DNA from: Saccharopolyspora gregorii
GTDB taxonomy: Bacteria > Actinomycetota > Actinomycetes > Mycobacteriales > Pseudonocardiaceae
DNA: 64,000 nucleotides
NCBI RefSeq assembly: GCF_024734405.1
Contig: NZ_CP059556.1
Location: 4,960,001-5,024,000 of the forward strand
Direction: 5' to 3'
Shown here: positions 1-64,000 of the stretch, one piece after another
Position numbering within the stretch: position 1 is the first letter of the stretch
Layout of the letters: each line of letters begins with the position of its first letter
Program-made: the position numbers and the translations under genes
The notes under the pieces: generated by a model
What the model was told of the DNA's origin: nothing
What the model saw: only the letters and a program-made list of their open reading frames with translations
The model's database searches: none

Positions 1-3000
1 GCGGGATCTCCCGGCCAGAACGCCCGGATCTCCTCGGTGACCGTCTTGGTCGCTTCGGAGAGGTCGTCCACATCGGAGCGCCCGTCCAACCGGGGCAGCG
101 CGGTGAGGAAGTGGTAGCCGTCCGAGGTGATCCCACGACCGGCCTGGTTCGGCACGGTCGCGGCCTTGCGCGAACCGAACTCCGATTCCATCGAGTCGCC
201 GAGGCGCAGTTCGAGCTTGGTGCCGAGCAGGTCCCGGAGCCAGGTGCGGATCTCCGACCACCTGGTAGCGGCCAGCACCAGGTGGATGCCGAACGACAAT
301 CCGCGCGACGCCAGCTCGCCGATCTTCGACTCCAGCTCCTGGAAGTCCTGCTTGACCGTGAACCAGCCGTCCACCACGAGGAACACGTGCCCGTGCGGAT
401 CGTCGATCTCCCCGCGCGACCGAGCCCGCAGGTACGCCGAGATCGACTCGAACCCGTGCTCGGCGAACAGGGACTCCCGGCGCTCCAGCAGCTGGGTCAG
501 CTCGGCGATGGTGCGCACCACCCGGTCCCGTTCCATCCGGGTCGCCACCGAACCCACGTGCGGCAACCCGGAGAGCGACATGATGCCTCCACCGCCGAAG
601 TCCATGCAGTAGAACTGGACGTCCCGCGGGGTGTTGTGCAGCGCGAGCCCCAGCACCAGGGTCCGCAGCAACGTGGACTTGCCGCTCTGCGGTGCACCGG
701 CGATGCCGACGTGGCCCTCCGAACCGGACAGGTCCGCGGTCATAAGGTCCCGCGACTGCTCGTAGGGCCGGTCCACGACGGCCACCGGAACCCGCAGCGG
801 GGTACGGCCACCGGTGGGCTCGACGGTCATGCCGCGGATCGGGTCCGGCACCACGCTGGGCAGCAAGCCGTCCAGGCTCGGCGCGGCCGACAGCGGCGGC
901 AGCCAGATCTGGCGGGCGGGCGGCCCGGATCCCTTCAACCGTCCGATGAGGACCTCGATCAGCGACGGGGTGTCCTCGCCGGGCTCCTCTTCCTGGTTAG
1001 GCTCCGGTTCCGAGGCGTCCTGCTCCTCCCGCTGCCGGATCTGGTGCAGGCTCGGGTAGGGCTGCGTGCGGAAGGGGACGACCTCGGAGAACGCCCGCTC
1101 TTCCGACGTGGCCGGAGCCGCGCCGTCGCGCTCCGGGCAGGGCCCGGAGACGTAGGCGCCCTTGAACCGCACCAGCGTGGTGGTGTCGATCTTCAGGTAG
1201 CCGTTGCCCGGGTCGGACGGCAGCTCGTAGGCCTTGGCCTGACCGATCACGGCCCGCGACTCCATCGAGGAGAACGTGCGCAGCGCGATCCGGTAGGACA
1301 GGTGGCCCTCCACGCGGTGGATGCGGCCCTCGTCCAGCCGTTGCGAAGCCAGCAGCAGGTGCACCCCGAGGCTGCGGCCGAGCCGCCCGATGGACACGAA
1401 CAGGTCCATGAACTCGGCCTTGCTGGCCAGCAGCTCGCTGAACTCGTCGACCACCAGCAGCAGGTCCGGGAACGGCACCAGTTGCGCGCCCCCGGCCCTG
1501 GCCTTCTCGTACTCGAACGACGACGAATGCCCGCTGGCGCGCAACAACTCCTGGCGCCGCACCAGCTCGCCGTTGAGCGCGTCCTGCATCCGGTCGACCA
1601 GCGGCAGTTCGTCGGCGAGGTTGGTGATCACCGCCGAGGTGTGCGGCAGCTCGTCCATGCCCAGGAACGTCGCGCCGCCCTTGAAGTCGACCAGCACCAG
1701 GTTGAGGATCTCCGACGAGTGCGTCGCCGCGAGCCCGGCCACCAAGGTGCGCAGCAGCTCGCTCTTGCCGGAGCCGGTGGCGCCGATCAGCATGCCGTGC
1801 GGGCCCATCCCGCCCTGGGCGGGTTCCTTCAGGTCCAGCTCGACGACCTCGCCCTCGGTGGTGACGCCGATCGGCACCTGCAACCGCGAGCGCTGCGCGG
1901 CGCGGGGCCGCCACTGCGCCGGCACGTCGAACGTGCGCGGATCGCGGATGCCGAGCAGCGTGGTCAGCTCGAAGTCGCTCTCCAACGGCTGGTCGACCAC
2001 GTCGACCGAACCGCTGGTGCGCTTGGGCGCCATCGAGCGGGCCAGCGCCTCGGCCTGGACCAGGCTCAGCTGGTCGCGCCGGGCGGTGCCGGTGGAGTCC
2101 CCCACGGGGAAGCTCACCTCGTCGTCCTCCACCGTCAACCGGAGGACCTTGGCCCCGCCGGGCATCCGCCCGGACAGGTCCAGCAGCACGACGTTGCGCA
2201 GCCCGGTGTCGAGCAGCCGCGAGGACTCGGGGATCTCGGTCAGGTGCGCGACCACCACCACGAGCGGCTCGACCACGCCCGGGCGGCTGCCCGGATCGTG
2301 GTCGGGCCGATCGGTGATGTCCGCGCCGAGCACGTCCATCAACTCGTCGTGGTCGCAGGCGAACAGGCGCAGCGGGCCCGCCGCGTCGTGCGCGGTGGGG
2401 TGGGCGTTGTGCGGCAGCCACTTGACCCAGTCCCACTCGGGCTGGCACGTCTCGCCGGTCAGCACCGCCACCCGCAACTCGTCGGGCGAGTGGAAGGTGA
2501 CCAGCTGACCCAGCAGGGACCGCACCAAACCGACCGCGCTTTCCTGCGCACCGGCGAACTCCACGCTGGTGAAGCTGCGCAGCCCCACCGACATCGGAAT
2601 CCCCGACACCGTGGCGTAGGCCTCCTGGAACCGCCGCAGCGAGACCGCCGCCAGCGGTTCCAGGTCCTCGATCGGCTTGGTCGACGGTGCCGTGTACTCC
2701 ACCGCCGCGGCCTGGGTGCCCAGTCCGATCCGGGCCCGGCCGAAGTCGTCCTGGTTCGCCCGCCGCTCCCACAACCGGGGTCCCGCGGCGATCGACCACA
2801 ACCAGGACGGCGCCGGGTTGTTCCACACCACGGCCTGCCGCTGCTGATCCGCGGACTCCCGGGCCTTCTCCCGCAACTGCGCGATGTAGCGCAGGAAGTC
2901 ACGGCGTTCGGAAGCCATCTTGCGCTTGCGTTCGGCCCCGTTGCGGCCGAGCTGGGTCAGCACCATGACCAGCATCGCCAGCGCCATGCCGCCGCCCATG

Positions 3001-3206
3001 ATGTACATCATGGGCGAGCTGCTCCGCGACGAGACCATCATGATCATCGCCATCGAGCCGATGCCCATCGGCACGATCATGGCCACCGATCGGAAGTCCA
3101 TCGCGGCCGGTTCCTCCATGACGGGAGGTTCCTGCAGCTCGACCGTGCCCTCGGGCATGTCCGGCCCCGTGGCGCGCGGTGGCCGCTTCACCGTGATGGT
3201 GCTCAT
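1..3206 (-). CDS. eccC: Type VII secretion FtsK/SpoIIIE ATPase EccC (C-terminus off window)
   Basis: Motor ATPase of the ESX/type VII secretion membrane complex, which recognises WXG100 substrates and drives their export. The reading frame starts at ATG 3206 and is open to the left edge, giving about 1068 residues of a protein usually near 1300, so the third ATPase domain is missing. Two membrane helices lie near residues 41-58 and 67-84. The first FtsK-type ATPase domain has Walker A GATGSGKS near residue 475 and Walker B LLLVVDEF near 582. The second has Walker A GAPQSGKST near 836 and a degenerate Walker B (FLVVDGW) near 937, as is usual for EccC domain 2. It starts 40 bases after the stop of the upstream proline-rich gene, so co-transcription is likely. 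Whether EccCa and EccCb are fused cannot be decided at the edge, but the visible part already contains both types of domain. Confidence 0.93.
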   Translation of the reverse strand, partial: MSTITVKRPPRATGPDMPEGTVELQEPPVMEEPAAMDFRSVAMIVPMGIGSMAMIMMVSSRSSSPMMYIMGGGMALAMLVMVLTQLGRNGAERKRKMASERRDFLRYIAQLREKARESADQQRQAVVWNNPAPSWLWSIAAGPRLWERRANQDDFGRARIGLGTQAAAVEYTAPSTKPIEDLEPLAAVSLRRFQEAYATVSGIPMSVGLRSFTSVEFAGAQESAVGLVRSLLGQLVTFHSPDELRVAVLTGETCQPEWDWVKWLPHNAHPTAHDAAGPLRLFACDHDELMDVLGADITDRPDHDPGSRPGVVEPLVVVVAHLTEIPESSRLLDTGLRNVVLLDLSGRMPGGAKVLRLTVEDDEVSFPVGDSTGTARRDQLSLVQAEALARSMAPKRTSGSVDVVDQPLESDFELTTLLGIRDPRTFDVPAQWRPRAAQRSRLQVPIGVTTEGEVVELDLKEPAQGGMGPHGMLIGATGSGKSELLRTLVAGLAATHSSEILNLVLVDFKGGATFLGMDELPHTSAVITNLADELPLVDRMQDALNGELVRRQELLRASGHSSSFEYEKARAGGAQLVPFPDLLLVVDEFSELLASKAEFMDLFVSIGRLGRSLGVHLLLASQRLDEGRIHRVEGHLSYRIALRTFSSMESRAVIGQAKAYELPSDPGNGYLKIDTTTLVRFKGAYVSGPCPERDGAAPATSEERAFSEVVPFRTQPYPSLHQIRQREEQDASEPEPNQEEEPGEDTPSLIEVLIGRLKGSGPPARQIWLPPLSAAPSLDGLLPSVVPDPIRGMTVEPTGGRTPLRVPVAVVDRPYEQSRDLMTADLSGSEGHVGIAGAPQSGKSTLLRTLVLGLALHNTPRDVQFYCMDFGGGGIMSLSGLPHVGSVATRMERDRVVRTIAELTQLLERRESLFAEHGFESISAYLRARSRGEIDDPHGHVFLVVDGWFTVKQDFQELESKIGELASRGLSFGIHLVLAATRWSEIRTWLRDLLGTKLELRLGDSMESEFGSRKAATVPNQAGRGITSDGYHFLTALPRLDGRSDVDDLSEATKTVTEEIRAFWPGDP

Positions 3207-3246
3207 GGTTGTGCCTCGTTCGTGTCGACCGATGCGGAAATCGACC

Positions 3247-4899
3247 TCATCCCAGCGCGCCGGGCGGCGGTTTGGCGGAACCTCCGCCCCAGGCAGAGTT
3301 ATCCCTCACGAGGAGGTCTGAGCTGGAGCGCTCCTTCTCCTCCTCGTCCTGCGCTTCCGCTTCGGCTTTGGCCTCGGCTTCGGCCCGCCGCTCGGCTTCG
3401 GCCCGCTCCTGCTCCCTCATCGCCGCCAACTCCTCCGGGGTGAAGTCCGGTCCGCCGCAGCGCGGGGGCTGCTGCTCCTCCACCGCGACCCGCTCGCCAC
3501 CACCCAGGCTCGCGCGCCGCCAGGCCGCGTAGCCCGAACCGTCCGAGGATTCGGCCTCCCACGGGGCGGTGTCCCGCATCGAGTAGTCCGAAGTGGACTG
3601 CTCGCGCTCCCGATCGGCACCTCCGGCCACCGGGAACGGAACCAGCCAGGGCAGGCCGCCAGTGCTGTCCCACGCTCCGGTGTCCTTGTCCACGTCCTCG
3701 TGGCGCACGACCGGGACGTGGTCCTCCGGCAGATCCGGCCGGTCGCCCTCGGCGAAGACGGGTTCGACCTCCTGAGCAGTGGTGTCGGCCGGGGCGGGGC
3801 CGCCGACCTCGTCCGCGGGTGCGTGATCGCTCGGCGGCCACCCGCCTGCTCCGGACGAGTCCACGGGTCGCTCGCGGTCCCGGTTCGGGCCGGGACCGCC
3901 GAGCGGTGGCACCACGAGGGGAACCACCGGCATACCACCTGCGACCTGACCGGATTCGCCCACCGGAGCGGGCGCGGCGGTCCGCTCCCGCGGCTCGGAT
4001 GGCACCTCGGTGTGCGGAGCTTCCAGACCGGGGCCGTCCTGGATCGCGGCGACCGGGACTTCCGGATCACCGGCGACCGAACCCGCGCTCTCCCACGGCT
4101 CGCTCCCGGCATCGAGCAACCCGGAAGCCTCGGAACGCTCGTTGCCGCCACCGCCACTGGCGCCCGGCGGCATCATCGGCGGCATCATCGGCATTCCACC
4201 GCGCACCGGTTCCCCGGGCGACTGCTGCTCGCCCGCATCCGGCACGTCGACCGGCGAAGCCTCCCCGACCGAGGGTGCCTCGACCGGCGAAGCGCCGAAC
4301 GGAGCCTCCGGATCGCCCACGGGCGGACCCGAGCCCGCCCACGGCTCACTCCCGGCATCGAGCAGACCGGAAGCATCCGAACGCTCACCACCACCGTTTC
4401 CACCACCGCCACCGGCGCCCGGCGGCATCATCGGCGGCATCATCGGCATCCCACCGCGCTGGTCCTGCCCAGGCGTCTGCTGCTGGCCCTCACCGGGCGA
4501 CCAGCTCTCCGACGGGACACTTCCGGGTTGGTCGCCGACCGGCGGTGCCTCGACCGGCGGTGCGCCGAACGGAGCCTCCGGATCGCCCACGGGCGGACCC
4601 GAGCCCGCCCACGGCTCACTCCCGGCATCGAGCAGACCGGAAGCATCCGAACGCTCACCACCACCGTTTCCACCACCGCCACCGGCGCCCGGCGGCATCA
4701 TCGGCGGCATCATCGGCATCCCACCGCGCTGGTCCTGCCCAGGCGTCTGCTGCTGGCCCTCACCGGGCGACCAGCTCTCGGACGGCGGAGTCCCAGGCGG
4801 TTGACCCATTGGAGGCCCATCGCCGACCGGGGGCGGGCCGCCGACCTCAGGTGGACTGCCGACCGGGGGCGTGCCGCCGACCGAAGGCGGACCTCCCAC
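3247..4899 (-). CDS. C-terminal half of the T7SS proline/glycine-rich protein (out of frame with its N-terminal half)
   Basis: This 550-codon frame, read from GTG 4899, has no start-site logic of its own. It continues the proline-rich composition of the gene that begins at 6212 but lies in another frame, so it is most simply the C-terminal half of that protein. It has three copies of a block containing MPMMPPMMPPG followed by a glycine run and SGLLDAGSEPW; two of the copies are identical in DNA. After these comes an acidic, proline-poor region (DTAPWEAESSDG), a charged Ala/Glu/Arg helix near the end, and a short tail. The MPMMPP repeats with tryptophan-ending acidic blocks resemble the C-terminal regions of long actinobacterial T7SS-associated proteins (family knowledge); no catalytic motif is visible. 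A ribosome restarting at 4899 is possible but less likely than one longer protein. Confidence 0.6.
   Translation of the reverse strand: MGGPPSVGGTPPVGSPPEVGGPPPVGDGPPMGQPPGTPPSESWSPGEGQQQTPGQDQRGGMPMMPPMMPPGAGGGGGNGGGERSDASGLLDAGSEPWAGSGPPVGDPEAPFGAPPVEAPPVGDQPGSVPSESWSPGEGQQQTPGQDQRGGMPMMPPMMPPGAGGGGGNGGGERSDASGLLDAGSEPWAGSGPPVGDPEAPFGASPVEAPSVGEASPVDVPDAGEQQSPGEPVRGGMPMMPPMMPPGASGGGGNERSEASGLLDAGSEPWESAGSVAGDPEVPVAAIQDGPGLEAPHTEVPSEPRERTAAPAPVGESGQVAGGMPVVPLVVPPLGGPGPNRDRERPVDSSGAGGWPPSDHAPADEVGGPAPADTTAQEVEPVFAEGDRPDLPEDHVPVVRHEDVDKDTGAWDSTGGLPWLVPFPVAGGADREREQSTSDYSMRDTAPWEAESSDGSGYAAWRRASLGGGERVAVEEQQPPRCGGPDFTPEELAAMREQERAEAERRAEAEAKAEAEAQDEEEKERSSSDLLVRDNSAWGGGSAKPPPGALG
4292..4509. 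repeat. 218-bp perfect direct repeat, copy 1
   Basis: Identical to 4562-4779, so the period is 270 bp (90 codons, frame-preserving). A third, diverged copy lies at about 4080-4215. It encodes the MPMMPPMMPPG / SGLLDAGSEPW block of the long T7SS protein. Confidence 0.95.
4562..4779. repeat. 218-bp perfect direct repeat, copy 2
   Basis: Second identical copy, 270 bp from the first. Perfect identity at DNA level implies recent duplication or ongoing homogenisation, since the third copy has drifted. Confidence 0.95.
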
Positions 4900-6212
4900 C
4901 GAAGGCGTGTCGCCGGCAGGCGGCGGAATCGCGCCGGGACCGCCCCCAGTATTCCCGGGCCGGGGCGAGGTTCGTTGGGGGAGCGACCGCCCGGAAGGTT
5001 GCCGACCGGAGGGTTTCCGACCGGCGGAATCCGCACCGGCGGCGGGTTTCCGACTGGCGGGTTGCCGACCGGCGGAATCCGCACCGGCGGCGGGTTTCCG
5101 ACTGGCGGGTTGCCGACCGGCGGATTTCCCGCGGGCGGGTTTCCTCCCTGCGGAGTCCCCACTGGAGGCGGTGTGCCCACCGGCGGCGGCGGAATCGCGC
5201 TCTTCACGGGTGGCTGCTCGGGACCGCCCCCGGGCGGCGGTGTGCCTCCAGGGCCGCCCACCGGCGGCGGTGTACCTCCGGGACCGCCCACCGGCGGCGG
5301 ATCACCCACCGGCGGGGGCGTGCCTTCGGGACCGCCCACCGGTGGCGGTTCCGGAGGCGGCTCGACCGGCGGGGGCTCGTTCGGGGGCGGCTCGACCGGC
5401 GGCGGGTCCGGCGGGGGCTCGTTCGGGGGCGGCTCGGGCGGGGGCTCGACCGGCGGCGGCTCGGGCGGCGGATCGACCGGCGGCGGATCCGGCGGCGGGG
5501 AAGCCGGTCCCTCGCCCTTGACCGGGTCCGGGGTGACGACGTCGTCCTTGCGCCATTCGTAGTTGGACGAGACCTGCACGATGACCTGGCGCATGGACTC
5601 GGTCATGGCTTTGACGACTTCCTCGTCCTTGCTCACCATGACCTTGTTGTCTTCCATTTTCGGGGCGACACCGCGCTGCAACGCCAGATCGGCGTAGTAG
5701 CGGTCGTAGTAGTCGACGGTCTGCCCGCCCCAAGCGAGGTAGTTGCCGTTCATCCGCAGCGTGTCGGAGATCGACCCACCTGCCTCGCTCTCCAACGCAC
5801 CGTCGCTGAGCAGCCTGGCGTGCGCGTCGATGTTGTTGGCGAACGTCTCCATCTTCGCCAGGAAGGCTTGCGCGGCAGGCCCTTTCCAGATGCCGTCCGG
5901 ACCCGCCGTGGCACGGGCCTGATCGCGGAGGTTCGTGGCGACGGACTCCATGGTCTGCCGGGCGAAGTCGAAGTTGTTGGCGGCCTGCTGCAAGGTCACC
6001 GGGTCGACCAGTCCTCGCAGCCGGTCGTCCTGGCCCCCGATCACGGCGGCGCCACCGGTCAACGCGGCCTTGATCCGCTTCCAGTCCCACTCGTTGAAGT
6101 TGTCGTCCCCTTCAGCGGTACCGGCGGAATCGGCGAATACGGAATGCTTGTCGTCATCATCCGTAGTGGTGTTGCTGCTGTTGTCGTCGTACTTTTTCTG
6201 GTGCGAACCCAC
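4710..6212 (-). CDS. T7SS-associated long WXG/PPE-like protein, N-terminal half, frameshifted
   Basis: Starts at GTG 6212. Residues 1-45 are hydrophilic and Asp/Ser-rich. Residues 45-225 are helical and carry a W-K-G motif (109-111) between long helices, the signature of WXG100/PPE-type T7SS substrates. From about residue 231 the protein becomes repeats of PPP[D/E/V/N] and then VGNPPVGNPPPVRIPP units. After about residue 418 the frame turns into arginine-rich sequence of the wrong kind (RFRRLPATRLRWEVRLRS) while proline-rich sequence resumes in the 3247-4899 frame. One base is therefore missing, or a -1 shift occurs, around 4943-4981, near a C5 and a G5 run. The restored protein would have about 990 residues. 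It lies directly upstream of eccC. A sequencing indel, a true pseudogene and translational frameshifting all fit. Confidence 0.6.
   Translation of the reverse strand: MGSHQKKYDDNSSNTTTDDDDKHSVFADSAGTAEGDDNFNEWDWKRIKAALTGGAAVIGGQDDRLRGLVDPVTLQQAANNFDFARQTMESVATNLRDQARATAGPDGIWKGPAAQAFLAKMETFANNIDAHARLLSDGALESEAGGSISDTLRMNGNYLAWGGQTVDYYDRYYADLALQRGVAPKMEDNKVMVSKDEEVVKAMTESMRQVIVQVSSNYEWRKDDVVTPDPVKGEGPASPPPDPPPVDPPPEPPPVEPPPEPPPNEPPPDPPPVEPPPNEPPPVEPPPEPPPVGGPEGTPPPVGDPPPVGGPGGTPPPVGGPGGTPPPGGGPEQPPVKSAIPPPPVGTPPPVGTPQGGNPPAGNPPVGNPPVGNPPPVRIPPVGNPPVGNPPPVRIPPVGNPPVGNLPGGRSPNEPRPGPGILGAVPARFRRLPATRLRWEVRLRSAARPRSAVHLRSAARPRSAMGLQWVNRLGLRRPRAGRPVRASSRRLGRTSAVGCR
5018..5113. repeat. 48-bp tandem repeat, two units
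   Basis: Two head-to-tail 48-bp units (5018-5065 and 5066-5113) encode a 16-residue proline-rich repeat, VGNPPVGNPPPVRIPP, on the minus strand. They lie just upstream of the apparent frameshift. Confidence 0.8.
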
Positions 6213-6349
6213 GCCTGCTCCTACCGCCTCTGAACCGCTGATGACATGAGATCACCCGGTTCGGGAAGATCTCGAATTGGCCGCCCCCAAGGGGGTACGC
6301 GGACCGCTCCCTCTCGCACCTCACACCACTACGGCGTGCCCGACTCGCG

Positions 6350-7144
6350 CTACTTGCCGGACTCCGTTTCACCGATGTAGGAGTACGCCTTCGCCATGAT
6401 GGCGTCGAAATCGCTGCCGGCCACCTTGTTCAGGTCTTCGGCTTCGGCGTATTCCTTCAACACCCGCGCTAGGTCTTCCTCTAAGAAGTCGAATCCCCTT
6501 TCCGTGTTGTGCAGGAAGTCGTAGATGGCGGTCTTGAGCCCTGCGGAACCGTTCTCCCCGGAGGATCCCATGACCCGGTCGCGAAGCCGGTACGCGTTGG
6601 CGAAAGCTCCCGGCAGGATTTCCACGTCGCTGACGTAGTCCTTCGCCGGGGTGATCATGGCTTTCAGCTTCAACATGTTCTGCGCGAAGGTCTTGAGCGC
6701 CTCGGTGCTCACGACGACCTCGTCGCCTTCCTTGCCCTCGTTGTCGTACTTCGGGACCTTCGGCGGGTCTTCCACCCCCGGCGGCGTCTCGTCGTCACCC
6801 AGCCCCCAATCGAGCTGGTCGACGTAGTCGGTGTCCTCGTTCGGACCTTCCCCTTCCCCATCCGGTTTGGGGAGGTCCTCGGCATTGCCGTTCTCACCGA
6901 ACCGCGGGTCGTCCTTGTACTCCTCCTTCAGGTCGAGGTACTTCTCCCAGCTGTCGTCGGTCTCCCCCGGACTGCTGATCTGCCCGAGCGCGGCGGCGCT
7001 GCCACGTGCCTGGATGAGATCTCGCTCATCCTCGGTCATGTACCCCTCTTCGACGAATGCGTCGATCTTGTTCCAGTCGGCGTAGTCGGTGTCCTTCCAC
7101 GCGTCGCTGTCCCGCCAGTAGTCGATCCCTTGCTTATCGCTCAT
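6350..7144 (-). CDS. T7SS cluster acidic helical protein, possible substrate
   Basis: 264 residues from ATG 7144 with a good ribosome site (GGAGAGG, 5-base gap). The N-terminal half is strongly acidic and tryptophan-rich (repeated DW/DSD) with a low-complexity middle around residues 85-135. The C-terminal 120 residues are predicted helical and end in a segment containing Y-A-E-A-E, which fits the YxxxD/E export signal of T7SS substrates. It lies between the WXG100 genes and the long proline-rich gene, on the same strand. I do not recognise a named family. Role as a T7SS substrate or chaperone is inferred from context and the motif. Confidence 0.8.
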   Translation of the reverse strand: MSDKQGIDYWRDSDAWKDTDYADWNKIDAFVEEGYMTEDERDLIQARGSAAALGQISSPGETDDSWEKYLDLKEEYKDDPRFGENGNAEDLPKPDGEGEGPNEDTDYVDQLDWGLGDDETPPGVEDPPKVPKYDNEGKEGDEVVVSTEALKTFAQNMLKLKAMITPAKDYVSDVEILPGAFANAYRLRDRVMGSSGENGSAGLKTAIYDFLHNTERGFDFLEEDLARVLKEYAEAEDLNKVAGSDFDAIMAKAYSYIGETESGK

Positions 7145-7259
7145 GACAACCTCTCCAAGCTCGTTCTCCGGGTGTGGCCTCGATGGCCACGGCGGTGGCC
7201 GTCAGGAAAGCCGGGGTCACCTCCCCGACGGCCGAGCCGCATCGCGATCGCGGAATCGC

Positions 7260-7559
7260 TCAACCCCGGGTCTGGTCCCAGATCTGCCGAGCGCGCTGCT
7301 CGGTCGTGCCGTAGTTGTCAGAGATGTTGAGCAGGGTCTGACGCCCCGCCTGCAGGTACTGCGGCATCAGATTGGCCTGCTGGTTCCAAGCCGCCTTGGC
7401 CTCCCAGTAGGCGTTCTGCGCATCACCGGTCCATTCCGAAAGGCTGGACTCGACGGCCCGCTCCATTTCGGCCAGCGCCGATCGAACCTTGTTGTTGACC
7501 GCGTCCATGTCGTAGAGAGTCGCGTCCGCGACACTGAAGTTGAAACGATAATCAGACAT
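7260..7559 (-). CDS. WXG100 family T7SS protein (EsxA/EsxB-like)
   Basis: Small helical hairpin protein of the ESAT-6/CFP-10 superfamily, exported by EccC-type machines usually as a heterodimer. ATG 7559 gives 99 residues and sits 5 bases after GAGGAG; a GTG two codons earlier overlaps that site and is less likely. The W-T-G turn is central (SEWTGDAQ), flanked by two amphipathic helices. Y-G-T-T-E near the C-terminus matches the YxxxD/E signal. It is followed on the same strand by the acidic protein and preceded by a second WXG100 gene, the usual paired arrangement. Confidence 0.92.
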   Translation of the reverse strand: MSDYRFNFSVADATLYDMDAVNNKVRSALAEMERAVESSLSEWTGDAQNAYWEAKAAWNQQANLMPQYLQAGRQTLLNISDNYGTTEQRARQIWDQTRG

Positions 7560-7621
7560 CTGCACTCCTCATCAATCCGCAAGCGAGCGGACTCGATAAA
7601 TGGGGAAACCGACGGGCTCGC

Positions 7622-7945
7622 TCAGACTCCCGGCAACGGGAGCGCGGAGCTGAAGGAACCGGCCTGGCTGGTCGCGTCGTCCTCTGCCGCCACGTAGTCC
7701 TTGGAGTTGATACCCATGACCTCCATCATGCCGATCAGCTTGTTGATCACGATGCTGAACGACTTCTCCCAGTTGTCCATCGCCTGGTTGAAGTTCCTGG
7801 AGGCGTCGCCGTGCCAACTCGTCTGCAGGGTCGCCATCATGGTGTTGACGGACTGCATGTCCCTGGTGAAATCGCTGGCGGTGTCGCTGAACTTCTGACC
7901 CGCGGACTGCATGCCCGGAGTCGCGGTCTGCACCTGCTGTGCCAT
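7622..7945 (-). CDS. WXG100 family T7SS protein, partner of the downstream WXG100 gene
   Basis: 107 residues from ATG 7945, preceded by AGGAG at a 7-base gap. The central turn is W-H-G (TSWHGDASRNF) between two helices, and Y-V-A-A-E near the C-terminus fits the YxxxD/E export motif. It is first in the minus-strand series leading to eccC, 62 bases before the next WXG100 start. The pair probably forms the EsxAB-like heterodimer. The frame remains open upstream of 7945, but that stretch has no matching composition and the ribosome site fixes the start. Confidence 0.92.
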   Translation of the reverse strand: MAQQVQTATPGMQSAGQKFSDTASDFTRDMQSVNTMMATLQTSWHGDASRNFNQAMDNWEKSFSIVINKLIGMMEVMGINSKDYVAAEDDATSQAGSFSSALPLPGV

Positions 7946-8199
7946 TCGAAAGCTCCTCTCGCTGTGCTCGCCGCGTACCGCACCGGAGAACCGGCGCGCG
8001 TGCGCGGGCACCCGCAATACTCGTCGTCGAATTCGAATCTGGGAGCCGACGTGCGCAACCCCTACCCGAACGCGGGCAACGTTGCCTACTCGGGCACATC
8101 CCTCCTCGCACCGCATTCGGCGGCGGACTTCGCGATATAAGAGATACCGATGGCGGACGTCGAGTTCGGAACCCGCGGACCGAGGAGGGATGACGACGT

Positions 8200-8607
8200 A
8201 TGGCGCTCGGAGCTGGCCGGGACGCGGTGCGAGCCCGAACCGAGGACAAGGTCGTGTCGCTGGTGAACGCCGAGCGCACCAAGCGAGGACTGAACCGGCT
8301 GGTGGGCGACGAGCGGCTGCGCCGCTCGGCGCGATGGCACAGCGCCGACATGGCGCAGCGGGATTTCTTCGCACACCAAGGGTTTCGCGGTCCGTCGCCG
8401 TTCGAGCGGATGCTGACCGAGGGTTTCGAGGACCCCGCCGGGGAGAACATCGCCGTCGGCCAGGAAACCCCGGCCAGCGTGGTGCGCGCCTGGATGCAGA
8501 GCATCCCGCACCGGGAGAACATCCTCAACGGCGAATTCCGGGCGATCGGCGTCGGACTGCACATCGGCCGCGGAATTCCCTGGTGGACGCAGAACTTCGG
8601 CTACTGA
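8200..8607 (+). CDS. CAP-domain (SCP/PR1, YkwD-like) protein without signal peptide
   Basis: 135-residue CAP domain, a fold common in secreted bacterial proteins of mostly unknown biochemical role. Conserved elements are HSADMAQRDFFAHQ with the first metal-site histidine, the GENIAVG motif and the HRENILN motif with the second histidine-glutamate region, ending in WWTQNFGY. The length is that of a bare CAP domain. No signal peptide or lipobox precedes it, which is unusual for this family. GAGGAGG lies 12 bases upstream of the ATG, a long gap. It diverges from the WXG100 operon, so export by the adjacent T7SS is conceivable but unproven. Confidence 0.85.
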   Translation: MALGAGRDAVRARTEDKVVSLVNAERTKRGLNRLVGDERLRRSARWHSADMAQRDFFAHQGFRGPSPFERMLTEGFEDPAGENIAVGQETPASVVRAWMQSIPHRENILNGEFRAIGVGLHIGRGIPWWTQNFGY

Positions 8608-8629
8608 GCCGCGCCGAGCGCGAGTCCGC

Positions 8630-9799
8630 TCACCGTTGCACCGCGGCCCGCTTTCGCAGGTGATCGGCGATCGCGTGCGCGTACTCGCACACGAGGTGGT
8701 GCCGCCGGCCGTAGAGGTTCCAGTTCCGGTTCACGTCGCGCAGCGCACCTGAACCCGATTCCTCTTGCTCCAGGGCGAGGTCACCGGCGTTCCGGGCGTC
8801 CAGCACGGATCGATGGGCGAGCCGCACGGGGCGGGCGGAGTTCGCATCGCCGGTCAGCGCGAGCAACCGTTCCAGATCATCTCGGCCCAGCAGCCGAGGC
8901 AGCGAGTCGTTGATCCAGTTCTCACCCCAGCACCGGATCCGGGCCTGCTGGACCAGCCGCGCCGGGGCGATGCTCCCGTGCCACGTCCGGTACGGACTGG
9001 TGGCGGCCACCCTCCACAGCTCGGCATCCGGTTCACCGGCGGCGGATTCCAACGCGAGCTGCGCGGTGTCGACCCACCACCCCACCGAGCCGACGTAGCG
9101 CGAAAACCACATCTCGCGAACGCCTTCGGCCCTGAACCACCGATCGCGCCGCGCGTCGGCCAGTGGCGCCACGCCCAACCCGTTCGGCTCCTCGTTCCCA
9201 GGCTCCGGTGGTACCGCGCGGACCGACTCGATCCACTTCGCCCGCACCATCGCCACCGCCGCCGCCTGCTCCGACATGATCGCCAGCAGCGCGTCGGCAC
9301 GTCGCGCGGCCGAACCACCGCCGACGGGGACGGACCGCGCCACTTCATCGGTGATCGCACAAGGGGGCATCGAACTCGCCCTCACCGTGTCCGGTCGCGG
9401 TTCCGCGCCGAAGCCGCTCGTGCGCCGGCCCCGGCGTTCGCCCGGAGCGATCCCACGAGGCGGCCCGGGCATTCGTCCGAGGCGGACCAAGGCATCATCA
9501 ACATCCTGGACAACCGGGGCAGCACCCGGGCGAGACTTCGCGCAGCGCCGTCGTGACTGCGCCTGGCCCGGGTCAGCACACCGGAAGCAGGGCGCGGTCG
9601 AGAGGTCGCGGAAGTGCGCTCGTTCGCTGAAAACGCAGTTGAGGAAGGCTTTGTCCGAGTTCGCTTCGGGGCCGCCGCGGCGAGCTTTCACCGGCGCGGG
9701 AACGTCCTCGCCCGGGCCGTACTCCTTCCCGAGCGCAGGGACCTTCCAATCATTGTTGTCGACGAAGTGGTCGGAATACGGCAGGAAACTGTTCGCCAT
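8630..9799 (-). CDS. Unrecognised protein, possibly frameshifted in its middle
   Basis: Open frame of 389 residues from ATG 9799 (weak upstream purine run AAGAAGTGAGA). The first 65 residues (FLPYSDHFVDNNDWKVPAL...) and the last 220 look like real protein: the latter is tryptophan-rich with YVGSVGWWVD and RLLGRDDLERLL. The stretch around residues 70-165 is rich in Arg, Pro and Cys and reads like out-of-frame sequence. Either the N- and C-terminal parts belong to two genes or one indel pair interrupts the gene. A shorter gene starting at the internal Met near 9277 is an alternative. No family recognised. Confidence 0.45.
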   Translation of the reverse strand: MANSFLPYSDHFVDNNDWKVPALGKEYGPGEDVPAPVKARRGGPEANSDKAFLNCVFSERAHFRDLSTAPCFRCADPGQAQSRRRCAKSRPGAAPVVQDVDDALVRLGRMPGPPRGIAPGERRGRRTSGFGAEPRPDTVRASSMPPCAITDEVARSVPVGGGSAARRADALLAIMSEQAAAVAMVRAKWIESVRAVPPEPGNEEPNGLGVAPLADARRDRWFRAEGVREMWFSRYVGSVGWWVDTAQLALESAAGEPDAELWRVAATSPYRTWHGSIAPARLVQQARIRCWGENWINDSLPRLLGRDDLERLLALTGDANSARPVRLAHRSVLDARNAGDLALEQEESGSGALRDVNRNWNLYGRRHHLVCEYAHAIADHLRKRAAVQR

Positions 9800-9805
9800 T
9801 CTCAC

Positions 9806-10465
9806 TTCTTTCGATCGTCCGCCACACCGGACCGTCCGCGCGAGCCGGGATCACGTCCCGAGCGAACTCACTCCGATCAAAGTACCCGCACTCGCCACCG
9901 ATCTGGCGCCGGACATGACGGGATAGCGCGTCCAGGAATCAGAATTGCCCGGAGAGGCACCATCGAACCGGGATAGTTCACCGATCCACCAATCGGCGAA
10001 CAGGCGCACGAATCACGCCCTAGCTCCGGACGACCAGCCGGACACGAGACGCGCAGGGCATCAAAACCCGCTCTGCGCAGCACGAACGTGTGCGCATTGC
10101 TTCGCTCGGCGATCACCCCGCGGCGTCGGGCGAACCGCGTGGAAACGGCCACCTGGCCGCCCGGCCGACACCGCGAACGACGTACAAATCCGCTACCGCC
10201 ACAGGCGTCGCGTGACCTTATCCGGCCATGGCCGGCCACCGAGGGAATGTGGCGAATAATGGCCAGGACACACCACTCGCAGGCCGACCGGCGTTTCGCG
10301 CGGACGTCACCGCACCTGGCCGAATTGTCATCCCCCGCTCGGCGGCGAACATCCGAACCGCCCCCGGCCCCAGGCTCGACACCGCGCGGAACGGCGACGC
10401 CCTCGCCCGGTCGCTCGACCCGAAGTGGAAGAAATGAGCTCGAAATCAAGAAGCAGGTTCATGAG
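9806..10465. other. Non-coding stretch upstream of the response regulator
   Basis: No convincing gene. The frames that stay open are arginine-rich and lack codon bias. AT-richer patches near 9880-9960 and 10180-10290 could hold promoters. No clear palindrome was seen. Confidence 0.5.
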
Positions 10466-11206
10466 ATGACCCCGCTGAATCGCGCCCGGCACGACCCCGC
10501 ACGCGCACCCGGACCACGAATCCTGGTTCTGGAGGACGATCCCGCGATATCCCAGCTGATCGCCGAGCACCTGCACCGGGCCGGCTACACCGCGGTCGTC
10601 GCGTCCGACGGCCTGCTCGGTCTGGAGCTGGCACACGAGCTGAGCCCCGAGTTCATCGTGCTGGACGTGACGTCGCCCGGCCTGGACGGCATCCGGTTCT
10701 GCGCGAAGCTGCGCACCAGGAGCCGAGTACCGGTGATCATGCTGACCTCGTTGGACGCCGATGAGGATCGGCTGCGCGGGCTGGAGGCAGGCGCGGACGA
10801 CTACCTCACCAAACCGTTCGACCAGCGAGAGCTGGTGATGCGAGTCCAGTCGGTGCTCCACAGGACGCGGACCAGGCCGTTCCGCGACGTCCGGCGCGCA
10901 GGAGACCTCGTGGTGGATCGATCCGCGCGAGTCGTCAACAAGGCTCGACGGCGGCTGGCGTTGACCAACCGGGAGTTCGCACTGCTGGTGTTCTTCATGG
11001 ACAACCCCGGCCGGGCGTTCCGGCGCGATGAGCTGATGCGCGAGGTGTGGCGTCGCGACTCCGGCGACGCGTCGACCGTGACCGTCCATGTACGACGGTT
11101 GCGGGAGAAGGTCGAGCTCGACCCGTCACGTCCGGAGATCCTGGTGACCGTGTGGGGCGTGGGCTACCGGTTCGACCCGCCCCGCGCCCCGGACGAGCTC
11201 GGCTGA
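10466..11206 (+). CDS. OmpR/PhoB-family response regulator, orphan
   Basis: 246 residues from ATG 10466. The receiver has the acidic pocket E23-D24-D25, phospho-acceptor D67 (FIVLDV) and the lysine of YLTKPF. The C-terminal winged-helix domain carries the typical TVTVHVRRLREK recognition helix and WGVGYRF end. The frame is open far upstream, but ATG 10466 places the receiver 18 residues from the start as in the family. No kinase gene lies next to it. It is clearly paralogous to the gene at 17635, sharing the linker and the DNA-binding domain almost motif for motif. Targets unknown. Confidence 0.93.
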   Translation: MTPLNRARHDPARAPGPRILVLEDDPAISQLIAEHLHRAGYTAVVASDGLLGLELAHELSPEFIVLDVTSPGLDGIRFCAKLRTRSRVPVIMLTSLDADEDRLRGLEAGADDYLTKPFDQRELVMRVQSVLHRTRTRPFRDVRRAGDLVVDRSARVVNKARRRLALTNREFALLVFFMDNPGRAFRRDELMREVWRRDSGDASTVTVHVRRLREKVELDPSRPEILVTVWGVGYRFDPPRAPDELG

Positions 11207-11320
11207 GGAGGCTCGGGCGAGCCCGGCCGGCGGGACCTCGGCGGCGTCGCCGCTGACCGGTGCGCGGCACGAAGTGCTCGAACGTTCCGCGACCTCACGA
11301 ACGTCCGGTGCGGGGAGTTC

Positions 11321-12715
11321 CTAGCCGCCGAGGGCCTTGCCCGCGCCGGATCGCCGGGTCGCCCAGGCGGACGCGGAACTCCGGCTGCCGGTGACACCGC
11401 CGGATCCGGGCCGCGGCGCGTTCGCCACCGACACCAGCTCCACGCGGGACCGGCAGCCCGTCTTGGCGAACAGCCTGGTCAACTGGCTCTCCACGGTCTT
11501 CTCCCGCAGCCCCAGCTTCGATCCGATCTGCCGGTTGGTGAGCCCCGAACCGACCAGGCCGACGAGCCGAGAGTCCGCGGCGGACCAGGACTGCGCCCGC
11601 GCGGCGGATCGCAGCGAGCCGGCGGAGCCCACCGACGACAGCGGCTGCGCGGCCACCCGCGCGCCCACCACCTCCGGTGCTGCCAGGCGCCGCACCACGT
11701 CGCGCTCCTGGCGCGCGACGGCCGCCGCCAGCGCCGGACAGGCGCAGCGCAACCGGCCTTCTTCGTCCCCCACCAGCAGTCCCTTCTCGACCAGCCGGTC
11801 CACCGCCCGTTCGCAACCGGCCACGTCTTCGCGCAGGACGTCGGCCACCAGCGGCAGATCGTCGAGGTCGAGCGCTCCGAACGCGGCCGCCGCGATGAGC
11901 AGTCGCGGCGCGAGCGGGCCGAGCCGACGGGCGCGCAGCACCAGGGCGTGGTCTGCAGGAAGCGCGATGTCCGCCTCCGGAACGGTCAAGCGGTGGTCGG
12001 TGATCCGACTGTGCTCCCGCAGATCCCGCACGGTCGCCAGCACGGCGCCCGGATTGCCGTAGAACGGCCCCAGTGCGGCGCGCAGCGCCTCGTGGACGCT
12101 CTCGTCCAGATCACCGCCCGCGATCGTCGCGACGTCCTCGTTCCGCAACGGTTCCAGGTCCAGCACTTTGTCGGCCAGCTCCAGCAGTTCACGAGCGCCA
12201 GCGGAGGACTCGGCACCGGTGCGCAGGGAAGCGACGACCAGATTGCCCGGACGGCGGGCGGCGAGCAGCAGGGGAACGGGATCCGTGATCTCCAGGACGT
12301 CGTCGACGAGCACCGCCCTCGGCCCGGTACTCCCGATACGGCCGAACACCCGGTTCAACTCGGCGACGGCGGTGACGAACCGCGCTCCCGGCTCTTCCGG
12401 CTCGTGCTCGTGCAGGCGGGTCAACGCACTGATGCAGTCGATCAGCTCGGGCCCCCCGGACCGGTCGAAGTCCGCACGGAGCGCTTCGACCACCGCGTCG
12501 ATCCCGTAGCGCTCACGACCCGCACGCACCTGGGTCACCCGCACACCTCGGGACAGCCAGCGCCGGGCAGCGGCCTCCAACAGCCGGGTCCTGCCGATGC
12601 CCTGCTCTCCGCGGACGACGATCAACCGACCGCGTTCCGCACCGGACCGCAGCGCGGCCCGCAGTTCCGCCAGCGCCTCGTCCCGCCCCGTGATCGACAC
12701 CCGTTCCCGCGCCAT
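11321..12715 (-). CDS. LuxR-family ATPase regulator (LAL-like)
   Basis: 464 residues from ATG 12715, chosen because AGGAGG lies 9 bases upstream and the sequence further up is AT-richer. An N-terminal AAA-type domain has Walker A GEQGIGRT (near residues 36-43) and a Walker B-like RAVLVDDV. A middle region follows, and a LuxR helix-turn-helix (GLTNRQIGSKLGLREKTVE) lies about 50 residues from the end, followed by a short low-complexity tail. It is shorter than the usual 900-residue LAL proteins. It is divergent from a full-length LAL gene starting 229 bases away, so the two probably share control. Effector unknown. Confidence 0.9.
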   Translation of the reverse strand: MARERVSITGRDEALAELRAALRSGAERGRLIVVRGEQGIGRTRLLEAAARRWLSRGVRVTQVRAGRERYGIDAVVEALRADFDRSGGPELIDCISALTRLHEHEPEEPGARFVTAVAELNRVFGRIGSTGPRAVLVDDVLEITDPVPLLLAARRPGNLVVASLRTGAESSAGARELLELADKVLDLEPLRNEDVATIAGGDLDESVHEALRAALGPFYGNPGAVLATVRDLREHSRITDHRLTVPEADIALPADHALVLRARRLGPLAPRLLIAAAAFGALDLDDLPLVADVLREDVAGCERAVDRLVEKGLLVGDEEGRLRCACPALAAAVARQERDVVRRLAAPEVVGARVAAQPLSSVGSAGSLRSAARAQSWSAADSRLVGLVGSGLTNRQIGSKLGLREKTVESQLTRLFAKTGCRSRVELVSVANAPRPGSGGVTGSRSSASAWATRRSGAGKALGG

Positions 12716-12944
12716 GACCGCCGTCCTCCTGCACCACGTCGTCGCGCCGCTTTCGGCGCATTTGCCAACGGAGCGCACGCTATCGCCGGTCTCACCTGAA
12801 CAGCAGGAATCCAAGAAGCACGAATGACACATTTCAGAACGGTGTAACAATTTTCATTCAGCCAATATTCGAGCAAGAAGTGTTTAAGACTCTTGTCATC
12901 GCACGAATGCAGCCGGTCTCGGAACCGCTGGCAATACTGGGGTT

Positions 12945-15647
12945 GTGCTCATCACTCACCCCACACACCGGTCGGCCGGCCTGGAGAACTCGACACTTCC
13001 TGACGCGGCCGCCCCGCACCCCCCTCTGCGGGGCATCACTGCCCGAGAACCCTCGACGGGTGCCCGTTCAGCCGTCCACGGCGAGGTCGTCGACCGAGTC
13101 GTCGACATCTGCCTGCACCGCCCGGACGTCCCGCTCGTCGTGCTCACCGGCCCCGCAGGGATCGGCCGCAGCACGGTCCTCGCACGAGCACGTCAACGGC
13201 TCACCGACGAGCGCGCGTCCGCGGTGACCGTTCCGATGCCGCGCAGGGAGAACGACACTGCGCACCTCGCCGCCCGCATCGCCGACGAACTCGGTGCGCC
13301 ACCCTCGCGCGGCGACAACGGCTCGGCCGCGTTCCGGCGGCTGCTGACCGCCTTGGCCGGACGGCGCGACCGGCTCGTGGTCTTCCTGGACGACGCGCAC
13401 CGGATCAACGCGGAACCCGTCGACTCCGTGATCTCCTTCCTCCGGGCGCTGGCGGGCACCCGGATCACCGTGGTCTGCGCCGCACGCACCGGCGCCCACG
13501 ACCGGGCGAGCCTCGATCCGCTGCGAGAAAGCGGGCTGGTTCACGAGGAACGGCTCCGCCCGCTGGGCGAATCCGAGGTGGAACAGCTCCTCTCGGGCCT
13601 CCTCAACGCCGTACCCGCACCCGGCGTCGCCGCCGCGATCCGGAACTCCTGCCGCGGGCTCCCCTCCGTCGTGCACGCCGCGGTCGAGGGTTACCTGGCG
13701 TCCGACGGCGTGCGGGTGGTCGACCACCGGGCGCATCTGGTCGGGAACCGGTCTCCTCGCCTGCCTAGCACCCATCCCCTCTTCGCGGACCTGTGCGAGC
13801 CGGAATCACCGGCCTGGTCCGTTCTCAAGTCGCTGGCGGTACTGCACCCGCTGGGCGAAGCCGCCCTGTCGTTGATCGCCGGCTTAGTCGGCCGCGGCGA
13901 GGACGAGGTCGTCGAAACCCTGCGGGCGCTGGCCGAAAGGGACGTGCTGCTGCCCGGCCCGCGTCCGAATTCCTGGCGCTTCCGCGTGCCGATGCTCGCC
14001 ACCGTGCTCGCTTCCTGCCTGGGCCCCTTCGAACGGCGCAGGGCAGCGCTGCTCGCCGTGAACGCCATCTGGAACGACGGCGCGTCCTGCGCGGATCCTG
14101 ATTACCTGCCCGAGCGGCTGGTGGACGCGGGCAGGCTGGTGGACCCGGAACGCGCCGCGGCGCAGTTGCTGGCGCACAGCGCCTCGGGCGCGAACGACGA
14201 CCGGGAGGCTCGATCGCTGCTGGCGGCGACCAAGCTGATCACCGATCCCACCCGCCGGGCCGCGGCGCTGCACCGGCAGGCCGTGTCGTGCGCGGTGCAG
14301 CAGCGGTTCAGGTCGGCCGCAGAGGCGGCCGACCTCGCTCTGCGCACGCTGCCGGACGCGCTCTCGGCCGATTCCGCGCAGCAGCTGCACCTCAGCTACG
14401 TGGCCGGTTTGGCCTCCCACGGCGACGCGACCGCGTTGGACGAGTTCGTCCTGGACGGCTGGCGATCGCTTCCCGGTGGTGAAGCGGCCCGGACCGTGAC
14501 CCGAGCCGTCGCGCTCGGCCTGCTCAACCGATGGCGAGAAGCGCACGAGCAGCTCAACGCCGAACCCGGGCGGTGGCAGTCAGCCGGCCCTGCCACGGCC
14601 GCGTGCGGCCGGGCCATCGCTCAGGTGACCGCGTCGTTGCTGGGGCTGCCGTCCCGCCAGCACCAGGCCGAGGTCGACGCGAGCGGTGTCGCTGGTCAGG
14701 TATCGCGGTTGCTGGCAGACGCGCTCCACTTGCGCGGCGGGGTGCAACGCGGTGGGGCCGGGGCGCACGAGGGGTGGGATGAGGCCCTCGACATCGCGCG
14801 GTCCACGATCGCTGCGGCGACGATCCACGGCCAGGCTCCAGGGCGGACACCGATGTACCGCGAGATGGCGACGATCCTGACCGCCCGGGGCCTGCTGAAC
14901 AGGGCGCGTGCCGTGCTCGACGAAGCCCGCTCGCAGCACCTGCTGCTGCCGCACCTGCTGGCGGTGCCCGCCGCGGACCTGGCGCACACGCTCGGCGCCC
15001 ACGACCGCTCGCGAACGATCATCGAGCAGGGGCTCGCTCGCGCCGCCGCCGACGGGCTCGTCATCGGCACCGACGAACTGTGGTTGCGGCTGGCCGCATG
15101 GGAGTCGCGGCACGGGAACCCGATGGCAGGGCGGGAATGCGCGGCGCGAATCGAGCGGATCGCCGAGCGCGCGGGAACGACCGCCGCGCGACGCAACCAC
15201 CTCCTCGCGCGAGTGATCGTCGAGCGCGACCCGGCTGCCGCGAGCGAGGTGATCGGACTCTCCCGTGCCGGCGGCCGACCGGTCGAGCTGGCCCGCATTG
15301 CTCTGGTCGTGGGCGAGAGCGGGCTCGGGGACCCGAACCTCCTGCGGGAGGCTTACCGGACGTTCGGCGAGCTCGACGCCCTGATTCCGCGAGCGCGGCT
15401 GCGTCTGCTGATGCGCGCGCGCACCATCGCGGTCTCCGGCCGGAGTGCGACCCTCGCCGAGAACGAGCGGTTGCTCGCGACCCTCATCACGGACGGGCTG
15501 AGCAACCAGCAGGTCGCCGTCGTCCTCGGAACCAGTGCGAAGAGCGTGGAGGGACGGCTGACCCGCTTCTTCCAACGTGCCGGTTACCAGTCGCGCGCCG
15601 AACTGGCGACCGCGACGTTGCGCGGCGGCACGTCCGTGTCCGCTTGA
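12945..15647 (+). CDS. LAL-type LuxR-family transcriptional regulator
   Basis: 900 residues from GTG 12945. The N-terminal ATPase domain has Walker A GPAGIGRST (near residue 68) and Walker B LVVFLDDAH. A long alpha-helical, TPR-like middle section (about residues 330-820) follows, then a C-terminal LuxR helix-turn-helix, in which GLSNQQVAVVLGTSAKSVEG matches the GLTNRQIG...KTVE pattern of its divergent neighbour. The size is standard for LAL regulators, which often control secondary metabolism or sugar use. No biosynthetic cluster is in the window, so its target is not apparent. Confidence 0.92.
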   Translation: MLITHPTHRSAGLENSTLPDAAAPHPPLRGITAREPSTGARSAVHGEVVDRVVDICLHRPDVPLVVLTGPAGIGRSTVLARARQRLTDERASAVTVPMPRRENDTAHLAARIADELGAPPSRGDNGSAAFRRLLTALAGRRDRLVVFLDDAHRINAEPVDSVISFLRALAGTRITVVCAARTGAHDRASLDPLRESGLVHEERLRPLGESEVEQLLSGLLNAVPAPGVAAAIRNSCRGLPSVVHAAVEGYLASDGVRVVDHRAHLVGNRSPRLPSTHPLFADLCEPESPAWSVLKSLAVLHPLGEAALSLIAGLVGRGEDEVVETLRALAERDVLLPGPRPNSWRFRVPMLATVLASCLGPFERRRAALLAVNAIWNDGASCADPDYLPERLVDAGRLVDPERAAAQLLAHSASGANDDREARSLLAATKLITDPTRRAAALHRQAVSCAVQQRFRSAAEAADLALRTLPDALSADSAQQLHLSYVAGLASHGDATALDEFVLDGWRSLPGGEAARTVTRAVALGLLNRWREAHEQLNAEPGRWQSAGPATAACGRAIAQVTASLLGLPSRQHQAEVDASGVAGQVSRLLADALHLRGGVQRGGAGAHEGWDEALDIARSTIAAATIHGQAPGRTPMYREMATILTARGLLNRARAVLDEARSQHLLLPHLLAVPAADLAHTLGAHDRSRTIIEQGLARAAADGLVIGTDELWLRLAAWESRHGNPMAGRECAARIERIAERAGTTAARRNHLLARVIVERDPAAASEVIGLSRAGGRPVELARIALVVGESGLGDPNLLREAYRTFGELDALIPRARLRLLMRARTIAVSGRSATLAENERLLATLITDGLSNQQVAVVLGTSAKSVEGRLTRFFQRAGYQSRAELATATLRGGTSVSA

Positions 15648-15845
15648 CGACCCGGCGCGGCGGCGGCGCGGATTTCGTTCGCGCGGATGGCCGAAACCGG
15701 CCACGGCCCCGACGAGATCACCGAGCGGTTCACGTCGCCGGCCGTGGCTGGCGGTGGCGATCGGCCCATCCCCGCGCGGCACCGGATTCGGAGTGCCGCG
15801 AGGGGATCCGGCTCCACCGCATGCCCATCCGCACCTCGTGTGCTG

Positions 15846-16529
15846 CTAGATGATTCCGGTTCGCATCGCGTATGCGACCAGCTGCGGACGATTGCGCAGG
15901 TTGAAGCGGCTCGTCATGGCGTAGATGACGTTCTTCACGGTGCGTTCCGAGTAGCACATCCGAGTCGCGATCTCCTCGGTGTCGCACCCTTCGGCCAGCA
16001 ACCGGATCACGTCGACCTCTCGGCTGGTCAGGCCGGAAGTGTTCAGGCCACGCGGGGTCAGCACCTCTTCTTGCAGATTCTGCACCTGGCGCAGCAGATC
16101 ACCGAGCAGGTTCGGCGGCAGCAGGCCGCCACCTCCGGCCACGACGTCGATCGTGCTGATCAGCCGCTCCTCGGTGGCCGCGCTGCGGTGCAGCACCGCG
16201 ACCACGCGGCACTCGACCGCGCCCAGCAGCCGGGTTCGGTCGAGCTCGTTGGTCACCAGCACCATCGGTGCCGAGCACTGGGCGGCTGCCCGGCGCATGC
16301 TGACCATGACTTCCGAGGTGACCCGGTCGGCCGCGACCACCAGGACATCCACGTCCGCGGGTAGCTCGCCCGCGGCGACGAACACGTCCAGGCGTCCCAT
16401 CAACGCCTGGGTCAAACCGTTCAGCGTGAGGGGATCGGCCGCCCATGCCGCTACCCGCACGCGCTTCACGGGCGCTTGCTCGTCGTGCAGAGCCGACGAC
16501 GGTTCTGTTGATTCGGACTGGGAAGTCAT
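15846..16529 (-). CDS. NarL/FixJ-like LuxR regulator with degenerate receiver
   Basis: 227 residues from ATG 16529. The N-terminal region folds like a receiver domain (beta-strand RVRVAAW, later VDVLVVAAD), but the position of the phospho-acceptor aspartate is alanine-rich and the acidic pair is reduced, so phosphorylation is doubtful. The C-terminus is a clear LuxR helix-turn-helix (LTSREVDVIRLLAEG then ERTVKNV). It closes a run of regulators and ends 198 bases from the stop of the LAL gene. Probably controlled by ligand or abundance rather than a kinase (inference). Confidence 0.9.
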   Translation of the reverse strand: MTSQSESTEPSSALHDEQAPVKRVRVAAWAADPLTLNGLTQALMGRLDVFVAAGELPADVDVLVVAADRVTSEVMVSMRRAAAQCSAPMVLVTNELDRTRLLGAVECRVVAVLHRSAATEERLISTIDVVAGGGGLLPPNLLGDLLRQVQNLQEEVLTPRGLNTSGLTSREVDVIRLLAEGCDTEEIATRMCYSERTVKNVIYAMTSRFNLRNRPQLVAYAMRTGII

Positions 16530-16864
16530 CCGCGATCATCCTCCGAACACGCGATGCGAACAGTTCGGTTGCGCAGCCCCTCCGAATCACACCTCTTGAG
16601 GGAAATCAGCGGCAACGCGCGACCACCACAAGTGTGGGCAGTCGACGCCGACCATCCCGGATTCATTCCGGTGAACGGGGATTCCCCCCACTTTAAACCG
16701 GCTCCCGCGCCCGAGCACCTGCGCACCTGCTCGAACCGGTCGACGAGAGCGTGCGAATCCTCGCCCGCCGACGCGCCGGGACCGAGGAATCATCGCCGGC
16801 ATGGCTGTGCCGTTGCCGCATGGTTCACGGCAACGGCACATTCCGGCCATGGACCGGCGTGGGA
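16530..16864. other. Intergenic stretch with a hairpin
   Basis: No gene seen. It contains the promoter side of the NarL-like gene (about 16530-16620) and the hairpin at 16806-16840 behind the secreted-protein gene. Confidence 0.5.
16806..16840 (-). terminator. Hairpin after the small secreted protein gene
   Basis: Perfect 12-bp stem TGTGCCGTTGCC / GGCAACGGCACA with an 11-base loop, 25 bases past the stop of the 16865-17215 gene. There is no T-run, as is common for high-GC terminators. Confidence 0.6.
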
Positions 16865-17215
16865 TCAGAACGGGTAGAAGCTCGGCCCGTCGACCGTGGC
16901 GATGTTCAAGCCCGCGCGACCGTCGTAGATGGTGGAGCCGATCACGGCGCCGCCGCTCTGGCGGATATCAACTCGCTCCGGCTTGTTGCCGCCGAACTCG
17001 ACATCCGTGCACTTACCACTGGGGACGACGACAGTGGCCATGCCACCGCGATCCGGGAACACCGCGTAGGAACCGTAGGAACCCTTCGAGCACAACGTCA
17101 AGACGCCCGGAGTGGCGGCCTGCGCGGTCCCCGCCGTCGCCATGGCGAACGCGGCACCCACTGCTGCCGTCAGCGCCATTCCACGCCCCATCCGGCGCCG
17201 TGCGACCTGCTTCAT
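16865..17215 (-). CDS. Small secreted protein of unknown function
   Basis: 116 residues from ATG 17215, with AAAGGA 8 bases upstream. A standard Sec signal peptide (basic MKQVARRR, hydrophobic AAVGAAFAMATAG, cleavage after AQA) leaves a mature protein of about 84 residues with two cysteines likely forming one disulfide. The rest is beta-rich (GSYGSYAVFP...). It resembles the small secreted beta-proteins common in streptomycetes and relatives, without an assigned function. It is a single gene with its own terminator-like hairpin. Confidence 0.85.
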   Translation of the reverse strand: MKQVARRRMGRGMALTAAVGAAFAMATAGTAQAATPGVLTLCSKGSYGSYAVFPDRGGMATVVVPSGKCTDVEFGGNKPERVDIRQSGGAVIGSTIYDGRAGLNIATVDGPSFYPF

Positions 17216-17634
17216 CGGATTTTCCTTTCTGCTGATTTCCCTTGCCCACACGAAGTAAATCAGATGGAACGACAATCGGAGCGCCAGCACTTCGAACCGA
17301 TCACATACGAGAAAGAACCTTGCCCGATCGCGCATTCCAATATCACGACGGCGACGGCAGAAGCCATTTCATCGATCTTAAATCAGTGTTTCCGGTTTCG
17401 GCGTACTCGCACGCCGGGAAACACTGCGCGAGAACAGTCGCAAGATGCGCGGACCGTTTCCACGATGCCGCCTGCAGGGTTGCGGCAGCAGCCGTCCCCG
17501 TCGAAGATCCGGACTCTTGCGGTGTCCGCGAGCGTCCGGCACGTTCGCCCGCCTACCGGGCTCGGACCCGCCCGGAACAGCACGTGATCACCGAGGTGCG
17601 CTCTCCTCGAACGGCCAGGACCACGGCAACGGAT
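17216..17634. other. Intergenic stretch
   Basis: The part at 17230-17400 is clearly AT-richer than its surroundings and probably contains the promoter of the small secreted protein. No further gene is convincing. Confidence 0.5.
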
Positions 17635-18453
17635 TCACCGCATCCCACCAGTCGCCGCAGGAGGGTCGAACCGGTACCCGACACCCCACACGGTGATCAG
17701 GAGCTCGGGCCGCGACGGTTCATCCTCGATTTTCTCCCGCAGCCTCCGCACGTGGACGGTCACGGTGGACGGGTCACCGAAGTCCTGCGCCCAGACCTCC
17801 CGCATCAACTCCTCCCGCCGGACGACTCGTCCGGGATTGGCCAGCAGGAACAGCAGCAGCTCGAACTCCTTGTTCCGCAGGCTCAACAACCGCCCGCCCT
17901 TGGTGACCGTCCGCGCCGACGGATGCACCACAAGATCACCGGCGCTCAGCGCGGCGGAAGGCTGCGGAACGGTCGTACGCCGGAGCACCGCCCGGACGCG
18001 CAACACCAGTTCGCGCGGACTGAACGGTTTGGTCAGGTAATCGTCCACACCGGCGTCGAACCTGCGAAACCGATCGTCCTCCTGTTCCCACGAGGTCAAC
18101 ATGATCACGGGCACCTGGCTGCGGACGCGCAGTTCCCGGCAGAATCCGATGCCGTCGTCTCCCCGGAGCACCAGGTCGAGCACGACCAGGTCCGGCATCA
18201 GCTGCCTGGCGAGTTCCAACCCCGTGGCATCGTCCATGACGACGACCGGGAGGAAACCCGCCTGCTGGAGCGAACTGGTGATCACGTGGGCCGCAGCGGA
18301 GTCGCTCGCGATGACCAGGATCCGGTGTTGCGCCGCGGAAGGGCGGGTGCCTCCCGCCGGATCCGCCTGCGTCGTCCGCTCGGAGGTCTGCCGCGGCGAG
18401 TCGGCGAACCCCGCGGCAGGTCTCCCAGCGGCCGAGTCCGACTGGAGAGGCAT
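17635..18453 (-). CDS. OmpR/PhoB-family response regulator, orphan paralogue
   Basis: About 272 residues if started at ATG 18453; ATG 18516 and an in-frame start near 18651 are open alternatives and none has a strong ribosome site. The receiver begins RILVIASDS, so one acidic-pocket residue is replaced (A-S-D instead of E-D-D), while the phospho-acceptor (VVLDLVL) and YLTKPF lysine are kept. The winged helix (TVTVHVRRLREK ... WGVGYRFDPP) nearly matches that of the gene at 10466. No kinase is adjacent. Duplication of one ancestral orphan regulator is the simplest history. Confidence 0.9.
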   Translation of the reverse strand: MPLQSDSAAGRPAAGFADSPRQTSERTTQADPAGGTRPSAAQHRILVIASDSAAAHVITSSLQQAGFLPVVVMDDATGLELARQLMPDLVVLDLVLRGDDGIGFCRELRVRSQVPVIMLTSWEQEDDRFRRFDAGVDDYLTKPFSPRELVLRVRAVLRRTTVPQPSAALSAGDLVVHPSARTVTKGGRLLSLRNKEFELLLFLLANPGRVVRREELMREVWAQDFGDPSTVTVHVRRLREKIEDEPSRPELLITVWGVGYRFDPPAATGGMR

Positions 18454-18653
18454 TCGCCCCAGCGCTACCTGTCGTACGTCGGCGATTCGAATCGTTCGCA
18501 CGTGATCACTCCGCATCCACCGCGACCACCGCGGCATCGAGTCCGGAACAGCCCCGCGCCACTTCCCCGCTCCGTGCGCCCGCACGCCTCCGGGGCCCAC
18601 GCGATCCGGGCCCGGCGAGCCGGCTTCCTCCGGCCGGTTCCTGCTGCTCAACG

Positions 18654-19526
18654 TCTCCGGTGCCGTCGCTGCGACGACGACAACGGGCTGACGCGGTCAT
18701 CCGCATCCTGATTCCTCCTCGGCCGACGATGTCGAATCAGTCCGGGACGAGCCGACAAGACGACTGGCGGTGCCCCGAAGGGGAGCTGTCCCCCTCTTGA
18801 TCGGATCGGCCTGCTGAAAGAAGAACCCATGCCGCAACGGCACACTCAACACCGGATGTGACGTGATGGACGCCACGGCCAGCGGTGGTCCGTGGAAGTA
18901 CCCCGGCTGATCAGGGTTGTGGGCCATCCACTCGGCGACCGAACATGCCGTTGCGGCCGGATTCCCACCGGCCGCCTACGCCGCCCGCCCGCTTGGGCGG
19001 CCTCATCGACCCAGGATCTACGGACGCCAGCAGGATCCGTTTCGCGGCCTGTCCCGAAAGGGAGCGAGGACTCGGCAGCAGCGCCAGAACCACACCCGCG
19101 ACAACACGTTCAGGTCGTGACGACGGAACCCCGCCCGCGCAAACCGATGAACGGATCCTCCCGCCAGCACCCCAGCAGCACTTCACGACCACAAAGGACA
19201 GACAGCCGAAGTCACCGAAAATGCCGAAAGAGGCCCACCGGTCGACGGCGCGCGGGTGACGACGCTGATCGACAATTCCAGCCATGCCCTGCTGCCGGAC
19301 GGACATCTCGTGAGGCGGTGGGGCCGGGGCGGGAGCCGGGGCGAGGGCCGACACCGAACTCCTGAAAACTCGCACCTAGCGCACATTCGGCCCGCTGCGC
19401 GGTCTTACCCGAGTCCGGGCACGCACGTCTCGGAATCGGACCAGGAACCATGGAGAGCTGCTGCGGAAGCACGGCGCCGACCTATCACCGGCCGACGCCA
19501 GCAGCACGATTCGCCCCCCTCGGGCC
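18654..19526. other. Long intergenic stretch
   Basis: No confident gene. A 76-codon minus-strand frame from ATG 18927 to 18697 begins MAHNPDQPGYFHGPP and has fair codon bias over its first 55 codons, but it lacks a ribosome site and known relatives. The rest shows no gene-like composition. Confidence 0.4.
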
Positions 19527-20789
19527 CTAAGCTCGGAAGGCGACGTAGGGGCTGCCCGCCTCTTCTGCTGCGGCGCTCTCGACGAGCATCTGCCCCGTCG
19601 AGTTCACGGCTTCCGGCACGGTCCAGTCGCCACGGGCCACAACTCGGCCGGTGCGGAGATCGATGTGGACGGTGCCGAGGTCGTCGGTGCCGTACCCGAT
19701 GCCGCGGGAAGTGTTCGCCAGGCTCAATCCGGACTGGTGCGCGGGCTGCTGCCACAGCTGTGCACCGGTTCGCCGGTCAATGGCGGTGATGCGGCCGTTC
19801 TCGCCCGGACTCTCGGCGACGATCACGCCTTCCGCCTCGTCGACGTGGGTGGTGACTTCGCGTCGGTCACCGAGATCAGCCACTTGTCGTCCGGTCCGCA
19901 GATCATGGAGCGAACTCCCCAGCATCCGGCTATCACCACTGCTCCAGTCGAGCGCTACGACGTCCGCATCCGAGGCCCCCGTCGCGGATGAGAACGCAGG
20001 TGCGACACGCCGATCACCGGCCTTCGACACCACGGATGCCGGTGCCGCGAGGTCTCGGGCGTTCCACAACGGTTTTCGGTCACCGCTGTCCACGGCTTCG
20101 AGCACCCCGCGCCTTTCGATCAGCACGGTCCCGTCGTGTTCGTAGTGCGGCACCACGTCGCGGCCTTCCCGGGCGACGACCCGGCCGTCCTGCGAAGACA
20201 GCACCATCCGCTCACCTCGAGACTCACCGAAGGTCAGCCCCGGCCCGCGGAGGGATCCGGATACCTCGACCGGACCCCACGCCCGCCGGCCGGTGTGCAC
20301 GTCGAAAGCGCTCGCCGTGGTCCTGGTTGCGAGCTTTCCTCCGCTGGCGTCCGCGTCGCTGAACAGTACGACGGCGAGCGAGCGGTCGCCGCTGCGAGTG
20401 ACCCCGAACCCGGCGCAGGCGGGGTTGGTCCGCACTTTCCATCGGGTCGTCCCGTTGCCATCCACCCCCGCGACGGTCAGGTCCGGTTCGGACGGAGTCG
20501 GGTTCACCAGACCGATGAACATGTCACCGGCCGAGTACGGCGAACTCGAGAACGGGGCCGTCCACAACGGCTGCGCGGGCGGACCGTCCAACGGCCCTGG
20601 TGGCACCGGGCTCGGCGGCTCGTCCAGCAGAGGATGCGCCTCTGGGCCCGCCAGCGGAGGTGCCTGGGCCGGCGGGGTCCCGCAGCCCGCCGTGAGCGCG
20701 AGGAGCAGAACGCCGGTTGCGGCGCTGCGGGTGGGGCGCGGTCCGCTCGAATTCCGCTTGCCTGCCCGGAACGGGCCGAGAGGCCACAT
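19527..20789 (-). CDS. PQQ-like beta-propeller lipoprotein
   Basis: 420 residues from ATG 20789, preferred over ATG 20813 because the latter lies inside a palindromic operator. The signal sequence ends in a lipobox (LLALTAGC), so the protein is lipid-anchored outside the membrane. A proline-rich linker leads to a beta-propeller with repeated blades of the DxxTGxxxW type (FDVHTGRRAW, IDRRTGAQLW, IDLRTGRVVA). No quinoprotein catalytic residues are obvious, so binding or scaffolding is likelier than dehydrogenase activity. Divergent from the BlaI-like repressor gene with the palindrome at 20812-20834 between them, so it is probably part of that regulon. Confidence 0.88.
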   Translation of the reverse strand: MWPLGPFRAGKRNSSGPRPTRSAATGVLLLALTAGCGTPPAQAPPLAGPEAHPLLDEPPSPVPPGPLDGPPAQPLWTAPFSSSPYSAGDMFIGLVNPTPSEPDLTVAGVDGNGTTRWKVRTNPACAGFGVTRSGDRSLAVVLFSDADASGGKLATRTTASAFDVHTGRRAWGPVEVSGSLRGPGLTFGESRGERMVLSSQDGRVVAREGRDVVPHYEHDGTVLIERRGVLEAVDSGDRKPLWNARDLAAPASVVSKAGDRRVAPAFSSATGASDADVVALDWSSGDSRMLGSSLHDLRTGRQVADLGDRREVTTHVDEAEGVIVAESPGENGRITAIDRRTGAQLWQQPAHQSGLSLANTSRGIGYGTDDLGTVHIDLRTGRVVARGDWTVPEAVNSTGQMLVESAAAEEAGSPYVAFRA

Positions 20790-20811
20790 ATCCCCTCTTC
20801 CTACGAGAACC

Positions 20812-20834
20812 ATCTACTATGCAGCATAGTAGAT
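20812..20834. promoter_or_regulatory. Putative BlaI-family operator
   Basis: Perfect dyad with 11-nt arms (ATCTACTATGC and its reverse complement) around one central A. It sits between the divergent lipoprotein and BlaI-like genes. TACTA/TAGTA half-sites are typical of BlaI/MecI-family operators (family knowledge). Confidence 0.8.
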
Positions 20835-21053
20835 ATTCTTCCGGGCCCCGTCCGACCTGCCCCCGCAATCCTTCCGCCTCCGGCTTGGAGATCGTGGATG
20901 AGCATCGTCGGTGCCGTGGGCGCTCTCGGCGCCCTCCGAGGGGCGTTCGCGCGCCCGGCGACGCCCTCGGGCCCACCCGACAAGGGCGTCGGCGGACGGT
21001 TGTGCGCAACGCCCCAGCGGGACGTCTTAGACTGGACCGCCGCAGGAGGTGCG

Positions 21054-21416
21054 ATGCTGGGACTCGGTGAGCTGGAACTCAAGGTGATGAACACCCTGTG
21101 GGCGGCCGATGAACAGCTCCGCGTGCGCGACGTGCTCGCACGGCTCTCGGCCGAGCGGACCTTCGCCTACACCACGATCATGACGGTCCTCGACCACCTG
21201 CACGACAAGGGTTGGGTGCAGCGCACCCGGGTCGGGCGCGCCTTCAGCTACTGGCCCGTGCGCTCGCGAGAGGAAGCGGGTGCCCACGTGCTCCGCGAGG
21301 TGCTCGACTCCTCCGGTGACGCCGAGTCCGTCCTGCTGCACTTCGCCGCCTCCGTCTCCGAGCGCGAGTCGGAACTGCTGCGGCGAGCCCTCAAGAACGG
21401 ACGCGGAACACCATGA
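21054..21416 (+). CDS. BlaI/MecI/CopY-family repressor
   Basis: 120 residues from ATG 21054, set by AGGAGG 5 bases upstream. It has the winged-helix of the family: LGELELKVMNTLWAADEQ, then the recognition region TFAYTTIMTVLDHLHDKGWV, and a C-terminal dimerisation helix with LLHFAASVSERE. In the family, repression ends when the partner M56 membrane protease triggers cleavage. The M56 gene overlaps it by ATGA, so they are translated together. Likely binds the palindromes at 20812-20834 and 22506-22522 (inference). Confidence 0.93.
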   Translation: MLGLGELELKVMNTLWAADEQLRVRDVLARLSAERTFAYTTIMTVLDHLHDKGWVQRTRVGRAFSYWPVRSREEAGAHVLREVLDSSGDAESVLLHFAASVSERESELLRRALKNGRGTP

Positions 21417-22351
21417 CGATGGCCCTCGGGCTACTCACCGGCGCGGTCCTGATCGGCGCTTTCAGCCCGACCTACCTGCGCGGCCTGATCCACCCTCGGG
21501 TGCGCCCCGGCATTGCGCTGGCGGGGTGGGTCGCGTCCCCGCTGGTGGCGATCGGCGCGGCGGTCGCCGGGGCGACGCTGCTGCTGATCCCGGACAGCGG
21601 ATCCGTCGACGGTGTTCTCGGCATGGCTCGCAGCTGCGTCAACGTGGTGCACGGCCACGCGTGGGCCTGGGAGTACGTGATCCGGCTCGGCGGTGCCGCG
21701 CTCGTGGCAGCCGGAGTACTGCGCGTGCTGGTCGTGACCGTCGGACTCGTCCAGCAGGACGCCGTGCTGCGGCGGCGCCACCTGAGCGCAGTGCGATTGC
21801 TCTCGTGCGAGGACCCCGACTCCGCTGTGCTGTGGCTGGACCAAGCCACGCCGGTGGCCTACAGCGTCGGCGGCCGACGCGGCACGATCGTGGCGACCAC
21901 CGGAGTGCGGCACCTCGAGGCCGAGACCCGGGACGCGGTCCTTGCACACGAGCGGGCGCACCTGTCCGGACGGCACCACGCGCTGGTCCTGGTCGTCACC
22001 GCGCTCGCCAAGGCGTTGCCGTTCGTACCGCTGTTCCACGCGGCCCCTCCGGCGGTGCGCGTGCTCGTCGAACTCGCCGCGGACGCGGGAGCCGCCCGGC
22101 GCTGCGGCGCGAGATCGGTGCGCGCCGCGCTGCACGCGGTGACCGGCGACACGACACCGGCGACGTCGCTGGCGATGTCGCGGGAGTCGGTGCAGCTGCG
22201 GTTGCAGTGGCTGCGGGCGGCGACCCCGGCCAACCGGCACCGGGTGTGCTGCGTGGCCGCCGTGGCCGCCTCGACCTCTCCCGCCCTCATCGCCATAGGC
22301 GCTGTGGCGTGCCTGGTGCTGTTGTACTGCTCCGGCGCCCGGGGCTTCTGA
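21413..22351 (+). CDS. M56-family membrane metallopeptidase (BlaR1-like, no sensor domain)
   Basis: 312 residues; ATG 21413 overlaps the blaI stop. Membrane helices near residues 4-20, 36-58, 85-112 and 285-308 surround a cytosolic zinc-peptidase segment with HERAH at 179-183 and a downstream glutamate-rich ELAADAGAARR helix. Unlike BlaR1 it ends at the last helix and has no penicillin-binding extracellular sensor, so the stimulus is not a beta-lactam bound by this protein itself. It presumably inactivates the BlaI-like repressor. Confidence 0.9.
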   Translation: MTMALGLLTGAVLIGAFSPTYLRGLIHPRVRPGIALAGWVASPLVAIGAAVAGATLLLIPDSGSVDGVLGMARSCVNVVHGHAWAWEYVIRLGGAALVAAGVLRVLVVTVGLVQQDAVLRRRHLSAVRLLSCEDPDSAVLWLDQATPVAYSVGGRRGTIVATTGVRHLEAETRDAVLAHERAHLSGRHHALVLVVTALAKALPFVPLFHAAPPAVRVLVELAADAGAARRCGARSVRAALHAVTGDTTPATSLAMSRESVQLRLQWLRAATPANRHRVCCVAAVAASTSPALIAIGAVACLVLLYCSGARGF

Positions 22352-22505
22352 CCGCGCTGGCGGGACGAACGACCGCGAGCACGGGCGACGATCGCGCGGA
22401 CGATTGAACGGCCCCCATGCCCCGACCCGGCCTTCGGCAGCAGCGGACACCGCTCGCCCACACCGAACGTCGTGCGGCGCCCCGTTCCTCGACACCCGGC
22501 CTATT

Positions 22506-22522
22506 TACTACGTTTCGTAGTA
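22506..22522. promoter_or_regulatory. Second putative BlaI-family operator
   Basis: Inverted repeat TACTACG / CGTAGTA with a 3-bp centre, 41 bases before the DsbA-like start. It shares the TACTA...TAGTA core with the palindrome at 20812-20834. Confidence 0.75.
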
Positions 22523-22562
22523 GATACGCTCGTGGCAGCCGAGCGAAGGAGAGTGGCGACCG

Positions 22563-23270
22563 GTGGGCGACACAGGCGCTAAGGGGAAATGGCTGAACGT
22601 GACCGCGGTGGCGCTCGCCGTCGCGGTCGTGTTCCTGCTGGGATACATGCTGGCCGGGCAGGTCGGGTCGAACCAGGCTGCTCCGCAGCAGACCGACGAG
22701 CAGCAGGAGAGCCCGCTGGCGAAACTGGCACGTCGCACCCCCGGTGATCCGGTGGCGCTCGGCAAGCCGGACGCACCGGTCGTCATGCTCAATTACTCGG
22801 ACTACCGGTGCCCGTTCTGCGCGAAGTTCTCCCGCGACATCGAGCCCGAATTAATCAAGCGCTACGTCGATGCCGGCGTGCTGCGCCTCGAATGGCGGGA
22901 TTACCCGATCTTCGGGGAGGAGTCGATCGAAGCCGCCAAGGCCGGGCGTGCGGCAGCAGCCCAAGGCAAGTTCTGGGAATACCTGGGCGCGGTCTACCAG
23001 GCGGCTCCGGAACGGGGACACGCGTCGCTGCCGCACGACCAGCTCATCGACTACGCCAAGCAGGTCGGGATCACCGACATCCCCGGATTCGAGGCGGCCA
23101 TGAACGATCCCGCCACGCTCTCGGCCATCCAGGCAGACGCGACGGAAGGATCCCAAATCGGCGTGTCGAGCACTCCGACGTTCCTGGTCAACGGCGAGCC
23201 GATCCTCGGCGCCCAGCCGCTCGACCAGTTCATCGGCGCCGTCGAACAGGCGAAGGCGACCTCGGAGTGA
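22563..23270 (+). CDS. DsbA-like thioredoxin-fold thiol oxidoreductase, membrane-anchored
   Basis: 235 residues from GTG 22563, preceded by GAAGGAGAG. One N-terminal anchor helix (about 12-32) puts the thioredoxin fold outside the membrane. The active site is C83-P-F-C86 in a DsbA-type setting (YSDYRCPFCAKFS), with the cis-proline loop SSTPTF. The inserted helical region EYLGAVYQAAPERG fits the DsbA family. It overlaps the CcdA-like gene by GTGA and follows the second operator, so the two are likely one transcript for disulfide exchange on exported proteins. Confidence 0.92.
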   Translation: MGDTGAKGKWLNVTAVALAVAVVFLLGYMLAGQVGSNQAAPQQTDEQQESPLAKLARRTPGDPVALGKPDAPVVMLNYSDYRCPFCAKFSRDIEPELIKRYVDAGVLRLEWRDYPIFGEESIEAAKAGRAAAAQGKFWEYLGAVYQAAPERGHASLPHDQLIDYAKQVGITDIPGFEAAMNDPATLSAIQADATEGSQIGVSSTPTFLVNGEPILGAQPLDQFIGAVEQAKATSE

Positions 23271-24151
23271 GCGAGATCGGACTGCTCGGCGCGTTCCTCG
23301 GCGGACTGCTGACCCTGATCAGCCCGTGCTCGGCGATGCTGCTGCCGTCCTTCTTCGCCTACGCCTTCGACGGCCTCGGCAAGCTGGTCGCCCGGAGCGC
23401 GGTCTTCTACCTCGGACTCACCACCACCCTGGTCCCGCTCGGGGCCGCCGCAGGATTCTTCGGCGCGCTGCTTACCCAGCACCGCACGGCACTCACCGTG
23501 GCCAGCGGCGTGGTGCTGATCGCGCTCGGGCTGCTGCAGATCTCCGGCAAGGGCTTCGGATTCGCCGCGGCGCAACGCATGACCGGCCGGATCCGCATCT
23601 CCTCCGGACTGTCCGTGTACGCGCTCGGCACGGTCTACGGACTGGCCGGGTTCTGCGCCGGACCGCTGCTGGGCAGCGTGCTCACCGTCTCGGCCGCCGG
23701 AGGCGAGACGCTCTACGGCGCGATCCTGCTCGCCCTGTTCGCACTCGGCATGGCCTTCCCGCTGTTCCTGCTGGCACTGCTCTGGGAGCGACTCCGGCTC
23801 GGCGAGCGAGCGTGGTTGCGCGGGCGCGAAGTCACCATCGGCCGCATGCGCCTGCACACCACCAACATCATCTCCGGGCTCGTGTTCGCGACCATCGGCC
23901 TGATGTTCGTGCTCACCGAAGGCACCGCGAACCTCGGCGGACTGACCGATGTGGACACCCAATTCGCGGTGCAGGCGTGGTTGCAGCAGACCAGCAGCAG
24001 AATCTCGAACACCACCGTGCTGCTGGCGCTCGCCGTCGTCGCCCTCGCCGCGGTGCTGTGGAAGATCGCACGTATCCGCCGCTCGGAAGGCGACGTCTCC
24101 GACGCTGCGTCCGACGAGACCGCATTCGTCGCAGGCCAGCAGAACGACTGA
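23267..24151 (+). CDS. CcdA/DsbD-family transmembrane thiol-reductant carrier
   Basis: 294 residues from GTG 23267, translationally coupled to the DsbA-like gene. Six to eight membrane segments, with the paired cysteine sites of the family: LISPCSAMLLPSF in the first helix and LAGFCAGPLLGSV in the fourth. Family members carry electrons from cytosolic thioredoxin to outside acceptors. The hydrophilic tail of about 25 residues is acidic. Its likely partner is the adjacent CPFC protein. Confidence 0.92.
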   Translation: MSEIGLLGAFLGGLLTLISPCSAMLLPSFFAYAFDGLGKLVARSAVFYLGLTTTLVPLGAAAGFFGALLTQHRTALTVASGVVLIALGLLQISGKGFGFAAAQRMTGRIRISSGLSVYALGTVYGLAGFCAGPLLGSVLTVSAAGGETLYGAILLALFALGMAFPLFLLALLWERLRLGERAWLRGREVTIGRMRLHTTNIISGLVFATIGLMFVLTEGTANLGGLTDVDTQFAVQAWLQQTSSRISNTTVLLALAVVALAAVLWKIARIRRSEGDVSDAASDETAFVAGQQND

Positions 24152-24303
24152 TCGAAGCCGGAGATGCAGGCCTGCGCGGCCTCCATTCCGGAGAAACCCG
24201 TGGAGCACCGGAACGCAGTCCGCACGGACGAGCAGCTACTCGGCAGGAAAGCCACCCGTGGTGCGACGCGGCCTCGGGTGCTCTCGGGCCAGCGGTGTGA
24301 CGA

Positions 24304-25212
24304 TCAGGCTGGTTGCTCCGGACGGGGAGACTTCGAGCTGCCGAGCGAGGCCCGTTCGAGCTCCTCGTTGATCGCGGTCGTGATCGCGGAGAGCAACTGG
24401 TCGCCGTCGATACCGTGTTGCTCGGACACGGCCTGCGTGAGATCGCGCAATGCCTCCTGCTGAGTGTCGGAGTGCGCCAGCAGCGTGTTCACGCGCTGGT
24501 CGATTCGCCGCAAGAAGTCCACATCGGACAGCTTGACGGTCGGATCCACGAAAGAGGGGAATCCGGGGAACTGACCCGGTTCTCGGCTCCCGGTGAGCTG
24601 CTCTTTGATGTCGTCGAGGAATTGGCGGTCGGCGGGGGTGAACATGTCGCCCTCCAAGGCGTCATGGATTTGCGCTCGCACGTCGTTCATGCTGATCGAT
24701 CTGTCAGGAGGAGCGAAGCCCGGATCCCACTTCCCGGTCACGGACGTCTCGTAGTGCCCCTTGATCCATTCGGGACCACGGTTCAGGATCTCGCAGATGA
24801 CCGCACCGAGCTGCACCATCGAATGCCATTGCGCGTCAGTCATGGGATTCGTGCCCGGGTAGACGATCTCGTGTCCCCACACCATCCGGTTGAACACCCC
24901 GGTGTCGGGGAATGGCCTGGTTCCCCGCCCTCCGGAGGCGCCCGCGTGGTTGGCGGGATGGGCGGCGACGATGGTGATCGACCCGTCCGAGCACCCCGCG
25001 CTGTTGCACAAGGGACCGGAAAGATCCGGTCGCCCGGCGACCAGTGCGGGAAAGGCGTCCCCGTACGCGGTGGCGGTGTGGTGCATGATGCCACCCGCGT
25101 AAGCACTGGTCTGCCCATTGCCGTTGCGCCGCCAGTCCGTCCAGTTGTCACTGACGACCACACCGCGCGCCCGGAGGCGTCTGATCACTTCGGTGGCGAA
25201 TGCGACGCTCAT
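24304..25212 (-). CDS. Phage-type N-acetylmuramoyl-L-alanine amidase (PGRP/amidase_2-like)
   Basis: 302 residues from ATG 25212. Amidase domain in residues 1-180: zinc-ligand HH in GGIMHHTAT, then GRPDLSGPLCN and AHPANHAG, and HYETSVTGKWDPGF near the end of the domain. These are the features of actinophage endolysin amidases. The C-terminal 120 residues hold a module (MFTPADRQFLDDIKEQLTGS then PGQFPGF) also present in the GH25 enzyme next door and in the second amidase at 36263. No signal peptide, as in lysins. The ATGA overlap with the upstream small gene makes it part of a lysis-type operon. Confidence 0.88.
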   Translation of the reverse strand: MSVAFATEVIRRLRARGVVVSDNWTDWRRNGNGQTSAYAGGIMHHTATAYGDAFPALVAGRPDLSGPLCNSAGCSDGSITIVAAHPANHAGASGGRGTRPFPDTGVFNRMVWGHEIVYPGTNPMTDAQWHSMVQLGAVICEILNRGPEWIKGHYETSVTGKWDPGFAPPDRSISMNDVRAQIHDALEGDMFTPADRQFLDDIKEQLTGSREPGQFPGFPSFVDPTVKLSDVDFLRRIDQRVNTLLAHSDTQQEALRDLTQAVSEQHGIDGDQLLSAITTAINEELERASLGSSKSPRPEQPA

Positions 25213-25397
25213 GGCTCGGCCTCCGCAGGGTCGTAGTTCTCGTCCAGGTAAGCAGCCTCCGGTGCGCGGTTGAGTCGACCGATCACCTCGACCACCTGTC
25301 CGTCGGCATCGGTGATGTGCTCGATCTCCACCTCGTCGGCAAAACGCCTCTCGTCATCGTCGTGGTCGACGCACGCCGACAGGTTCGCCCGAACCAC
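25209..25397 (-). CDS. Small acidic protein in the lysozyme-amidase operon, possibly truncated by a frameshift
   Basis: At least 62 residues from GTG 25397, very acidic (VDHDDDERR, DENYDPAEAEP). The frame is open upstream to a stop at 25455, and the preceding codons (EIGESTADFQESVVRANL) look like part of the same protein. Meanwhile an ATG at 25458 overlapping the GH25 stop reads only MTTTTTFP in another frame before diverging. One extra base near 25430-25445 would therefore explain an original gene of about 87 residues. Overlaps the amidase start by ATGA. Confidence 0.6.
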   Translation of the reverse strand: MVRANLSACVDHDDDERRFADEVEIEHITDADGQVVEVIGRLNRAPEAAYLDENYDPAEAEP

Positions 25398-25454
25398 CGA
25401 TTCCTGGAAGTCCGCTGTGGATTCGCCGATCTCTCGGGAAAGTCGTCGTGGTCG

Positions 25455-26435
25455 TCATGGCGTGGGCTCCGCCGGGGCGTTCTCGCCGGAAGGCTGAGAA
25501 GGAACCGACACCGTCATCGCCGTGCGCACGGCCTCCCGGGCCTTGGTCACGACCTCGTCGGAGTTGACCGAGCCCGACCGCAACGCGGTGGCCAGCGCAC
25601 TGATCGCGGCTGCCTGCCCGGCTTCCTTGCCTTCGATCTTCCACGAGTTGGAGGCGAAGCGGATGTAGTCCGTCAGCGTCTCCTTGTTGCCGTTCACGAG
25701 GTTCTCCCAACCTGGGAACTGGCCGGGTTGTCTGCTGCCGGAGAACTGCTCTGCGATGTCGATCAAATTGTGCTGATCGCGTTCTGTGAACATGTCGTCT
25801 CCTTGGAGAGTGTGCTCGAGTTCCGGTCTCGTGCCGCCGAAGGCATTGACATCGACGGGAGTGTGCCCCGCGATCGTGGACTCGTCGCTGAACTGGAGAA
25901 CGGCGACGTCGAGACCGCCGTATCCGTTCCAGAATTCGGCGGGAACGCGGCCGAAAATGTGCCCAGGCGCACCCGGAAGATCGTTGACGTAGCGCGAGGA
26001 CCACAGGGCCGGTGCCAGCCCGCGCAGGTCGGGCCTCCCGATCTGTTCCCACCACCAGCGAGGAAGGTAGAGCAACGGCAGCACGCGCCCACTGGTGCGT
26101 AGCCGGTTCGTCACGTCCCAGGTCTTGTGGATGTCCGCTCCTTGCCCGTTCCTGTCTCGCTCGACATCGAGGATCACCGGGCAGGAGGAGGGCACGGTTC
26201 GCAGCACGTGGTCGGCGTTGATCTCACCCGTTTCCCACGGCGCGATGAAGTGGTACGCCGCGACCACCATGCCCGCCTCACGTGCGACGCGGAGGTTGCG
26301 GTGGAAATGCATGTCGACCGCGTTGGTAGCCCGGTCCCAACAGCGGATGATCGCGAACTCGACGCCTTCGACGCGGGCCCGGTGAAAGTCGACGTTGCCG
26401 CCCTGCCAGCGGCTCACGTCCATGCCGAAGATCAT
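25455..26435 (-). CDS. GH25-family lysozyme (endolysin-like)
   Basis: 326 residues from ATG 26435, after a GGAGACGGGAAC ribosome site. Residues 1-205 form the GH25 muramidase barrel: FGMDVSRWQGG (catalytic Asp 6), YHFIAPWETGE, and VILDVERD with the acidic pair. The C-terminal 120 residues carry the module MFTERDQHNLIDIAEQFSGS / PGQFPGW shared with the two amidases. No signal peptide. Its stop overlaps a downstream ATG, so it is translated with the rest of the lysis-type operon. Confidence 0.92.
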   Translation of the reverse strand: MIFGMDVSRWQGGNVDFHRARVEGVEFAIIRCWDRATNAVDMHFHRNLRVAREAGMVVAAYHFIAPWETGEINADHVLRTVPSSCPVILDVERDRNGQGADIHKTWDVTNRLRTSGRVLPLLYLPRWWWEQIGRPDLRGLAPALWSSRYVNDLPGAPGHIFGRVPAEFWNGYGGLDVAVLQFSDESTIAGHTPVDVNAFGGTRPELEHTLQGDDMFTERDQHNLIDIAEQFSGSRQPGQFPGWENLVNGNKETLTDYIRFASNSWKIEGKEAGQAAAISALATALRSGSVNSDEVVTKAREAVRTAMTVSVPSQPSGENAPAEPTP

Positions 26436-26737
26436 GTTCCCGTCTCCTCAGCGCTCGTCCGCGGAGTGGACTCGACAGCCTCGTGGTCGGCACCTGCAGC
26501 ACCCGCAATGATTCGCGCCGGGAAGCTGCGGGCGGAATGGGCCAGGGGGTTCAGAGTGGATTCAACGGCCTCAACGTCATCTGCGGTGAAGCAGCGGCTT
26601 GCGCACCGTCCTAGGAAAAGTGCAGGCGCTCCCCCAACGGGGAGTGAATGAATCTCCGGTGGACCCAGCGGTCCATTGCCCGCGGGGCCTGGTGTGCGCC
26701 CTACTGAAATCGACTGCACGTCCGCAGCAGAGCGCAC
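26432..26737 (-). CDS. Possible small gene upstream of the GH25 lysozyme
   Basis: A 101-codon frame whose TGA overlaps the GH25 ATG (ATGA), an arrangement seen throughout this operon. The last 50 residues (DDVEAVESTLNPLAHSARSF...) look protein-like; the first 30 are Pro/Gly-rich and less convincing, so the true start may be internal. Contains a repeated AVEST motif. No family recognised. Confidence 0.35.
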   Translation of the reverse strand: MRSAADVQSISVGRTPGPAGNGPLGPPEIHSLPVGGAPALFLGRCASRCFTADDVEAVESTLNPLAHSARSFPARIIAGAAGADHEAVESTPRTSAEETGT

Positions 26738-26763
26738 CCGAGAAGGTGCACGGGGAGGGCATC

Positions 26764-27090
26764 ATGGTGGATTGCGACACCTACACTGTGCAGAGGGGCG
26801 ACACGCTCTCGGAGATCGGTGAGTGGTTCCACGTTCCGTCGAAGGAGCTCCAGTACCTCAACGACATCCGAGACCCGGACTCGATCTATCCGGGTCAGGA
26901 GCTCCGCTTGGCCCGCGATCAACAAGTGTGCACGGTCTACACGGTTCGCGAGGGCGACACCCTGTCGGAAATCGGTGAGCTGTACCGCGTGCAGTGGCAG
27001 ACGCTCGCGCACTACAACCACCTCGCCAATCCTGACGTCATTCGTCCGGGGCAGAAGATCTGCATTCCGCAGCAGGCCGGCGCGTGCTGA
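26764..27090 (+). CDS. Double LysM peptidoglycan-binding protein
   Basis: 108 residues from ATG 26764, with GGGAGG at a 6-base gap. Two LysM domains, each YTV..GDTLSEIGE followed by PGQ-type ends (YPGQELRL and RPGQKICIP). LysM domains bind glycan strands containing N-acetylglucosamine. No signal peptide or catalytic domain, so it may act as a binding accessory for the neighbouring hydrolases, exported with them or acting after lysis (inference). It diverges from the GH25 operon. Confidence 0.9.
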   Translation: MVDCDTYTVQRGDTLSEIGEWFHVPSKELQYLNDIRDPDSIYPGQELRLARDQQVCTVYTVREGDTLSEIGELYRVQWQTLAHYNHLANPDVIRPGQKICIPQQAGAC

Positions 27091-27169
27091 GAGCACCGGG
27101 GAGATCCGTCCACGGCCCACCGCCGACGGGCGGACGAGCAGGCCGGATGAATCTCGTGGGGGTGGCAGC

Positions 27170-28549
27170 ATGCCGCGGATGGACGTCGCACGCCCGGAGG
27201 GACCACCGGGACTGATCGCGGAGGGCATTGCCGGGGAGCCTCGGCTCCGGCGGTTGGTGGTGGGCCTTGATCCGCCCGAAGGGACGCCGCTGGACGACCG
27301 GGACCTGGCAAGGCTGCGAGACCCCCTAGCCGTCCTCGTCTTCCACCGTGGGCTCTACCCCGTGACGTTGCGTGAACTGCTGCACGCGCTGGACTCCGCG
27401 ACCGGTCCCCAGGCCATCCCCGTGCAGCGGACCTTCCTGACCGGTGAGGGCAGTCAGATCCCGTGGACGGCAGCGACCCGCGAGCTCGAGCGCCAGCTGC
27501 GGTGCACCGTCACCCGCGGCCCCGATCGGGAGCGCACGGATCTGCTGGTGACCACCTCACCGGACGCGGACTCCCCGACCGCCTTCCTGCAGGTTCTCGC
27601 CTGGGATGCCGACCGCCGGGTCTTCAACTACTACCTTCGCGTCGAAGGCACCGGCACCTGGACGTGGGCCGGGGACTCCGACCACGCCCTCACCCCGGCC
27701 ACGCGTGGGCGGGGACCATTCCTGGCGCACGTCAACGGTGGTCCGGTGATGCGCGAGCTGCGCGAGCCGTGGAACAACTGGCACTCCTCGCGGGCGGGAG
27801 TGCACGACGCCATCCCACCGGCGAGCCCTCTGCGCACCGACCCGCTGTGGCGGCGACCGCAGGCCGCTGACGTCTTCGAGAAGGTCACCAAGCGCTGCGT
27901 CGAGCGGTGGACCGAAGCCCGACTCCAGCGGATCGTCGAGCGCGGCCGCATCGAGCACCCCGCTCGTCTCCTGCGCCACCTGTTCGACACGACCACGGTG
28001 AACCTGCGCACCACGGACACGGAGAGCGCCGCACTCGAGGACTCGACCGAGCTCGCGATGCCCCTGACGTTCTTGTTCAACCTGGAGGCGCTGGAACCCC
28101 TCTGCCAGGACCTCCCGGCGCGGGCCCCCCTGATTTCGGGCGGCCACTACCGGAGCGCACTCAGCCACCACCGGTCCCGGCTGGCAGATGACCGGGGGTG
28201 GGAACGGCTCGGCGATACGCACTTCGCCTTCCTGTTCCCCGAGCCCGCCCTGGAGGACAACGCGGTGGTGCGCCTTGCGGTGAGGGCGGGCCTGCTGACC
28301 GAGCGTTTCGCCGGATGCGCGTTGATGGTCGACTTCCCCAACCCGGTGTACTCACCGCGTCGCGCTGCCCTGCTGCACCACGCACCGGAGGCAGCGACCG
28401 TCGACGGGCACGGGTCGAACCTCCCGGAGTGCACGGCGCAGCGGATCGTCGAGGCAGCAGCCGAGCAAGGCAAGGAGAGCGGTCGTGGACTGCGTTCTTC
28501 GGAGCGAACCGGCTGGGTTCACTCGCCGTCTCCGCGTACGGTCGGCTGA
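27170..28549 (+). CDS. Unrecognised 459-residue protein near the lysin genes
   Basis: From ATG 27170 the composition is clearly coding. No transmembrane segment or signal peptide. Residues 130-220 contain a beta-rich block (FLQVLAWDADRRVFNYYLRV, GTWTWAGDS) and residues 225-460 are helical. Tryptophan and arginine are abundant. I do not recognise a family or a catalytic motif. It follows the LysM gene on the same strand, so it may belong to that accessory set. The last 15 residues (SSERTGWVHSPSPRTVG) may be read-through into a remnant of another gene whose frame runs on beneath it. Confidence 0.75.
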   Translation: MPRMDVARPEGPPGLIAEGIAGEPRLRRLVVGLDPPEGTPLDDRDLARLRDPLAVLVFHRGLYPVTLRELLHALDSATGPQAIPVQRTFLTGEGSQIPWTAATRELERQLRCTVTRGPDRERTDLLVTTSPDADSPTAFLQVLAWDADRRVFNYYLRVEGTGTWTWAGDSDHALTPATRGRGPFLAHVNGGPVMRELREPWNNWHSSRAGVHDAIPPASPLRTDPLWRRPQAADVFEKVTKRCVERWTEARLQRIVERGRIEHPARLLRHLFDTTTVNLRTTDTESAALEDSTELAMPLTFLFNLEALEPLCQDLPARAPLISGGHYRSALSHHRSRLADDRGWERLGDTHFAFLFPEPALEDNAVVRLAVRAGLLTERFAGCALMVDFPNPVYSPRRAALLHHAPEAATVDGHGSNLPECTAQRIVEAAAEQGKESGRGLRSSERTGWVHSPSPRTVG

Positions 28550-28845
28550 GTCACCCTGAAACCGACTCGTTGGCGGGCTCATTGCTCGGCTCATTGTCAC
28601 CGACCGACACGAAAGTTCGAGCTCTGGTCATCTCAGACCTGGCGCTGTCGGCTGCCCGGCACTTGGATCTTGATAGGGCGAGCGGACTAGTGGACGAAGC
28701 ACTCCCGCTAGCGACGCGCCATGAGGCATCGCTTGCCATCGACCGGCTGTTGGAGATCACGGAGACGCTCCCGCAGTCGACGACAGGAACGTCGGGCCAA
28801 CTGCGGCAGCGCATCACCGCGGAGCTGCTACCAGCTCAAGCTTGA
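28486..28845 (+). pseudogene. C-terminal remnant of a TPR-containing regulator
   Basis: In a frame different from the preceding gene, codons from about 28486 to the stop at 28845 read as helical repeats (SAARHLDLDRASGLVDEALPL, then EASLAIDRLLEITETL) of the kind that end helix-turn-helix/TPR regulators of actinobacteria. No start or DNA-binding domain precedes it, so it appears to be a truncated relic, probably cut by insertion of the upstream genes. Confidence 0.4.
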
Positions 28846-29153
28846 GTCTCTTCGTCGAGCCAGCTCAGGTAGGCATCGTGTCCCGAGACGATCGGCGTAA
28901 CGATGATCTCGGGAACGTCATACGTGTGGTGCTTCTTGATGTGTTCGATCAGGAACTCGACGCGGGCCGATGAGGTCTTCACCTGCAGCTGCCACTCGGG
29001 GTCGTCCTGAACAGCCCCATCCCACTTGTAGAAGCTCCGGATCGGCACGACCTGGACGCACGCACCCCCGCGAGCATCGACGATGCTCCGAGCGAGCGTA
29101 GCTGCGGCCTCTTCGGAGTCTGTTGTCGTCACGACTTGCGCGTAGTCAGCCAT
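28836..29153 (-). CDS. cutA: CutA1-family divalent ion tolerance protein
   Basis: 105 residues from ATG 29153, the usual CutA length; the frame is open for 10 more codons but those are not conserved. Family signatures: VVTTTDSEEAAATLARSIV near the N-terminus, YKWDGAVQDDPEWQLQVKT in the middle and YDVPEIIVTPI near the end. CutA forms trimers that bind divalent metals; its physiological role is not settled. It overlaps the end of the regulator remnant tail to tail. Confidence 0.93.
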   Translation of the reverse strand: MADYAQVVTTTDSEEAAATLARSIVDARGGACVQVVPIRSFYKWDGAVQDDPEWQLQVKTSSARVEFLIEHIKKHHTYDVPEIIVTPIVSGHDAYLSWLDEETQA

Positions 29154-29407
29154 GCCTCGCAGGGTATCCAGCACCGCGGACATCTGGTCGGATGCCCGGT
29201 CGCGGTTCGGCGATCATGGAGGGCAGGCGGCGGTCGGACGGGTGCTCAGTGGCGGTGGACGCGCTGGTGGAGGCCACTGATGGTGGGTATGCGGTGATGG
29301 ACGCGTCGGGAGCGGTCGGCGATGTCCGGGACATCGACTGCCCGCGGCAGCATTCGGCGAGCATCCTCGACTGCCTCACTGGGCTTCAGCGCACTTCCCG
29401 GGCGGAC

Positions 29408-30313
29408 CTAGATCCGATCGCCGAGCGAGAGCCGTCGATGAGCGTCCCGGGCGCGCTCGTCGGCGAGCGATGCGCCGTAGCGGCGCAGCATCTGCGGCGA
29501 GCGCCAGCCCATGAGCCTCATCAGGTCGGACTCATTACCACCGGCGGCAAGCCACTCGTGTGCGTTGGTGTGGCGGAACTGGTGGGCGTGCAGGTTGGCG
29601 AGCGGAGGATCGAGTGCCCGGCCACGGCGGCGGAGCATGATCTTGATGCCGTTGGAAGCGAGCGGCCCGCGGTTCTTCTCACCGAGCCAGAGCTGGGACG
29701 ACTTGGCGAACTTCTCGCGACTGCGCACGCGGAGGTAGCGCGACAGCGCGAGTGACGTGTTGGAGCCGATCGGCAACATCCGGGGCCGGCTGCCCTTGCC
29801 GAGCACGAGCACCTGGTCCTGTTCCAAGTCGAGGTCGTCGACCTTGAGGCCGGTGATCTCCGCCAGGCGACCGCCGGTGTCGATGAGCAGCCGGATGATC
29901 GCGGCGTCGCGGCGACTCATCAGATCCTTGCCGTCGCACTGCTTGAGCAGCGCCTTGACCGTCGCCAACGGAACTACTGGTACCGGAACCTCGGGAACGT
30001 GCGGGGGCTTCATCCGTTGCATCGGCGAGACAGTGATCTCGTCCTCGTCGACCAAGAAGTGGAACCACTGCTGCAAGGCGCGGAATCGGCCGTTGGCGGT
30101 CGCGGGTTTGCGGGTCTCCAGCAGTTCCGTGATCCAGTCACCGACGTCGGCGCGAGTGACCGCAGCGACGTCGCCGAGGCGGTCTTGCGTCGCAAGCCAG
30201 TCGGCGAACCGGGTCGCCGTCGAGACGTAGAGCTCGATGGTCTTGGAGGACTTGTTCTCGCACTTCAGCGCCTTGCCGTAGTCCCGGATCAGGCCGTCCC
30301 ACTGCTCCTGCAC
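29408..30313 (-). CDS. Tyrosine recombinase / integrase
   Basis: 301 residues from ATG 30313. N-terminal SAM-like DNA-binding helices (residues 1-90) and a C-terminal catalytic domain with R149 (DTGGRLAEI), K173 (GKGSRP), H244-x-x-R247 (HQFRHTN), W270 in the His/Trp position and the nucleophile Y279 (RRYG). All catalytic positions are intact. It lies 80 bases beyond the 3' end of tRNA-Val, the usual place of an integrase beside its attachment site. The size and SAM domain also fit XerC/D-like recombinases, but the tRNA context favours an integrative element. Confidence 0.93.
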
Positions 30314-30392
30314 GGGTCATAATTGAGGGCTCGCTGCGCAAGCGGAGCACCCCTCGACGGAAACCCCGTTTTCGCTGGTCAGTCGACCAAGG

Positions 30393-30464
30393 TGGGCGCA
30401 GCTGGGTTCGAACCAGCGACCCCTTGCTTGTAAGGCAAGTGCTCTTCCGCTGAGCTATGCGCCC
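30393..30464 (-). tRNA. tRNA-Val (UAC anticodon)
   Basis: 72-nt cloverleaf: acceptor stem GGGCGCA/TGCGCCC, D-arm GCTC...GAGC, anticodon stem CTTGC/GCAAG with loop CTTACAA (anticodon TAC), T-stem GCTGG/CCAGC with TTCGAAC. Discriminator base A. CCA is not fully encoded. Confidence 0.95.
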
Positions 30465-30533
30465 CGGGCGCGGCCGTCCGAAGATCGGCCGCGCTTCGGC
30501 CGGATCACTGTACCGACCGGGAACCGCCGGGCC

Positions 30534-30998
30534 TCACGCGGCCAGTTCGGCCAGCGCCTTCTTCCAGACGTTCTGGTCGCGGGCCTCGCCGGGCTGGTTG
30601 ACCTCGGCGAAGCGGACCTTGCCGTCCTTGTCGATGAGGAAGGTGCCGCGCAGCGCCATGCCCGCCGGTTCGTGGAACACGCCGTAGGCCTTGGCGACCT
30701 CGCCGTGCGGCCAGAAGTCCGACAGCAGCGGGAAGGTGTAGCCCTGCTGCTCCGACCACGCCTTCAGCGCGAACGGGGTGTCCACCGAGACGCCCAGCAC
30801 CTGCACCTGGTCGTTCTGGAAGTCGGCCAGGTCGTCGCGGACCTGGCACAGCTCGCCCTGGCAGACCCCGCTGAACGCGAAGGGGTAGAACACCAGCAGC
30901 ACGTTCTTGTCGCCCTTGAAGCCGGACAGGGAGACCTGCTCCTTGTTGTAGTCCGGCAGCGTGAAGTCCGGAGCATCGGCGCCGACCTCGACCGTCAT
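30534..30998 (-). CDS. ahpE: AhpE-type peroxiredoxin
   Basis: 154 residues from ATG 30998, the size of mycobacterial AhpE. Reduces peroxides and peroxynitrite through a peroxidatic cysteine. The motif is FYPFAFSGVCQGELC: the first Cys with the preceding Phe/Pro context is the catalytic one, and the second follows at the AhpE-typical distance. The resolving partner is usually mycoredoxin or mycothiol, in line with an actinomycete. Neighbouring genes are DUF3052 and aceE, the same order as in related genomes. Confidence 0.95.
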   Translation of the reverse strand: MTVEVGADAPDFTLPDYNKEQVSLSGFKGDKNVLLVFYPFAFSGVCQGELCQVRDDLADFQNDQVQVLGVSVDTPFALKAWSEQQGYTFPLLSDFWPHGEVAKAYGVFHEPAGMALRGTFLIDKDGKVRFAEVNQPGEARDQNVWKKALAELAA

Positions 30999-31136
30999 GC
31001 GCGCACCCTTCTGTTCGGCCTGTGCACGTACGCCGCCGAACCTACACCGATCACGCACACCTGGGCACCGGCGGCAGGTCGCCACCGGTGCCCAGGTGGT
31101 GGGTACGGCGATCCGCTCGGCGCTGGGCCGAACTCG

Positions 31137-31571
31137 TCAGCGCTTGGACTTGGCCTTGCGGTAAGCGAGCCTGGTACCCATCCAGGCTTCCCCCAGACTC
31201 GCGTTCGAGGTCTGGGCCAGGTTGGACGTGGACGCTGCCTCAGCGATGTCACTGGGTTCCACGTAGCCGTCCCGACCGGTCTTCGGCGTCAGCACCCAGA
31301 TCACCCCCTCGTCGGCAAGAGGCGTCATCACGTCGAGGAGCGTGTCCGTCAGGTCACCGTCATCGTCCCGCCACCACAGCAGCACGACGTCGACGACCTC
31401 GTCGGCATCCTCATCGAGCAGTTCGCTCCCGCAACGCTCCTCGATCGCGGCACGAACGGCGTCGTCGACGTCCTCGTCCCAACCGATCTCCTGAACGACC
31501 ATCTCCGGCTCGATGTCGAGCCTGTCGGCGACGTCGACCTCGCTCTTGCCGGCGTCTCCCGCGGCGACCAC
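31137..31571 (-). CDS. DUF3052 family protein
   Basis: 144 residues from GTG 31571. Conserved actinobacterial family of unknown function, found beside aceE. The sequence is highly acidic (WDEDVDDAV, LLDEDADEVVDVV) with the conserved VVLLWWRDDDGDL and IWVLTPKTGR motifs. Divergent from aceE with a 291-base intergenic region. No membrane segments; role unknown. Confidence 0.93.
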   Translation of the reverse strand: MVAAGDAGKSEVDVADRLDIEPEMVVQEIGWDEDVDDAVRAAIEERCGSELLDEDADEVVDVVLLWWRDDDGDLTDTLLDVMTPLADEGVIWVLTPKTGRDGYVEPSDIAEAASTSNLAQTSNASLGEAWMGTRLAYRKAKSKR

Positions 31572-31862
31572 GGCGTTCTCACTCCTCCAATGCGGTGGTG
31601 CGGTGCCTCCACCGCACCCAGGTTGGGCAGATCTGGCCGATAGCGAACACTGCGAACCGCTTCCGGCGCAACTGCTGGGCGCACGACACGCCGGTATCCG
31701 GCGTGGAACTCGACTGTAGGCGCCCGCATCCAGGTCAGGCTAGAACGGTACCGCCAAGTAATGACCGCGGTGCACGCAGCGGCCGTGAAGATGGGGGACC
31801 ATGGGACGTGTCGGGCGTCACCCCAGCCCGCGACAAGCACCGCAAGCAGTCGAGGAGTTCCT

Positions 31863-34631
31863 TTGCCCGCGCACAGCAACGACGTCGGCGGCACCCCGCA
31901 ACGGGTGCGGGTCATCCGAGACGGTCTCGCCTCGCATCTCCCGGACATCGATCCGGAGGAGACCGAAGAATGGTTGCAGTCGTTCGACACGATGCTCGGT
32001 GAGCACGGCCAGCAGCGTGCCCGCTACCTGATGCTCCGCCTGCTGGAGCGCGCCCGCGAAGGCGGCGTCGGCGTTCCCGCCCTGACCAGCACCGACTACG
32101 TGAACACCATCGCCACCGACCAGGAACCGTGGTTCCCCGGCGATGAGGAGGTCGAACGGCGCTACCGCGCCTGGATGCGGTGGAACGCTGCGATGATGGT
32201 GCATCGTGCACAACGGCCCGGGATCGGCGTCGGCGGGCACATCTCCTCGTTCGCCTCGTCCGCCAGCCTCTACGAGGTCGGGTTCAACCACTTCTTCCGC
32301 GGCAAGGACCACCCCGGCGGGGGCGACCACCTCTACATCCAGGGCCACGCCTCCCCCGGCATCTACGCCCGCGCCTTCCTCGAAGGCAGGCTGACCACCG
32401 ACCAGCTCGACGGGTTCCGCCAGGAGCACTCGCACGCGGGCCCCGGTGGCGGGCTGCCGTCCTACCCGCACCCGCGGCTGATGCCGGACTTCTGGGAGTT
32501 CCCCACCGTGTCGATGGGCCTCGGCCCGATGAACGCGATCTTCCAGGCCCGGTTCGACCGCTACTTGCACGACCGCGGCATCAAGGACACCAGCCAGCAA
32601 CGCGTGTGGGCGTTCCTCGGCGACGGGGAGATGAACGAGCCCGAATCGCGCGGACTGCTGCACGTTGCGGCGAACGAAGGGCTGGACAACCTGACGTTCG
32701 TCGTGAACTGCAACTTGCAGCAGCTCGACGGGCCGGTGCGCGGCAACGGGAAGATCATCCAGGAGTTGGAGTCGTTCTTCCGCGGCGCGGGCTGGAACGT
32801 CATCAAGGTCGTGTGGGGCCGCGAGTGGGACTCGCTGCTGCACGCCGACCGGGACGGCGCGCTGGTCAACCTGATGAACACCACGCCCGACGGCGACTTC
32901 CAGACCTACAAGGCCAACGACGGCGCCTTCGTCCGCGAGCACTTCTTCGGCCGCGACCCGCGCACCAAGGACATGGTCAAGGACCTCACCGACGACGAGG
33001 TGTGGGCACTGCGCCGCGGCGGCCACGACTACCGGAAGGTCCACGCCGCCTACAAGGCCGCCACCGAGCACCACGGGCAGCCCACCGTCATCCTCGCCAA
33101 GACGATCAAGGGCTACGGGCTCGGCCCGCACTTCGAGGGCCGCAACGCCACGCACCAGATGAAGAAGATGACCTTGGACGACCTCAAGCTGTTCCGGGAC
33201 AGCCTGCGGATCCCGATCAGCGACGAGCAGCTCGAAGCCGACCCGTACCTGCCGCCCTACTACCACCCCGGCGAGGACGCTCCCGAGATCCAGTACCTGC
33301 GGGAACGCCGACAGCGGCTCGGCGGCTACCTGCCGGAGCGGCGGGTGAAGGCGAAGTCGCTCGTGCTGCCCGGCGACGACGTCTACGACGTGATCCGGCG
33401 CGGCTCCGGCAAGCAGGAGGTCGCCACCACGATGGCGTTCGTCCGGCTGCTCAAGGACCTCGCCAAGGACCCCGAGGTGGGACCGCGGATCGTGCCGATC
33501 ATCCCGGACGAGGCGCGGACCTTCGGGATGGACTCGATGTTCCCGTCGCAGAAGATCTACAACCCGAACGGGCAGTCCTACACGCCGGTCGACTACCGGC
33601 TGATGCTCGCCTACCGGGAGAGCGAACAGGGCCAGATCCTGCACGAAGGCATCAACGAGGCCGGGTCCAGCGCCTCGTTCACCGCCGCGGGCACCGCCTA
33701 CGCCACCCACGGCGAACCGATGATCCCGATCTACATCTTCTACTCGATGTTCGGGTTCCAGCGCACCGGCGACAGCCTGTGGGCCGCCGGGGACCAGATG
33801 GCGCGCGGGTTCCTGCTCGGCGCCACCGCCGGGCGCACCACGCTCACCGGGGAGGGCCTGCAGCACGCCGACGGGCATTCGCTGCTGCTGGCGGCGACGA
33901 ACCCCGCGGTGGTGTCCTACGACCCGGCGTGGGCGTTCGAGGTCGCGCACATCGTCAAGGACGGGCTGCGGCGGATGTACGGGCCGGACGCCGAGAACGT
34001 CTTCTACTACCTGACCGTCTACAACGAGCCGTACCGGCAGCCCGCCGAACCGGACGACGTGGACGTGGACGGGCTGCTGCGCGGGCTGTACCTGTTCCGC
34101 CGCGGCACCGGTGGCTCCGTCCCCGCGCAGGTGCTGGCCTCCGGGGTGGCGATGCCGGAGGCGCTGCGCGCGCAGCAGCTGCTCGCCGAGGAGTGGGACG
34201 TGCGGGCCGACGTGTGGTCGGCGACCTCGTGGACCGAGCTGCGCCGCGAGGCCGAGTCCGTCGACCGGCACAACCTGCTGCACCCCGACTCCGAGCCGAA
34301 GGTGCCGTACGTGACGCGCGCGCTGCTGGACACCGACGGGCCGGTGGTGGCGGTCAGCGACTGGATGCGGGCGGTGCCGGACCTGATCCGCTCGTGGGTG
34401 CCGGGCGACATGGTGAGCCTGGGCGCCGACGGGTTCGGCTTCTCCGACACCCGCCCGGCCGCGCGCCGGGTGTTCCTGGTGGACGCCGAGTCCACCGTGG
34501 TCGCCGTGCTCGCCGCGCTGGCCCGCCGCGGACTCGTCGACCGGTCCCGGGTCACCGAGGCCGCGCAGCGCTACCGGCTGGGCGATGTGCGAGCAGCAGG
34601 CCCCCAGACCTCCGACCCGGGTGACGCTTGA
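31863..34631 (+). CDS. aceE: Pyruvate dehydrogenase E1 component (homodimeric type)
   Basis: 922 residues. Decarboxylates pyruvate with thiamine diphosphate and passes the acetyl group to E2 to make acetyl-CoA. ThDP/Mg motif [14 protein letters not shown]; catalytic and transketolase-like segments such as [15 protein letters not shown] near the N-terminus and [25 protein letters not shown] in the pyrimidine domain. Start chosen at TTG 31863, because GAGGAG lies 5 bases before it and the homologous start is there; no ATG or GTG fits. It stands alone without E2/E3 genes, as is normal for this E1 type. Confidence 0.95.
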
Positions 34632-34703
34632 CGGGCCATCCGCTCAGCTTCGCGCTGACCGGAGAACGACCCGACCCGCTGGGCGAGGTGAGCAGTGGCA
34701 GCT

Positions 34704-34738
34704 GAACGGGCCGTCCCCGCCGCGGGGACGGCTCGTTC
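34704..34738. terminator. Bidirectional terminator between aceE and pnuC
   Basis: 15-bp stem GAACGGGCCGTCCCC / GGGGACGGCTCGTTC (one G-T pair), 5-base loop, in the gap between convergent genes. Confidence 0.75.
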
Positions 34739-34744
34739 GGCGTT

Positions 34745-35383
34745 TCAGACTCGGGCGGGGGCCAGCTGCTGCGACTTGGCGGTGCGGTTCCAGCTCCACC
34801 AGCCGTGCACCACCAGCGCGGCGAACACTACGTAGATCGCGGCGCTGAAGTGCAGCCCGGACGCCAGCTGCAACGGCACCCCGACCGCGTCCACGGCCAG
34901 CCACACCAGCCAGAACTCGACCAGACCGCGGCCCTGCGCCCAGAACGCGACCGCGGTACCGACGAAGATCCAGGCGTCCGGCCACGGCGCCCAGGAAGCG
35001 TCCAGCGCCGTCAGCAGCAGCGCGAACCCGGTGGTGGCCGCCGCCAGCACGCCCAGCAGCACCAGCCGCTCGCGCGCGGTCCCCTTGCGCACCGCCACCC
35101 CGTACACCGGGTCGCTGCGGCGGCTCCACGCCCACCAGCCGTACACCGAGATCAGCAGGATCACGATCTGCCGGACGGCCAGCCCGCCGAGCTGCGCCGA
35201 CGCGTACACCGCGAACAGCAGCACCGTCGCCGTCACCTGCACCGGCCAGGTCGCCAAGGTGCGGCGCTGCGCCAGGAAGACCACGGCGAGCGCGCACAGC
35301 TGCCCCACCAGCTCCGCCCAGGAGATCTGCTGGCCCAGCACGGTGATCCCGTTGCCGAGCAACCATTCCGCCGCAGCGCGCAC
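34745..35383 (-). CDS. pnuC: PnuC-family nicotinamide riboside transporter
   Basis: 212 residues from GTG 35383, chosen because GGAGGAG lies 6 bases upstream; the frame is open further but that part is disordered Pro/Arg-rich sequence. Seven membrane segments. Family features: the aromatic-rich VYGWWAW segment and AWIFVGTAVAFWAQGRGLVE / FWLVWLAVDAVGVPL. PnuC proteins take up nicotinamide riboside, trapped afterwards by phosphorylation. No nadR-like kinase is adjacent in this window. Confidence 0.9.
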   Translation of the reverse strand: MRAAAEWLLGNGITVLGQQISWAELVGQLCALAVVFLAQRRTLATWPVQVTATVLLFAVYASAQLGGLAVRQIVILLISVYGWWAWSRRSDPVYGVAVRKGTARERLVLLGVLAAATTGFALLLTALDASWAPWPDAWIFVGTAVAFWAQGRGLVEFWLVWLAVDAVGVPLQLASGLHFSAAIYVVFAALVVHGWWSWNRTAKSQQLAPARV

Positions 35384-35817
35384 AACCCACTCCTCCCAGC
35401 CGGTCCTGGCGCCGGGGATGGTCGGGAACGCGACGGGCGCCGGTGCCGCGGACGGCGACCGGTTCCGGTCAGGTACCCGTGCGCCGCCTCCCATCCGGAC
35501 TGTCACCGTCGGTTCCGGAGTTCCACCGGATCGGCCGGGCTCCCCGGGCCGGGTTCGGCCGGGAGGCGCCGGTTCGCGGACTGTCACCGCCGGTTCGGAA
35601 TCTCACCGAGCCCCGGAGCGCACGACTTCTCGTACTCCTGCCAACATCGTCGACCGCGGGAGTTGTTCCGTCGCCAACTGGTGGCTCGGATCACACCACG
35701 GGTGAGTCGTCGCTCAAGTGATCGAACAGACGTGCGTCGCGGGGTACAGTGGCGATCTCCGGTTGAACGGATCTCATCGGCCGGGCGGCGAGCGCTCGAC
35801 GCGAAGGGGGTGGCGGG
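35384..35817. other. Intergenic stretch upstream of pnuC
   Basis: No gene. It contains two imperfect copies, 81 bp apart, of a segment starting GGACTGTCACCG (see the repeat entry). On the + strand it leads into the DUF3263 gene. Confidence 0.5.
35497..35600. repeat. Two imperfect direct repeats upstream of pnuC
   Basis: GGACTGTCACCGTCGGTTCC at 35497 and GGACTGTCACCGCCGGTTCG at 35578 differ at two positions. They lie 115-215 bases upstream of the pnuC start and could be regulator half-sites or parts of an RNA element. Confidence 0.5.
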
Positions 35818-36054
35818 GTGAACGACGTCGATCAGGCGATCCTGGCGTTCGAGAGCGAGTTCTGGCGCTACCCGGGCAGCAAGGACCGCGTCATCCAGGA
35901 GCGGTTCGGCCTCTCGCCGACGCGCTACTACCAGCGGCTCAACCGGTTGCTGGACGAGCCGGAGGCGCTGGCCCAGCAGCCGGTCCTGGTGAAGCGATTA
36001 TTGCGGATGCGGGCCGAACGCTCCGATCGTCGAGCGGCGGCCCCCCGGCGCTGA
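35818..36054 (+). CDS. DUF3263 family protein
   Basis: 78 residues from GTG 35818, in the actinobacterial DUF3263 family. Core motif AILAFESEFWRYPGSKD then RFGLSPTRYYQRLNRLL, a helix-turn-helix-like layout that suggests nucleic acid contact; the tail is basic (RLLRMRAERSDRRAA). Function unknown. Confidence 0.9.
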   Translation: MNDVDQAILAFESEFWRYPGSKDRVIQERFGLSPTRYYQRLNRLLDEPEALAQQPVLVKRLLRMRAERSDRRAAAPRR

Positions 36055-36262
36055 CCTCCGCCGAGTTCGACCGCCCACGGCCCGCCCCTCGGCTCCGGGC
36101 GCGGGGAACTCGGGCAGCAGAACCGCGGCGGCTTCCTCCCGGAGACCCGGTCTCGGGCACTCCGGCGACTCCCTCCCCGGGGAACCGGCGAAGCACCACC
36201 GCGCGCGGGGACGAGCCGTGCGGTTCCGCCCCCACCCAGGCGATGAGCGGCCGAGCGGTGGC

Positions 36263-37210
36263 CTAAGCGTCCGCGGCGGCCTGCTGCTCCGGGGTGAGCT
36301 GGCGCTCCTGCTGGATGCGCACCAGGTCCGCGAGCAGCGGCGCGGCCTGCGCCGGCGACAGCGCGGTGAACGCGGCCTTGATCGACTCGACGTCGCCCGC
36401 GGTCTGCGCGGGAGCCGGTGGACCCTGCTGCTGCGGCACGGCGGGCGCCTGCTGCTGCGGGGCGGCCTGCTGCTGCGGCGCGGGGGTCTGCGTGGCGAGC
36501 AGCCCGTTGACGAGGTCCACCAGCATCGCCACCGGGGTGCGCGGTCCGAGCGCGGTGTTCCAGCCGGCGATCTGCCCTTCCGGCCCGCGCGGGCCCAGCA
36601 GCTCGTTCTCGATGCGGCGCAGGATCGCGTCCTGTTCGGGCGTCATGTCGGCGTTCTCCTGTTCACTCGTGGCGAGTTCGGCCCGGAAACGGTCCAGGTC
36701 GACGTGGCCGGGGTCGATCTTGCCGGTCACGCTGGTCTCCTTGTGCCCGCGCGCGGCCTCGGGAGGTGCTCCGATGTGGTCGAGCACGGCCCTGGTCGCG
36801 GTCAGCGCTGCGGCGTACTGCTCGGGGCTGGGCCCCTGCTCGACGCCCTGGTAGTCCCATTCGAAGCCGACGTAGAGCACGTTGCCGTCGCCTTCGGGCA
36901 CCGGCCCGGAGGCCCGCGCCTTCCCAGCGTGGTTGGCGCGCCCGGCGGAGATCAAGTGCACCACGCCGTCGAAGCCGATCAGCCCGTGGCACAGCGGCCC
37001 GGCCAGGTCGGACCGCCCGTCGACGACGAGCTGCAGGCTCGGCGCCGGGTCCTCGTAGGAGGCGACCGTGGCGGTGTGGTGCTCCAGCACCCCGACGGGT
37101 TCGGGCTGCGCGCCCGAGTTCGCGGTGCGCTCCAGCCAGCCGGGCGTCTCCACGACGGTGAGCCCCGCCGCCCGCAGCACGTCTCCCAGCCACACCAGCG
37201 GCAGAGCCAT
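36263..37210 (-). CDS. Phage-type N-acetylmuramoyl-L-alanine amidase, second copy
   Basis: 315 residues from ATG 37210 (GGGGAG at 8 bases; ATG 37216 is two codons earlier with a too-short gap). Amidase domain with EHHTAT zinc histidines, GRSDLAGPLCH, AGRANHAGKA and HKETSVTGKIDPGH, parallel to the enzyme at 24304. Residues from about 200 carry the shared C-terminal module (TPEQDAILRRIENELLG, then GWNTALG) and then a Gln/Ala/Pro linker of PQQQ repeats and a helical end (QAAPLLADLVRIQQERQ). No signal peptide. It lies in core territory far from the other lysins, with no phage genes beside it. Confidence 0.88.
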   Translation of the reverse strand: MALPLVWLGDVLRAAGLTVVETPGWLERTANSGAQPEPVGVLEHHTATVASYEDPAPSLQLVVDGRSDLAGPLCHGLIGFDGVVHLISAGRANHAGKARASGPVPEGDGNVLYVGFEWDYQGVEQGPSPEQYAAALTATRAVLDHIGAPPEAARGHKETSVTGKIDPGHVDLDRFRAELATSEQENADMTPEQDAILRRIENELLGPRGPEGQIAGWNTALGPRTPVAMLVDLVNGLLATQTPAPQQQAAPQQQAPAVPQQQGPPAPAQTAGDVESIKAAFTALSPAQAAPLLADLVRIQQERQLTPEQQAAADA

Positions 37211-37455
37211 CGCCATCACTCCCCTGGCGGCCGTCGGTGGCCGCGTCGCCTGCTCCCATCGTGTCCCGCGGTGCGCCGCACCGGCCACGCCTGATCGGAT
37301 GAAATGCCGCTGCGCTGCCGGTTTCCGGGGGCCGAACCGGGCGCGGCGAGCGGGCGACGCCGCGCCGGACTCCGGTCCCGCCTACCTGGTCGCCCGGTCC
37401 GCGGTGCACGCGGTGCCCGGCACCGGGCGTCGCGGGGGCGTGCGATTCTGGCGGC

Positions 37456-38658
37456 ATGCATTCCGAAGGCGCAGGTGAACAAGGCGAACGCATTTCCTCG
37501 ACCACCCTGCGCGCACTGGAGCGGGCTTCCGGTGACCTGGCGACGGCGAGCGTCGGCGCCATGGAGCAGCGGTTGCCGTGGTTCCGCAGGCTGCCCGCCG
37601 ATCAGCGGGCGAGCGTGCTGCTGGTGACGCAGACCGGGGTGTCGAACTTCGTGGCCTGGATGCAGGATCCGACGGAGGCCATCCGGTTGACGGCGGAGGC
37701 CTTCCGCGCCGCTCCGAAGGACCTGTCGCGGTGGGTGAGCCTGCGGCAGACGCTGGACCTGGTGCGCGCGGCGATCGACGTGTTCGAGCAGCGGTTGCCG
37801 GAGCTCGCCGAGCAGGAGGCGGAGCGCACCGCGCTCACCGAGTCGATCCTGCGCTACACGCGGGAGATCGCGTTCGCGGCGGCCACCTCGTACGCGGCGG
37901 CGGCCGAGGCGCGCGGTGCGTGGGACGCGCGGCTGGAGGCGCTCGTCGTGGACGGCATCGTGCGCGGCGACCCCGAGGAGTCGCTGCTGTCGCGGGCCGC
38001 CGCCCTCGGCTGGGAGCCGGGTTCGGAGGCGACGGTGCTGGTCGGCACGGCCCCCTCCGACGACCCGCCGACGATCATCTACCAGGTGCGCCGGAGCGCG
38101 GCCCGCGCCGGACGTCCGGTGCTGCTCGGCGTGCAGGGCACCCGCTTGGTGGTGGTGTTCGGCGGCCCGTCCGACGACCACGGCGCGCCGGCGGCGGCGG
38201 ACAAGCTGGCGGAGGCCTTCGACAGCGGCCCCGTGGTGGTCGGCCCGACGGTGGCGAGCCTGTCCGAGGCGCACCGCTCGGCGGCGGACGCGATGTCCGG
38301 CCTGCGGGCGGTGGTGGCCTGGCCGACGGCGCCGCGCCCGGTGCTGGCGGAGGACCTGCTCCCGGAGCGCGCGCTGGCCGGTGATCCGGAGGCGGAGCGC
38401 CAGCTGGTCGAGGGCATCGTGCTGCCGCTGGTGGACGCGGGCGGTGCGCTGCTGGAGACGGTGGACACCTACCTGGAGCTGGGCGGGGTGCTGGAGAACT
38501 GCGCCCGGCAGCTGTACGTGCACCCGAACACCGTGCGGTACCGGCTGCGCCGGGTCGCCGAGCTGACCGGCCGCACCCCGGCGAACGCGCGGGACGCCCT
38601 GGTGCTGCGAGTAGCGTTGTCCGTGGGCCGGCTGGCGCGGGCCCGCGGCCTGTGGTGA
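37456..38658 (+). CDS. fasR: PucR-family regulator of fatty acid synthesis (FasR-like)
   Basis: 400 residues from ATG 37456. The C-terminus is a PucR-type helix-turn-helix (VHPNTVRYRLRRVAELTG), and the middle has the GGDEF-like/CdaR region typical of the family. In Streptomyces FasR sits directly upstream of fabD-fabH-acpP-fabF and activates that operon (established knowledge); the same order is seen here. A dyad at 38733-38751 lies between this gene and fabD and is a candidate binding site. Effector unknown, probably an acyl intermediate. Confidence 0.9.
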   Translation: MHSEGAGEQGERISSTTLRALERASGDLATASVGAMEQRLPWFRRLPADQRASVLLVTQTGVSNFVAWMQDPTEAIRLTAEAFRAAPKDLSRWVSLRQTLDLVRAAIDVFEQRLPELAEQEAERTALTESILRYTREIAFAAATSYAAAAEARGAWDARLEALVVDGIVRGDPEESLLSRAAALGWEPGSEATVLVGTAPSDDPPTIIYQVRRSAARAGRPVLLGVQGTRLVVVFGGPSDDHGAPAAADKLAEAFDSGPVVVGPTVASLSEAHRSAADAMSGLRAVVAWPTAPRPVLAEDLLPERALAGDPEAERQLVEGIVLPLVDAGGALLETVDTYLELGGVLENCARQLYVHPNTVRYRLRRVAELTGRTPANARDALVLRVALSVGRLARARGLW

Positions 38659-38732
38659 TCGGCCCCGTTTCGGCACCGGACCGGCACGAGCGACAACGAA
38701 TCACGGTGCGTGATGCCCGAATCGTCGCTGCC

Positions 38733-38751
38733 CTTGTAGACACTCCACAAG
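38733..38751. promoter_or_regulatory. Candidate FasR operator upstream of fabD
   Basis: 19-bp dyad from CTTGT to ACAAG with 7 of 9 symmetric pairs matching, 67 bases before the fabD start. Assigned to FasR by position only. Confidence 0.45.
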
Positions 38752-38817
38752 ATTGTGCCTCGGACTTCGTCCGTACCGGCATCACGCCGATCTCGGTCGG
38801 CCATGTGTAGTAGCAGG

Positions 38818-39780
38818 GTGATCGCGCTCCTCGCTCCCGGACAGGGCTCCCAGGCCCCCGGCATGCTCTCCCCGTGGCTCGAACCGGACGGCGCCCGCGA
38901 GCGCGTCGAGGCCTGGTCGGAGCACGCCGGCCTGGACCTGGTCCGGTTGGGCACCACCGCCGACGCGGACGAGATCAAGGACACCGCGGTCACGCAGCCG
39001 CTGGTGGTGGCGCTGTCCCTGCTGGCGGCCGAGCAGCTGCGCGCCCGCTTCGACGTGCCCGCGGAGACCCCGGTGGCTGGTCATTCGGTGGGCGAGCTGG
39101 CGGCGGCGGCGATCGCCGGCGCGCTCTCCCCCGACGACGCGGTCGCGCTGGCCGCGGTGCGCGGCCGGGAGATGGCGGCGGCGTGCGCCCTGGAACCGAC
39201 CGCGATGTCCGCGGTGATGGGCGGGGACCGGGACGCCGTGATCTCCCACCTGGAGTCGCTGGGCCTGGACCCGGCGAACTGCAACGGTGCGGGCCAGATC
39301 GTCGCGGCCGGCCGCAAGCCCGCGCTGGAGGCGCTGGCCGAGGAGCCGCTGCCGGGCACGAAGGTGCGTCCGCTGGCCGTGGCCGGGGCGTTCCACACCC
39401 GCTTCATGGCTCCCGCGCAGGACGCGTTCGGCGCGCGGGCGCAGGAGGCGGCGGCGAAGGACCCGGCGTTCCCGCTGCTGTCCAACTCGGACGGCTCGTT
39501 CGTCGAGTCCGGCGACGAGTTCGTGCGCCTGCTCGTCGCGCAGATCACCCGGCCGGTGCGCTGGGACCACTGCATGACCGCCCTCGCCGAGCGCGGGGTG
39601 ACGGCGGTGGTCGAGTTCCCGCCCGCCGGTGCGCTGACCGGCCTGGTGCGCCGCGAGCTCAAGGGCACCAAGACCGTGGCGCTGAAGAAGCCCGAAGACC
39701 TCGACAAGGTCGCCGACCTGCTGGCAGCGGACTCCGAGGAGACCGCCCAGGACGCGAACACCTCTGGGAGCGATGCGTGA
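38818..39780 (+). CDS. fabD: Malonyl-CoA:ACP transacylase
   Basis: 320 residues from GTG 38818, which matches the family N-terminus (VIALLAPGQGSQ); ATG 38803, five codons earlier, cannot be excluded, and neither has a strong ribosome site. Transfers malonyl groups from CoA to ACP. Catalytic S90 in GHSVGE and the GQGSQ oxyanion motif are present; the active-site His is in FHTRFM. First gene of the fab operon; its stop overlaps the GTG of fabH. Confidence 0.95.
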   Translation: MIALLAPGQGSQAPGMLSPWLEPDGARERVEAWSEHAGLDLVRLGTTADADEIKDTAVTQPLVVALSLLAAEQLRARFDVPAETPVAGHSVGELAAAAIAGALSPDDAVALAAVRGREMAAACALEPTAMSAVMGGDRDAVISHLESLGLDPANCNGAGQIVAAGRKPALEALAEEPLPGTKVRPLAVAGAFHTRFMAPAQDAFGARAQEAAAKDPAFPLLSNSDGSFVESGDEFVRLLVAQITRPVRWDHCMTALAERGVTAVVEFPPAGALTGLVRRELKGTKTVALKKPEDLDKVADLLAADSEETAQDANTSGSDA

Positions 39781-40757
39781 GCACACCGACCCTGCGCAAG
39801 TCCACCGGACCGGCGGCGACCAAGCTGCTCGGCTTCGGTAGCACCCAGGGCAACCGGGTCGTGACCAACCACGACCTGGCCGAGATCGTCGACACGAACG
39901 ACGAGTGGATCCAGCAGCGCGTCGGCATCGTGCACCGCCGCCTCGGCGACGAGGACCAGACCGTGGTCTCGATGGCCGTGGAGGCCGGTTCGAAGGCCAT
40001 CGCCGACGCGGGCCTGACCCCGGCGGACGTCGACCAGGTGATCATCGCGACCTGCACGATGCCGGGCGGGATCCCCAACGCGGCCGCGCAGGTCGCCGAC
40101 AAGATCGGCATCAAGGCGTCCGGCGCGTTCGACCTCAACGCCGCCTGCGCCGGGTTCTGCTACGCGCTCAACACCGCATCGGACATGGTGCTGGCCGGTT
40201 CGGCCCGCCGGGTGCTGGTGATCGGCGCGGAGCGGTTCCAGGAGTGGATCGACTGGGAGGACCGGGCGAACTGCATCATCTTCGCCGACGGCGCGGGTGC
40301 GGCGGTCGTGGGACCGGCCGACGAGCCGGGCATCGCCCCGGCCGCGCTGGGCAGCGCGGGCGACCTGGTCGACACGATCTACCTGCGCGACGGCAAGTAC
40401 ATCTACCAGGAGGGCCAGTCGGTCTTCCGCTGGGCGACCACCCAGATCGCGCCGGTGGCGATGCGGGCCGTGGAGCTCGCGGGCCTGGAGCTGTCCGATG
40501 TGGACGCCCTGGTCGCGCACCAGGCGAACCTGCGGATCGTCGAGGGCATCGCCAAGAAGCTGCAGAGCCAGGGTGCCCGCGACGACCTGGTGGTCGCGCG
40601 TGACATCGTCTACTCGGGCAACACCTCGGCCGCGTCTATCCCGCTCGCGATCGACCACATGCGGTCGGCGGGCGAGCTCTCCAGCGGCGATGTGCTGCTC
40701 CTGGTCGGTTTCGGGGCGGGATTGTCCTACGCCGGCCAGGTCGTGATCTGCCCCTGA
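39777..40757 (+). CDS. fabH: Beta-ketoacyl-ACP synthase III
   Basis: 326 residues from GTG 39777, overlapping the fabD stop. Starts fatty acid synthesis by condensing an acyl-CoA primer with malonyl-ACP; in actinomycetes it often accepts branched primers. Catalytic triad visible: C124 (NAACAGF), His in AHQANLRI, Asn in SGNTSAAS. Full length. Second gene in the FAS-II type operon. Confidence 0.95.
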   Translation: MSTPTLRKSTGPAATKLLGFGSTQGNRVVTNHDLAEIVDTNDEWIQQRVGIVHRRLGDEDQTVVSMAVEAGSKAIADAGLTPADVDQVIIATCTMPGGIPNAAAQVADKIGIKASGAFDLNAACAGFCYALNTASDMVLAGSARRVLVIGAERFQEWIDWEDRANCIIFADGAGAAVVGPADEPGIAPAALGSAGDLVDTIYLRDGKYIYQEGQSVFRWATTQIAPVAMRAVELAGLELSDVDALVAHQANLRIVEGIAKKLQSQGARDDLVVARDIVYSGNTSAASIPLAIDHMRSAGELSSGDVLLLVGFGAGLSYAGQVVICP

Positions 40758-40828
40758 GCGCGTCCGCGCTCACCGGAACCGCCGCGGGCACGTCCGCGGT
40801 GACCACCGCAACAACGAAAGGAACCATC

Positions 40829-41068
40829 GTGGCGAACGAGGAAATCGCGCAGGGTCTCGCCGGCATCGTCGAAGAGGTCGCGGGTGTGGACGCCGACGAG
40901 GTCACCGTCGAGAAGTCCTTCGTCGACGACCTCGACATCGACTCGCTGTCGATGGTCGAGATCGCCGTGCAGGCGGAGGACAAGTTCGGCGTCAAGATCC
41001 CCGACGACGAGCTGGCGAACCTCAAGACCGTGGGTGATGCGGTGGACTACATCACCAAGAACGCATGA
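40829..41068 (+). CDS. acpM: Acyl carrier protein
   Basis: 79 residues from GTG 40829, after GAAAGGA at a 6-base gap; the ATG 30 bases upstream gives an atypical extension. Carries growing acyl chains on phosphopantetheine attached at S39 (DIDSL). Acidic four-helix fold. Third gene of the fab operon, with the fabF start overlapping its stop by ATGA. Symbol acpM/acpP depends on naming scheme. Confidence 0.95.
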   Translation: MANEEIAQGLAGIVEEVAGVDADEVTVEKSFVDDLDIDSLSMVEIAVQAEDKFGVKIPDDELANLKTVGDAVDYITKNA

Positions 41069-42312
41069 CGGCGACCGACGTCGTCATCACCGGGATGGGC
41101 GCGACGACACCACTCGGTGGTGACGTCGCGTCCACCTGGGACGGTCTGCTGACCGGTCGCAGCGGGGTGCGCAGGCTGACGGCGGAATGGGTCGACAAGT
41201 ACGACCTGCCCGCCAAGATCGGCGCTCCGCTGGTCGTGGAGCCCGCCGAGGTGCTGCCCCGCGTGCAGCTGCGCCGGCTGGACCGCTGCCAGGCGATCGC
41301 GATCATCGCGGCCCGCCAGGCCTGGAGCGACGCCGGTTACGACATGCCCACCGACGAGCACCAGTCGGTGGATCCGGATCGGCTCGGTGTCGCGCTCGGC
41401 ACCGGGATCGGCGGTCCGGTGACGCTGCTCGACCAGGACGACCTGCTGGAGCAGCACGGGCTGCGCAAGATCTCGCCGCTGACCGTGCCGATGCTCATGC
41501 CCAACGGGCCCGCGGCGCACGTCGGCATCGACCTGCGCGCGCGAGCCGGGGTCCACTCCCCCGCCTCCGCCTGCGCCTCCGGTGCGGAGGGGCTGGCGCG
41601 CGGGTGGGACATGATCCGCTCCGGGCAGGCCGACGTGGTCGTGGCCGGTGGCGCCGAGTCCTGCATCCACCAGATCACCGTGGCCGGGTTCTGCCAGGCC
41701 CGGACGCTGAGCACCCGCAACGACGAGCCGGAGCTGGCCTCGCGCCCGTTCGACACGGGCCGGGACGGCTTCGTCCTCGGCGAAGGCGCCGGCGTGGTGA
41801 TCTTGGAGAGCGCCGAGCACGCCAAGGCGCGCGGAGCGCGGATCTACGGCCGGCTGGGCGGGGTGGGCATCACCTCCGACGCCTACCACATCACCGGCAG
41901 CCACCCGGACGGCGTCGGCCAGGTCAATGCGATGACGCAGGCCGTGCGCACCGCGGGCCTGTCCACCTCCGACATCGAGCACGTCAACGCGCACGCGACC
42001 TCCACCGTGGTCGGTGACGTGGGGGAGGCGGCGGCGATCCGCAAGGCGTTCGGCGACGGGGTCGCGCTGACCGCGCCGAAGAGCGCGCTCGGGCACCTCG
42101 TGGGCGGTGCCGGTGCGGTCGAGAGCATCGTGACGCTGCTGTCGATCTACCACGGGCAGATCCCGCCCACCCGCAACCTCGACGAGCTCGACCCGAAGGT
42201 GGAGCTGGACGTGGTGACGGACAAGCCGCGGCACGTCGAGGTGTCGGCCGCGGTGAACAACTCCTTCGGTTTCGGCGGGCACAACGTGGCATTGGCCTTC
42301 ACCAAGGCCTGA
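41065..42312 (+). CDS. fabF: Beta-ketoacyl-ACP synthase II
   Basis: 415 residues from ATG 41065. Elongates acyl-ACP with malonyl-ACP. Catalytic Cys in ASACASGAEG, His in NAHATST and in GHLVGGAGAVE, and the C-terminal NNSFGFGGHN. Full length and translationally coupled to acpM. It could equally be called kasA; only one copy is in the operon. Confidence 0.95.
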   Translation: MTATDVVITGMGATTPLGGDVASTWDGLLTGRSGVRRLTAEWVDKYDLPAKIGAPLVVEPAEVLPRVQLRRLDRCQAIAIIAARQAWSDAGYDMPTDEHQSVDPDRLGVALGTGIGGPVTLLDQDDLLEQHGLRKISPLTVPMLMPNGPAAHVGIDLRARAGVHSPASACASGAEGLARGWDMIRSGQADVVVAGGAESCIHQITVAGFCQARTLSTRNDEPELASRPFDTGRDGFVLGEGAGVVILESAEHAKARGARIYGRLGGVGITSDAYHITGSHPDGVGQVNAMTQAVRTAGLSTSDIEHVNAHATSTVVGDVGEAAAIRKAFGDGVALTAPKSALGHLVGGAGAVESIVTLLSIYHGQIPPTRNLDELDPKVELDVVTDKPRHVEVSAAVNNSFGFGGHNVALAFTKA

Positions 42313-42330
42313 TTTCCCGGCCGCTCGCGC

Positions 42331-42372
42331 GAGCGCCCCGCCTCCCGGTGCGAACCGGAGGGCGGGGCGCTC
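42331..42372. terminator. Bidirectional terminator after fabF
   Basis: Stem GAGCGCCCCGCC / GGCGGGGCGCTC, with further inner pairing (CCGGT/ACCGG), between the convergent fabF and the next minus-strand gene. Confidence 0.75.
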
Positions 42373-42390
42373 CTCGTCGTGCGGGTGCCG

Positions 42391-42978
42391 TCAGCAGGGG
42401 ACGGCGAGCGCGCTGCCCGGCAGGCTGTTGGTGTCGAGCCGGAACCCGCCGCCGTCCACGACCATCGGGTAGACCACGCGCCACCGCAGGCACGCCGACT
42501 GCATCCCGGCGGGCGCGTCCTTCGGGTCCTGGGTGCTGACGAAGGTCATCAGGACCCGCACCGAGTCCTCCGGGCCCGGTTCGATCCGGTGGACCTTGAT
42601 GGCGGCGTCGCGCGTGGTGGCGTACTCGCGCTGCCACTTGTCCTCGGGCAGCTGCTGCTGCTTGGCCGCGACGACCGTGGTCTTCCAGGTCTCGTAGCGG
42701 CGCGTGTTGATCGCGTTGAAGTGCATCTGGAGGGTCCAGCGGATGTCCGCGTGGTCCGGGTGCGCCTCCGCGTCCGGGGTGAACTCGATGTTGGCGTACT
42801 CGGAGCTCTCCGGCTGCCCCGGCACGCCCGGGTCGATGCCCGCGGGCACCGAGTCGGGGTAGTACTGCTGCGCCGCGACCCCGCCGACGCCCGCCGCGAT
42901 CAGCACGAGCGCGGCGATCGGCACCCCCCACTTCCACCAGGAGTGCTGCGAACGACCGGCCGGAGAATACGACTGCAC
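42391..42978 (-). CDS. Single-pass membrane protein of unknown function
   Basis: 195 residues from GTG 42978, with GGAAG upstream. A short cytosolic start, one membrane helix near residues 20-38 (VPIAALVLIAAGVGGVAA), then an extracellular domain of about 155 residues with EYANIEFTPDAEAHPDH and a QSACLRWR motif. Two cysteines in the outer domain may form a disulfide, the last one being the C-terminal residue. Family not recognised; the position beside DUF3145 downstream of fabF suggests a conserved envelope gene. Confidence 0.8.
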   Translation of the reverse strand: MQSYSPAGRSQHSWWKWGVPIAALVLIAAGVGGVAAQQYYPDSVPAGIDPGVPGQPESSEYANIEFTPDAEAHPDHADIRWTLQMHFNAINTRRYETWKTTVVAAKQQQLPEDKWQREYATTRDAAIKVHRIEPGPEDSVRVLMTFVSTQDPKDAPAGMQSACLRWRVVYPMVVDGGGFRLDTNSLPGSALAVPC

Positions 42979-43039
42979 GCCGATCAGCTTCCCACAGCCG
43001 CACGTCCCGCGACCGCACCGGGCGCGGACCGGACCTCGG

Positions 43040-43543
43040 TCAGCCCACCCGGTGCAGCCAGCTGACCGGTGCGCCGTCGCCCGCGTGGCGGAACAGCTCC
43101 AGCTCCGCGTCCCAGGCGGCGCCGAGCAGCTGGTCGACGCGGTGGGTGAACGATTCGGAGCCGCGGCTGTTGGCGGCGAGCGTGCGCAACTGGTCCTCGC
43201 TGACGACGATGTCGCCGTTGGCGCTGGTGCGCGCGTTCCACAGGCCGAGCCCGGGCACGTGGCAGAAGCGCTGCCCGTCGATCCCCGGGCTGGGGTCCTC
43301 GGTGATCTCGAAGCGCAGCATCGGCCACGCGCGCAGCGCGGTGACGAGTTTGGATCCGGTACCGGGTTCGCCGGTCCAGGTGAGTTCGGCGCGCAACTGC
43401 CCAGGCGCCGCGGGTTGCGCCGTCCAGCGGAGTTCCGCCCGCGTGCCGAGTGCGCCGGCAACGGCCCACTCGATGTGCGGACAGACCGCAGACGGCGACG
43501 AGTGGACGTAGATCACGCCACTTGTGCTGCCACGGGTGCTCAC
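43040..43543 (-). CDS. DUF3145 family protein
   Basis: 167 residues from GTG 43543. Conserved actinobacterial family of unknown function, commonly beside the fab operon. Recognised by GVIYVHSSPSAVCPHIEWA at the N-terminus and the FHTxxVDQLLGxAWDxELEL-like end (SFTHRVDQLLGAAWDAELEL). Soluble, no membrane segments. Confidence 0.93.
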   Translation of the reverse strand: MSTRGSTSGVIYVHSSPSAVCPHIEWAVAGALGTRAELRWTAQPAAPGQLRAELTWTGEPGTGSKLVTALRAWPMLRFEITEDPSPGIDGQRFCHVPGLGLWNARTSANGDIVVSEDQLRTLAANSRGSESFTHRVDQLLGAAWDAELELFRHAGDGAPVSWLHRVG

Positions 43544-43912
43544 TGCTGACCTCCGCTGTTCGACGAGGGACGTCTTCCCCTACGACCTCGTCCTGCGGCG
43601 ATCCGATCACGGGTGATCGGCGTCATTCTGCACGGGCCTCGACCGCGACCGCCACATGAAGTGGGTGAACTCCCCGTACGGGTCACGCGGTTCGACTACG
43701 GTTCGCCGGAGCTTCCCGGCCCACCCGGCGCGGGGTCGTCGCAGTTCCGGGCGCACCCGCGCGACGCAGCGGGCGCCCCGAACGGCGCAACGGAGCAGGT
43801 GCGGACGAGTGGCCGATACCACTCGAACGGGGGAGTACGCGGAGTAGGCGAGAATGCCGACCCGGGCCCGGCGGCGGCAGGCCGGCCCGAGCTTCGGGGA
43901 CGGGAGACGAGC

Positions 43913-45181
43913 ATGCGAGTGGTGCGGCTCGGCGAGGAGCCGACCGAGATCGGCGCGGACATCCGGGCGGCCGTGACGGCCTGGGGGCCGGGCAGCGGCG
44001 TGTACGGCGGGGTCGCGGTGTGCGGCGTGCGGCCGCCGGGGGCGCCGCGGGCGCTGGACGCGGTGCTGGTGCTGCCCCGCGGCATCGTGGTGGTCGTCGG
44101 CGTGGACCTGCCGGGGTCGGTGCTCTCGCTGGAGGCCCCGGTGCAGACGCCGTGGACGGTGGACGGCTGGCCGCTGCTGCGCCAGGACTCGGCGATGAAC
44201 CCCGCGCTGGACGCGCTGGAGTCTGCCGCCGCGCTGGCCCGCGCGCTGCAGTCCCGGGGCGCGGAACCGCTGCCGGTGGCCGCGATCATCGCCGTCGGTC
44301 CCTACGCGGAGCGGATCATCCAGCCGACGAGCGATCTGCACCGCGGGGTGCGGGTGCTGTACCCGTCCACGACGAGCATGCTCGCGGCGGCCCGCGAGCT
44401 CGCCACCTACGAGCGGGCGTGCGGGGTGGAGGCGGCCCGGAAGGTGCTGGGCGTCCTCGACGAGCGCACGCGCCGGATCTCGGTGGCGGAGCTGACCGAG
44501 GAGGGCTTCCCGGATTCGGTGGCGCCCGACCTCGCCGTGGCGAGCACGCTGCTCATCCCGAAGGTGACCGACGAGCCGGCGCCCGCTCCGCCCGCGCGCC
44601 CGGACGACCTGCGGGAGCGGCTCGCCGCGGTGCCGCGCCGCGCGAAGCTGCTGGTGCTGGGCGCGGTGGCGGTGGTGCTGGCCGGTGCGGTGTCCGCGCT
44701 AGTGCTGACCGGTGGTTCGGAGGGGGCTCGGGAGGTCGCGGCGCAGCAGGTGGACGGCGTCGCGTTCACCCGGACCAGCGCCGAGCAGGGCGGCGACTGC
44801 ACCGAGGCCGCGTTCGGGGACGTGCGGTCGTGGTTCCAGCGGCACCCGTGCGAGGGGCTGTCCCGGCAGGTCTTCGACGGGGAGACGGCGGGCCGCTCGG
44901 CGGTCGTGTCGGTCGCGGTGGTGGACCTGGGGTCGGCGACCCCGGCGCGGAACCTGCGGGAGCTGCTGAACACGCCCGGTTCCGGCGGCATCGCCGACTC
45001 GGGCGCGGAGCCGGGGATGCCGAGCTCGCCGGAGTTCGCGGACGCCGCGGCGGCGGTGCAGCAGACCGGCGGGCGGCTGCGGGTGGTGCAGGCCGCGTGG
45101 GCCGAGGGCCGGTCGGATCCGGACGACGTCGCGCTGCGCGCTCTCGCCGAACGGGGCCTCCGCCTGCGCGCCCCGGCGTAG
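43913..45181 (+). CDS. Single-pass membrane protein with NERD-like N-terminal domain, unknown role
   Basis: 422 residues from ATG 43913, with GGGAG at a 6-base gap; the upstream part of the open frame is Arg/Pro/Gly-rich and not conserved-looking. Residues 1-140 form an alpha/beta domain (LDAVLVLPRGIVVVVGVDL), reminiscent of nuclease-related NERD folds but without certain catalytic residues. One membrane helix near residues 247-265 and an outer C-terminal domain with two cysteines (GGDCTEAAF and HPCEGL). Function unknown. Confidence 0.8.
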   Translation: MRVVRLGEEPTEIGADIRAAVTAWGPGSGVYGGVAVCGVRPPGAPRALDAVLVLPRGIVVVVGVDLPGSVLSLEAPVQTPWTVDGWPLLRQDSAMNPALDALESAAALARALQSRGAEPLPVAAIIAVGPYAERIIQPTSDLHRGVRVLYPSTTSMLAAARELATYERACGVEAARKVLGVLDERTRRISVAELTEEGFPDSVAPDLAVASTLLIPKVTDEPAPAPPARPDDLRERLAAVPRRAKLLVLGAVAVVLAGAVSALVLTGGSEGAREVAAQQVDGVAFTRTSAEQGGDCTEAAFGDVRSWFQRHPCEGLSRQVFDGETAGRSAVVSVAVVDLGSATPARNLRELLNTPGSGGIADSGAEPGMPSSPEFADAAAAVQQTGGRLRVVQAAWAEGRSDPDDVALRALAERGLRLRAPA

Positions 45182-45329
45182 CGGCCACCCGTTCCGCCCG
45201 CCGATGAGCGAATCCACGCGCGGGCCGCCCGGGCGTCCTCGGCTGCTCCCTCGCGCGGCGGACGTCCTCTCCGCGGCGGGAGCAGCCGGCGGTTCCGCCG
45301 CACCGGCCGAGCACGTCGGGTGCGGCGGT

Positions 45330-46355
45330 TCAGCCCCAGAAGGTGGCGGGAGCGGCGGCGCACCCGTCGTCCGAACAGGCCGGTGCGACCGGGCGCACGT
45401 CGGTGCCGTCGACGAGCCACTGCCTGCCGTCGCCGACGGACACGAGGTACCGGCCGACGCGGTCCACCGACAGCTGCACCTGCTCGGCGGGGACGTCGCC
45501 CCCGGTGCCGAACGGAACACCGCCGCCGATCGCCCGGCCGCTGTCCGCGTCGAGCGTGGCGATCCGCAGCCGCTCCGCACCGCCGCAGTCGGTGGCGGCG
45601 AGCACCGCGAGGTCCCGCTCGGTCCAGGCGAGCGCACGCGGCCCGCAGGTCCCGGCGGGCTGCGGCACCGGCGCCCCCAGTTCGCCGGCGCCGGGCGCCA
45701 CCACGTGGATCGCGGAGTCGGAGGTGAGCACCGCGAGCCGCCCACCACCGCCGACCGCCAGGTCGTGCACCTGCTGCCCGGCCGGAACGGGTATCCGGCG
45801 TGCCGGACCGGCTCCGTCGACGACGATCTCGTCGTCGTCGGAGTAAGCGAACAGCCCGTCGCCCGCGGCCAGCGCGGTGCCGCTGCCGGTGCGGTGCGCC
45901 ACCGGGCGCACGATGCGGTCCGGGCCGAGCACGACGATGTCGCTGCCGCCGTCGGCCGGGACGGTCGCGTACACGCGGTTCCCGTCGGCGGCCAGCGACC
46001 CGCGCACCGGCGCGGGCAGGTCGGCGAGCACGTCGTTGCGCTTCCCGGTGAGCACGTCGAACGAGGCGAGCGACGTGGCGGGCGCGGCGACGTAGCTGTT
46101 CGGGGCGATGCTGACCGGTTCCGGCGCCCGCGGGCCGGTGGGCACGACCGCGAGGACCACCAGGAACGCGGCGGTCGCGGCGACCGCGATCCCGCCCGCG
46201 GCGATCAGCGGGCGTCGCGAGGGCCTGCGGGACCGGCGCTGCCGGGCGGCCAGCAGCCTGGGCAGGGTGTCCCCGCGCGGCTCGACGTCGTCGACGATGG
46301 CGTGCAGCGCGCTGCGCAGCTCGTCGACGTCCTGCGTGTCGTTTGGATCCCTCAC
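45330..46355 (-). CDS. Membrane-anchored beta-propeller-like protein, likely anti-sigma partner
   Basis: 341 residues from GTG 46355, overlapping the ECF sigma stop (GTGA). A cytosolic N-terminus of about 45 residues (LRSALHAIVDDVEPR) fits an anti-sigma-type start, a membrane helix follows at about 50-70 (LIAAGGIAVAATAAFLVVLA), and an outer domain of beta-repeats (SYVAAPATS, FDVLTGKR, LAVGGGGRLAVLTSDS) ends in a cysteine-bearing tail. Downstream partners of SigE-like factors often have this layout. The sigma-binding fold is inferred from order, not seen. Confidence 0.8.
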   Translation of the reverse strand: MRDPNDTQDVDELRSALHAIVDDVEPRGDTLPRLLAARQRRSRRPSRRPLIAAGGIAVAATAAFLVVLAVVPTGPRAPEPVSIAPNSYVAAPATSLASFDVLTGKRNDVLADLPAPVRGSLAADGNRVYATVPADGGSDIVVLGPDRIVRPVAHRTGSGTALAAGDGLFAYSDDDEIVVDGAGPARRIPVPAGQQVHDLAVGGGGRLAVLTSDSAIHVVAPGAGELGAPVPQPAGTCGPRALAWTERDLAVLAATDCGGAERLRIATLDADSGRAIGGGVPFGTGGDVPAEQVQLSVDRVGRYLVSVGDGRQWLVDGTDVRPVAPACSDDGCAAAPATFWG

Positions 46356-46843
46356 ACCCGCTCCCGCAGCAGATCCGACAGCCGTGCCACTCCCCGCGAG
46401 CAGTACGACTTCACCGCACCCTGGCTCACGCCCATCAGCTGCGCGGTGCGCGCTTCGCTGAAGTCGGCGTAGTAGCGCAGCACGACCGCTTCCCGCTGCC
46501 TGCGCGGCAGCTGGGTGAGCGCGTCGGCGAGCACCGCCCGGTCCAGTCCGCGCCCGGTGTCGTCCGGACGCGAGTCCTCGGTGGCGATCCGAGGTTGGTA
46601 CCGCTTGGCGACCATCCGGCGCCGCAGCACCGACCGGGCCCGGTTGAGCACCGCCTGCCGCAGGAACGCCAGCGCCTTCTCCGGATCGCGCAGCCGCGCC
46701 CTGGAGTCGAACACCCGCACGTAGGCGTCCTGCACGATGTCCTCCGCGGAGGCGCGATCATCGACGAGCAGCACGGCTATGCGCAGCAGTTGCCGGTAGT
46801 TGTCCTGGTAGAGCTCGGTGAGTTTGGTCGTCAGTTCATCCAT
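46352..46843 (-). CDS. ECF RNA polymerase sigma factor (SigE-like group)
   Basis: 163 residues from ATG 46843; the frame continues upstream with in-frame GTG codons, so a slightly longer form is possible. Region 2 has ASAEDIVQDAYVRVFDSRARL, region 4 has LPRRQREAVVLRYYADFSEA and the helix-turn-helix end MGVSQGAVKSY. Lengths and motifs fit the SigE-like actinobacterial ECF family. Coupled by GTGA to the membrane protein that is probably its anti-sigma regulator. Confidence 0.93.
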   Translation of the reverse strand: MDELTTKLTELYQDNYRQLLRIAVLLVDDRASAEDIVQDAYVRVFDSRARLRDPEKALAFLRQAVLNRARSVLRRRMVAKRYQPRIATEDSRPDDTGRGLDRAVLADALTQLPRRQREAVVLRYYADFSEARTAQLMGVSQGAVKSYCSRGVARLSDLLRERV

Positions 46844-47398
46844 GGCCGCCAGCCCGTCGCCCGGCCAGGCGGTCACGGGCAATGCGATCGAAACCGTCAC
46901 ATCTCTGCACGACGCCCGAGACCCCCTTCGCGGTTGGCAGCCGACGCGGACCGGATTTCCACCGTTGGCTCCGACCGGCGGAGAGGCGCAGCTTACCGTC
47001 CGCCACGAACGGCCTCGCGGAGTGATCGTCCGCCTCGGACGCGACGGCCGGTCCCGGTACCGCGCAGGACCAGCGGAGGCCGGTCCGCGCAGGCCTCGCG
47101 GCCTGCGGGGCCACCGCCGCGCCGGGTTCGCCGCATCCGGCCGACCGTTCGGTCCACAGCGGACGGAAGTGGTCGCGACCTGGCTCCAGCAGGACGCGGC
47201 GACGAGTGGGAATCGACACATCCAAGATCGTCCTGATGGTGTAACCGCTGGTCAGCCGATCAACGCCGCGCTCACTCGCCCGTTTGGCAGCCGATGCCGC
47301 CGGGTGCGCGTTCGACTACCGTCGGCGGCGACACGGGATCTGTTCCGCGTTCGGCATGCGATGGGAGGATAGGCGGCCTCCCGGCCGCCTGAACCGAC
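46844..47398. other. Intergenic stretch between the sigma gene and the LLM gene
   Basis: No convincing gene. It should contain the promoter of the sigma/anti-sigma operon; the 47205-47350 part is AT-richer than the rest. No clear palindrome seen. Confidence 0.45.
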
Positions 47399-48220
47399 AT
47401 GAAGTTCGGCATCTCGACGTTCAACACCGACGAAGGCATCGGGCCCGCGGAACTGGGCCGCGCTCTGGAGGAACGCGGGTTCGACGCGCTGTTCCTCGCC
47501 GAGCACACCCACATCCCCGCGAGCCGCGAGACGCCCTACCCGGGCGGAGGCGACCTGCCCCGCATCTACTACCGCACCCTGGACCCGTTCGTGAGCCTCA
47601 CCGCGGCCGCGGCCGTGACGGAGAAGCTGGTGCTGGGCACCGGGATCGCGCTGATGGTGCAGCGCGACCCGATCACCACGGCGAAGGAGGTCGCCAGCCT
47701 GGACCTCGTCTCGGGCGGGCGGGTGGTGTTCGGCATCGGCGCGGGCTGGAACCGCGACGAGATGCGCAACCACGGCACGGATCCGGGCAGGCGCGGCGCG
47801 CTGATGGACGAGCGGATCCGGGCGATGCGCGAGATCTGGACCAACGAGCTCGCCGAGTTCCACGGGGAGCACGTCGACTTCGACCCGGTGTACTCGTGGC
47901 CGAAGCCGGTGCAGAGCCCGCACCCGCCGATCTACATCGGCGGTGAGAGCGAGCGCTCCTTCGCCCGCGTCGCCGAGTACGGCGGCGGCTGGCTGCCCCG
48001 GGCGGGCACCGAGAACCTGGGCGAACTGGTCGAGAAGGTGCGCGAGCGCGCCGGGTGGCGGGTGCCGGTGTCGCTGTACGCCGCGCCGAAGGACGCACCG
48101 CTGGAGGAGTACGCGGCGGCCGGGGTGGACCGCGTCCTGTTCTACCTGCCGACGAAGCCGCGGGACGCGACGCTGGAACGGCTCGACCTGCTCGCCGGCG
48201 TGGTGGCCCGGCACGGCTGA
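47399..48220 (+). CDS. LLM-class F420-dependent oxidoreductase
   Basis: 273 residues from ATG 47399. Luciferase-like monooxygenase fold that uses reduced F420 or flavin. N-terminus KFGISTFNTDEGI, the family loop FLAEHTHIP, and FGIGAGWNRDEMRNHG typical of F420-dependent members. Substrate unknown. A single gene with a hairpin just after its stop. Confidence 0.9.
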   Translation: MKFGISTFNTDEGIGPAELGRALEERGFDALFLAEHTHIPASRETPYPGGGDLPRIYYRTLDPFVSLTAAAAVTEKLVLGTGIALMVQRDPITTAKEVASLDLVSGGRVVFGIGAGWNRDEMRNHGTDPGRRGALMDERIRAMREIWTNELAEFHGEHVDFDPVYSWPKPVQSPHPPIYIGGESERSFARVAEYGGGWLPRAGTENLGELVEKVRERAGWRVPVSLYAAPKDAPLEEYAAAGVDRVLFYLPTKPRDATLERLDLLAGVVARHG

Positions 48221-48227
48221 GCCGCGC

Positions 48228-48255
48228 GGGGGCGGCCGGTGCCGGCGGCCGCCCC
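48228..48255 (+). terminator. Hairpin after the LLM gene
   Basis: 9-bp stem GGGGCGGCC / GGCCGCCCC with a 9-base loop, 8 bases past the stop. Confidence 0.6.
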
Positions 48256-48398
48256 TTACATCCTGGTTACTTCCCGGTCTTGCACTGGACATGGGGGACA
48301 CCGCAGGCAGATCCTTGCGACTGCTTTGCAGATCGGTGCGATCAACGAGGCATGTTGCGTGCACAACTGCTTGATCGCGGAAACGGAGACCGGGGACG

Positions 48399-50606
48399 GT
48401 GGCGAACACGACGACAACGACGCCGACGGACGAGGCGTCACCACGACGGAAGTGGAGTCCCCGGCAGGTCCTCGTGTGGACGCTGGTGGCAGTGGTGGGG
48501 GCCATCGCCTGGGGCGTCATCGCGCTCAGCCGCGGCGAGGAGATCTCCGCGGCCTGGCTGGTGTTCGCCGCGCTGGCCTCCTACGCGATCGGGTACCGGT
48601 TCTACGCGCGGTTCATCGCCTACCGGGTGCTGCGGACCGACGACACCCGCGCCACCCCGGCGGAGCGGCTGAACAACGCGGCCGACTTCCAGCCCACCGA
48701 CCGCAGGGTGCTGTTCGGGCACCACTTCGCGGCGATCGCGGGCGCCGGACCGCTGGTGGGGCCGGTGCTGGCCGCGCAGATGGGCTACCTGCCCGGCACC
48801 ATCTGGATCATCGTCGGCGTCGTGTTCGCGGGCGCCGTGCAGGACATGGTGGTGCTGTTCTTCTCCACCCGCCGCGACGGGCGCAGCCTCGGGCAGATGG
48901 CGCGGGAGGAGATCGGGCCGGTGGGCGGCATCGCCGCGCTCATCGCCGTGCTCGCCATCATGATCATCCTGCTGGCGGTGCTGGCGCTGGTCGTGGTCGG
49001 TGCGCTGAAGGGCTCGCCGTGGGGCACGTTCTCCATCGGCATGACCATCCCGATCGCCCTGTTCATGGGCATCTACCTGCGGTTCCTGCGGCCGGGGCGG
49101 ATCATCGAGACCTCGATCATCGGGATCGCGCTGCTGCTGCTGAGCATCATCGGCGGCAGCTGGGTCGCCGACTCCGCGCTCGCCGGGACGTTCACGCTCT
49201 CCGGCAACGAAGTGGTGCTGGCGCTCGTCGTGTACGGCTTCATCGCCTCGGTGCTGCCGGTGTGGATGCTGCTGGCGCCGCGGGACTACCTGAGCACGTT
49301 CATGAAGGTCGGCGTCATCGTGATGCTGGCCGTGTCGATCCTCATCGCGATGCCGGTGATGAAGACCGAGGCGATCACCGAGTTCGCGTTCAACGGCCAG
49401 GGGCCGGTGTTCGCGGGCACCCTGTTCCCGTTCGTGTTCATCCAGATCGCCTGCGGTGCGCTGTCCGGGTTCCACGCGCTGGTGTCCTCCGGCACCACGC
49501 CGAAGCTGATCGAGAAGGAATCCCAGGTCCGGGTCATCGGCTACGGCGGGATGCTCACCGAGTCGTTCGTGGCGATCATGGCGCTGGCCGCGGCCTGCAT
49601 CATCGACCCGGGCATGTACTACGCGATGAACATGCCCAGCGCGGCGCTCGGCGACACCCTGCAGTCCGCGTCCGACGCGGTCGCCGGGGTCGGGTTCTCC
49701 ATCAGCCCCGAGCAGCTCGCCGCCGCGGCCGCCGCCGTGGACGAGGAGACGCTGGTGGGCCGCAGCGGCGGCGCCCCGACCCTCGCCCTCGGCCTCTCCG
49801 AGGTGTTCTCGCAGGTCCTCGGCGGGGACGCGATGCGGGCGTTCTGGTACCACTTCGCGGTCATGTTCGAGGCGCTGTTCATCCTCACCACCGTCGACGC
49901 GGGCACCCGGGTGGGGCGGTTCATGCTCCAGGACACCGTCGGCAACGTGTGGAAGCGCTTCGGCGACGTCACCTGGAAGCCCGGCATCTGGATCTCCAGC
50001 GCGGCCATCGTCGGCGGCTGGGGCTACTTCCTGTGGACCGGGGTGAACGACCCGCTGGGCGGCATCAACCAGCTGTTCCCGCTGTTCGGCATCGCCAACC
50101 AGCTGCTGGCGGCCGTCGCCCTCGCCGTCGCGACCACCGTGCTGATCAAGTCGGGCCGGGCGAAGTACGCGTGGGTGACGATCGTGCCGCTGGCCTGGGA
50201 CGCCGTGGTGACGCTGACCGCCAGCTGGCAGAAGGTGTTCTCCGCGGACCCGAAGCTCGGCTTCTTCGCGCAGCGCAGTGCCTACCAGGCCGCGATCGAC
50301 GCCGGGGAGACCAGCAAGGGCTCGGCGGCCACCGTCGACGAGATGCGGCAGGTCGTCACCAACTCCACCGTGTGCGGCGTGCTCAGCGTGCTGTTCGCCG
50401 TGCTCATCCTGGTGGTGCTCGCCGACGCGATCCGGGTGTGGATCAAGGCGCTGCGCAGCACCGCACCGCTGCCCGACACCGAGACCCCGCACACCGAGTC
50501 GGCGCTGTGGGCGCCGTCCGGGCTGGTCCCCACCGCCGAGGAGCGGCGGATCATGCGGGAGCGGCGGGAGCCGGAGGACCGGCAGGAAGTGGGCGCGGGG
50601 ACGTGA
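48399..50606 (+). CDS. cstA: CstA/BtsT-family pyruvate (carbon starvation) transporter
   Basis: 735 residues from GTG 48399. Integral protein with 16 or more membrane segments. Family motifs: YRFYARFIAYRVL near the start, LFGHHFAAIAGAGPLVGPVLAAQ, GYLPGTIWIIVG, FHALVSSGTTPK and, in the C-terminal half, TTVDAGTRVGRF. E. coli CstA and BtsT import pyruvate (established). Its stop overlaps the small YbdD-like gene, the same pair as in many genomes. Confidence 0.95.
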   Translation: MANTTTTTPTDEASPRRKWSPRQVLVWTLVAVVGAIAWGVIALSRGEEISAAWLVFAALASYAIGYRFYARFIAYRVLRTDDTRATPAERLNNAADFQPTDRRVLFGHHFAAIAGAGPLVGPVLAAQMGYLPGTIWIIVGVVFAGAVQDMVVLFFSTRRDGRSLGQMAREEIGPVGGIAALIAVLAIMIILLAVLALVVVGALKGSPWGTFSIGMTIPIALFMGIYLRFLRPGRIIETSIIGIALLLLSIIGGSWVADSALAGTFTLSGNEVVLALVVYGFIASVLPVWMLLAPRDYLSTFMKVGVIVMLAVSILIAMPVMKTEAITEFAFNGQGPVFAGTLFPFVFIQIACGALSGFHALVSSGTTPKLIEKESQVRVIGYGGMLTESFVAIMALAAACIIDPGMYYAMNMPSAALGDTLQSASDAVAGVGFSISPEQLAAAAAAVDEETLVGRSGGAPTLALGLSEVFSQVLGGDAMRAFWYHFAVMFEALFILTTVDAGTRVGRFMLQDTVGNVWKRFGDVTWKPGIWISSAAIVGGWGYFLWTGVNDPLGGINQLFPLFGIANQLLAAVALAVATTVLIKSGRAKYAWVTIVPLAWDAVVTLTASWQKVFSADPKLGFFAQRSAYQAAIDAGETSKGSAATVDEMRQVVTNSTVCGVLSVLFAVLILVVLADAIRVWIKALRSTAPLPDTETPHTESALWAPSGLVPTAEERRIMRERREPEDRQEVGAGT

Positions 50607-50827
50607 GCCCCCGGTCCGCCGCCGCGCGGGCGGTGCTGTCCCGGCTGGGACGCTCCGCCCGCGAGGCCTGGCAGATCGCCCGGGGCATCGTCGGCGAAAC
50701 CGCCTACGAGCGCTACCTGGAGCACCACCGCGCGCACCACCCCGGCACACCGCCGCTGGGCGAGCGGGAGTTCTGGCGGCGGCACGTGGACCGCGGGGAC
50801 GTCCAGCCCGGCTCGCGCTGCTGCTGA
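50603..50827 (+). CDS. YbdD/YjiX family small protein
   Basis: 74 residues from GTG 50603, overlapping the cstA stop by GTGA. Conserved motif AWQIARGIVGETAYERYLEH then HPGTPPLGEREFWRRHVDR, the YbdD signature. Cys-Cys at the very end. A frequent companion of CstA-type transporters, possibly an accessory; its biochemical role is unknown. Confidence 0.9.
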   Translation: MSPRSAAARAVLSRLGRSAREAWQIARGIVGETAYERYLEHHRAHHPGTPPLGEREFWRRHVDRGDVQPGSRCC

Positions 50828-50904
50828 CCGCTGCTGTTCGGGGGCGGAGGACGGGTTCCGCGGGCCTCGCGAGGAGACGGCTGCGGTGGTGCGTGCGAGC
50901 TGTT

Positions 50905-50967
50905 CAGCGGCTCGGCCTCCCCGCGCAGCGGCTCCGCCTCCTCGCGCAGCGGCTCCGCCGGAGCACG
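50905..50967. repeat. 21-bp tandem repeat, three units
   Basis: Three adjacent 21-bp units beginning CAGCGGCTC, diverging in the third. In the non-coding gap after ybdD; no gene. Confidence 0.7.
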
Positions 50968-51073
50968 AGCGGATCTACCGGGCGAGACCGGAAAGCGGGC
51001 GCCGAGGTGCGCGCGGCACTCAGGCCGAGGAACGTCGTCCCCGTCGGATGCAAGCCGACGGCTGGAGGACGCC

Positions 51074-51547
51074 ATGCAGAAGATCACCACGTGCCTGTGG
51101 TTCGACGGGCAGGCCGAAGAGGCCGCGCGGTTCTACACCTCGATCTTCCCGGACTCCCGGATCACCGAGGTCCTGCGCCACGGCGAGGCCGGGCCCGGTG
51201 CGGCGGGCACCGTGCTCACCGTGACGTTCGAGCTCGCCGGGCAGGAGTTCCTCGGCCTCAACGGCGGCCCCGAGTTCACCTTCAGCGAGGCCATCTCGTT
51301 GCACGTCGACTGCACCTCGCAGGACGAGGTGGACCGGATGACGACGCGGCTCACCGCCGGTGGCGAGCAGGGACCGTGCGGCTGGGTGAAGGACCGGTAC
51401 GGCCTGTCCTGGCAGATCGCGCCCCGCGAGCTCACCGACATGCTGCACGACCCCGACCCGGCCCGCGCCGATCGCGTGATGCGGCAGATGCTCACCATGC
51501 ACAAGCTCGACCTCGAACCGCTCCGCCGGGCCTACCTCGCGGAGTGA
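51074..51547 (+). CDS. VOC-family protein, PhnB-like
   Basis: 157 residues from ATG 51074. Vicinal oxygen chelate fold: QKITTCLWFDGQAEEAARFY at the start, FLGLNGGPEF in the middle, and KDRYGLSWQIAP at the end, as in PhnB/demethylubiquinone-methyltransferase-like members. These often bind small electrophiles; no substrate is evident here. Confidence 0.9.
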   Translation: MQKITTCLWFDGQAEEAARFYTSIFPDSRITEVLRHGEAGPGAAGTVLTVTFELAGQEFLGLNGGPEFTFSEAISLHVDCTSQDEVDRMTTRLTAGGEQGPCGWVKDRYGLSWQIAPRELTDMLHDPDPARADRVMRQMLTMHKLDLEPLRRAYLAE

Positions 51548-51573
51548 GCGGACCGCGCACCCGTTCCGATCAC

Positions 51574-52206
51574 TCACCTCGGAGGTGGTTCGCCGCGGGC
51601 GGTGAGGCGGGCGCGGAGGGCCGCGTTCTCCGCTTCCAGCGCGTCGAGGCGGGCGTGCGTGCGGGCCAGGTCCGCTTCGGAGTAGCGGTGCGGGATGTGC
51701 TTCGGGCAGTTCCAGTCGTGCGCCTCGACGTCGATCAGCACCAGCCGCTCGACCCGGCCGCCGGCGCGCGGCGCGTCCAGCCGCGCGGTGAGCCGCGGAT
51801 CCTCGTCGAGCCCGCGCACCGAGGCCCGCCCGAACAGCTTCAACCGGGTCCGCGTCGCGTAGTCCATGAAGAACAGCGCGACCCGCGGATCGCCGCGCAG
51901 GTTCCCGCCGGTGATGTACTGCCGGTTCCCGCGCACGTCCGCGTAGCCGAGGGTGCGGTCGTCGAGGACGTGCACGAAGCCGGGCGGGCCACCGCGGAAC
52001 TGCACGTAGGGCCAGCCGGTCTCCCCCACCGAGCCCAGGTAGCAGCCGTCGCGGGCGGCGATGAACGCGCGTTCCCGCTCCCCCAGCGGATCGGGTTCGA
52101 GCCCCACACCGGCGCCCAGTTCGGCGCGGTGCGCGGGACGGCTGCCCTGCTCGACCTGCATGGCGCGCACCGCCGCGGTGAACGCCAGGCGCGCGTACCG
52201 GCTCAT
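51574..52206 (-). CDS. Pyridoxamine 5'-phosphate oxidase-like FMN-binding protein
   Basis: 210 residues from ATG 52206 with GGAGGG at a 6-base gap. Split-barrel flavin fold: FIAARDGCYLGSVGETGWPY, then GYADVRGNRQYITGGNL and RVALFFMDYATRTRLKLFG. A C-terminal extension includes CPKHIPHRY and a helical end (LARTHARLDALEAENAALRA) that looks like a coiled coil. Convergent with the VOC gene. Reaction unknown. Confidence 0.88.
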   Translation of the reverse strand: MSRYARLAFTAAVRAMQVEQGSRPAHRAELGAGVGLEPDPLGERERAFIAARDGCYLGSVGETGWPYVQFRGGPPGFVHVLDDRTLGYADVRGNRQYITGGNLRGDPRVALFFMDYATRTRLKLFGRASVRGLDEDPRLTARLDAPRAGGRVERLVLIDVEAHDWNCPKHIPHRYSEADLARTHARLDALEAENAALRARLTARGEPPPR

Positions 52207-52405
52207 CGTGCTCCCTCCGACCCGGTGCTCCCTCCGACTCGGTCCACCCTCACCCGAGTCTCGGGCGACGGGGTCCGCGGCCACGCGGAAAGGAGATCCG
52301 CTTTGCCGCGAGGGGAAACGGGCGGCGGTTTTCCGCCCGAGCCCCGCGCGGTCTCGGGACCACGCGCCAAGGCAGACTGAACGGTCCACAACGGAGGAGG
52401 ATGCT

Positions 52406-52732
52406 GTGAGCGATCTCAAGGTCGAGGACACCAATGTCGGCGAGGGAACCGAGGCCCAGCCCGGCCACGTCGTGACCCTGCACTACACGGGCACGCTCAG
52501 CGACGGCTCGAAGTTCGACTCGTCGCACGACCGCGGCGAGGGCCTGACCTTCGTGCTGGGTTCCGGCCAGGTCATCGAGGGCTGGGACAGCGGCGTCGTC
52601 GGCATGCGCGTCGGCGGCACCCGCACCCTGACGATCCCGCCCGCCCAGGCCTACGGCGAGCGCGGCGTCCCGCCGATCATCCCGCCGAACTCCACGCTGC
52701 ACTTCGACGTCGAGCTCCTCGAGGTCAAGTGA
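52406..52732 (+). CDS. FKBP-type peptidyl-prolyl cis-trans isomerase
   Basis: 108 residues from GTG 52406, with GGAGGAGG at a 5-base gap. Classic single FKBP domain: VVTLHYTGTLSDGSKFDSS, VLGSGQVIEGWDSGVVGM, GERGVPPIIPPNSTLHFDVELL. Cytosolic (no signal peptide). Catalyses proline isomerisation in folding. The gene stands alone. Confidence 0.95.
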   Translation: MSDLKVEDTNVGEGTEAQPGHVVTLHYTGTLSDGSKFDSSHDRGEGLTFVLGSGQVIEGWDSGVVGMRVGGTRTLTIPPAQAYGERGVPPIIPPNSTLHFDVELLEVK

Positions 52733-52798
52733 GCCACCCGCCCGCCCGCGCGCCGATCGGTGCGCGGGCAGGTGGCCGGGCCACCTCCGCGACATGAA

Positions 52799-52813
52799 TT
52801 TCAACGCTTGAAA
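52799..52813. promoter_or_regulatory. Candidate MarR operator
   Basis: Inverted repeat TTTCAA-CGC-TTGAAA, 20 bases before the MarR GTG. A TAGGAT -10-like box (52820-52825) just downstream would put transcription start at the GTG, i.e. a leaderless mRNA. Confidence 0.6.
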
Positions 52814-52832
52814 CGACGGTAGGATCGGCGGG

Positions 52833-53294
52833 GTGGAGCCTTGGGAGACCTCGCCGCAGCGACGTGCGTGGCGGCCGTACATCGAGACGAGCCTGCTGCT
52901 GGAGACCCGCCTCGACGAGGATCTGCGCGCGGCCGCCGGGATGAGCTTGATGGACTACCACGTGCTGCTCGTCCTGTCGGAGTGCCCGGAGCAGCGCCAG
53001 CGGATGGGCGAGCTGGCCGCGCGGATGGTGTTCTCGCCGAGCCGGCTGACCTACCAGGTGAAGGTCCTGGAGCGCCGCGGCTGGGTGGTGCGGCACCCGT
53101 CGCCCGATGACCGGCGCGTGCACCACGCGGTGCTGACCGCGGCCGGGCTGGAGGCGCTGCGGGCGGCGGACGCCCACCACGTGCGGACGGTGCAGCGGCT
53201 GTTCACCGACGACTTGGACGAGCAGGAGCTGGACGTGCTCCGGCGCGTGTTCACCCGCACCCAGGACCGGCTGCGCGGAACCGCGGGCCGCTGA
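52833..53294 (+). CDS. MarR-family transcriptional regulator
   Basis: 153 residues from GTG 52833, probably leaderless. Winged-helix MarR domain: YHVLLVLSECPEQRQRMGEL, MVFSPSRLTYQVKVLERRG, then the wing HPSPDDRRVHHAVLT. Family members respond to phenolic or quinone-like ligands or oxidants. Followed by an LLM oxidoreductase and an FMN reductase on the same strand that carry a related TTCA...TTGAA motif, so autoregulation and control of that operon are likely. Confidence 0.92.
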   Translation: MEPWETSPQRRAWRPYIETSLLLETRLDEDLRAAAGMSLMDYHVLLVLSECPEQRQRMGELAARMVFSPSRLTYQVKVLERRGWVVRHPSPDDRRVHHAVLTAAGLEALRAADAHHVRTVQRLFTDDLDEQELDVLRRVFTRTQDRLRGTAGR

Positions 53295-53369
53295 TGCCCG
53301 CGCATGGCGCTCGTCACCCCCTCGACCTCGCCGGAATACCTCGCGCCGGGCCGTCGTTCGACCGATTAG

Positions 53370-53381
53370 TTCAGATTTGAA
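53370..53381. promoter_or_regulatory. Second TTCA...TGAA motif before the LLM gene
   Basis: TTCAGATTTGAA, 14 bases before the ATG of the LLM gene, resembles the stronger inverted repeat at 52799-52813. Binding is inferred. Confidence 0.4.
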
Positions 53382-53394
53382 GGAAGTGGTCGAG

Positions 53395-54480
53395 ATGCAG
53401 TTCGGAGTGTTCACCGTCGGGGACGTGACCCCCGACCCGACGACCGGGCGCACGCCGACGGAGGCCGAGCGGATCAGGGCGATGGTCGCCATCGCCGAGA
53501 AGGCCGAGGAGGTGGGTCTGGACGTGTTCGCCACCGGTGAGCACCACAACCCGCCGTTCGTGCCGAGTTCGCCGACGACGATGCTCGGTTATCTGGCGGC
53601 TCGCACCGAGCGGTTGGTCCTGTCCACCTCGACGACGCTGATCACCACGAACGATCCGGTGAAGATCGCTGAGGATTACGCGATGTTGCAGCACCTGGCG
53701 GGTGGCCGGGTGGACGTGATGATGGGTCGTGGGAACACGCCGCCGGTGTATCCGTGGTTCGGTCAGGACATCCGGCAGGGGATTCCGCTGGCGCTGGAGA
53801 ACTACGCGTTGCTGCACCGGTTGTGGCGGGAGGACGTGGTGGACTGGGAGGGCCGGTTCCGCACGCCGTTGCAGGGCTTCACCTCGACTCCGCGACCGCT
53901 CGACGGGGTACCGCCGTTCGTGTGGCACGGGTCGATCCGGAGCCCGGAGATCGCCGAGCAGGCCGCGTACTACGGTGACGGTTTCTTCCACAACCACATC
54001 TTCTGGCCGCCGCAGCACGCGGCGCGGATGGTGCAGTACTACCGGGAGCGCTTCGCCCACTACGGCCACGGCACGCCGGAGCAGGCGATCGTCGGGCTCG
54101 GCGGGCAGGTGTTCCTGCGCCGCAACTCCCAGGACGCGGTGCGCGAGTTCCGGCCCTACTTCGACCACGCCCCGGTCTACGGCGGCGGTCCCTCGCTGGA
54201 GGACTTCTCCGCGCAGACCCCGTTGACCGTGGGCTCTCCGCAGCAGGTGATCGACCGCACCCTCGGCTTCCGCGAGTACGTCGGCGACTACCAGCGCCAG
54301 CTGTTCCTGATCGACCACGCGGGCCTGCCGCTGAAGACCGTGCTGGAACAGCTCGACCTGCTCGGCGAGGAAGTCGTCCCCGTGCTGCGCAAGGAATTCG
54401 CCGACCGCACCCCGGACCACGTGCCGGACGCACCCACCCACGAGTCCCGCGCCCAGCGCGCCGGAAGGAGCGACGCATGA
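53395..54480 (+). CDS. LLM-class flavin-dependent oxidoreductase
   Basis: 361 residues from ATG 53395 with AAGGAAG upstream; an in-frame TTG six codons earlier is less likely. Motifs: QFGVFTVGDVTPDPTTG, FATGEHHNPPFVPSSPTT, LSTSTTLITTNDPVKIAED, GRVDVMMGRGN. The C-terminal 30 residues are hydrophilic. Overlaps the FMN reductase by ATGA, typical of a two-component flavin system in which the reductase supplies reduced flavin. Confidence 0.92.
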   Translation: MQFGVFTVGDVTPDPTTGRTPTEAERIRAMVAIAEKAEEVGLDVFATGEHHNPPFVPSSPTTMLGYLAARTERLVLSTSTTLITTNDPVKIAEDYAMLQHLAGGRVDVMMGRGNTPPVYPWFGQDIRQGIPLALENYALLHRLWREDVVDWEGRFRTPLQGFTSTPRPLDGVPPFVWHGSIRSPEIAEQAAYYGDGFFHNHIFWPPQHAARMVQYYRERFAHYGHGTPEQAIVGLGGQVFLRRNSQDAVREFRPYFDHAPVYGGGPSLEDFSAQTPLTVGSPQQVIDRTLGFREYVGDYQRQLFLIDHAGLPLKTVLEQLDLLGEEVVPVLRKEFADRTPDHVPDAPTHESRAQRAGRSDA

Positions 54481-55073
54481 CCCGCATCCTGGCGATCTCG
54501 GCCGGTCTCTCCCAGCCCTCGTCCACCCGGCTGCTCGCCGACCGGCTCGTCGCGGCCACCCGCCACGAGCTCGGCGAGGAGGCCGAGGTCGAGGTGGTGG
54601 AGCTGCGCGAGCACGCCCACGACATCACCGACAACCTGCTCACCGGATTCCCCGGCACTCGCCTGCGCGGAGTCCTGGAACGGCTCGCCGCCGCCGACGG
54701 GCTGATCCTGGTGACCCCGACGTTCAGCGCCTCCTACAGCGGCCTGTTCAAGTCGTTCATGGACGTCGTCGAACCCGATGCGCTGCGGGACAAGCCCGTG
54801 CTGATCGCCGCGACCGGCGGCACCGAGCGGCATTCGCTCGTACTGGAGCACGCGCTGCGCCCGCTGCTGGCCTACCTCCGCGCGCACATCGTGCCCACCG
54901 GCGTCTACGCGGCCGGCTCCGATTGGGGCGGCGGCACCGAACTCGGGCAGCGGATCACCCGCGCCGCCCGCGAACTCGTCGCCGCCGTGCGGCAACGACC
55001 GGAGCGGGAGGACACCGACCCGTTCGCGAATCCGGTGCCGTTCGAAGAACTCCTCCGCGGCGGCGCGACCTGA
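54477..55073 (+). CDS. NAD(P)H-dependent FMN reductase
   Basis: 198 residues from ATG 54477, overlapping the LLM gene. Flavodoxin-like fold: ILAISAGLSQPSSTRLLADR at the start binds FMN phosphate, and LVTPTFSASYSGLFKSFMD is the conserved loop. Together with the upstream LLM enzyme it probably forms a reductase/oxygenase pair of the CE1758/CE1759 kind, under the MarR protein. Confidence 0.92.
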   Translation: MTRILAISAGLSQPSSTRLLADRLVAATRHELGEEAEVEVVELREHAHDITDNLLTGFPGTRLRGVLERLAAADGLILVTPTFSASYSGLFKSFMDVVEPDALRDKPVLIAATGGTERHSLVLEHALRPLLAYLRAHIVPTGVYAAGSDWGGGTELGQRITRAARELVAAVRQRPEREDTDPFANPVPFEELLRGGAT

Positions 55074-55196
55074 CCAGCAGCCCACCGGCACCGACCAGGA
55101 CCAGCCGGCGGGGCGGTGGGGCTGCTGGTCGCCGGCTCCGGTGGAGCACCCCGCCGAGCTCGACGCCTCGGCATCCGGATCAGGACCGGGGCGGCA

Positions 55197-56042
55197 TCAG
55201 ACGATCCGGTCGAGCGAACGGACCGCCTCGGTCAGCGCCGCCCTGGCCACCGCCCAGTCGGTGTCCGGCGGCCAAGTGCTCAGCAGCACGACGACGAGAT
55301 CGCGATCCCCGCCGACCAATCCGGTGGTGTGCAGCACGGTGTTGGTCTCGGTCGACCCCCACCCCTGCTTGATCGCCCAGCGGTGTCCGGGCAGACCGCC
55401 GGGAATGCCGAAGTACTGCGGAAATCCGTCCTCCGCGGTGCCGGGAGCCCCTCCCATCGCGCCCAGCAGCAGTTTTCGCGTGCCCGCGTCGGCCTGCGCC
55501 GCCAAGTACCGGTAGACCCGCGCGACATCGCTCGCGCTCATCCGGGTGCTCCCCCACTGCCCGGACGAATCCGGCGGCGCGGTGCCCGTCAGCTTCAGCT
55601 TCGCCGCCGTGCGCCGGACGATGTCCGGACCGCCGTGGGCGACCCACAACCGGCTCGCCACAGCGTCGTCGCTGGCCGAGAGCATCCGTTCGATCTCATC
55701 ATCGGTGGTGGCGCCCCCGAGGCGCTCCACCGCGTCGATCGCGATCAGCAGCTTCACCACGGACGCCGTGGGGAAGCCGCTGTCGGCGTCGAGCCGAGCG
55801 ACCTCCGCGCACGAATCCAGATCCACCACTTCGATCGCCACCGAGGTGTTCTCGGCGAACGACGGCAGCTTTTCCCGCACCGACCGGGCCACGTCGTCAG
55901 TCCCGGAACCCCGTGACACACCACCGCTGCACGACGACGTCCACCGAGAGGAATTCGCCAGGCCCACGAGCCCGCCGACCACGCTCAGAACCACGACCAC
56001 TACCGCCGCGATCCAGATGCTCCTCCGCGCGTCCAACCTCAT
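55197..56042 (-). CDS. Class A beta-lactamase-like serine hydrolase
   Basis: 281 residues from ATG 56042. N-terminal anchor helix (IWIAAVVVVVLSVVGGLVGL), then a penicilloyl-serine transferase fold with the active-site S94-V-V-K97 (PTASVVKLL), and KQGWGS near the end in place of the usual KTG box. An SDN-type motif is not obvious, and W in the third box is unusual, so it may be a D-Ala-D-Ala peptidase-like or non-lactamase member. Exported or membrane-tethered. Confidence 0.88.
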   Translation of the reverse strand: MRLDARRSIWIAAVVVVVLSVVGGLVGLANSSRWTSSCSGGVSRGSGTDDVARSVREKLPSFAENTSVAIEVVDLDSCAEVARLDADSGFPTASVVKLLIAIDAVERLGGATTDDEIERMLSASDDAVASRLWVAHGGPDIVRRTAAKLKLTGTAPPDSSGQWGSTRMSASDVARVYRYLAAQADAGTRKLLLGAMGGAPGTAEDGFPQYFGIPGGLPGHRWAIKQGWGSTETNTVLHTTGLVGGDRDLVVVLLSTWPPDTDWAVARAALTEAVRSLDRIV

Positions 56043-56350
56043 CGGCCCCCCTCAGACCGGGGGACGGCCGACCCGGACCCTCGTCCGGCGACTCGTGAAC
56101 CCCCACGTCCGGAGGACGCCCCATCGCGCCGCAGGTTCGGCCGGAACGTCGAACGAGCCGCAATTGCTCCGAATGCAGGAAAGACCGCCGCTCAGGTACG
56201 TCGGCAGGCCGATCGGTGCACTCGATCACGCGGAGTGCCTGCTCCTCGAAGCGACCGCGAGCGCCGGCGGGCGCGCTCGCACTACCCGGGGTCTCGCGCC
56301 GAAATCGACGAGATCGATCTCGCTTCGAACTTCGCCCGCTGGTCAGGTGG
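56043..56350. other. Intergenic stretch before the tRNA
   Basis: No gene or clear motif seen; probably contains the promoter of the beta-lactamase-like gene. Confidence 0.4.
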
Positions 56351-56424
56351 TGGGGCAGGTGGGACTTGAACCCACGGCTGACGGATTATGAGTCCGCTGC
56401 TCTGACCAACTGAGCTACTGCCCC
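56351..56424 (-). tRNA. tRNA with CAU anticodon (elongator Met, or Ile2)
   Basis: 74-nt cloverleaf: acceptor GGGGCAG/CTGCCCC, D-arm GCTC...GAGC, anticodon stem GCGGA/TCCGT with loop CTCATAA (anticodon CAT), T-arm GTGGG/CCCAC with TTCAAGT. Discriminator A. Not an initiator (no 1-72 mismatch). Whether it is Met or lysidine-modified Ile2 cannot be decided by eye. Confidence 0.9.
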
Positions 56425-56565
56425 CGAAGGCGTGATGAAACGCTCCTCTGGGTGATCGTAGCGAGGCTGGGCGGTGTGGGGCGCGTTGGGTTGCCCGCTC
56501 GACCGGGCGAAACCGGGCGGTCGCGGGCTGTCCGGAGCGGGAATTCCGGGCCGTGGCAGCAGAAA

Positions 56566-56591
56566 GGGCCGGCACCCGGAGGTGCCGGCCC
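56566..56591 (-). terminator. Terminator hairpin after the small membrane protein gene
   Basis: Perfect 11-bp stem GGGCCGGCACC / GGTGCCGGCCC with a 4-base loop, 15 bases beyond the stop of the 56607-56810 gene, followed on that strand by a T-containing run. Confidence 0.8.
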
Positions 56592-56606
56592 GTGCTCGTC
56601 GCGGCG

Positions 56607-56810
56607 TCACATGAACGATGCGATGCTGAACGCGCCGGTCAGCTGACCGATGATCACGATGGTGGCCAGCAGCGCGCTGATCCCGGCCACCGTCAGCAGC
56701 GACAGCATGACCAGGTAGACCAGAGCCCTGATCGGCTTCGGCAGCTGGGCCACCGAGGCCAGATCGGGCAGTGCGAAGTGGTTTTCCTTGCCGATCCCCG
56801 GAGCGGACAT
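56607..56810 (-). CDS. Small single-pass membrane protein
   Basis: 67 residues from ATG 56810 with a GGGGGAAA purine site. One long hydrophobic helix near residues 28-58 (ALVYLVMLSLLTVAGISALL), N-terminus hydrophilic. No family recognised. It has its own terminator hairpin. Confidence 0.75.
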   Translation of the reverse strand: MSAPGIGKENHFALPDLASVAQLPKPIRALVYLVMLSLLTVAGISALLATIVIIGQLTGAFSIASFM

Positions 56811-57376
56811 CCCGATTTCCCCCGTCCTTTAGTCGTCCCCGTTCTTGCACCACTGCTCCGAGGACGGAGAGCAGTGGGAGTTTCGTTGGTCCTCTCGCAT
56901 CATGAATCGATTTGGTTCATGCCACGTGGCCGGGACCACGGGCTGATCCAGATCGTTCACGCCCGCTATGACCTGCGGGAAAACCTCAGGGGGAAGCGGG
57001 GTGTCGCGGCGCTGCACGAATCAGATCGCGGGTCTCGACAGAATCGTTATCCGACTCTGATCAATCCGAGACTGGTTCGCCCGAAAGAGTGCGATCGCGG
57101 AAAAGGGGCACCGAATCGGCGCCCCTTCGCGGTTCAGCAGGCCTTCGGCAGGCCGACCGATCTGATTTCCGGTCGTGGCGCGTCGATCCGGTCGCGATGT
57201 CCACATCTGCTCATGCGTCACGCACCCTGTTCGACCTGCTGGGACCGGTCCTCAGACCGCGCTGCCAGCATAGCAGCCGCCGCGGACCGCACCGATTCAG
57301 CCTCCTCCTCCGCGGCACTCCCCTCAGGAACCGGTTTCTCCCGCCACCGCAGGGCTTTCCGGCCCGCCACCGGCGC
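56811..57376. other. Intergenic stretch with a possible short peptide gene
   Basis: A 62-codon minus-strand frame (57017 to 56829) ends in a cysteine-containing tail (CSPSSEQWCKNGDD) and stops 18 bases before the small membrane protein gene. It is AT-rich and lacks a good start; possibly a short peptide gene, otherwise nothing seen. Confidence 0.35.
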
Positions 57377-58273
57377 TCAGCCCGAGTAGCCGCCCGCCGC
57401 GATGTCCGCGATCAACCCGGGCCCGGTCGGCGCCCAGCCGAGCAGTTCGCGGGTGCGGGCGTTCGACCCCGCCGCGTCCGCCCCGAAGAAGCCGCCGATC
57501 CAGCCGAAGTGCTCGGCGGCGTCCCGCGGATCGATCGATGCGGTCGGCAGGCCGAGGTGGTCGCCGATGGCGGCGGCGATGTCCCTGGCGAGCAGGCCCT
57601 CCTCGGCGACCGCGTGTACCCGCGTACCGGCGGGCGCACCGTCCAGCGCGAGCCGGGCCAGCCGCGCGGCGTCGGAGCGGTGCACCGCGGCCCACCGGTT
57701 CGTGCCGTCGCCGATGTAGCCGGCGACCCCGCGCTTTTTCGCGACCTTCACCAGCTGCGCGGTGAACCCGGGGTCGCCCGCCCCGTGCACGGTCGGCGCG
57801 AAGCGCAGCGCCACCGCACGGACTCCGCGGTCCACGTAGGACAGCGCCAGGTTCTCGCTGCCACCGCGCGCCGAGCCGGCGCCCTCGTGCGGTGACGGGT
57901 CAAGCTCGGTGGGCGGTTCGCCACCGGCCGCGAACCCGGCCAGGCCGGAGGCGAGCAGGAACGGCCGGTCGCTCCCGGCGAGGGCGTCGAGCATGCCCCG
58001 GACGGCGGCCTCCTCGGTGCGCCCCGCCGCGGTGAAGGCGCCGAACTCGTGCTTGAAGGCCAGGTGCACCACGGCATCGGCCTTCGCGGCCGCGGCGGCG
58101 AGGCCTTCGGGGTCGTCGAGGTCGCCGCGGACCACGTCGGCGCCCGCGGCCGCGACGGCGGCGGCCGACCGGTCGGAGCGGGCCAGGCCGAGGACCTCGT
58201 GCCCGTTCGCGAGCAGTTCCGCGGTGACGGCCGAGCCGATCCAGCCGGAGGCGCCGGTGACGAAGACGCGCAT
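57377..58273 (-). CDS. NAD(P)-dependent SDR/epimerase-type oxidoreductase
   Basis: 298 residues from ATG 58273 with AGGAG upstream. Extended SDR fold: FVTGASGWIGSAV Rossmann motif, VVRGDLDDPEG, the family motif LLASGLAGFA at the catalytic serine strand, and SYVDRGVRAVALRFAPTVHG. The usual YxxxK is not present in normal form, so it belongs to the atypical NmrA/SDR-like subgroup. Divergent from a TetR gene with twin operators between them, which probably regulates it. Confidence 0.9.
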   Translation of the reverse strand: MRVFVTGASGWIGSAVTAELLANGHEVLGLARSDRSAAAVAAAGADVVRGDLDDPEGLAAAAAKADAVVHLAFKHEFGAFTAAGRTEEAAVRGMLDALAGSDRPFLLASGLAGFAAGGEPPTELDPSPHEGAGSARGGSENLALSYVDRGVRAVALRFAPTVHGAGDPGFTAQLVKVAKKRGVAGYIGDGTNRWAAVHRSDAARLARLALDGAPAGTRVHAVAEEGLLARDIAAAIGDHLGLPTASIDPRDAAEHFGWIGGFFGADAAGSNARTRELLGWAPTGPGLIADIAAGGYSG

Positions 58274-58292
58274 GGCGTGCTCCTCTCCCTTG

Positions 58293-58309
58293 ATGTCAGT
58301 AACTGTCAT
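58293..58309. promoter_or_regulatory. TetR operator, copy 1
   Basis: Dyad ATG.CAGT.ACTG.CAT (17 bp) between the divergent SDR and TetR genes. Confidence 0.7.
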
Positions 58310-58324
58310 CGACAGTAGCACCTG

Positions 58325-58341
58325 ATGTCAGTCGCTGCCAT
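58325..58341. promoter_or_regulatory. TetR operator, copy 2
   Basis: Related dyad ATG.CAG...CTG.CAT, 32 bp (about three helical turns) from copy 1 and overlapping the TetR promoter region (-10-like TACACT at 58345). Confidence 0.7.
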
Positions 58342-58358
58342 CACTACACTCACCGGTC

Positions 58359-58915
58359 ATGAGCCGCTGGGAACCGGGCGCACGGGACCGGATGACGCGC
58401 GCCGCCGTGGAGCTGTTCGCCGAACGCGGCTTCGAGCGGACCACCGCCGGCGACATCGCCGAGCACGCCGGGGTCACCGAACGCACCTTCTTCCGGCACT
58501 TCGCCGACAAGCGCGAAGTCCTCTTCGACGGCGGCCGCGCGATGGAGCAGGCCGTGCACGACGGGATCGCGGCCGCCGCCGACGACGTCCCACCGCTGGA
58601 CGCCGCGCTGCTCGGGGTCGCCGCGAGCACCGCACTGCTCGAAGCGCGCCGCGAGCACGCCGCCCGCCGCGCGGAGATCATCGCCGCCACCCCGGTGCTG
58701 CGGGAGCGGGAGCTGCTCAAGCTCGCGGGCATGGCCGAGGCCGCCACGAGGGCGCTGCGCGAGCGCGGGACGCCCCCGCGGGACGCCGAACTCGCCGCGC
58801 ACGCCGCGATGAGCGTCTTCCAGGTCGCGTTCGGGCGCTGGATCGCCGGCGGCGCACCCGACCTCGCGAGCTGCGTGCGGGAGGACGCCGCCGAGCTGCG
58901 CGCCCTGCTCGCCGA

Positions 58916-58922
<7 letters not shown>
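58359..58922 (+). CDS. TetR-family repressor
   Basis: 187 residues from ATG 58359, probably leaderless (TACACT -10 box 8 bases upstream). N-terminal helix-turn-helix: AAVELFAERGFERTTAGDIA then GVTERTFFRHFADKREVLFDG. C-terminal ligand-binding domain typical of TetR. Probably represses the divergent SDR gene and itself via the twin operators. Overlaps the end of the next, convergent gene. Confidence 0.93.
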
Positions 58923-60929
<2,007 letters not shown>

Positions 60930-60940
60930 CCCCGACCGTC

Positions 60941-60979
60941 CGACGGGCCGGTGCGACCTGGTGTCGCACCGGCCCGTCG
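60941..60979. terminator. Bidirectional terminator between argG and the HD gene
   Basis: Perfect 17-bp stem (60941-60957 with 60963-60979) and 5-base loop between convergent genes. Confidence 0.85.
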
Positions 60980-60993
60980 CGTTCCTCCGGGGC

Positions 60994-61632
60994 TCATTCC
61001 GGCCACGGGGAATCCCGGATCACCTCGACGAAGTCGCCGCGCACGAAACCGGGCACGAAGTGGGCCAGCACGTCCGCCTTGACGTTGCCGAAGGTCGTCT
61101 CCGGACGGTGCCGGATGCCGTCGGTGAACGCGGCGAGGATCCCGTTCTTGAAGTCCGGGCGCGGGTGCGCGCCGACGACCGCGGCCCGCTGCTCCTCCCC
61201 CACCTCGTGGTAGCCGAGGCCCAGCACGTCCAGCTCCACGCCGCGGGTGACCAGCGCGATCTCCGGCGCCATGTGCAGCGGGATCTCCGGGGTGGTGTGC
61301 AGGGCGATCGCCGTCCACACCCGGTCCGCCGGCTCCCCGTCGACGCCGTGCGCGCGCAGGAAGCGGCGGGCCTCGTCCGCGCCGTCGATCTCGAAGCGCT
61401 GGTCGTCGCGGCGGAACCGCTCGGTGAGTCCGAGGTCGTGGAACATCGCCCCCACGTAGAGCAGTTCCGGGTCGAACCGCAGCCCGTCCTGCCGCCCGCG
61501 CAGCGCTCCCCACAGGAACACCCGCCGCGAGTGGTCGTAGACCAGCGGCGATGCCACGTCCCGCACCAGCTCGGTGGCCGCCCGGGCCAGCGCGCCGTCC
61601 GGGATCTCCACGCCCGCGATGGTCTCGCTCAT
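60994..61632 (-). CDS. HD-domain hydrolase
   Basis: 212 residues from ATG 61632 with a GAGAGGCGG site. Metal-dependent HD phosphohydrolase domain: first His in VYDHSRRVFLWG, the HD pair in GAMFHDLGLTERF, a further His in AIALHTTPEIPLH. Similar to HD proteins acting on nucleotides or cyanamide. Substrate unknown. Confidence 0.88.
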   Translation of the reverse strand: MSETIAGVEIPDGALARAATELVRDVASPLVYDHSRRVFLWGALRGRQDGLRFDPELLYVGAMFHDLGLTERFRRDDQRFEIDGADEARRFLRAHGVDGEPADRVWTAIALHTTPEIPLHMAPEIALVTRGVELDVLGLGYHEVGEEQRAAVVGAHPRPDFKNGILAAFTDGIRHRPETTFGNVKADVLAHFVPGFVRGDFVEVIRDSPWPE

Positions 61633-61730
61633 CGATGCCGCCTCTCGTCTCGGTGCCCGACGAGACCAGGTTCGCCCGGCGGCTACCGTGGCGCCATGTC
61701 CTCGCAGCCCGGAACACCACGGATCCGGAC

Positions 61731-62684
61731 ATGACGCACCGCGTCGCATTCCTGGTGTTCGACGGGGTGACCATGCTCGACGTCATCGGGCCCGCCGAGG
61801 TGTTGCACCAGGCGGGACTGCTCGGCCACCGGTACGAGGTGGTGCTGGTCTCCCCCGGCGGCGGCCCGGTCGCCACCGCCACCGGCCCGGCGCTGGGCCC
61901 GACCACCGCGGCCGCCGACGCCGGACCCGCGGACACGGCGGTGATCGCCGGTGGCGAGCGGCTCGTGCCCGCTCCGGTGGACGAGGAACTGCTGTCGGCG
62001 GCGCGCACCCTCACCGCGGGCGCGCCGCGGGTCGCGTCGGTGTGCACCGGAGCGTTCCTGCTGGCGGAGCTGGGCCTGCTCGACGGGCGCCGGGCCACCA
62101 CCCACTGGCGGCACGCGGACGCGCTGGCGCGGCGGCATCCCGCGGTGCGCGTCGAACCGGACGCCATCCACGTGCGCGACGGGCGCTACACCACCTCCGC
62201 GGGCATCAGCGCGGGCATCGATCTGGCGCTGGCGCTGGTGGAGGACGACCACGGGGCGGAGGTCGCCCGGCACATCGCGCGGGAGATGGTCGTGTTCCTG
62301 CACCGGCCGGGCGGCCAGTCGCAGTACTCGACGGCGACCGCCCCGCCCCCGGCGCGGGCCGCGCAGCTGCGCGCGGTGCTCGACGCGGTGCTCGGCGACC
62401 CGGCCGGGGATCACCGCCCGGCGCCGATGGCGCGGGCCGCGGCCGTCAGCACCCGGCACCTGAGCAGGTTGTTCCGCGCGGAGCTGGGGACGACGCCGGC
62501 GCGCTGGGTCGAACGCGTCCGGCTGGACCGGGCGCAGCGGCTGCTGCTGGACGGGCACTCGGTCACCTCGGCGGCCCGGGACAGCGGGTTGGGTTCGGAC
62601 GAGGCGCTGCGCCGCGCGTTCACCCGGCACCTGGGCACCACGCCGACGGACTACCGCAGGCGGTTCGGGTCCACCCGCGGCTGA
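61731..62684 (+). CDS. GlxA-family transcriptional regulator (DJ-1/PfpI domain plus AraC HTH)
   Basis: 317 residues from ATG 61731. An amidotransferase-like domain at the N-terminus (VAFLVFDGVTMLDVIGPAEV, nucleophile-elbow-like SVCTGAFLLAE) and a C-terminal AraC/XylS DNA-binding domain with two helix-turn-helices (MARAAAVSTRHLSRLFRAEL, RLLLDGHSVTSAARDSGLGS). Family members commonly sense metabolites via the N-terminal domain. Divergent from the HD gene. Confidence 0.92.
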   Translation: MTHRVAFLVFDGVTMLDVIGPAEVLHQAGLLGHRYEVVLVSPGGGPVATATGPALGPTTAAADAGPADTAVIAGGERLVPAPVDEELLSAARTLTAGAPRVASVCTGAFLLAELGLLDGRRATTHWRHADALARRHPAVRVEPDAIHVRDGRYTTSAGISAGIDLALALVEDDHGAEVARHIAREMVVFLHRPGGQSQYSTATAPPPARAAQLRAVLDAVLGDPAGDHRPAPMARAAAVSTRHLSRLFRAELGTTPARWVERVRLDRAQRLLLDGHSVTSAARDSGLGSDEALRRAFTRHLGTTPTDYRRRFGSTRG

Positions 62685-62687
62685 TCG

Positions 62688-63251
62688 TCAGGGCAGCACC
62701 ACGGTCATGACCAGTTCGCAGGTCTCTTCGCCCGCGCCGCGGTAGCCGTGCGGGACGTCGGCGTCGAAGGTGGCGGTGCACCCGGCGGGCACCTCGTGCT
62801 CGGCGCCGTCGACGACCAGGAGCATCCGGCCGGAGAGCACGGTGACGGTCTCCACGACACCGGCCTGGTGGGGGTGGCTGGGGTAGTCCTCGCCGGGTTC
62901 CAGCCGCCAGCGCCAGATCTCGGTGGGCGCGGGGCCGCGCGCGGTGAGCACGAGGCGGGCCTCGCCGCCGCGCTCCCCGGTCCACAGCGGTTCGACGGAG
63001 GCGGCGTCCACCACGCGCACGCGGCTCGACGCGGCGCCCTGGACCAGGTCGGACACCGGGACGCCGAGGGTGTCGGCGAGGCGCACCAGGGTGCCCAGGT
63101 TCGGGTTGCCCTGCGCGCGTTCCAGGCTCACCAGCGCGCCCTTGCTGACCTGGGCGCGGCGGCCGAGTTCTTCCAGGGACAGGCCGGCGCGGGTGCGGGC
63201 GGCCCGGACGTTCTGCGCGACCGTGCGCAGCGCGGCCTCCGACTCGGGCAT
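62688..63251 (-). CDS. XRE-family regulator with C-terminal cupin domain
   Basis: 187 residues from ATG 63251 with GGAAGGTGAG upstream; an in-frame GTG at 63284 is 11 codons earlier and has no ribosome site. N-terminal helix-turn-helix (NVRAARTRAGLSLEELGRRA, VSKGALVSLERAQGNPNLGT) and a cupin-type sensor with HPHQAGVVETVTVLSGRM. Such proteins repress nearby metabolic or transport genes and bind a small ligand. Divergent from the EamA transporter, with direct repeats between. Confidence 0.93.
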   Translation of the reverse strand: MPESEAALRTVAQNVRAARTRAGLSLEELGRRAQVSKGALVSLERAQGNPNLGTLVRLADTLGVPVSDLVQGAASSRVRVVDAASVEPLWTGERGGEARLVLTARGPAPTEIWRWRLEPGEDYPSHPHQAGVVETVTVLSGRMLLVVDGAEHEVPAGCTATFDADVPHGYRGAGEETCELVMTVVLP

Positions 63252-63285
63252 CTGCTCACCTTCCGGTCGTTTGATTGCACTCACA

Positions 63286-63342
63286 GGTCGTTCGGTTGAC
63301 AGGAAGCGGACTGTTCGCTGTACGGTGCGGTCGTTCCGTTGA
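63286..63342. promoter_or_regulatory. Paired direct repeats and EamA promoter
   Basis: GGTCGTTCGGTTGA (63286-63299) and GGTCGTTCCGTTGA (63329-63342) differ by one base. TTGACA (63296) and TGTACG (63319) are 17 bp apart and would form the transporter's promoter, so the second repeat would cover its start region. Confidence 0.55.
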
Positions 63343-63359
63343 ACCGTAAGGGATGTGCT

Positions 63360-64000
63360 GTGCTCGCTCTACTGCTGGCCCTCGGCAGCTCGCTCGCGTA
63401 CGGGTGCGCCGACTTCCTCGGCGGCGTCGGCGCCCGCGGCGCCCACGTGCTGCGGACCGTGGTGATCGCCGCCCCGGCCAGCCTCGCCGTCGAACTCGCG
63501 CTGTGGCCGCTGCTCGGCGCCTCCTTCAGCCCCGGAGCCCTCGGCTGGGGCGCCGCCTCGGGCGTCGTGTCGGCGGCCGCGTTCGCGCTGCTCTACCGGA
63601 CGCTGGCGATCGGGCCGATGAACGTGCTCTCCCCGGTCACCGCGCTCGTCTCGGCCGGGCTGCCGGTCGCGGTGGGCCTGCTGCAGGGCGAGCGGCTGGC
63701 GCTCGCCGGTGGGATCGGTCTCGCGCTGGCGCTGATCGCCGTGGTGCTGGTCAGCGCGGGGCCCGGTGCCGGGCGGCCGTCCCGCGGGGCGCTGCTGCTG
63801 GCGTTCGGAGCGGGGGCCGCGATCGCGCTGCAGCTGGTGTTCCTGCACCAGGCGCCCGCCGACAGCGGGGTGGCGCCGCTGATCGTCGGCCGCGCCGTGT
63901 CCTCGGCGGTCACGCTGACCGCGGCCGGACTGCTGCACCGCAGGCTCGGGTCCCGGCGGCCGGCGTACGCGGTCTCGGCCGCGGCGGGCGCGCTGGACTC
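63360..64000 (+). CDS. EamA/DMT-family transporter (C-terminus off window)
   Basis: Starts at GTG 63360 (AAGGG upstream) and runs off the right edge, giving about 213 residues. Consecutive hydrophobic segments typical of DMT transporters, with LALGSSLAYGCADFLGG at the first helix and FALLYRTLAIGPMNVLSPV matching the EamA repeat. Probably exports a small metabolite under control of the adjacent XRE-cupin regulator. Confidence 0.85.
   Translation, partial: MLALLLALGSSLAYGCADFLGGVGARGAHVLRTVVIAAPASLAVELALWPLLGASFSPGALGWGAASGVVSAAAFALLYRTLAIGPMNVLSPVTALVSAGLPVAVGLLQGERLALAGGIGLALALIAVVLVSAGPGAGRPSRGALLLAFGAGAAIALQLVFLHQAPADSGVAPLIVGRAVSSAVTLTAAGLLHRRLGSRRPAYAVSAAAGALD

Follow-up and report, generated by a model that had tools for sequence, protein, structure and literature searches.

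What does a BlaI repressor control, and to what does it respond, when the membrane protease encoded beside it has no sensor for beta-lactams? The question is raised by a locus of Saccharopolyspora gregorii in a stretch of 64,000 nucleotides, referred to here as the window. As in the BlaI-BlaR1 and MecI-MecR1 systems of Staphylococcus and Bacillus, a winged-helix repressor and a palindromic operator are found together with an adjacent gene for a probable membrane zinc protease. Unlike BlaR1 and MecR1, the protease lacks the C-terminal extracellular penicillin-binding sensor domain and has a cysteine pair instead; unlike BlaI and MecI, the repressor is associated with an operator whose spacer is N7, and its predicted second target is a thiol-disulfide operon rather than a beta-lactamase gene. 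The missing sensor had been noted in a sequence-only reading of the window, in agreement with a Pfam scan of the protein, which revealed no such domain. In the reading that we favor, with slightly better than even confidence, the BlaI/M56 pair is a switch for extracytoplasmic thiol-disulfide homeostasis in which the cysteine pair replaces the beta-lactam sensor and which controls DsbA, CcdA and their partners.

The locus and its two palindromes

The positions that the sequence-only reading had assigned to the genes and palindromes were all confirmed (Table 1). The reading frames of blaI and the M56 gene overlap by four bases, as do those of dsbA and ccdA, and the Penicillinase_R domain of BlaI spans its full length. 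The DsbA-like protein matches both PF13462 and PF01323 above the cut-off (thioredoxin fold, CxxC active site); its nearest solved chains are those of DsbA (4pwp/4pwo, E 1.4e-40), and among 25 sequences the active site is CPFC in 23 and CPYC in 2. The CcdA-like protein has two cysteines, at 21 and 130, one in each half (ISPCS, GFCAGP). A DsbA-like protein together with a membrane electron carrier of the CcdA/DsbD type is characteristic of Scs and DsbD-type thiol systems, from which the present locus differs by its short CcdA without added domains, its BlaI/M56 control and the propeller lipoprotein. The N-terminus of the propeller protein is signal-like and its own lipobox, L-T-A-G-C, is off-consensus; a script found an LTAC, LAAC, LVAC or LSAC lipobox in 8/8 fetched orthologues. 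In relatives the propeller gene lies upstream of blaI-M56, behind a site, and in two loci (L276, L279) it follows dsbA-ccdA with no blaI nearby.

Table 1. Coordinates of genes, operators and cysteine codons in the window
Feature	Position	Strand	Remarks
Probable lipoprotein with a PQQ/BamB-like beta-propeller; divergently placed target of site 1	19527..20813	-	PF13360 36 bits
Operator 1 TACTATGCAGCATAGTA, between propeller gene and blaI	20815..20831	.	TACTA-N7-TAGTA, exact
BlaI repressor, 120 aa	21054..21416	+	PF03965 95.1 bits, cut-off 22.6
M56-type (M56/M48-like) membrane zinc protease, 312 aa	21413..22351	+	PF05569 29.0 bits, cut-off 31.0; PF01435 26.3 bits, cut-off 20.3
C75 codon, predicted extracytoplasmic loop, helices 2-3	21635..21637	+	invariant in A1, 26 sequences
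C306 codon, predicted outer end of last membrane helix	22328..22330	+	invariant in A1, 26 sequences
Operator 2 TACTACGTTTCGTAGTA, 40 bases before dsbA	22506..22522	.	TACTA-N7-TAGTA, exact
DsbA-like membrane-anchored thiol oxidoreductase, CPFC	22563..23270	+	PF13462 106 bits
CcdA/DsbD_TM-like thiol electron carrier	23267..24151	+	PF02683 56.1 bits, cut-off 27.1

The two palindromes are the only exact copies of TACTA-N7-TAGTA in the 6.34-Mb genome. They lie within 1.7 kb of each other and flank its only BlaI gene, the first of them in what is, to judge from sequence, BlaI's own promoter. A one-mismatch search with a stricter form of the operator yielded one further place in the genome, and a spacer of 2 instead of 7 gave no match. 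In shuffled versions of the window a mean of 0.01 matches with up to one mismatch was obtained, compared with the three found, two of them exact. Genome-wide, two exact sites represent no excess in number, as a compositionally matched control pattern occurs six times, and on this count BlaI could control only itself and the palindrome before dsbA be incidental. That explanation, which we regard as highly improbable, is already contradicted by the conservation described below; chance is ruled out by the position and conservation of the sites, not by their number. A promoter scan detected no sigma-70-type promoter near the sites, which counts against our reading.

Conservation of the operator before dsbA

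Among the 27 best full-length members of the M56 family, dsbA-ccdA is present in every genome and is preceded by the site in every case, exactly in 24 and with one mismatch in 3. In two of these genomes dsbA-ccdA is situated on another contig and has retained the site. When loci in which the two gene pairs are linked were fetched, the dsbA site was found with at most one mismatch in 24/25, versus 2/169 control gene starts; the spacer before dsbA was 7 in 21/25 and the next commonest spacer occurred in 3/25. One locus (L081) has no site near dsbA, which argues against our reading. Three others (L287, L289, L290) have kept it although no blaI is near. Within the genus, three genomes with a close M56 orthologue contain 2, 4 and 2 sites and three without it contain none. 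The site upstream of blaI is less regular than that before dsbA; the script recorded it in 12 of the 25 fetched linked loci, and scored as misses two (L045, L059) in which a site precedes the gene leading into blaI. The sequence-only reading had tied the pair to extracytoplasmic disulfide chemistry and had named a lack of operator conservation in relatives as an outcome that would refute it. That outcome did not occur, and the tie is borne out by the conserved operator and by its persistence before dsbA at a distance from blaI. A BlaI/M56 regulon that includes dsbA-ccdA is well supported as a prediction from comparative sequence data.

A wider survey comprised 119 M56 proteins, in 118 loci, with more than 4 kb of sequence on both sides. 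DsbA and CcdA were encoded within 5 kb of 31 of them, in three separated groups of the tree. In distant M56 clades the link to dsbA-ccdA recurs, mostly in other gene orders; in five loci (L275, L284-L286, L288) M56-BlaI diverges from DsbA-CcdA behind a tandem TACTA-N7-TARRA. Against our reading, in one other family none of the three linked loci contains an exact site. A search of named genomes with M56 yielded one locus.

The cysteine pair of the protease and the presumed cleavage of BlaI

The M56 protein falls just below the cut-off of PF05569 and above that of PF01435. Its hydropathy is compatible with a four-helix protease layout, and the HExxH motif at residue 179 is found in 25/25 fetched linked orthologues, which are 311-321 aa in length and end 3-11 residues beyond the last cysteine. 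Of 165 M56 proteins, 9 were left out as incomplete; among the remaining 156, in which the window protein appears twice (the copy coming from L001), 138 have both C75 and C306, 17 neither and 1 one alone, or 137, 17 and 1 of 155 without the copy. Counted by exact column, the pair is found in 137, neither cysteine in 17 and a single one in 2, of which L236 has its tail cysteine off the column. Loop charges follow the positive-inside rule for an outward-facing C75, the first loop of the protein being basic and the loop with C75 acidic, in favor of our reading. In BlaR1, the outer loop connecting helix 2 to helix 3 is described as a signal relay moved by the acylated sensor domain (PMC9834060). 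The equivalence of this loop with the C75 loop rests on topology and on that paper, not on alignment, since BlaR1 was not among the four solved chains that the M56 sequence profile retrieved at E values up to 1. A structure predicted from two sequences reached a pLDDT of 41, too low to judge the closeness of C75 and C306.

A short M56 protein without a sensor is already known from mycobacteria, for which the signal input of such proteases has been put as an open question (PMC5473688). The BlaI-BlaR pair concerned (Rv1846c-Rv1845c) resembles the present one in that an actinobacterial BlaI is combined with a sensor-less M56 protein; unlike the M56 protein studied here, the clade that we take for the mycobacterial BlaR orthologues has neither cysteine. 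The conserved, predicted extracytoplasmic cysteine pair suggests that the protease may sense thiols or redox state, and offers a concrete hypothesis of signal input for M56 proteases that lack a sensor domain.

Both cysteines are also found in 81/88 M56 proteins without DsbA-CcdA nearby; the pair is therefore not specific to this regulon, which counts against our reading. About five changes of the pair were placed on the tree, and the three to four independent comparisons are too few for a significant test. The 81/88 count also favors an alternative in which C75-C306 is only a structural disulfide in an otherwise real regulon, whose true signal would be another envelope state (cell-wall damage, a misfolded exported protein or the loss of a lipoprotein). 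Such a role would suit the co-regulated propeller lipoprotein and the L,D-transpeptidase, NlpC/P60, sortase and Lgt and Lnt relatives that are also encoded behind sites. We nevertheless consider it improbable, as thiol enzymes form the commonest target clusters, in a sample biased toward M56 and dsbA loci, and a bond that requires DsbA for its formation would itself report DsbA activity.

In the repressor, the candidate cleavage stretch lies in the dimerization domain. MecI is cleaved at an N-F bond. In an alignment with MecI and 2g9w, the VLLHFA sequence of BlaI matches the VLNFV stretch of MecI, and VLLHFA or ILLHFA is present in 26/26 BlaI sequences, so that cleavage at an x-F bond, as in BlaI and MecI, may be presumed here. 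BlaI is homologous to 2g9w (E 1.3e-17), which we take to be Rv1846c. From these features we infer repression, proteolysis, a thiol signal and its direction as follows. At rest, a BlaI dimer on operator 2 would repress dsbA-ccdA, and one on operator 1 would repress the propeller gene on one side and blaI-M56 on the other. The signal might be the making or breaking of a C75-C306 disulfide, or an attack on the pair by an oxidant or reactive sulfur; the changed state would shift helix 3 of M56, and the cytoplasmic HExxH domain would then cleave BlaI near LLH-F. With BlaI cut, transcription of dsbA-ccdA, blaI-M56 and the propeller gene could begin, and DsbA and CcdA would re-establish the thiol balance and so return the sensor to its resting state.

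Further targets and the nature of the signal

Clustering of the targets behind 174 distinct sites yielded DsbA at 20 loci, a small membrane protein with a CPxCN motif, not assigned to any Pfam family, at 15 and BlaI at 13, counts that are biased because most loci were fetched for their nearness to an M56 gene and many for nearness to dsbA. The CPxCN protein, a third recurrent target in relatives, was not detected in the S. gregorii genome at E 0.01. The alignment of 15 such proteins was collected by the motif itself; in a cluster made by similarity CPxCN is present in 23/23. In L222 the CPxCN protein is fused to CcdA in a single frame of 454 aa, and L172 likewise has both in one frame. A more general proposal, which we advance tentatively and rate a little short of even, is that a whole subfamily of short BlaR1-type proteases relies, instead of on a penicillin sensor, on a two-cysteine switch that links the outer signalling loop with the terminus of the final helix. 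In the lineages studied here this switch would read the extracytoplasmic thiol-disulfide or reactive-sulfur state and control the repair enzymes DsbA and CcdA, and elsewhere the CPxCN protein, in a closed loop. If this is true, the CPxCN protein, whose fusion to CcdA is seen in one lineage, would be placed in the disulfide pathway.

The same protein shows a weak likeness to MerT (17-21 bits, below the cut-off), which is of interest for another explanation, a response to thiophilic metals, copper or mercury-like. The M56 cysteines would bind the metal. DsbA-CcdA, joined in other genomes by the MerT-like CPxCN protein, would shield envelope proteins from the metal or restore those it has damaged, much as the Scs system does in proteobacteria. 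Genes for multicopper oxidase (7 loci), DUF305 and CbtA are found in related BlaI/M56 islands that have this operator, and in L076 a small TCGHC protein, by eye similar to heavy-metal domains, adjoins the oxidase. DsbA matches structures from copper sensitivity and metal resistance at lower rank (4gxz, 6nen, 6mhh), and BlaI and CopY belong to one family. CopY binds metal via CXC motifs and, unlike BlaI, is free of protease control. CopY and CopR are described as repressors of the BlaI superfamily with a dyad-type operator (PMC7253601). The BlaI studied here differs from them in its operator spacing and in having no cysteine among its 120 residues; the CopY_TcrY model scores 39.7 bits against a cut-off of 121.95, and the C-terminal CXC metal motif is absent. 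By Pfam, 0/5 genes of the two-site regulon are metal genes. The only outer-loop Cys, His or Met columns above the threshold of 20/42 are C75 and M71, and M71 occurs in just 2/16 unlinked M56 paralogues. A histidine four residues before the second cysteine is a copper ligand in the CsoR family, whereas the CsoR-family neighbors in L043 and L288 have glycine there. We judge a metal response unlikely, albeit less so than a purely structural disulfide.

Genes of sulfur metabolism, absent from the window, adjoin some of the relatives' loci. CstR/CsoR-like, MBL-rhodanese, rhodanese-TM and TauE genes, as in actinobacterial CstR sulfane-sulfur clusters, were found at 8/30 linked versus 0/87 unlinked loci, in favor of our reading, although the loci that carry them are partly related and had partly longer flanks (6 kb versus 5 kb). 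CstR clusters differ in being under a separate regulator.

Among the titles and abstract openings listed, with subscription literature thinly covered, no report of BlaI/M56 control of DsbA/CcdA or of these M56 cysteines was found. If our reading is true, receptors of a family known from beta-lactam responses would also take thiols as input, and a control of extracytoplasmic disulfide chemistry in some actinobacteria would be defined. The mycobacterial BlaI regulon is described as including blaC, cytochrome bd and ATP synthase (PMC5473688) and also sigC (PMC8265638). In the unlinked relatives, sites precede genes for multicopper oxidase, cytochrome oxidase, sortase and cell-wall proteins, and the class of signals may for this reason extend beyond thiols.

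Genomic setting and conservation of the palindromes

The M56 gene overlaps blaI, and ccdA overlaps dsbA, by 4 bases each, within a system whose order and operators are listed in the table. A genome-wide pattern search found TACTA-N7-TAGTA at exactly two places in the 6.34 Mb genome, which has a single BlaI gene, and both belong to this locus. A control pattern of equal composition occurs at six places, so that the palindrome shows no excess in number; it is the position of the two palindromes that is unlikely to be due to chance.

Coordinates of the BlaI/M56 system, of its operators and of further sites and genes (window positions unless a locus or the genome is named)
Feature	Position	Strand	Remark
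BlaI/M56 system	19527-24151		order: propeller (-), operator 1, blaI, M56, operator 2, dsbA, ccdA
Operator 1	20815-20831
Operator 2	22506-22522
Operator-like sequence	5695-5711		TAGTAGCGGTCGTAGTA, one mismatch
Amidase_2 protein gene	24304-25212
Neighbour of the Amidase_2 gene	~25455-26435	-	same cluster in the all-against-all comparison
Second DsbA-CcdA pair (L291)	own genome 2514000-2527000		CcdA 46% identical; without operator
CPxCN protein fused to CcdA	L222:6292-7656	-	single 454-aa frame
CPxCN protein and CcdA	L172:2348-4588		share one frame
Sulfur genes of a close relative	L043:8885-12195		all four kinds, directly 3' of ccdA
Two tandem sites	L101:7878-7913		between a tricorn-like protease gene and a divergent gene

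The M56 protein was searched against 249 genomes of the family, 75 of which contain a match with an E value of 1e-30 or below; 12-13 kb were fetched around 40 of the listed matches, and the locus of Saccharopolyspora sp. NFXS83 was added. Homologues of the window's DsbA and CcdA were present in 25 of these 41 loci and absent from 16. Among the best 27 full-length M56 matches, ranging from the own genome down to 46-48% identity, dsbA-ccdA adjoins blaI-M56 in 25, and in the other two (genomes G045 and G078) it is found on a contig other than that of M56. A site precedes dsbA in all 27 (24 exact, three with one mismatch), whereas with up to one mismatch a site was found at only 2 of 169 control gene starts in the same loci, one of which shares its intergenic region with a target gene. 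In relatives with blaI-M56 the palindrome is kept before dsbA, which supports the sequence-only reading that the BlaI/M56 pair appears tied to extracytoplasmic disulfide chemistry. The spacer is 7 in 21 of the 25 linked loci, the next commonest occurring in three; the more distant linked locus L081 has no site before dsbA. In L063, a locus of genome G089, two dsbA genes stand in tandem with an exact operator ahead of each.

Among the six genomes of the genus, sites number 2, 4 and 2 in the three where M56 has a close orthologue and 0 in each of the three that lack one. In one of the latter, G001, dsbA-ccdA has imperfect sites and adjoins another BlaI/M56 pair (locus L275). In 9 of 29 genomes searched (G000, G005, G017, G040, G056, G089, G119, G126 and G135) the genome-wide number of exact sites equals the count at the fetched locus. 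Some of the remaining genomes exceed it, with as many as 17 sites, which often lie in islands that encode additional BlaI/M56 pairs. Such island loci (L087-L097, L069 and L080) contain genes for heme-copper oxidase, CcdA-like protein, redoxin, sortase, Lgt, Lnt, multicopper oxidase and L,D-transpeptidase.

Recurrence of the linkage and the wider regulon

DsbA and CcdA are encoded within 5 kb of M56 in 31 of 119 cases, counted for complete M56 proteins with more than 4 kb on either side; within the same distance of these 31, an exact site occurs in 25 and the gene of a small membrane protein that carries a CPxCN motif in 18. The 31 proteins form three separated tree groups, the first being the window's clade. 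The second (L152, L160 and L206), from another family, has the order dsbA-ccdA-blaI-M56 without an exact site, and the third (L172 and L222), from a third family, has the same order with an exact site before dsbA. Since the tree was made with FastTree and has several long branches, the number of origins of the link is uncertain. In five further loci (L275, L284, L285, L286 and L288) M56-blaI is divergent from dsbA-ccdA, and the intergenic regions carry two tandem imperfect sites, TACTA-N7-TARRA.

The genes immediately 3' of 174 distinct sites, from the loci collected up to that point, were clustered, with counts biased towards genes near M56 and dsbA because the loci were chosen for that nearness: DsbA in 20 loci, the CPxCN protein 15, BlaI 13, an F510_1955-family BNR protein 9, the propeller and multicopper oxidase 7 each, CcdA-like, DUF6153 and NlpC/P60 proteins 6 each, and, among the clusters with 4, a ResA/TlpA-like redoxin. 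Every one of the 23 proteins in the similarity cluster of the CPxCN protein has the motif; against Pfam the protein gave nothing over the cut-off, MerT being its best weak relative, and a search of the window's genome did not find it. The propeller is associated with the thiol genes, as its gene follows dsbA-ccdA in L276 and L279, where no BlaI is near. The repressor, its operators and their regulon are well supported, and we consider this part of the system highly probable.

The M56 protease and its possible signal

The M56 protein has 312 residues, with HExxH at position 179. Hydropathy and charge fit helices 1 and 2 joined by a basic inner loop, an acidic outer loop leading to helix 3, a cytoplasmic protease part that includes a hydrophobic stretch, and a last helix with which the protein ends. 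The system probably resembles BlaI-BlaR1 in its manner of working, but no sensor domain follows the last helix of M56, which is therefore not a BlaR1 member. In the BlaR1 structures the sensor domain comes after the last helix, and its signal is passed on by the loop that joins helices 2 and 3 (PMC9834060). A putative bond between C75, in the predicted outer loop of M56, and C306, at the predicted outer end of its last helix, would tie together the same two elements.

Both cysteines are invariant in 26 linked M56 proteins; among 155 complete proteins, 137 carry the pair, 17 lack it altogether and one retains the tail cysteine alone, a co-conservation that rests on few independent changes on the tree. 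A single clade, all from one family that is probably the mycobacterial one, accounts for ten of the 17. No other cysteine column reaches half, the next best being 34 of 82.

Genes for a CstR/CsoR-like repressor, MBL-rhodanese, rhodanese-TM and TauE occur near 8 of 30 linked loci, the window being omitted, and near none of 87 unlinked loci (Fisher 8.6e-6, ignoring kinship and with partly unequal flanks), which points to thiol or reactive-sulfur stress as the signal. However, in relatives that share the cysteine pair and the operator, sites also precede genes for copper oxidase, heme-copper oxidase and sortase as well as cell-wall genes, so that the signal may instead be a metal or the general envelope state. 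That M56 senses the thiol state through C75 and C306 has, in our estimate, about an even chance of being correct. The window itself has none of the four sulfur genes; the table gives their place in a close relative.
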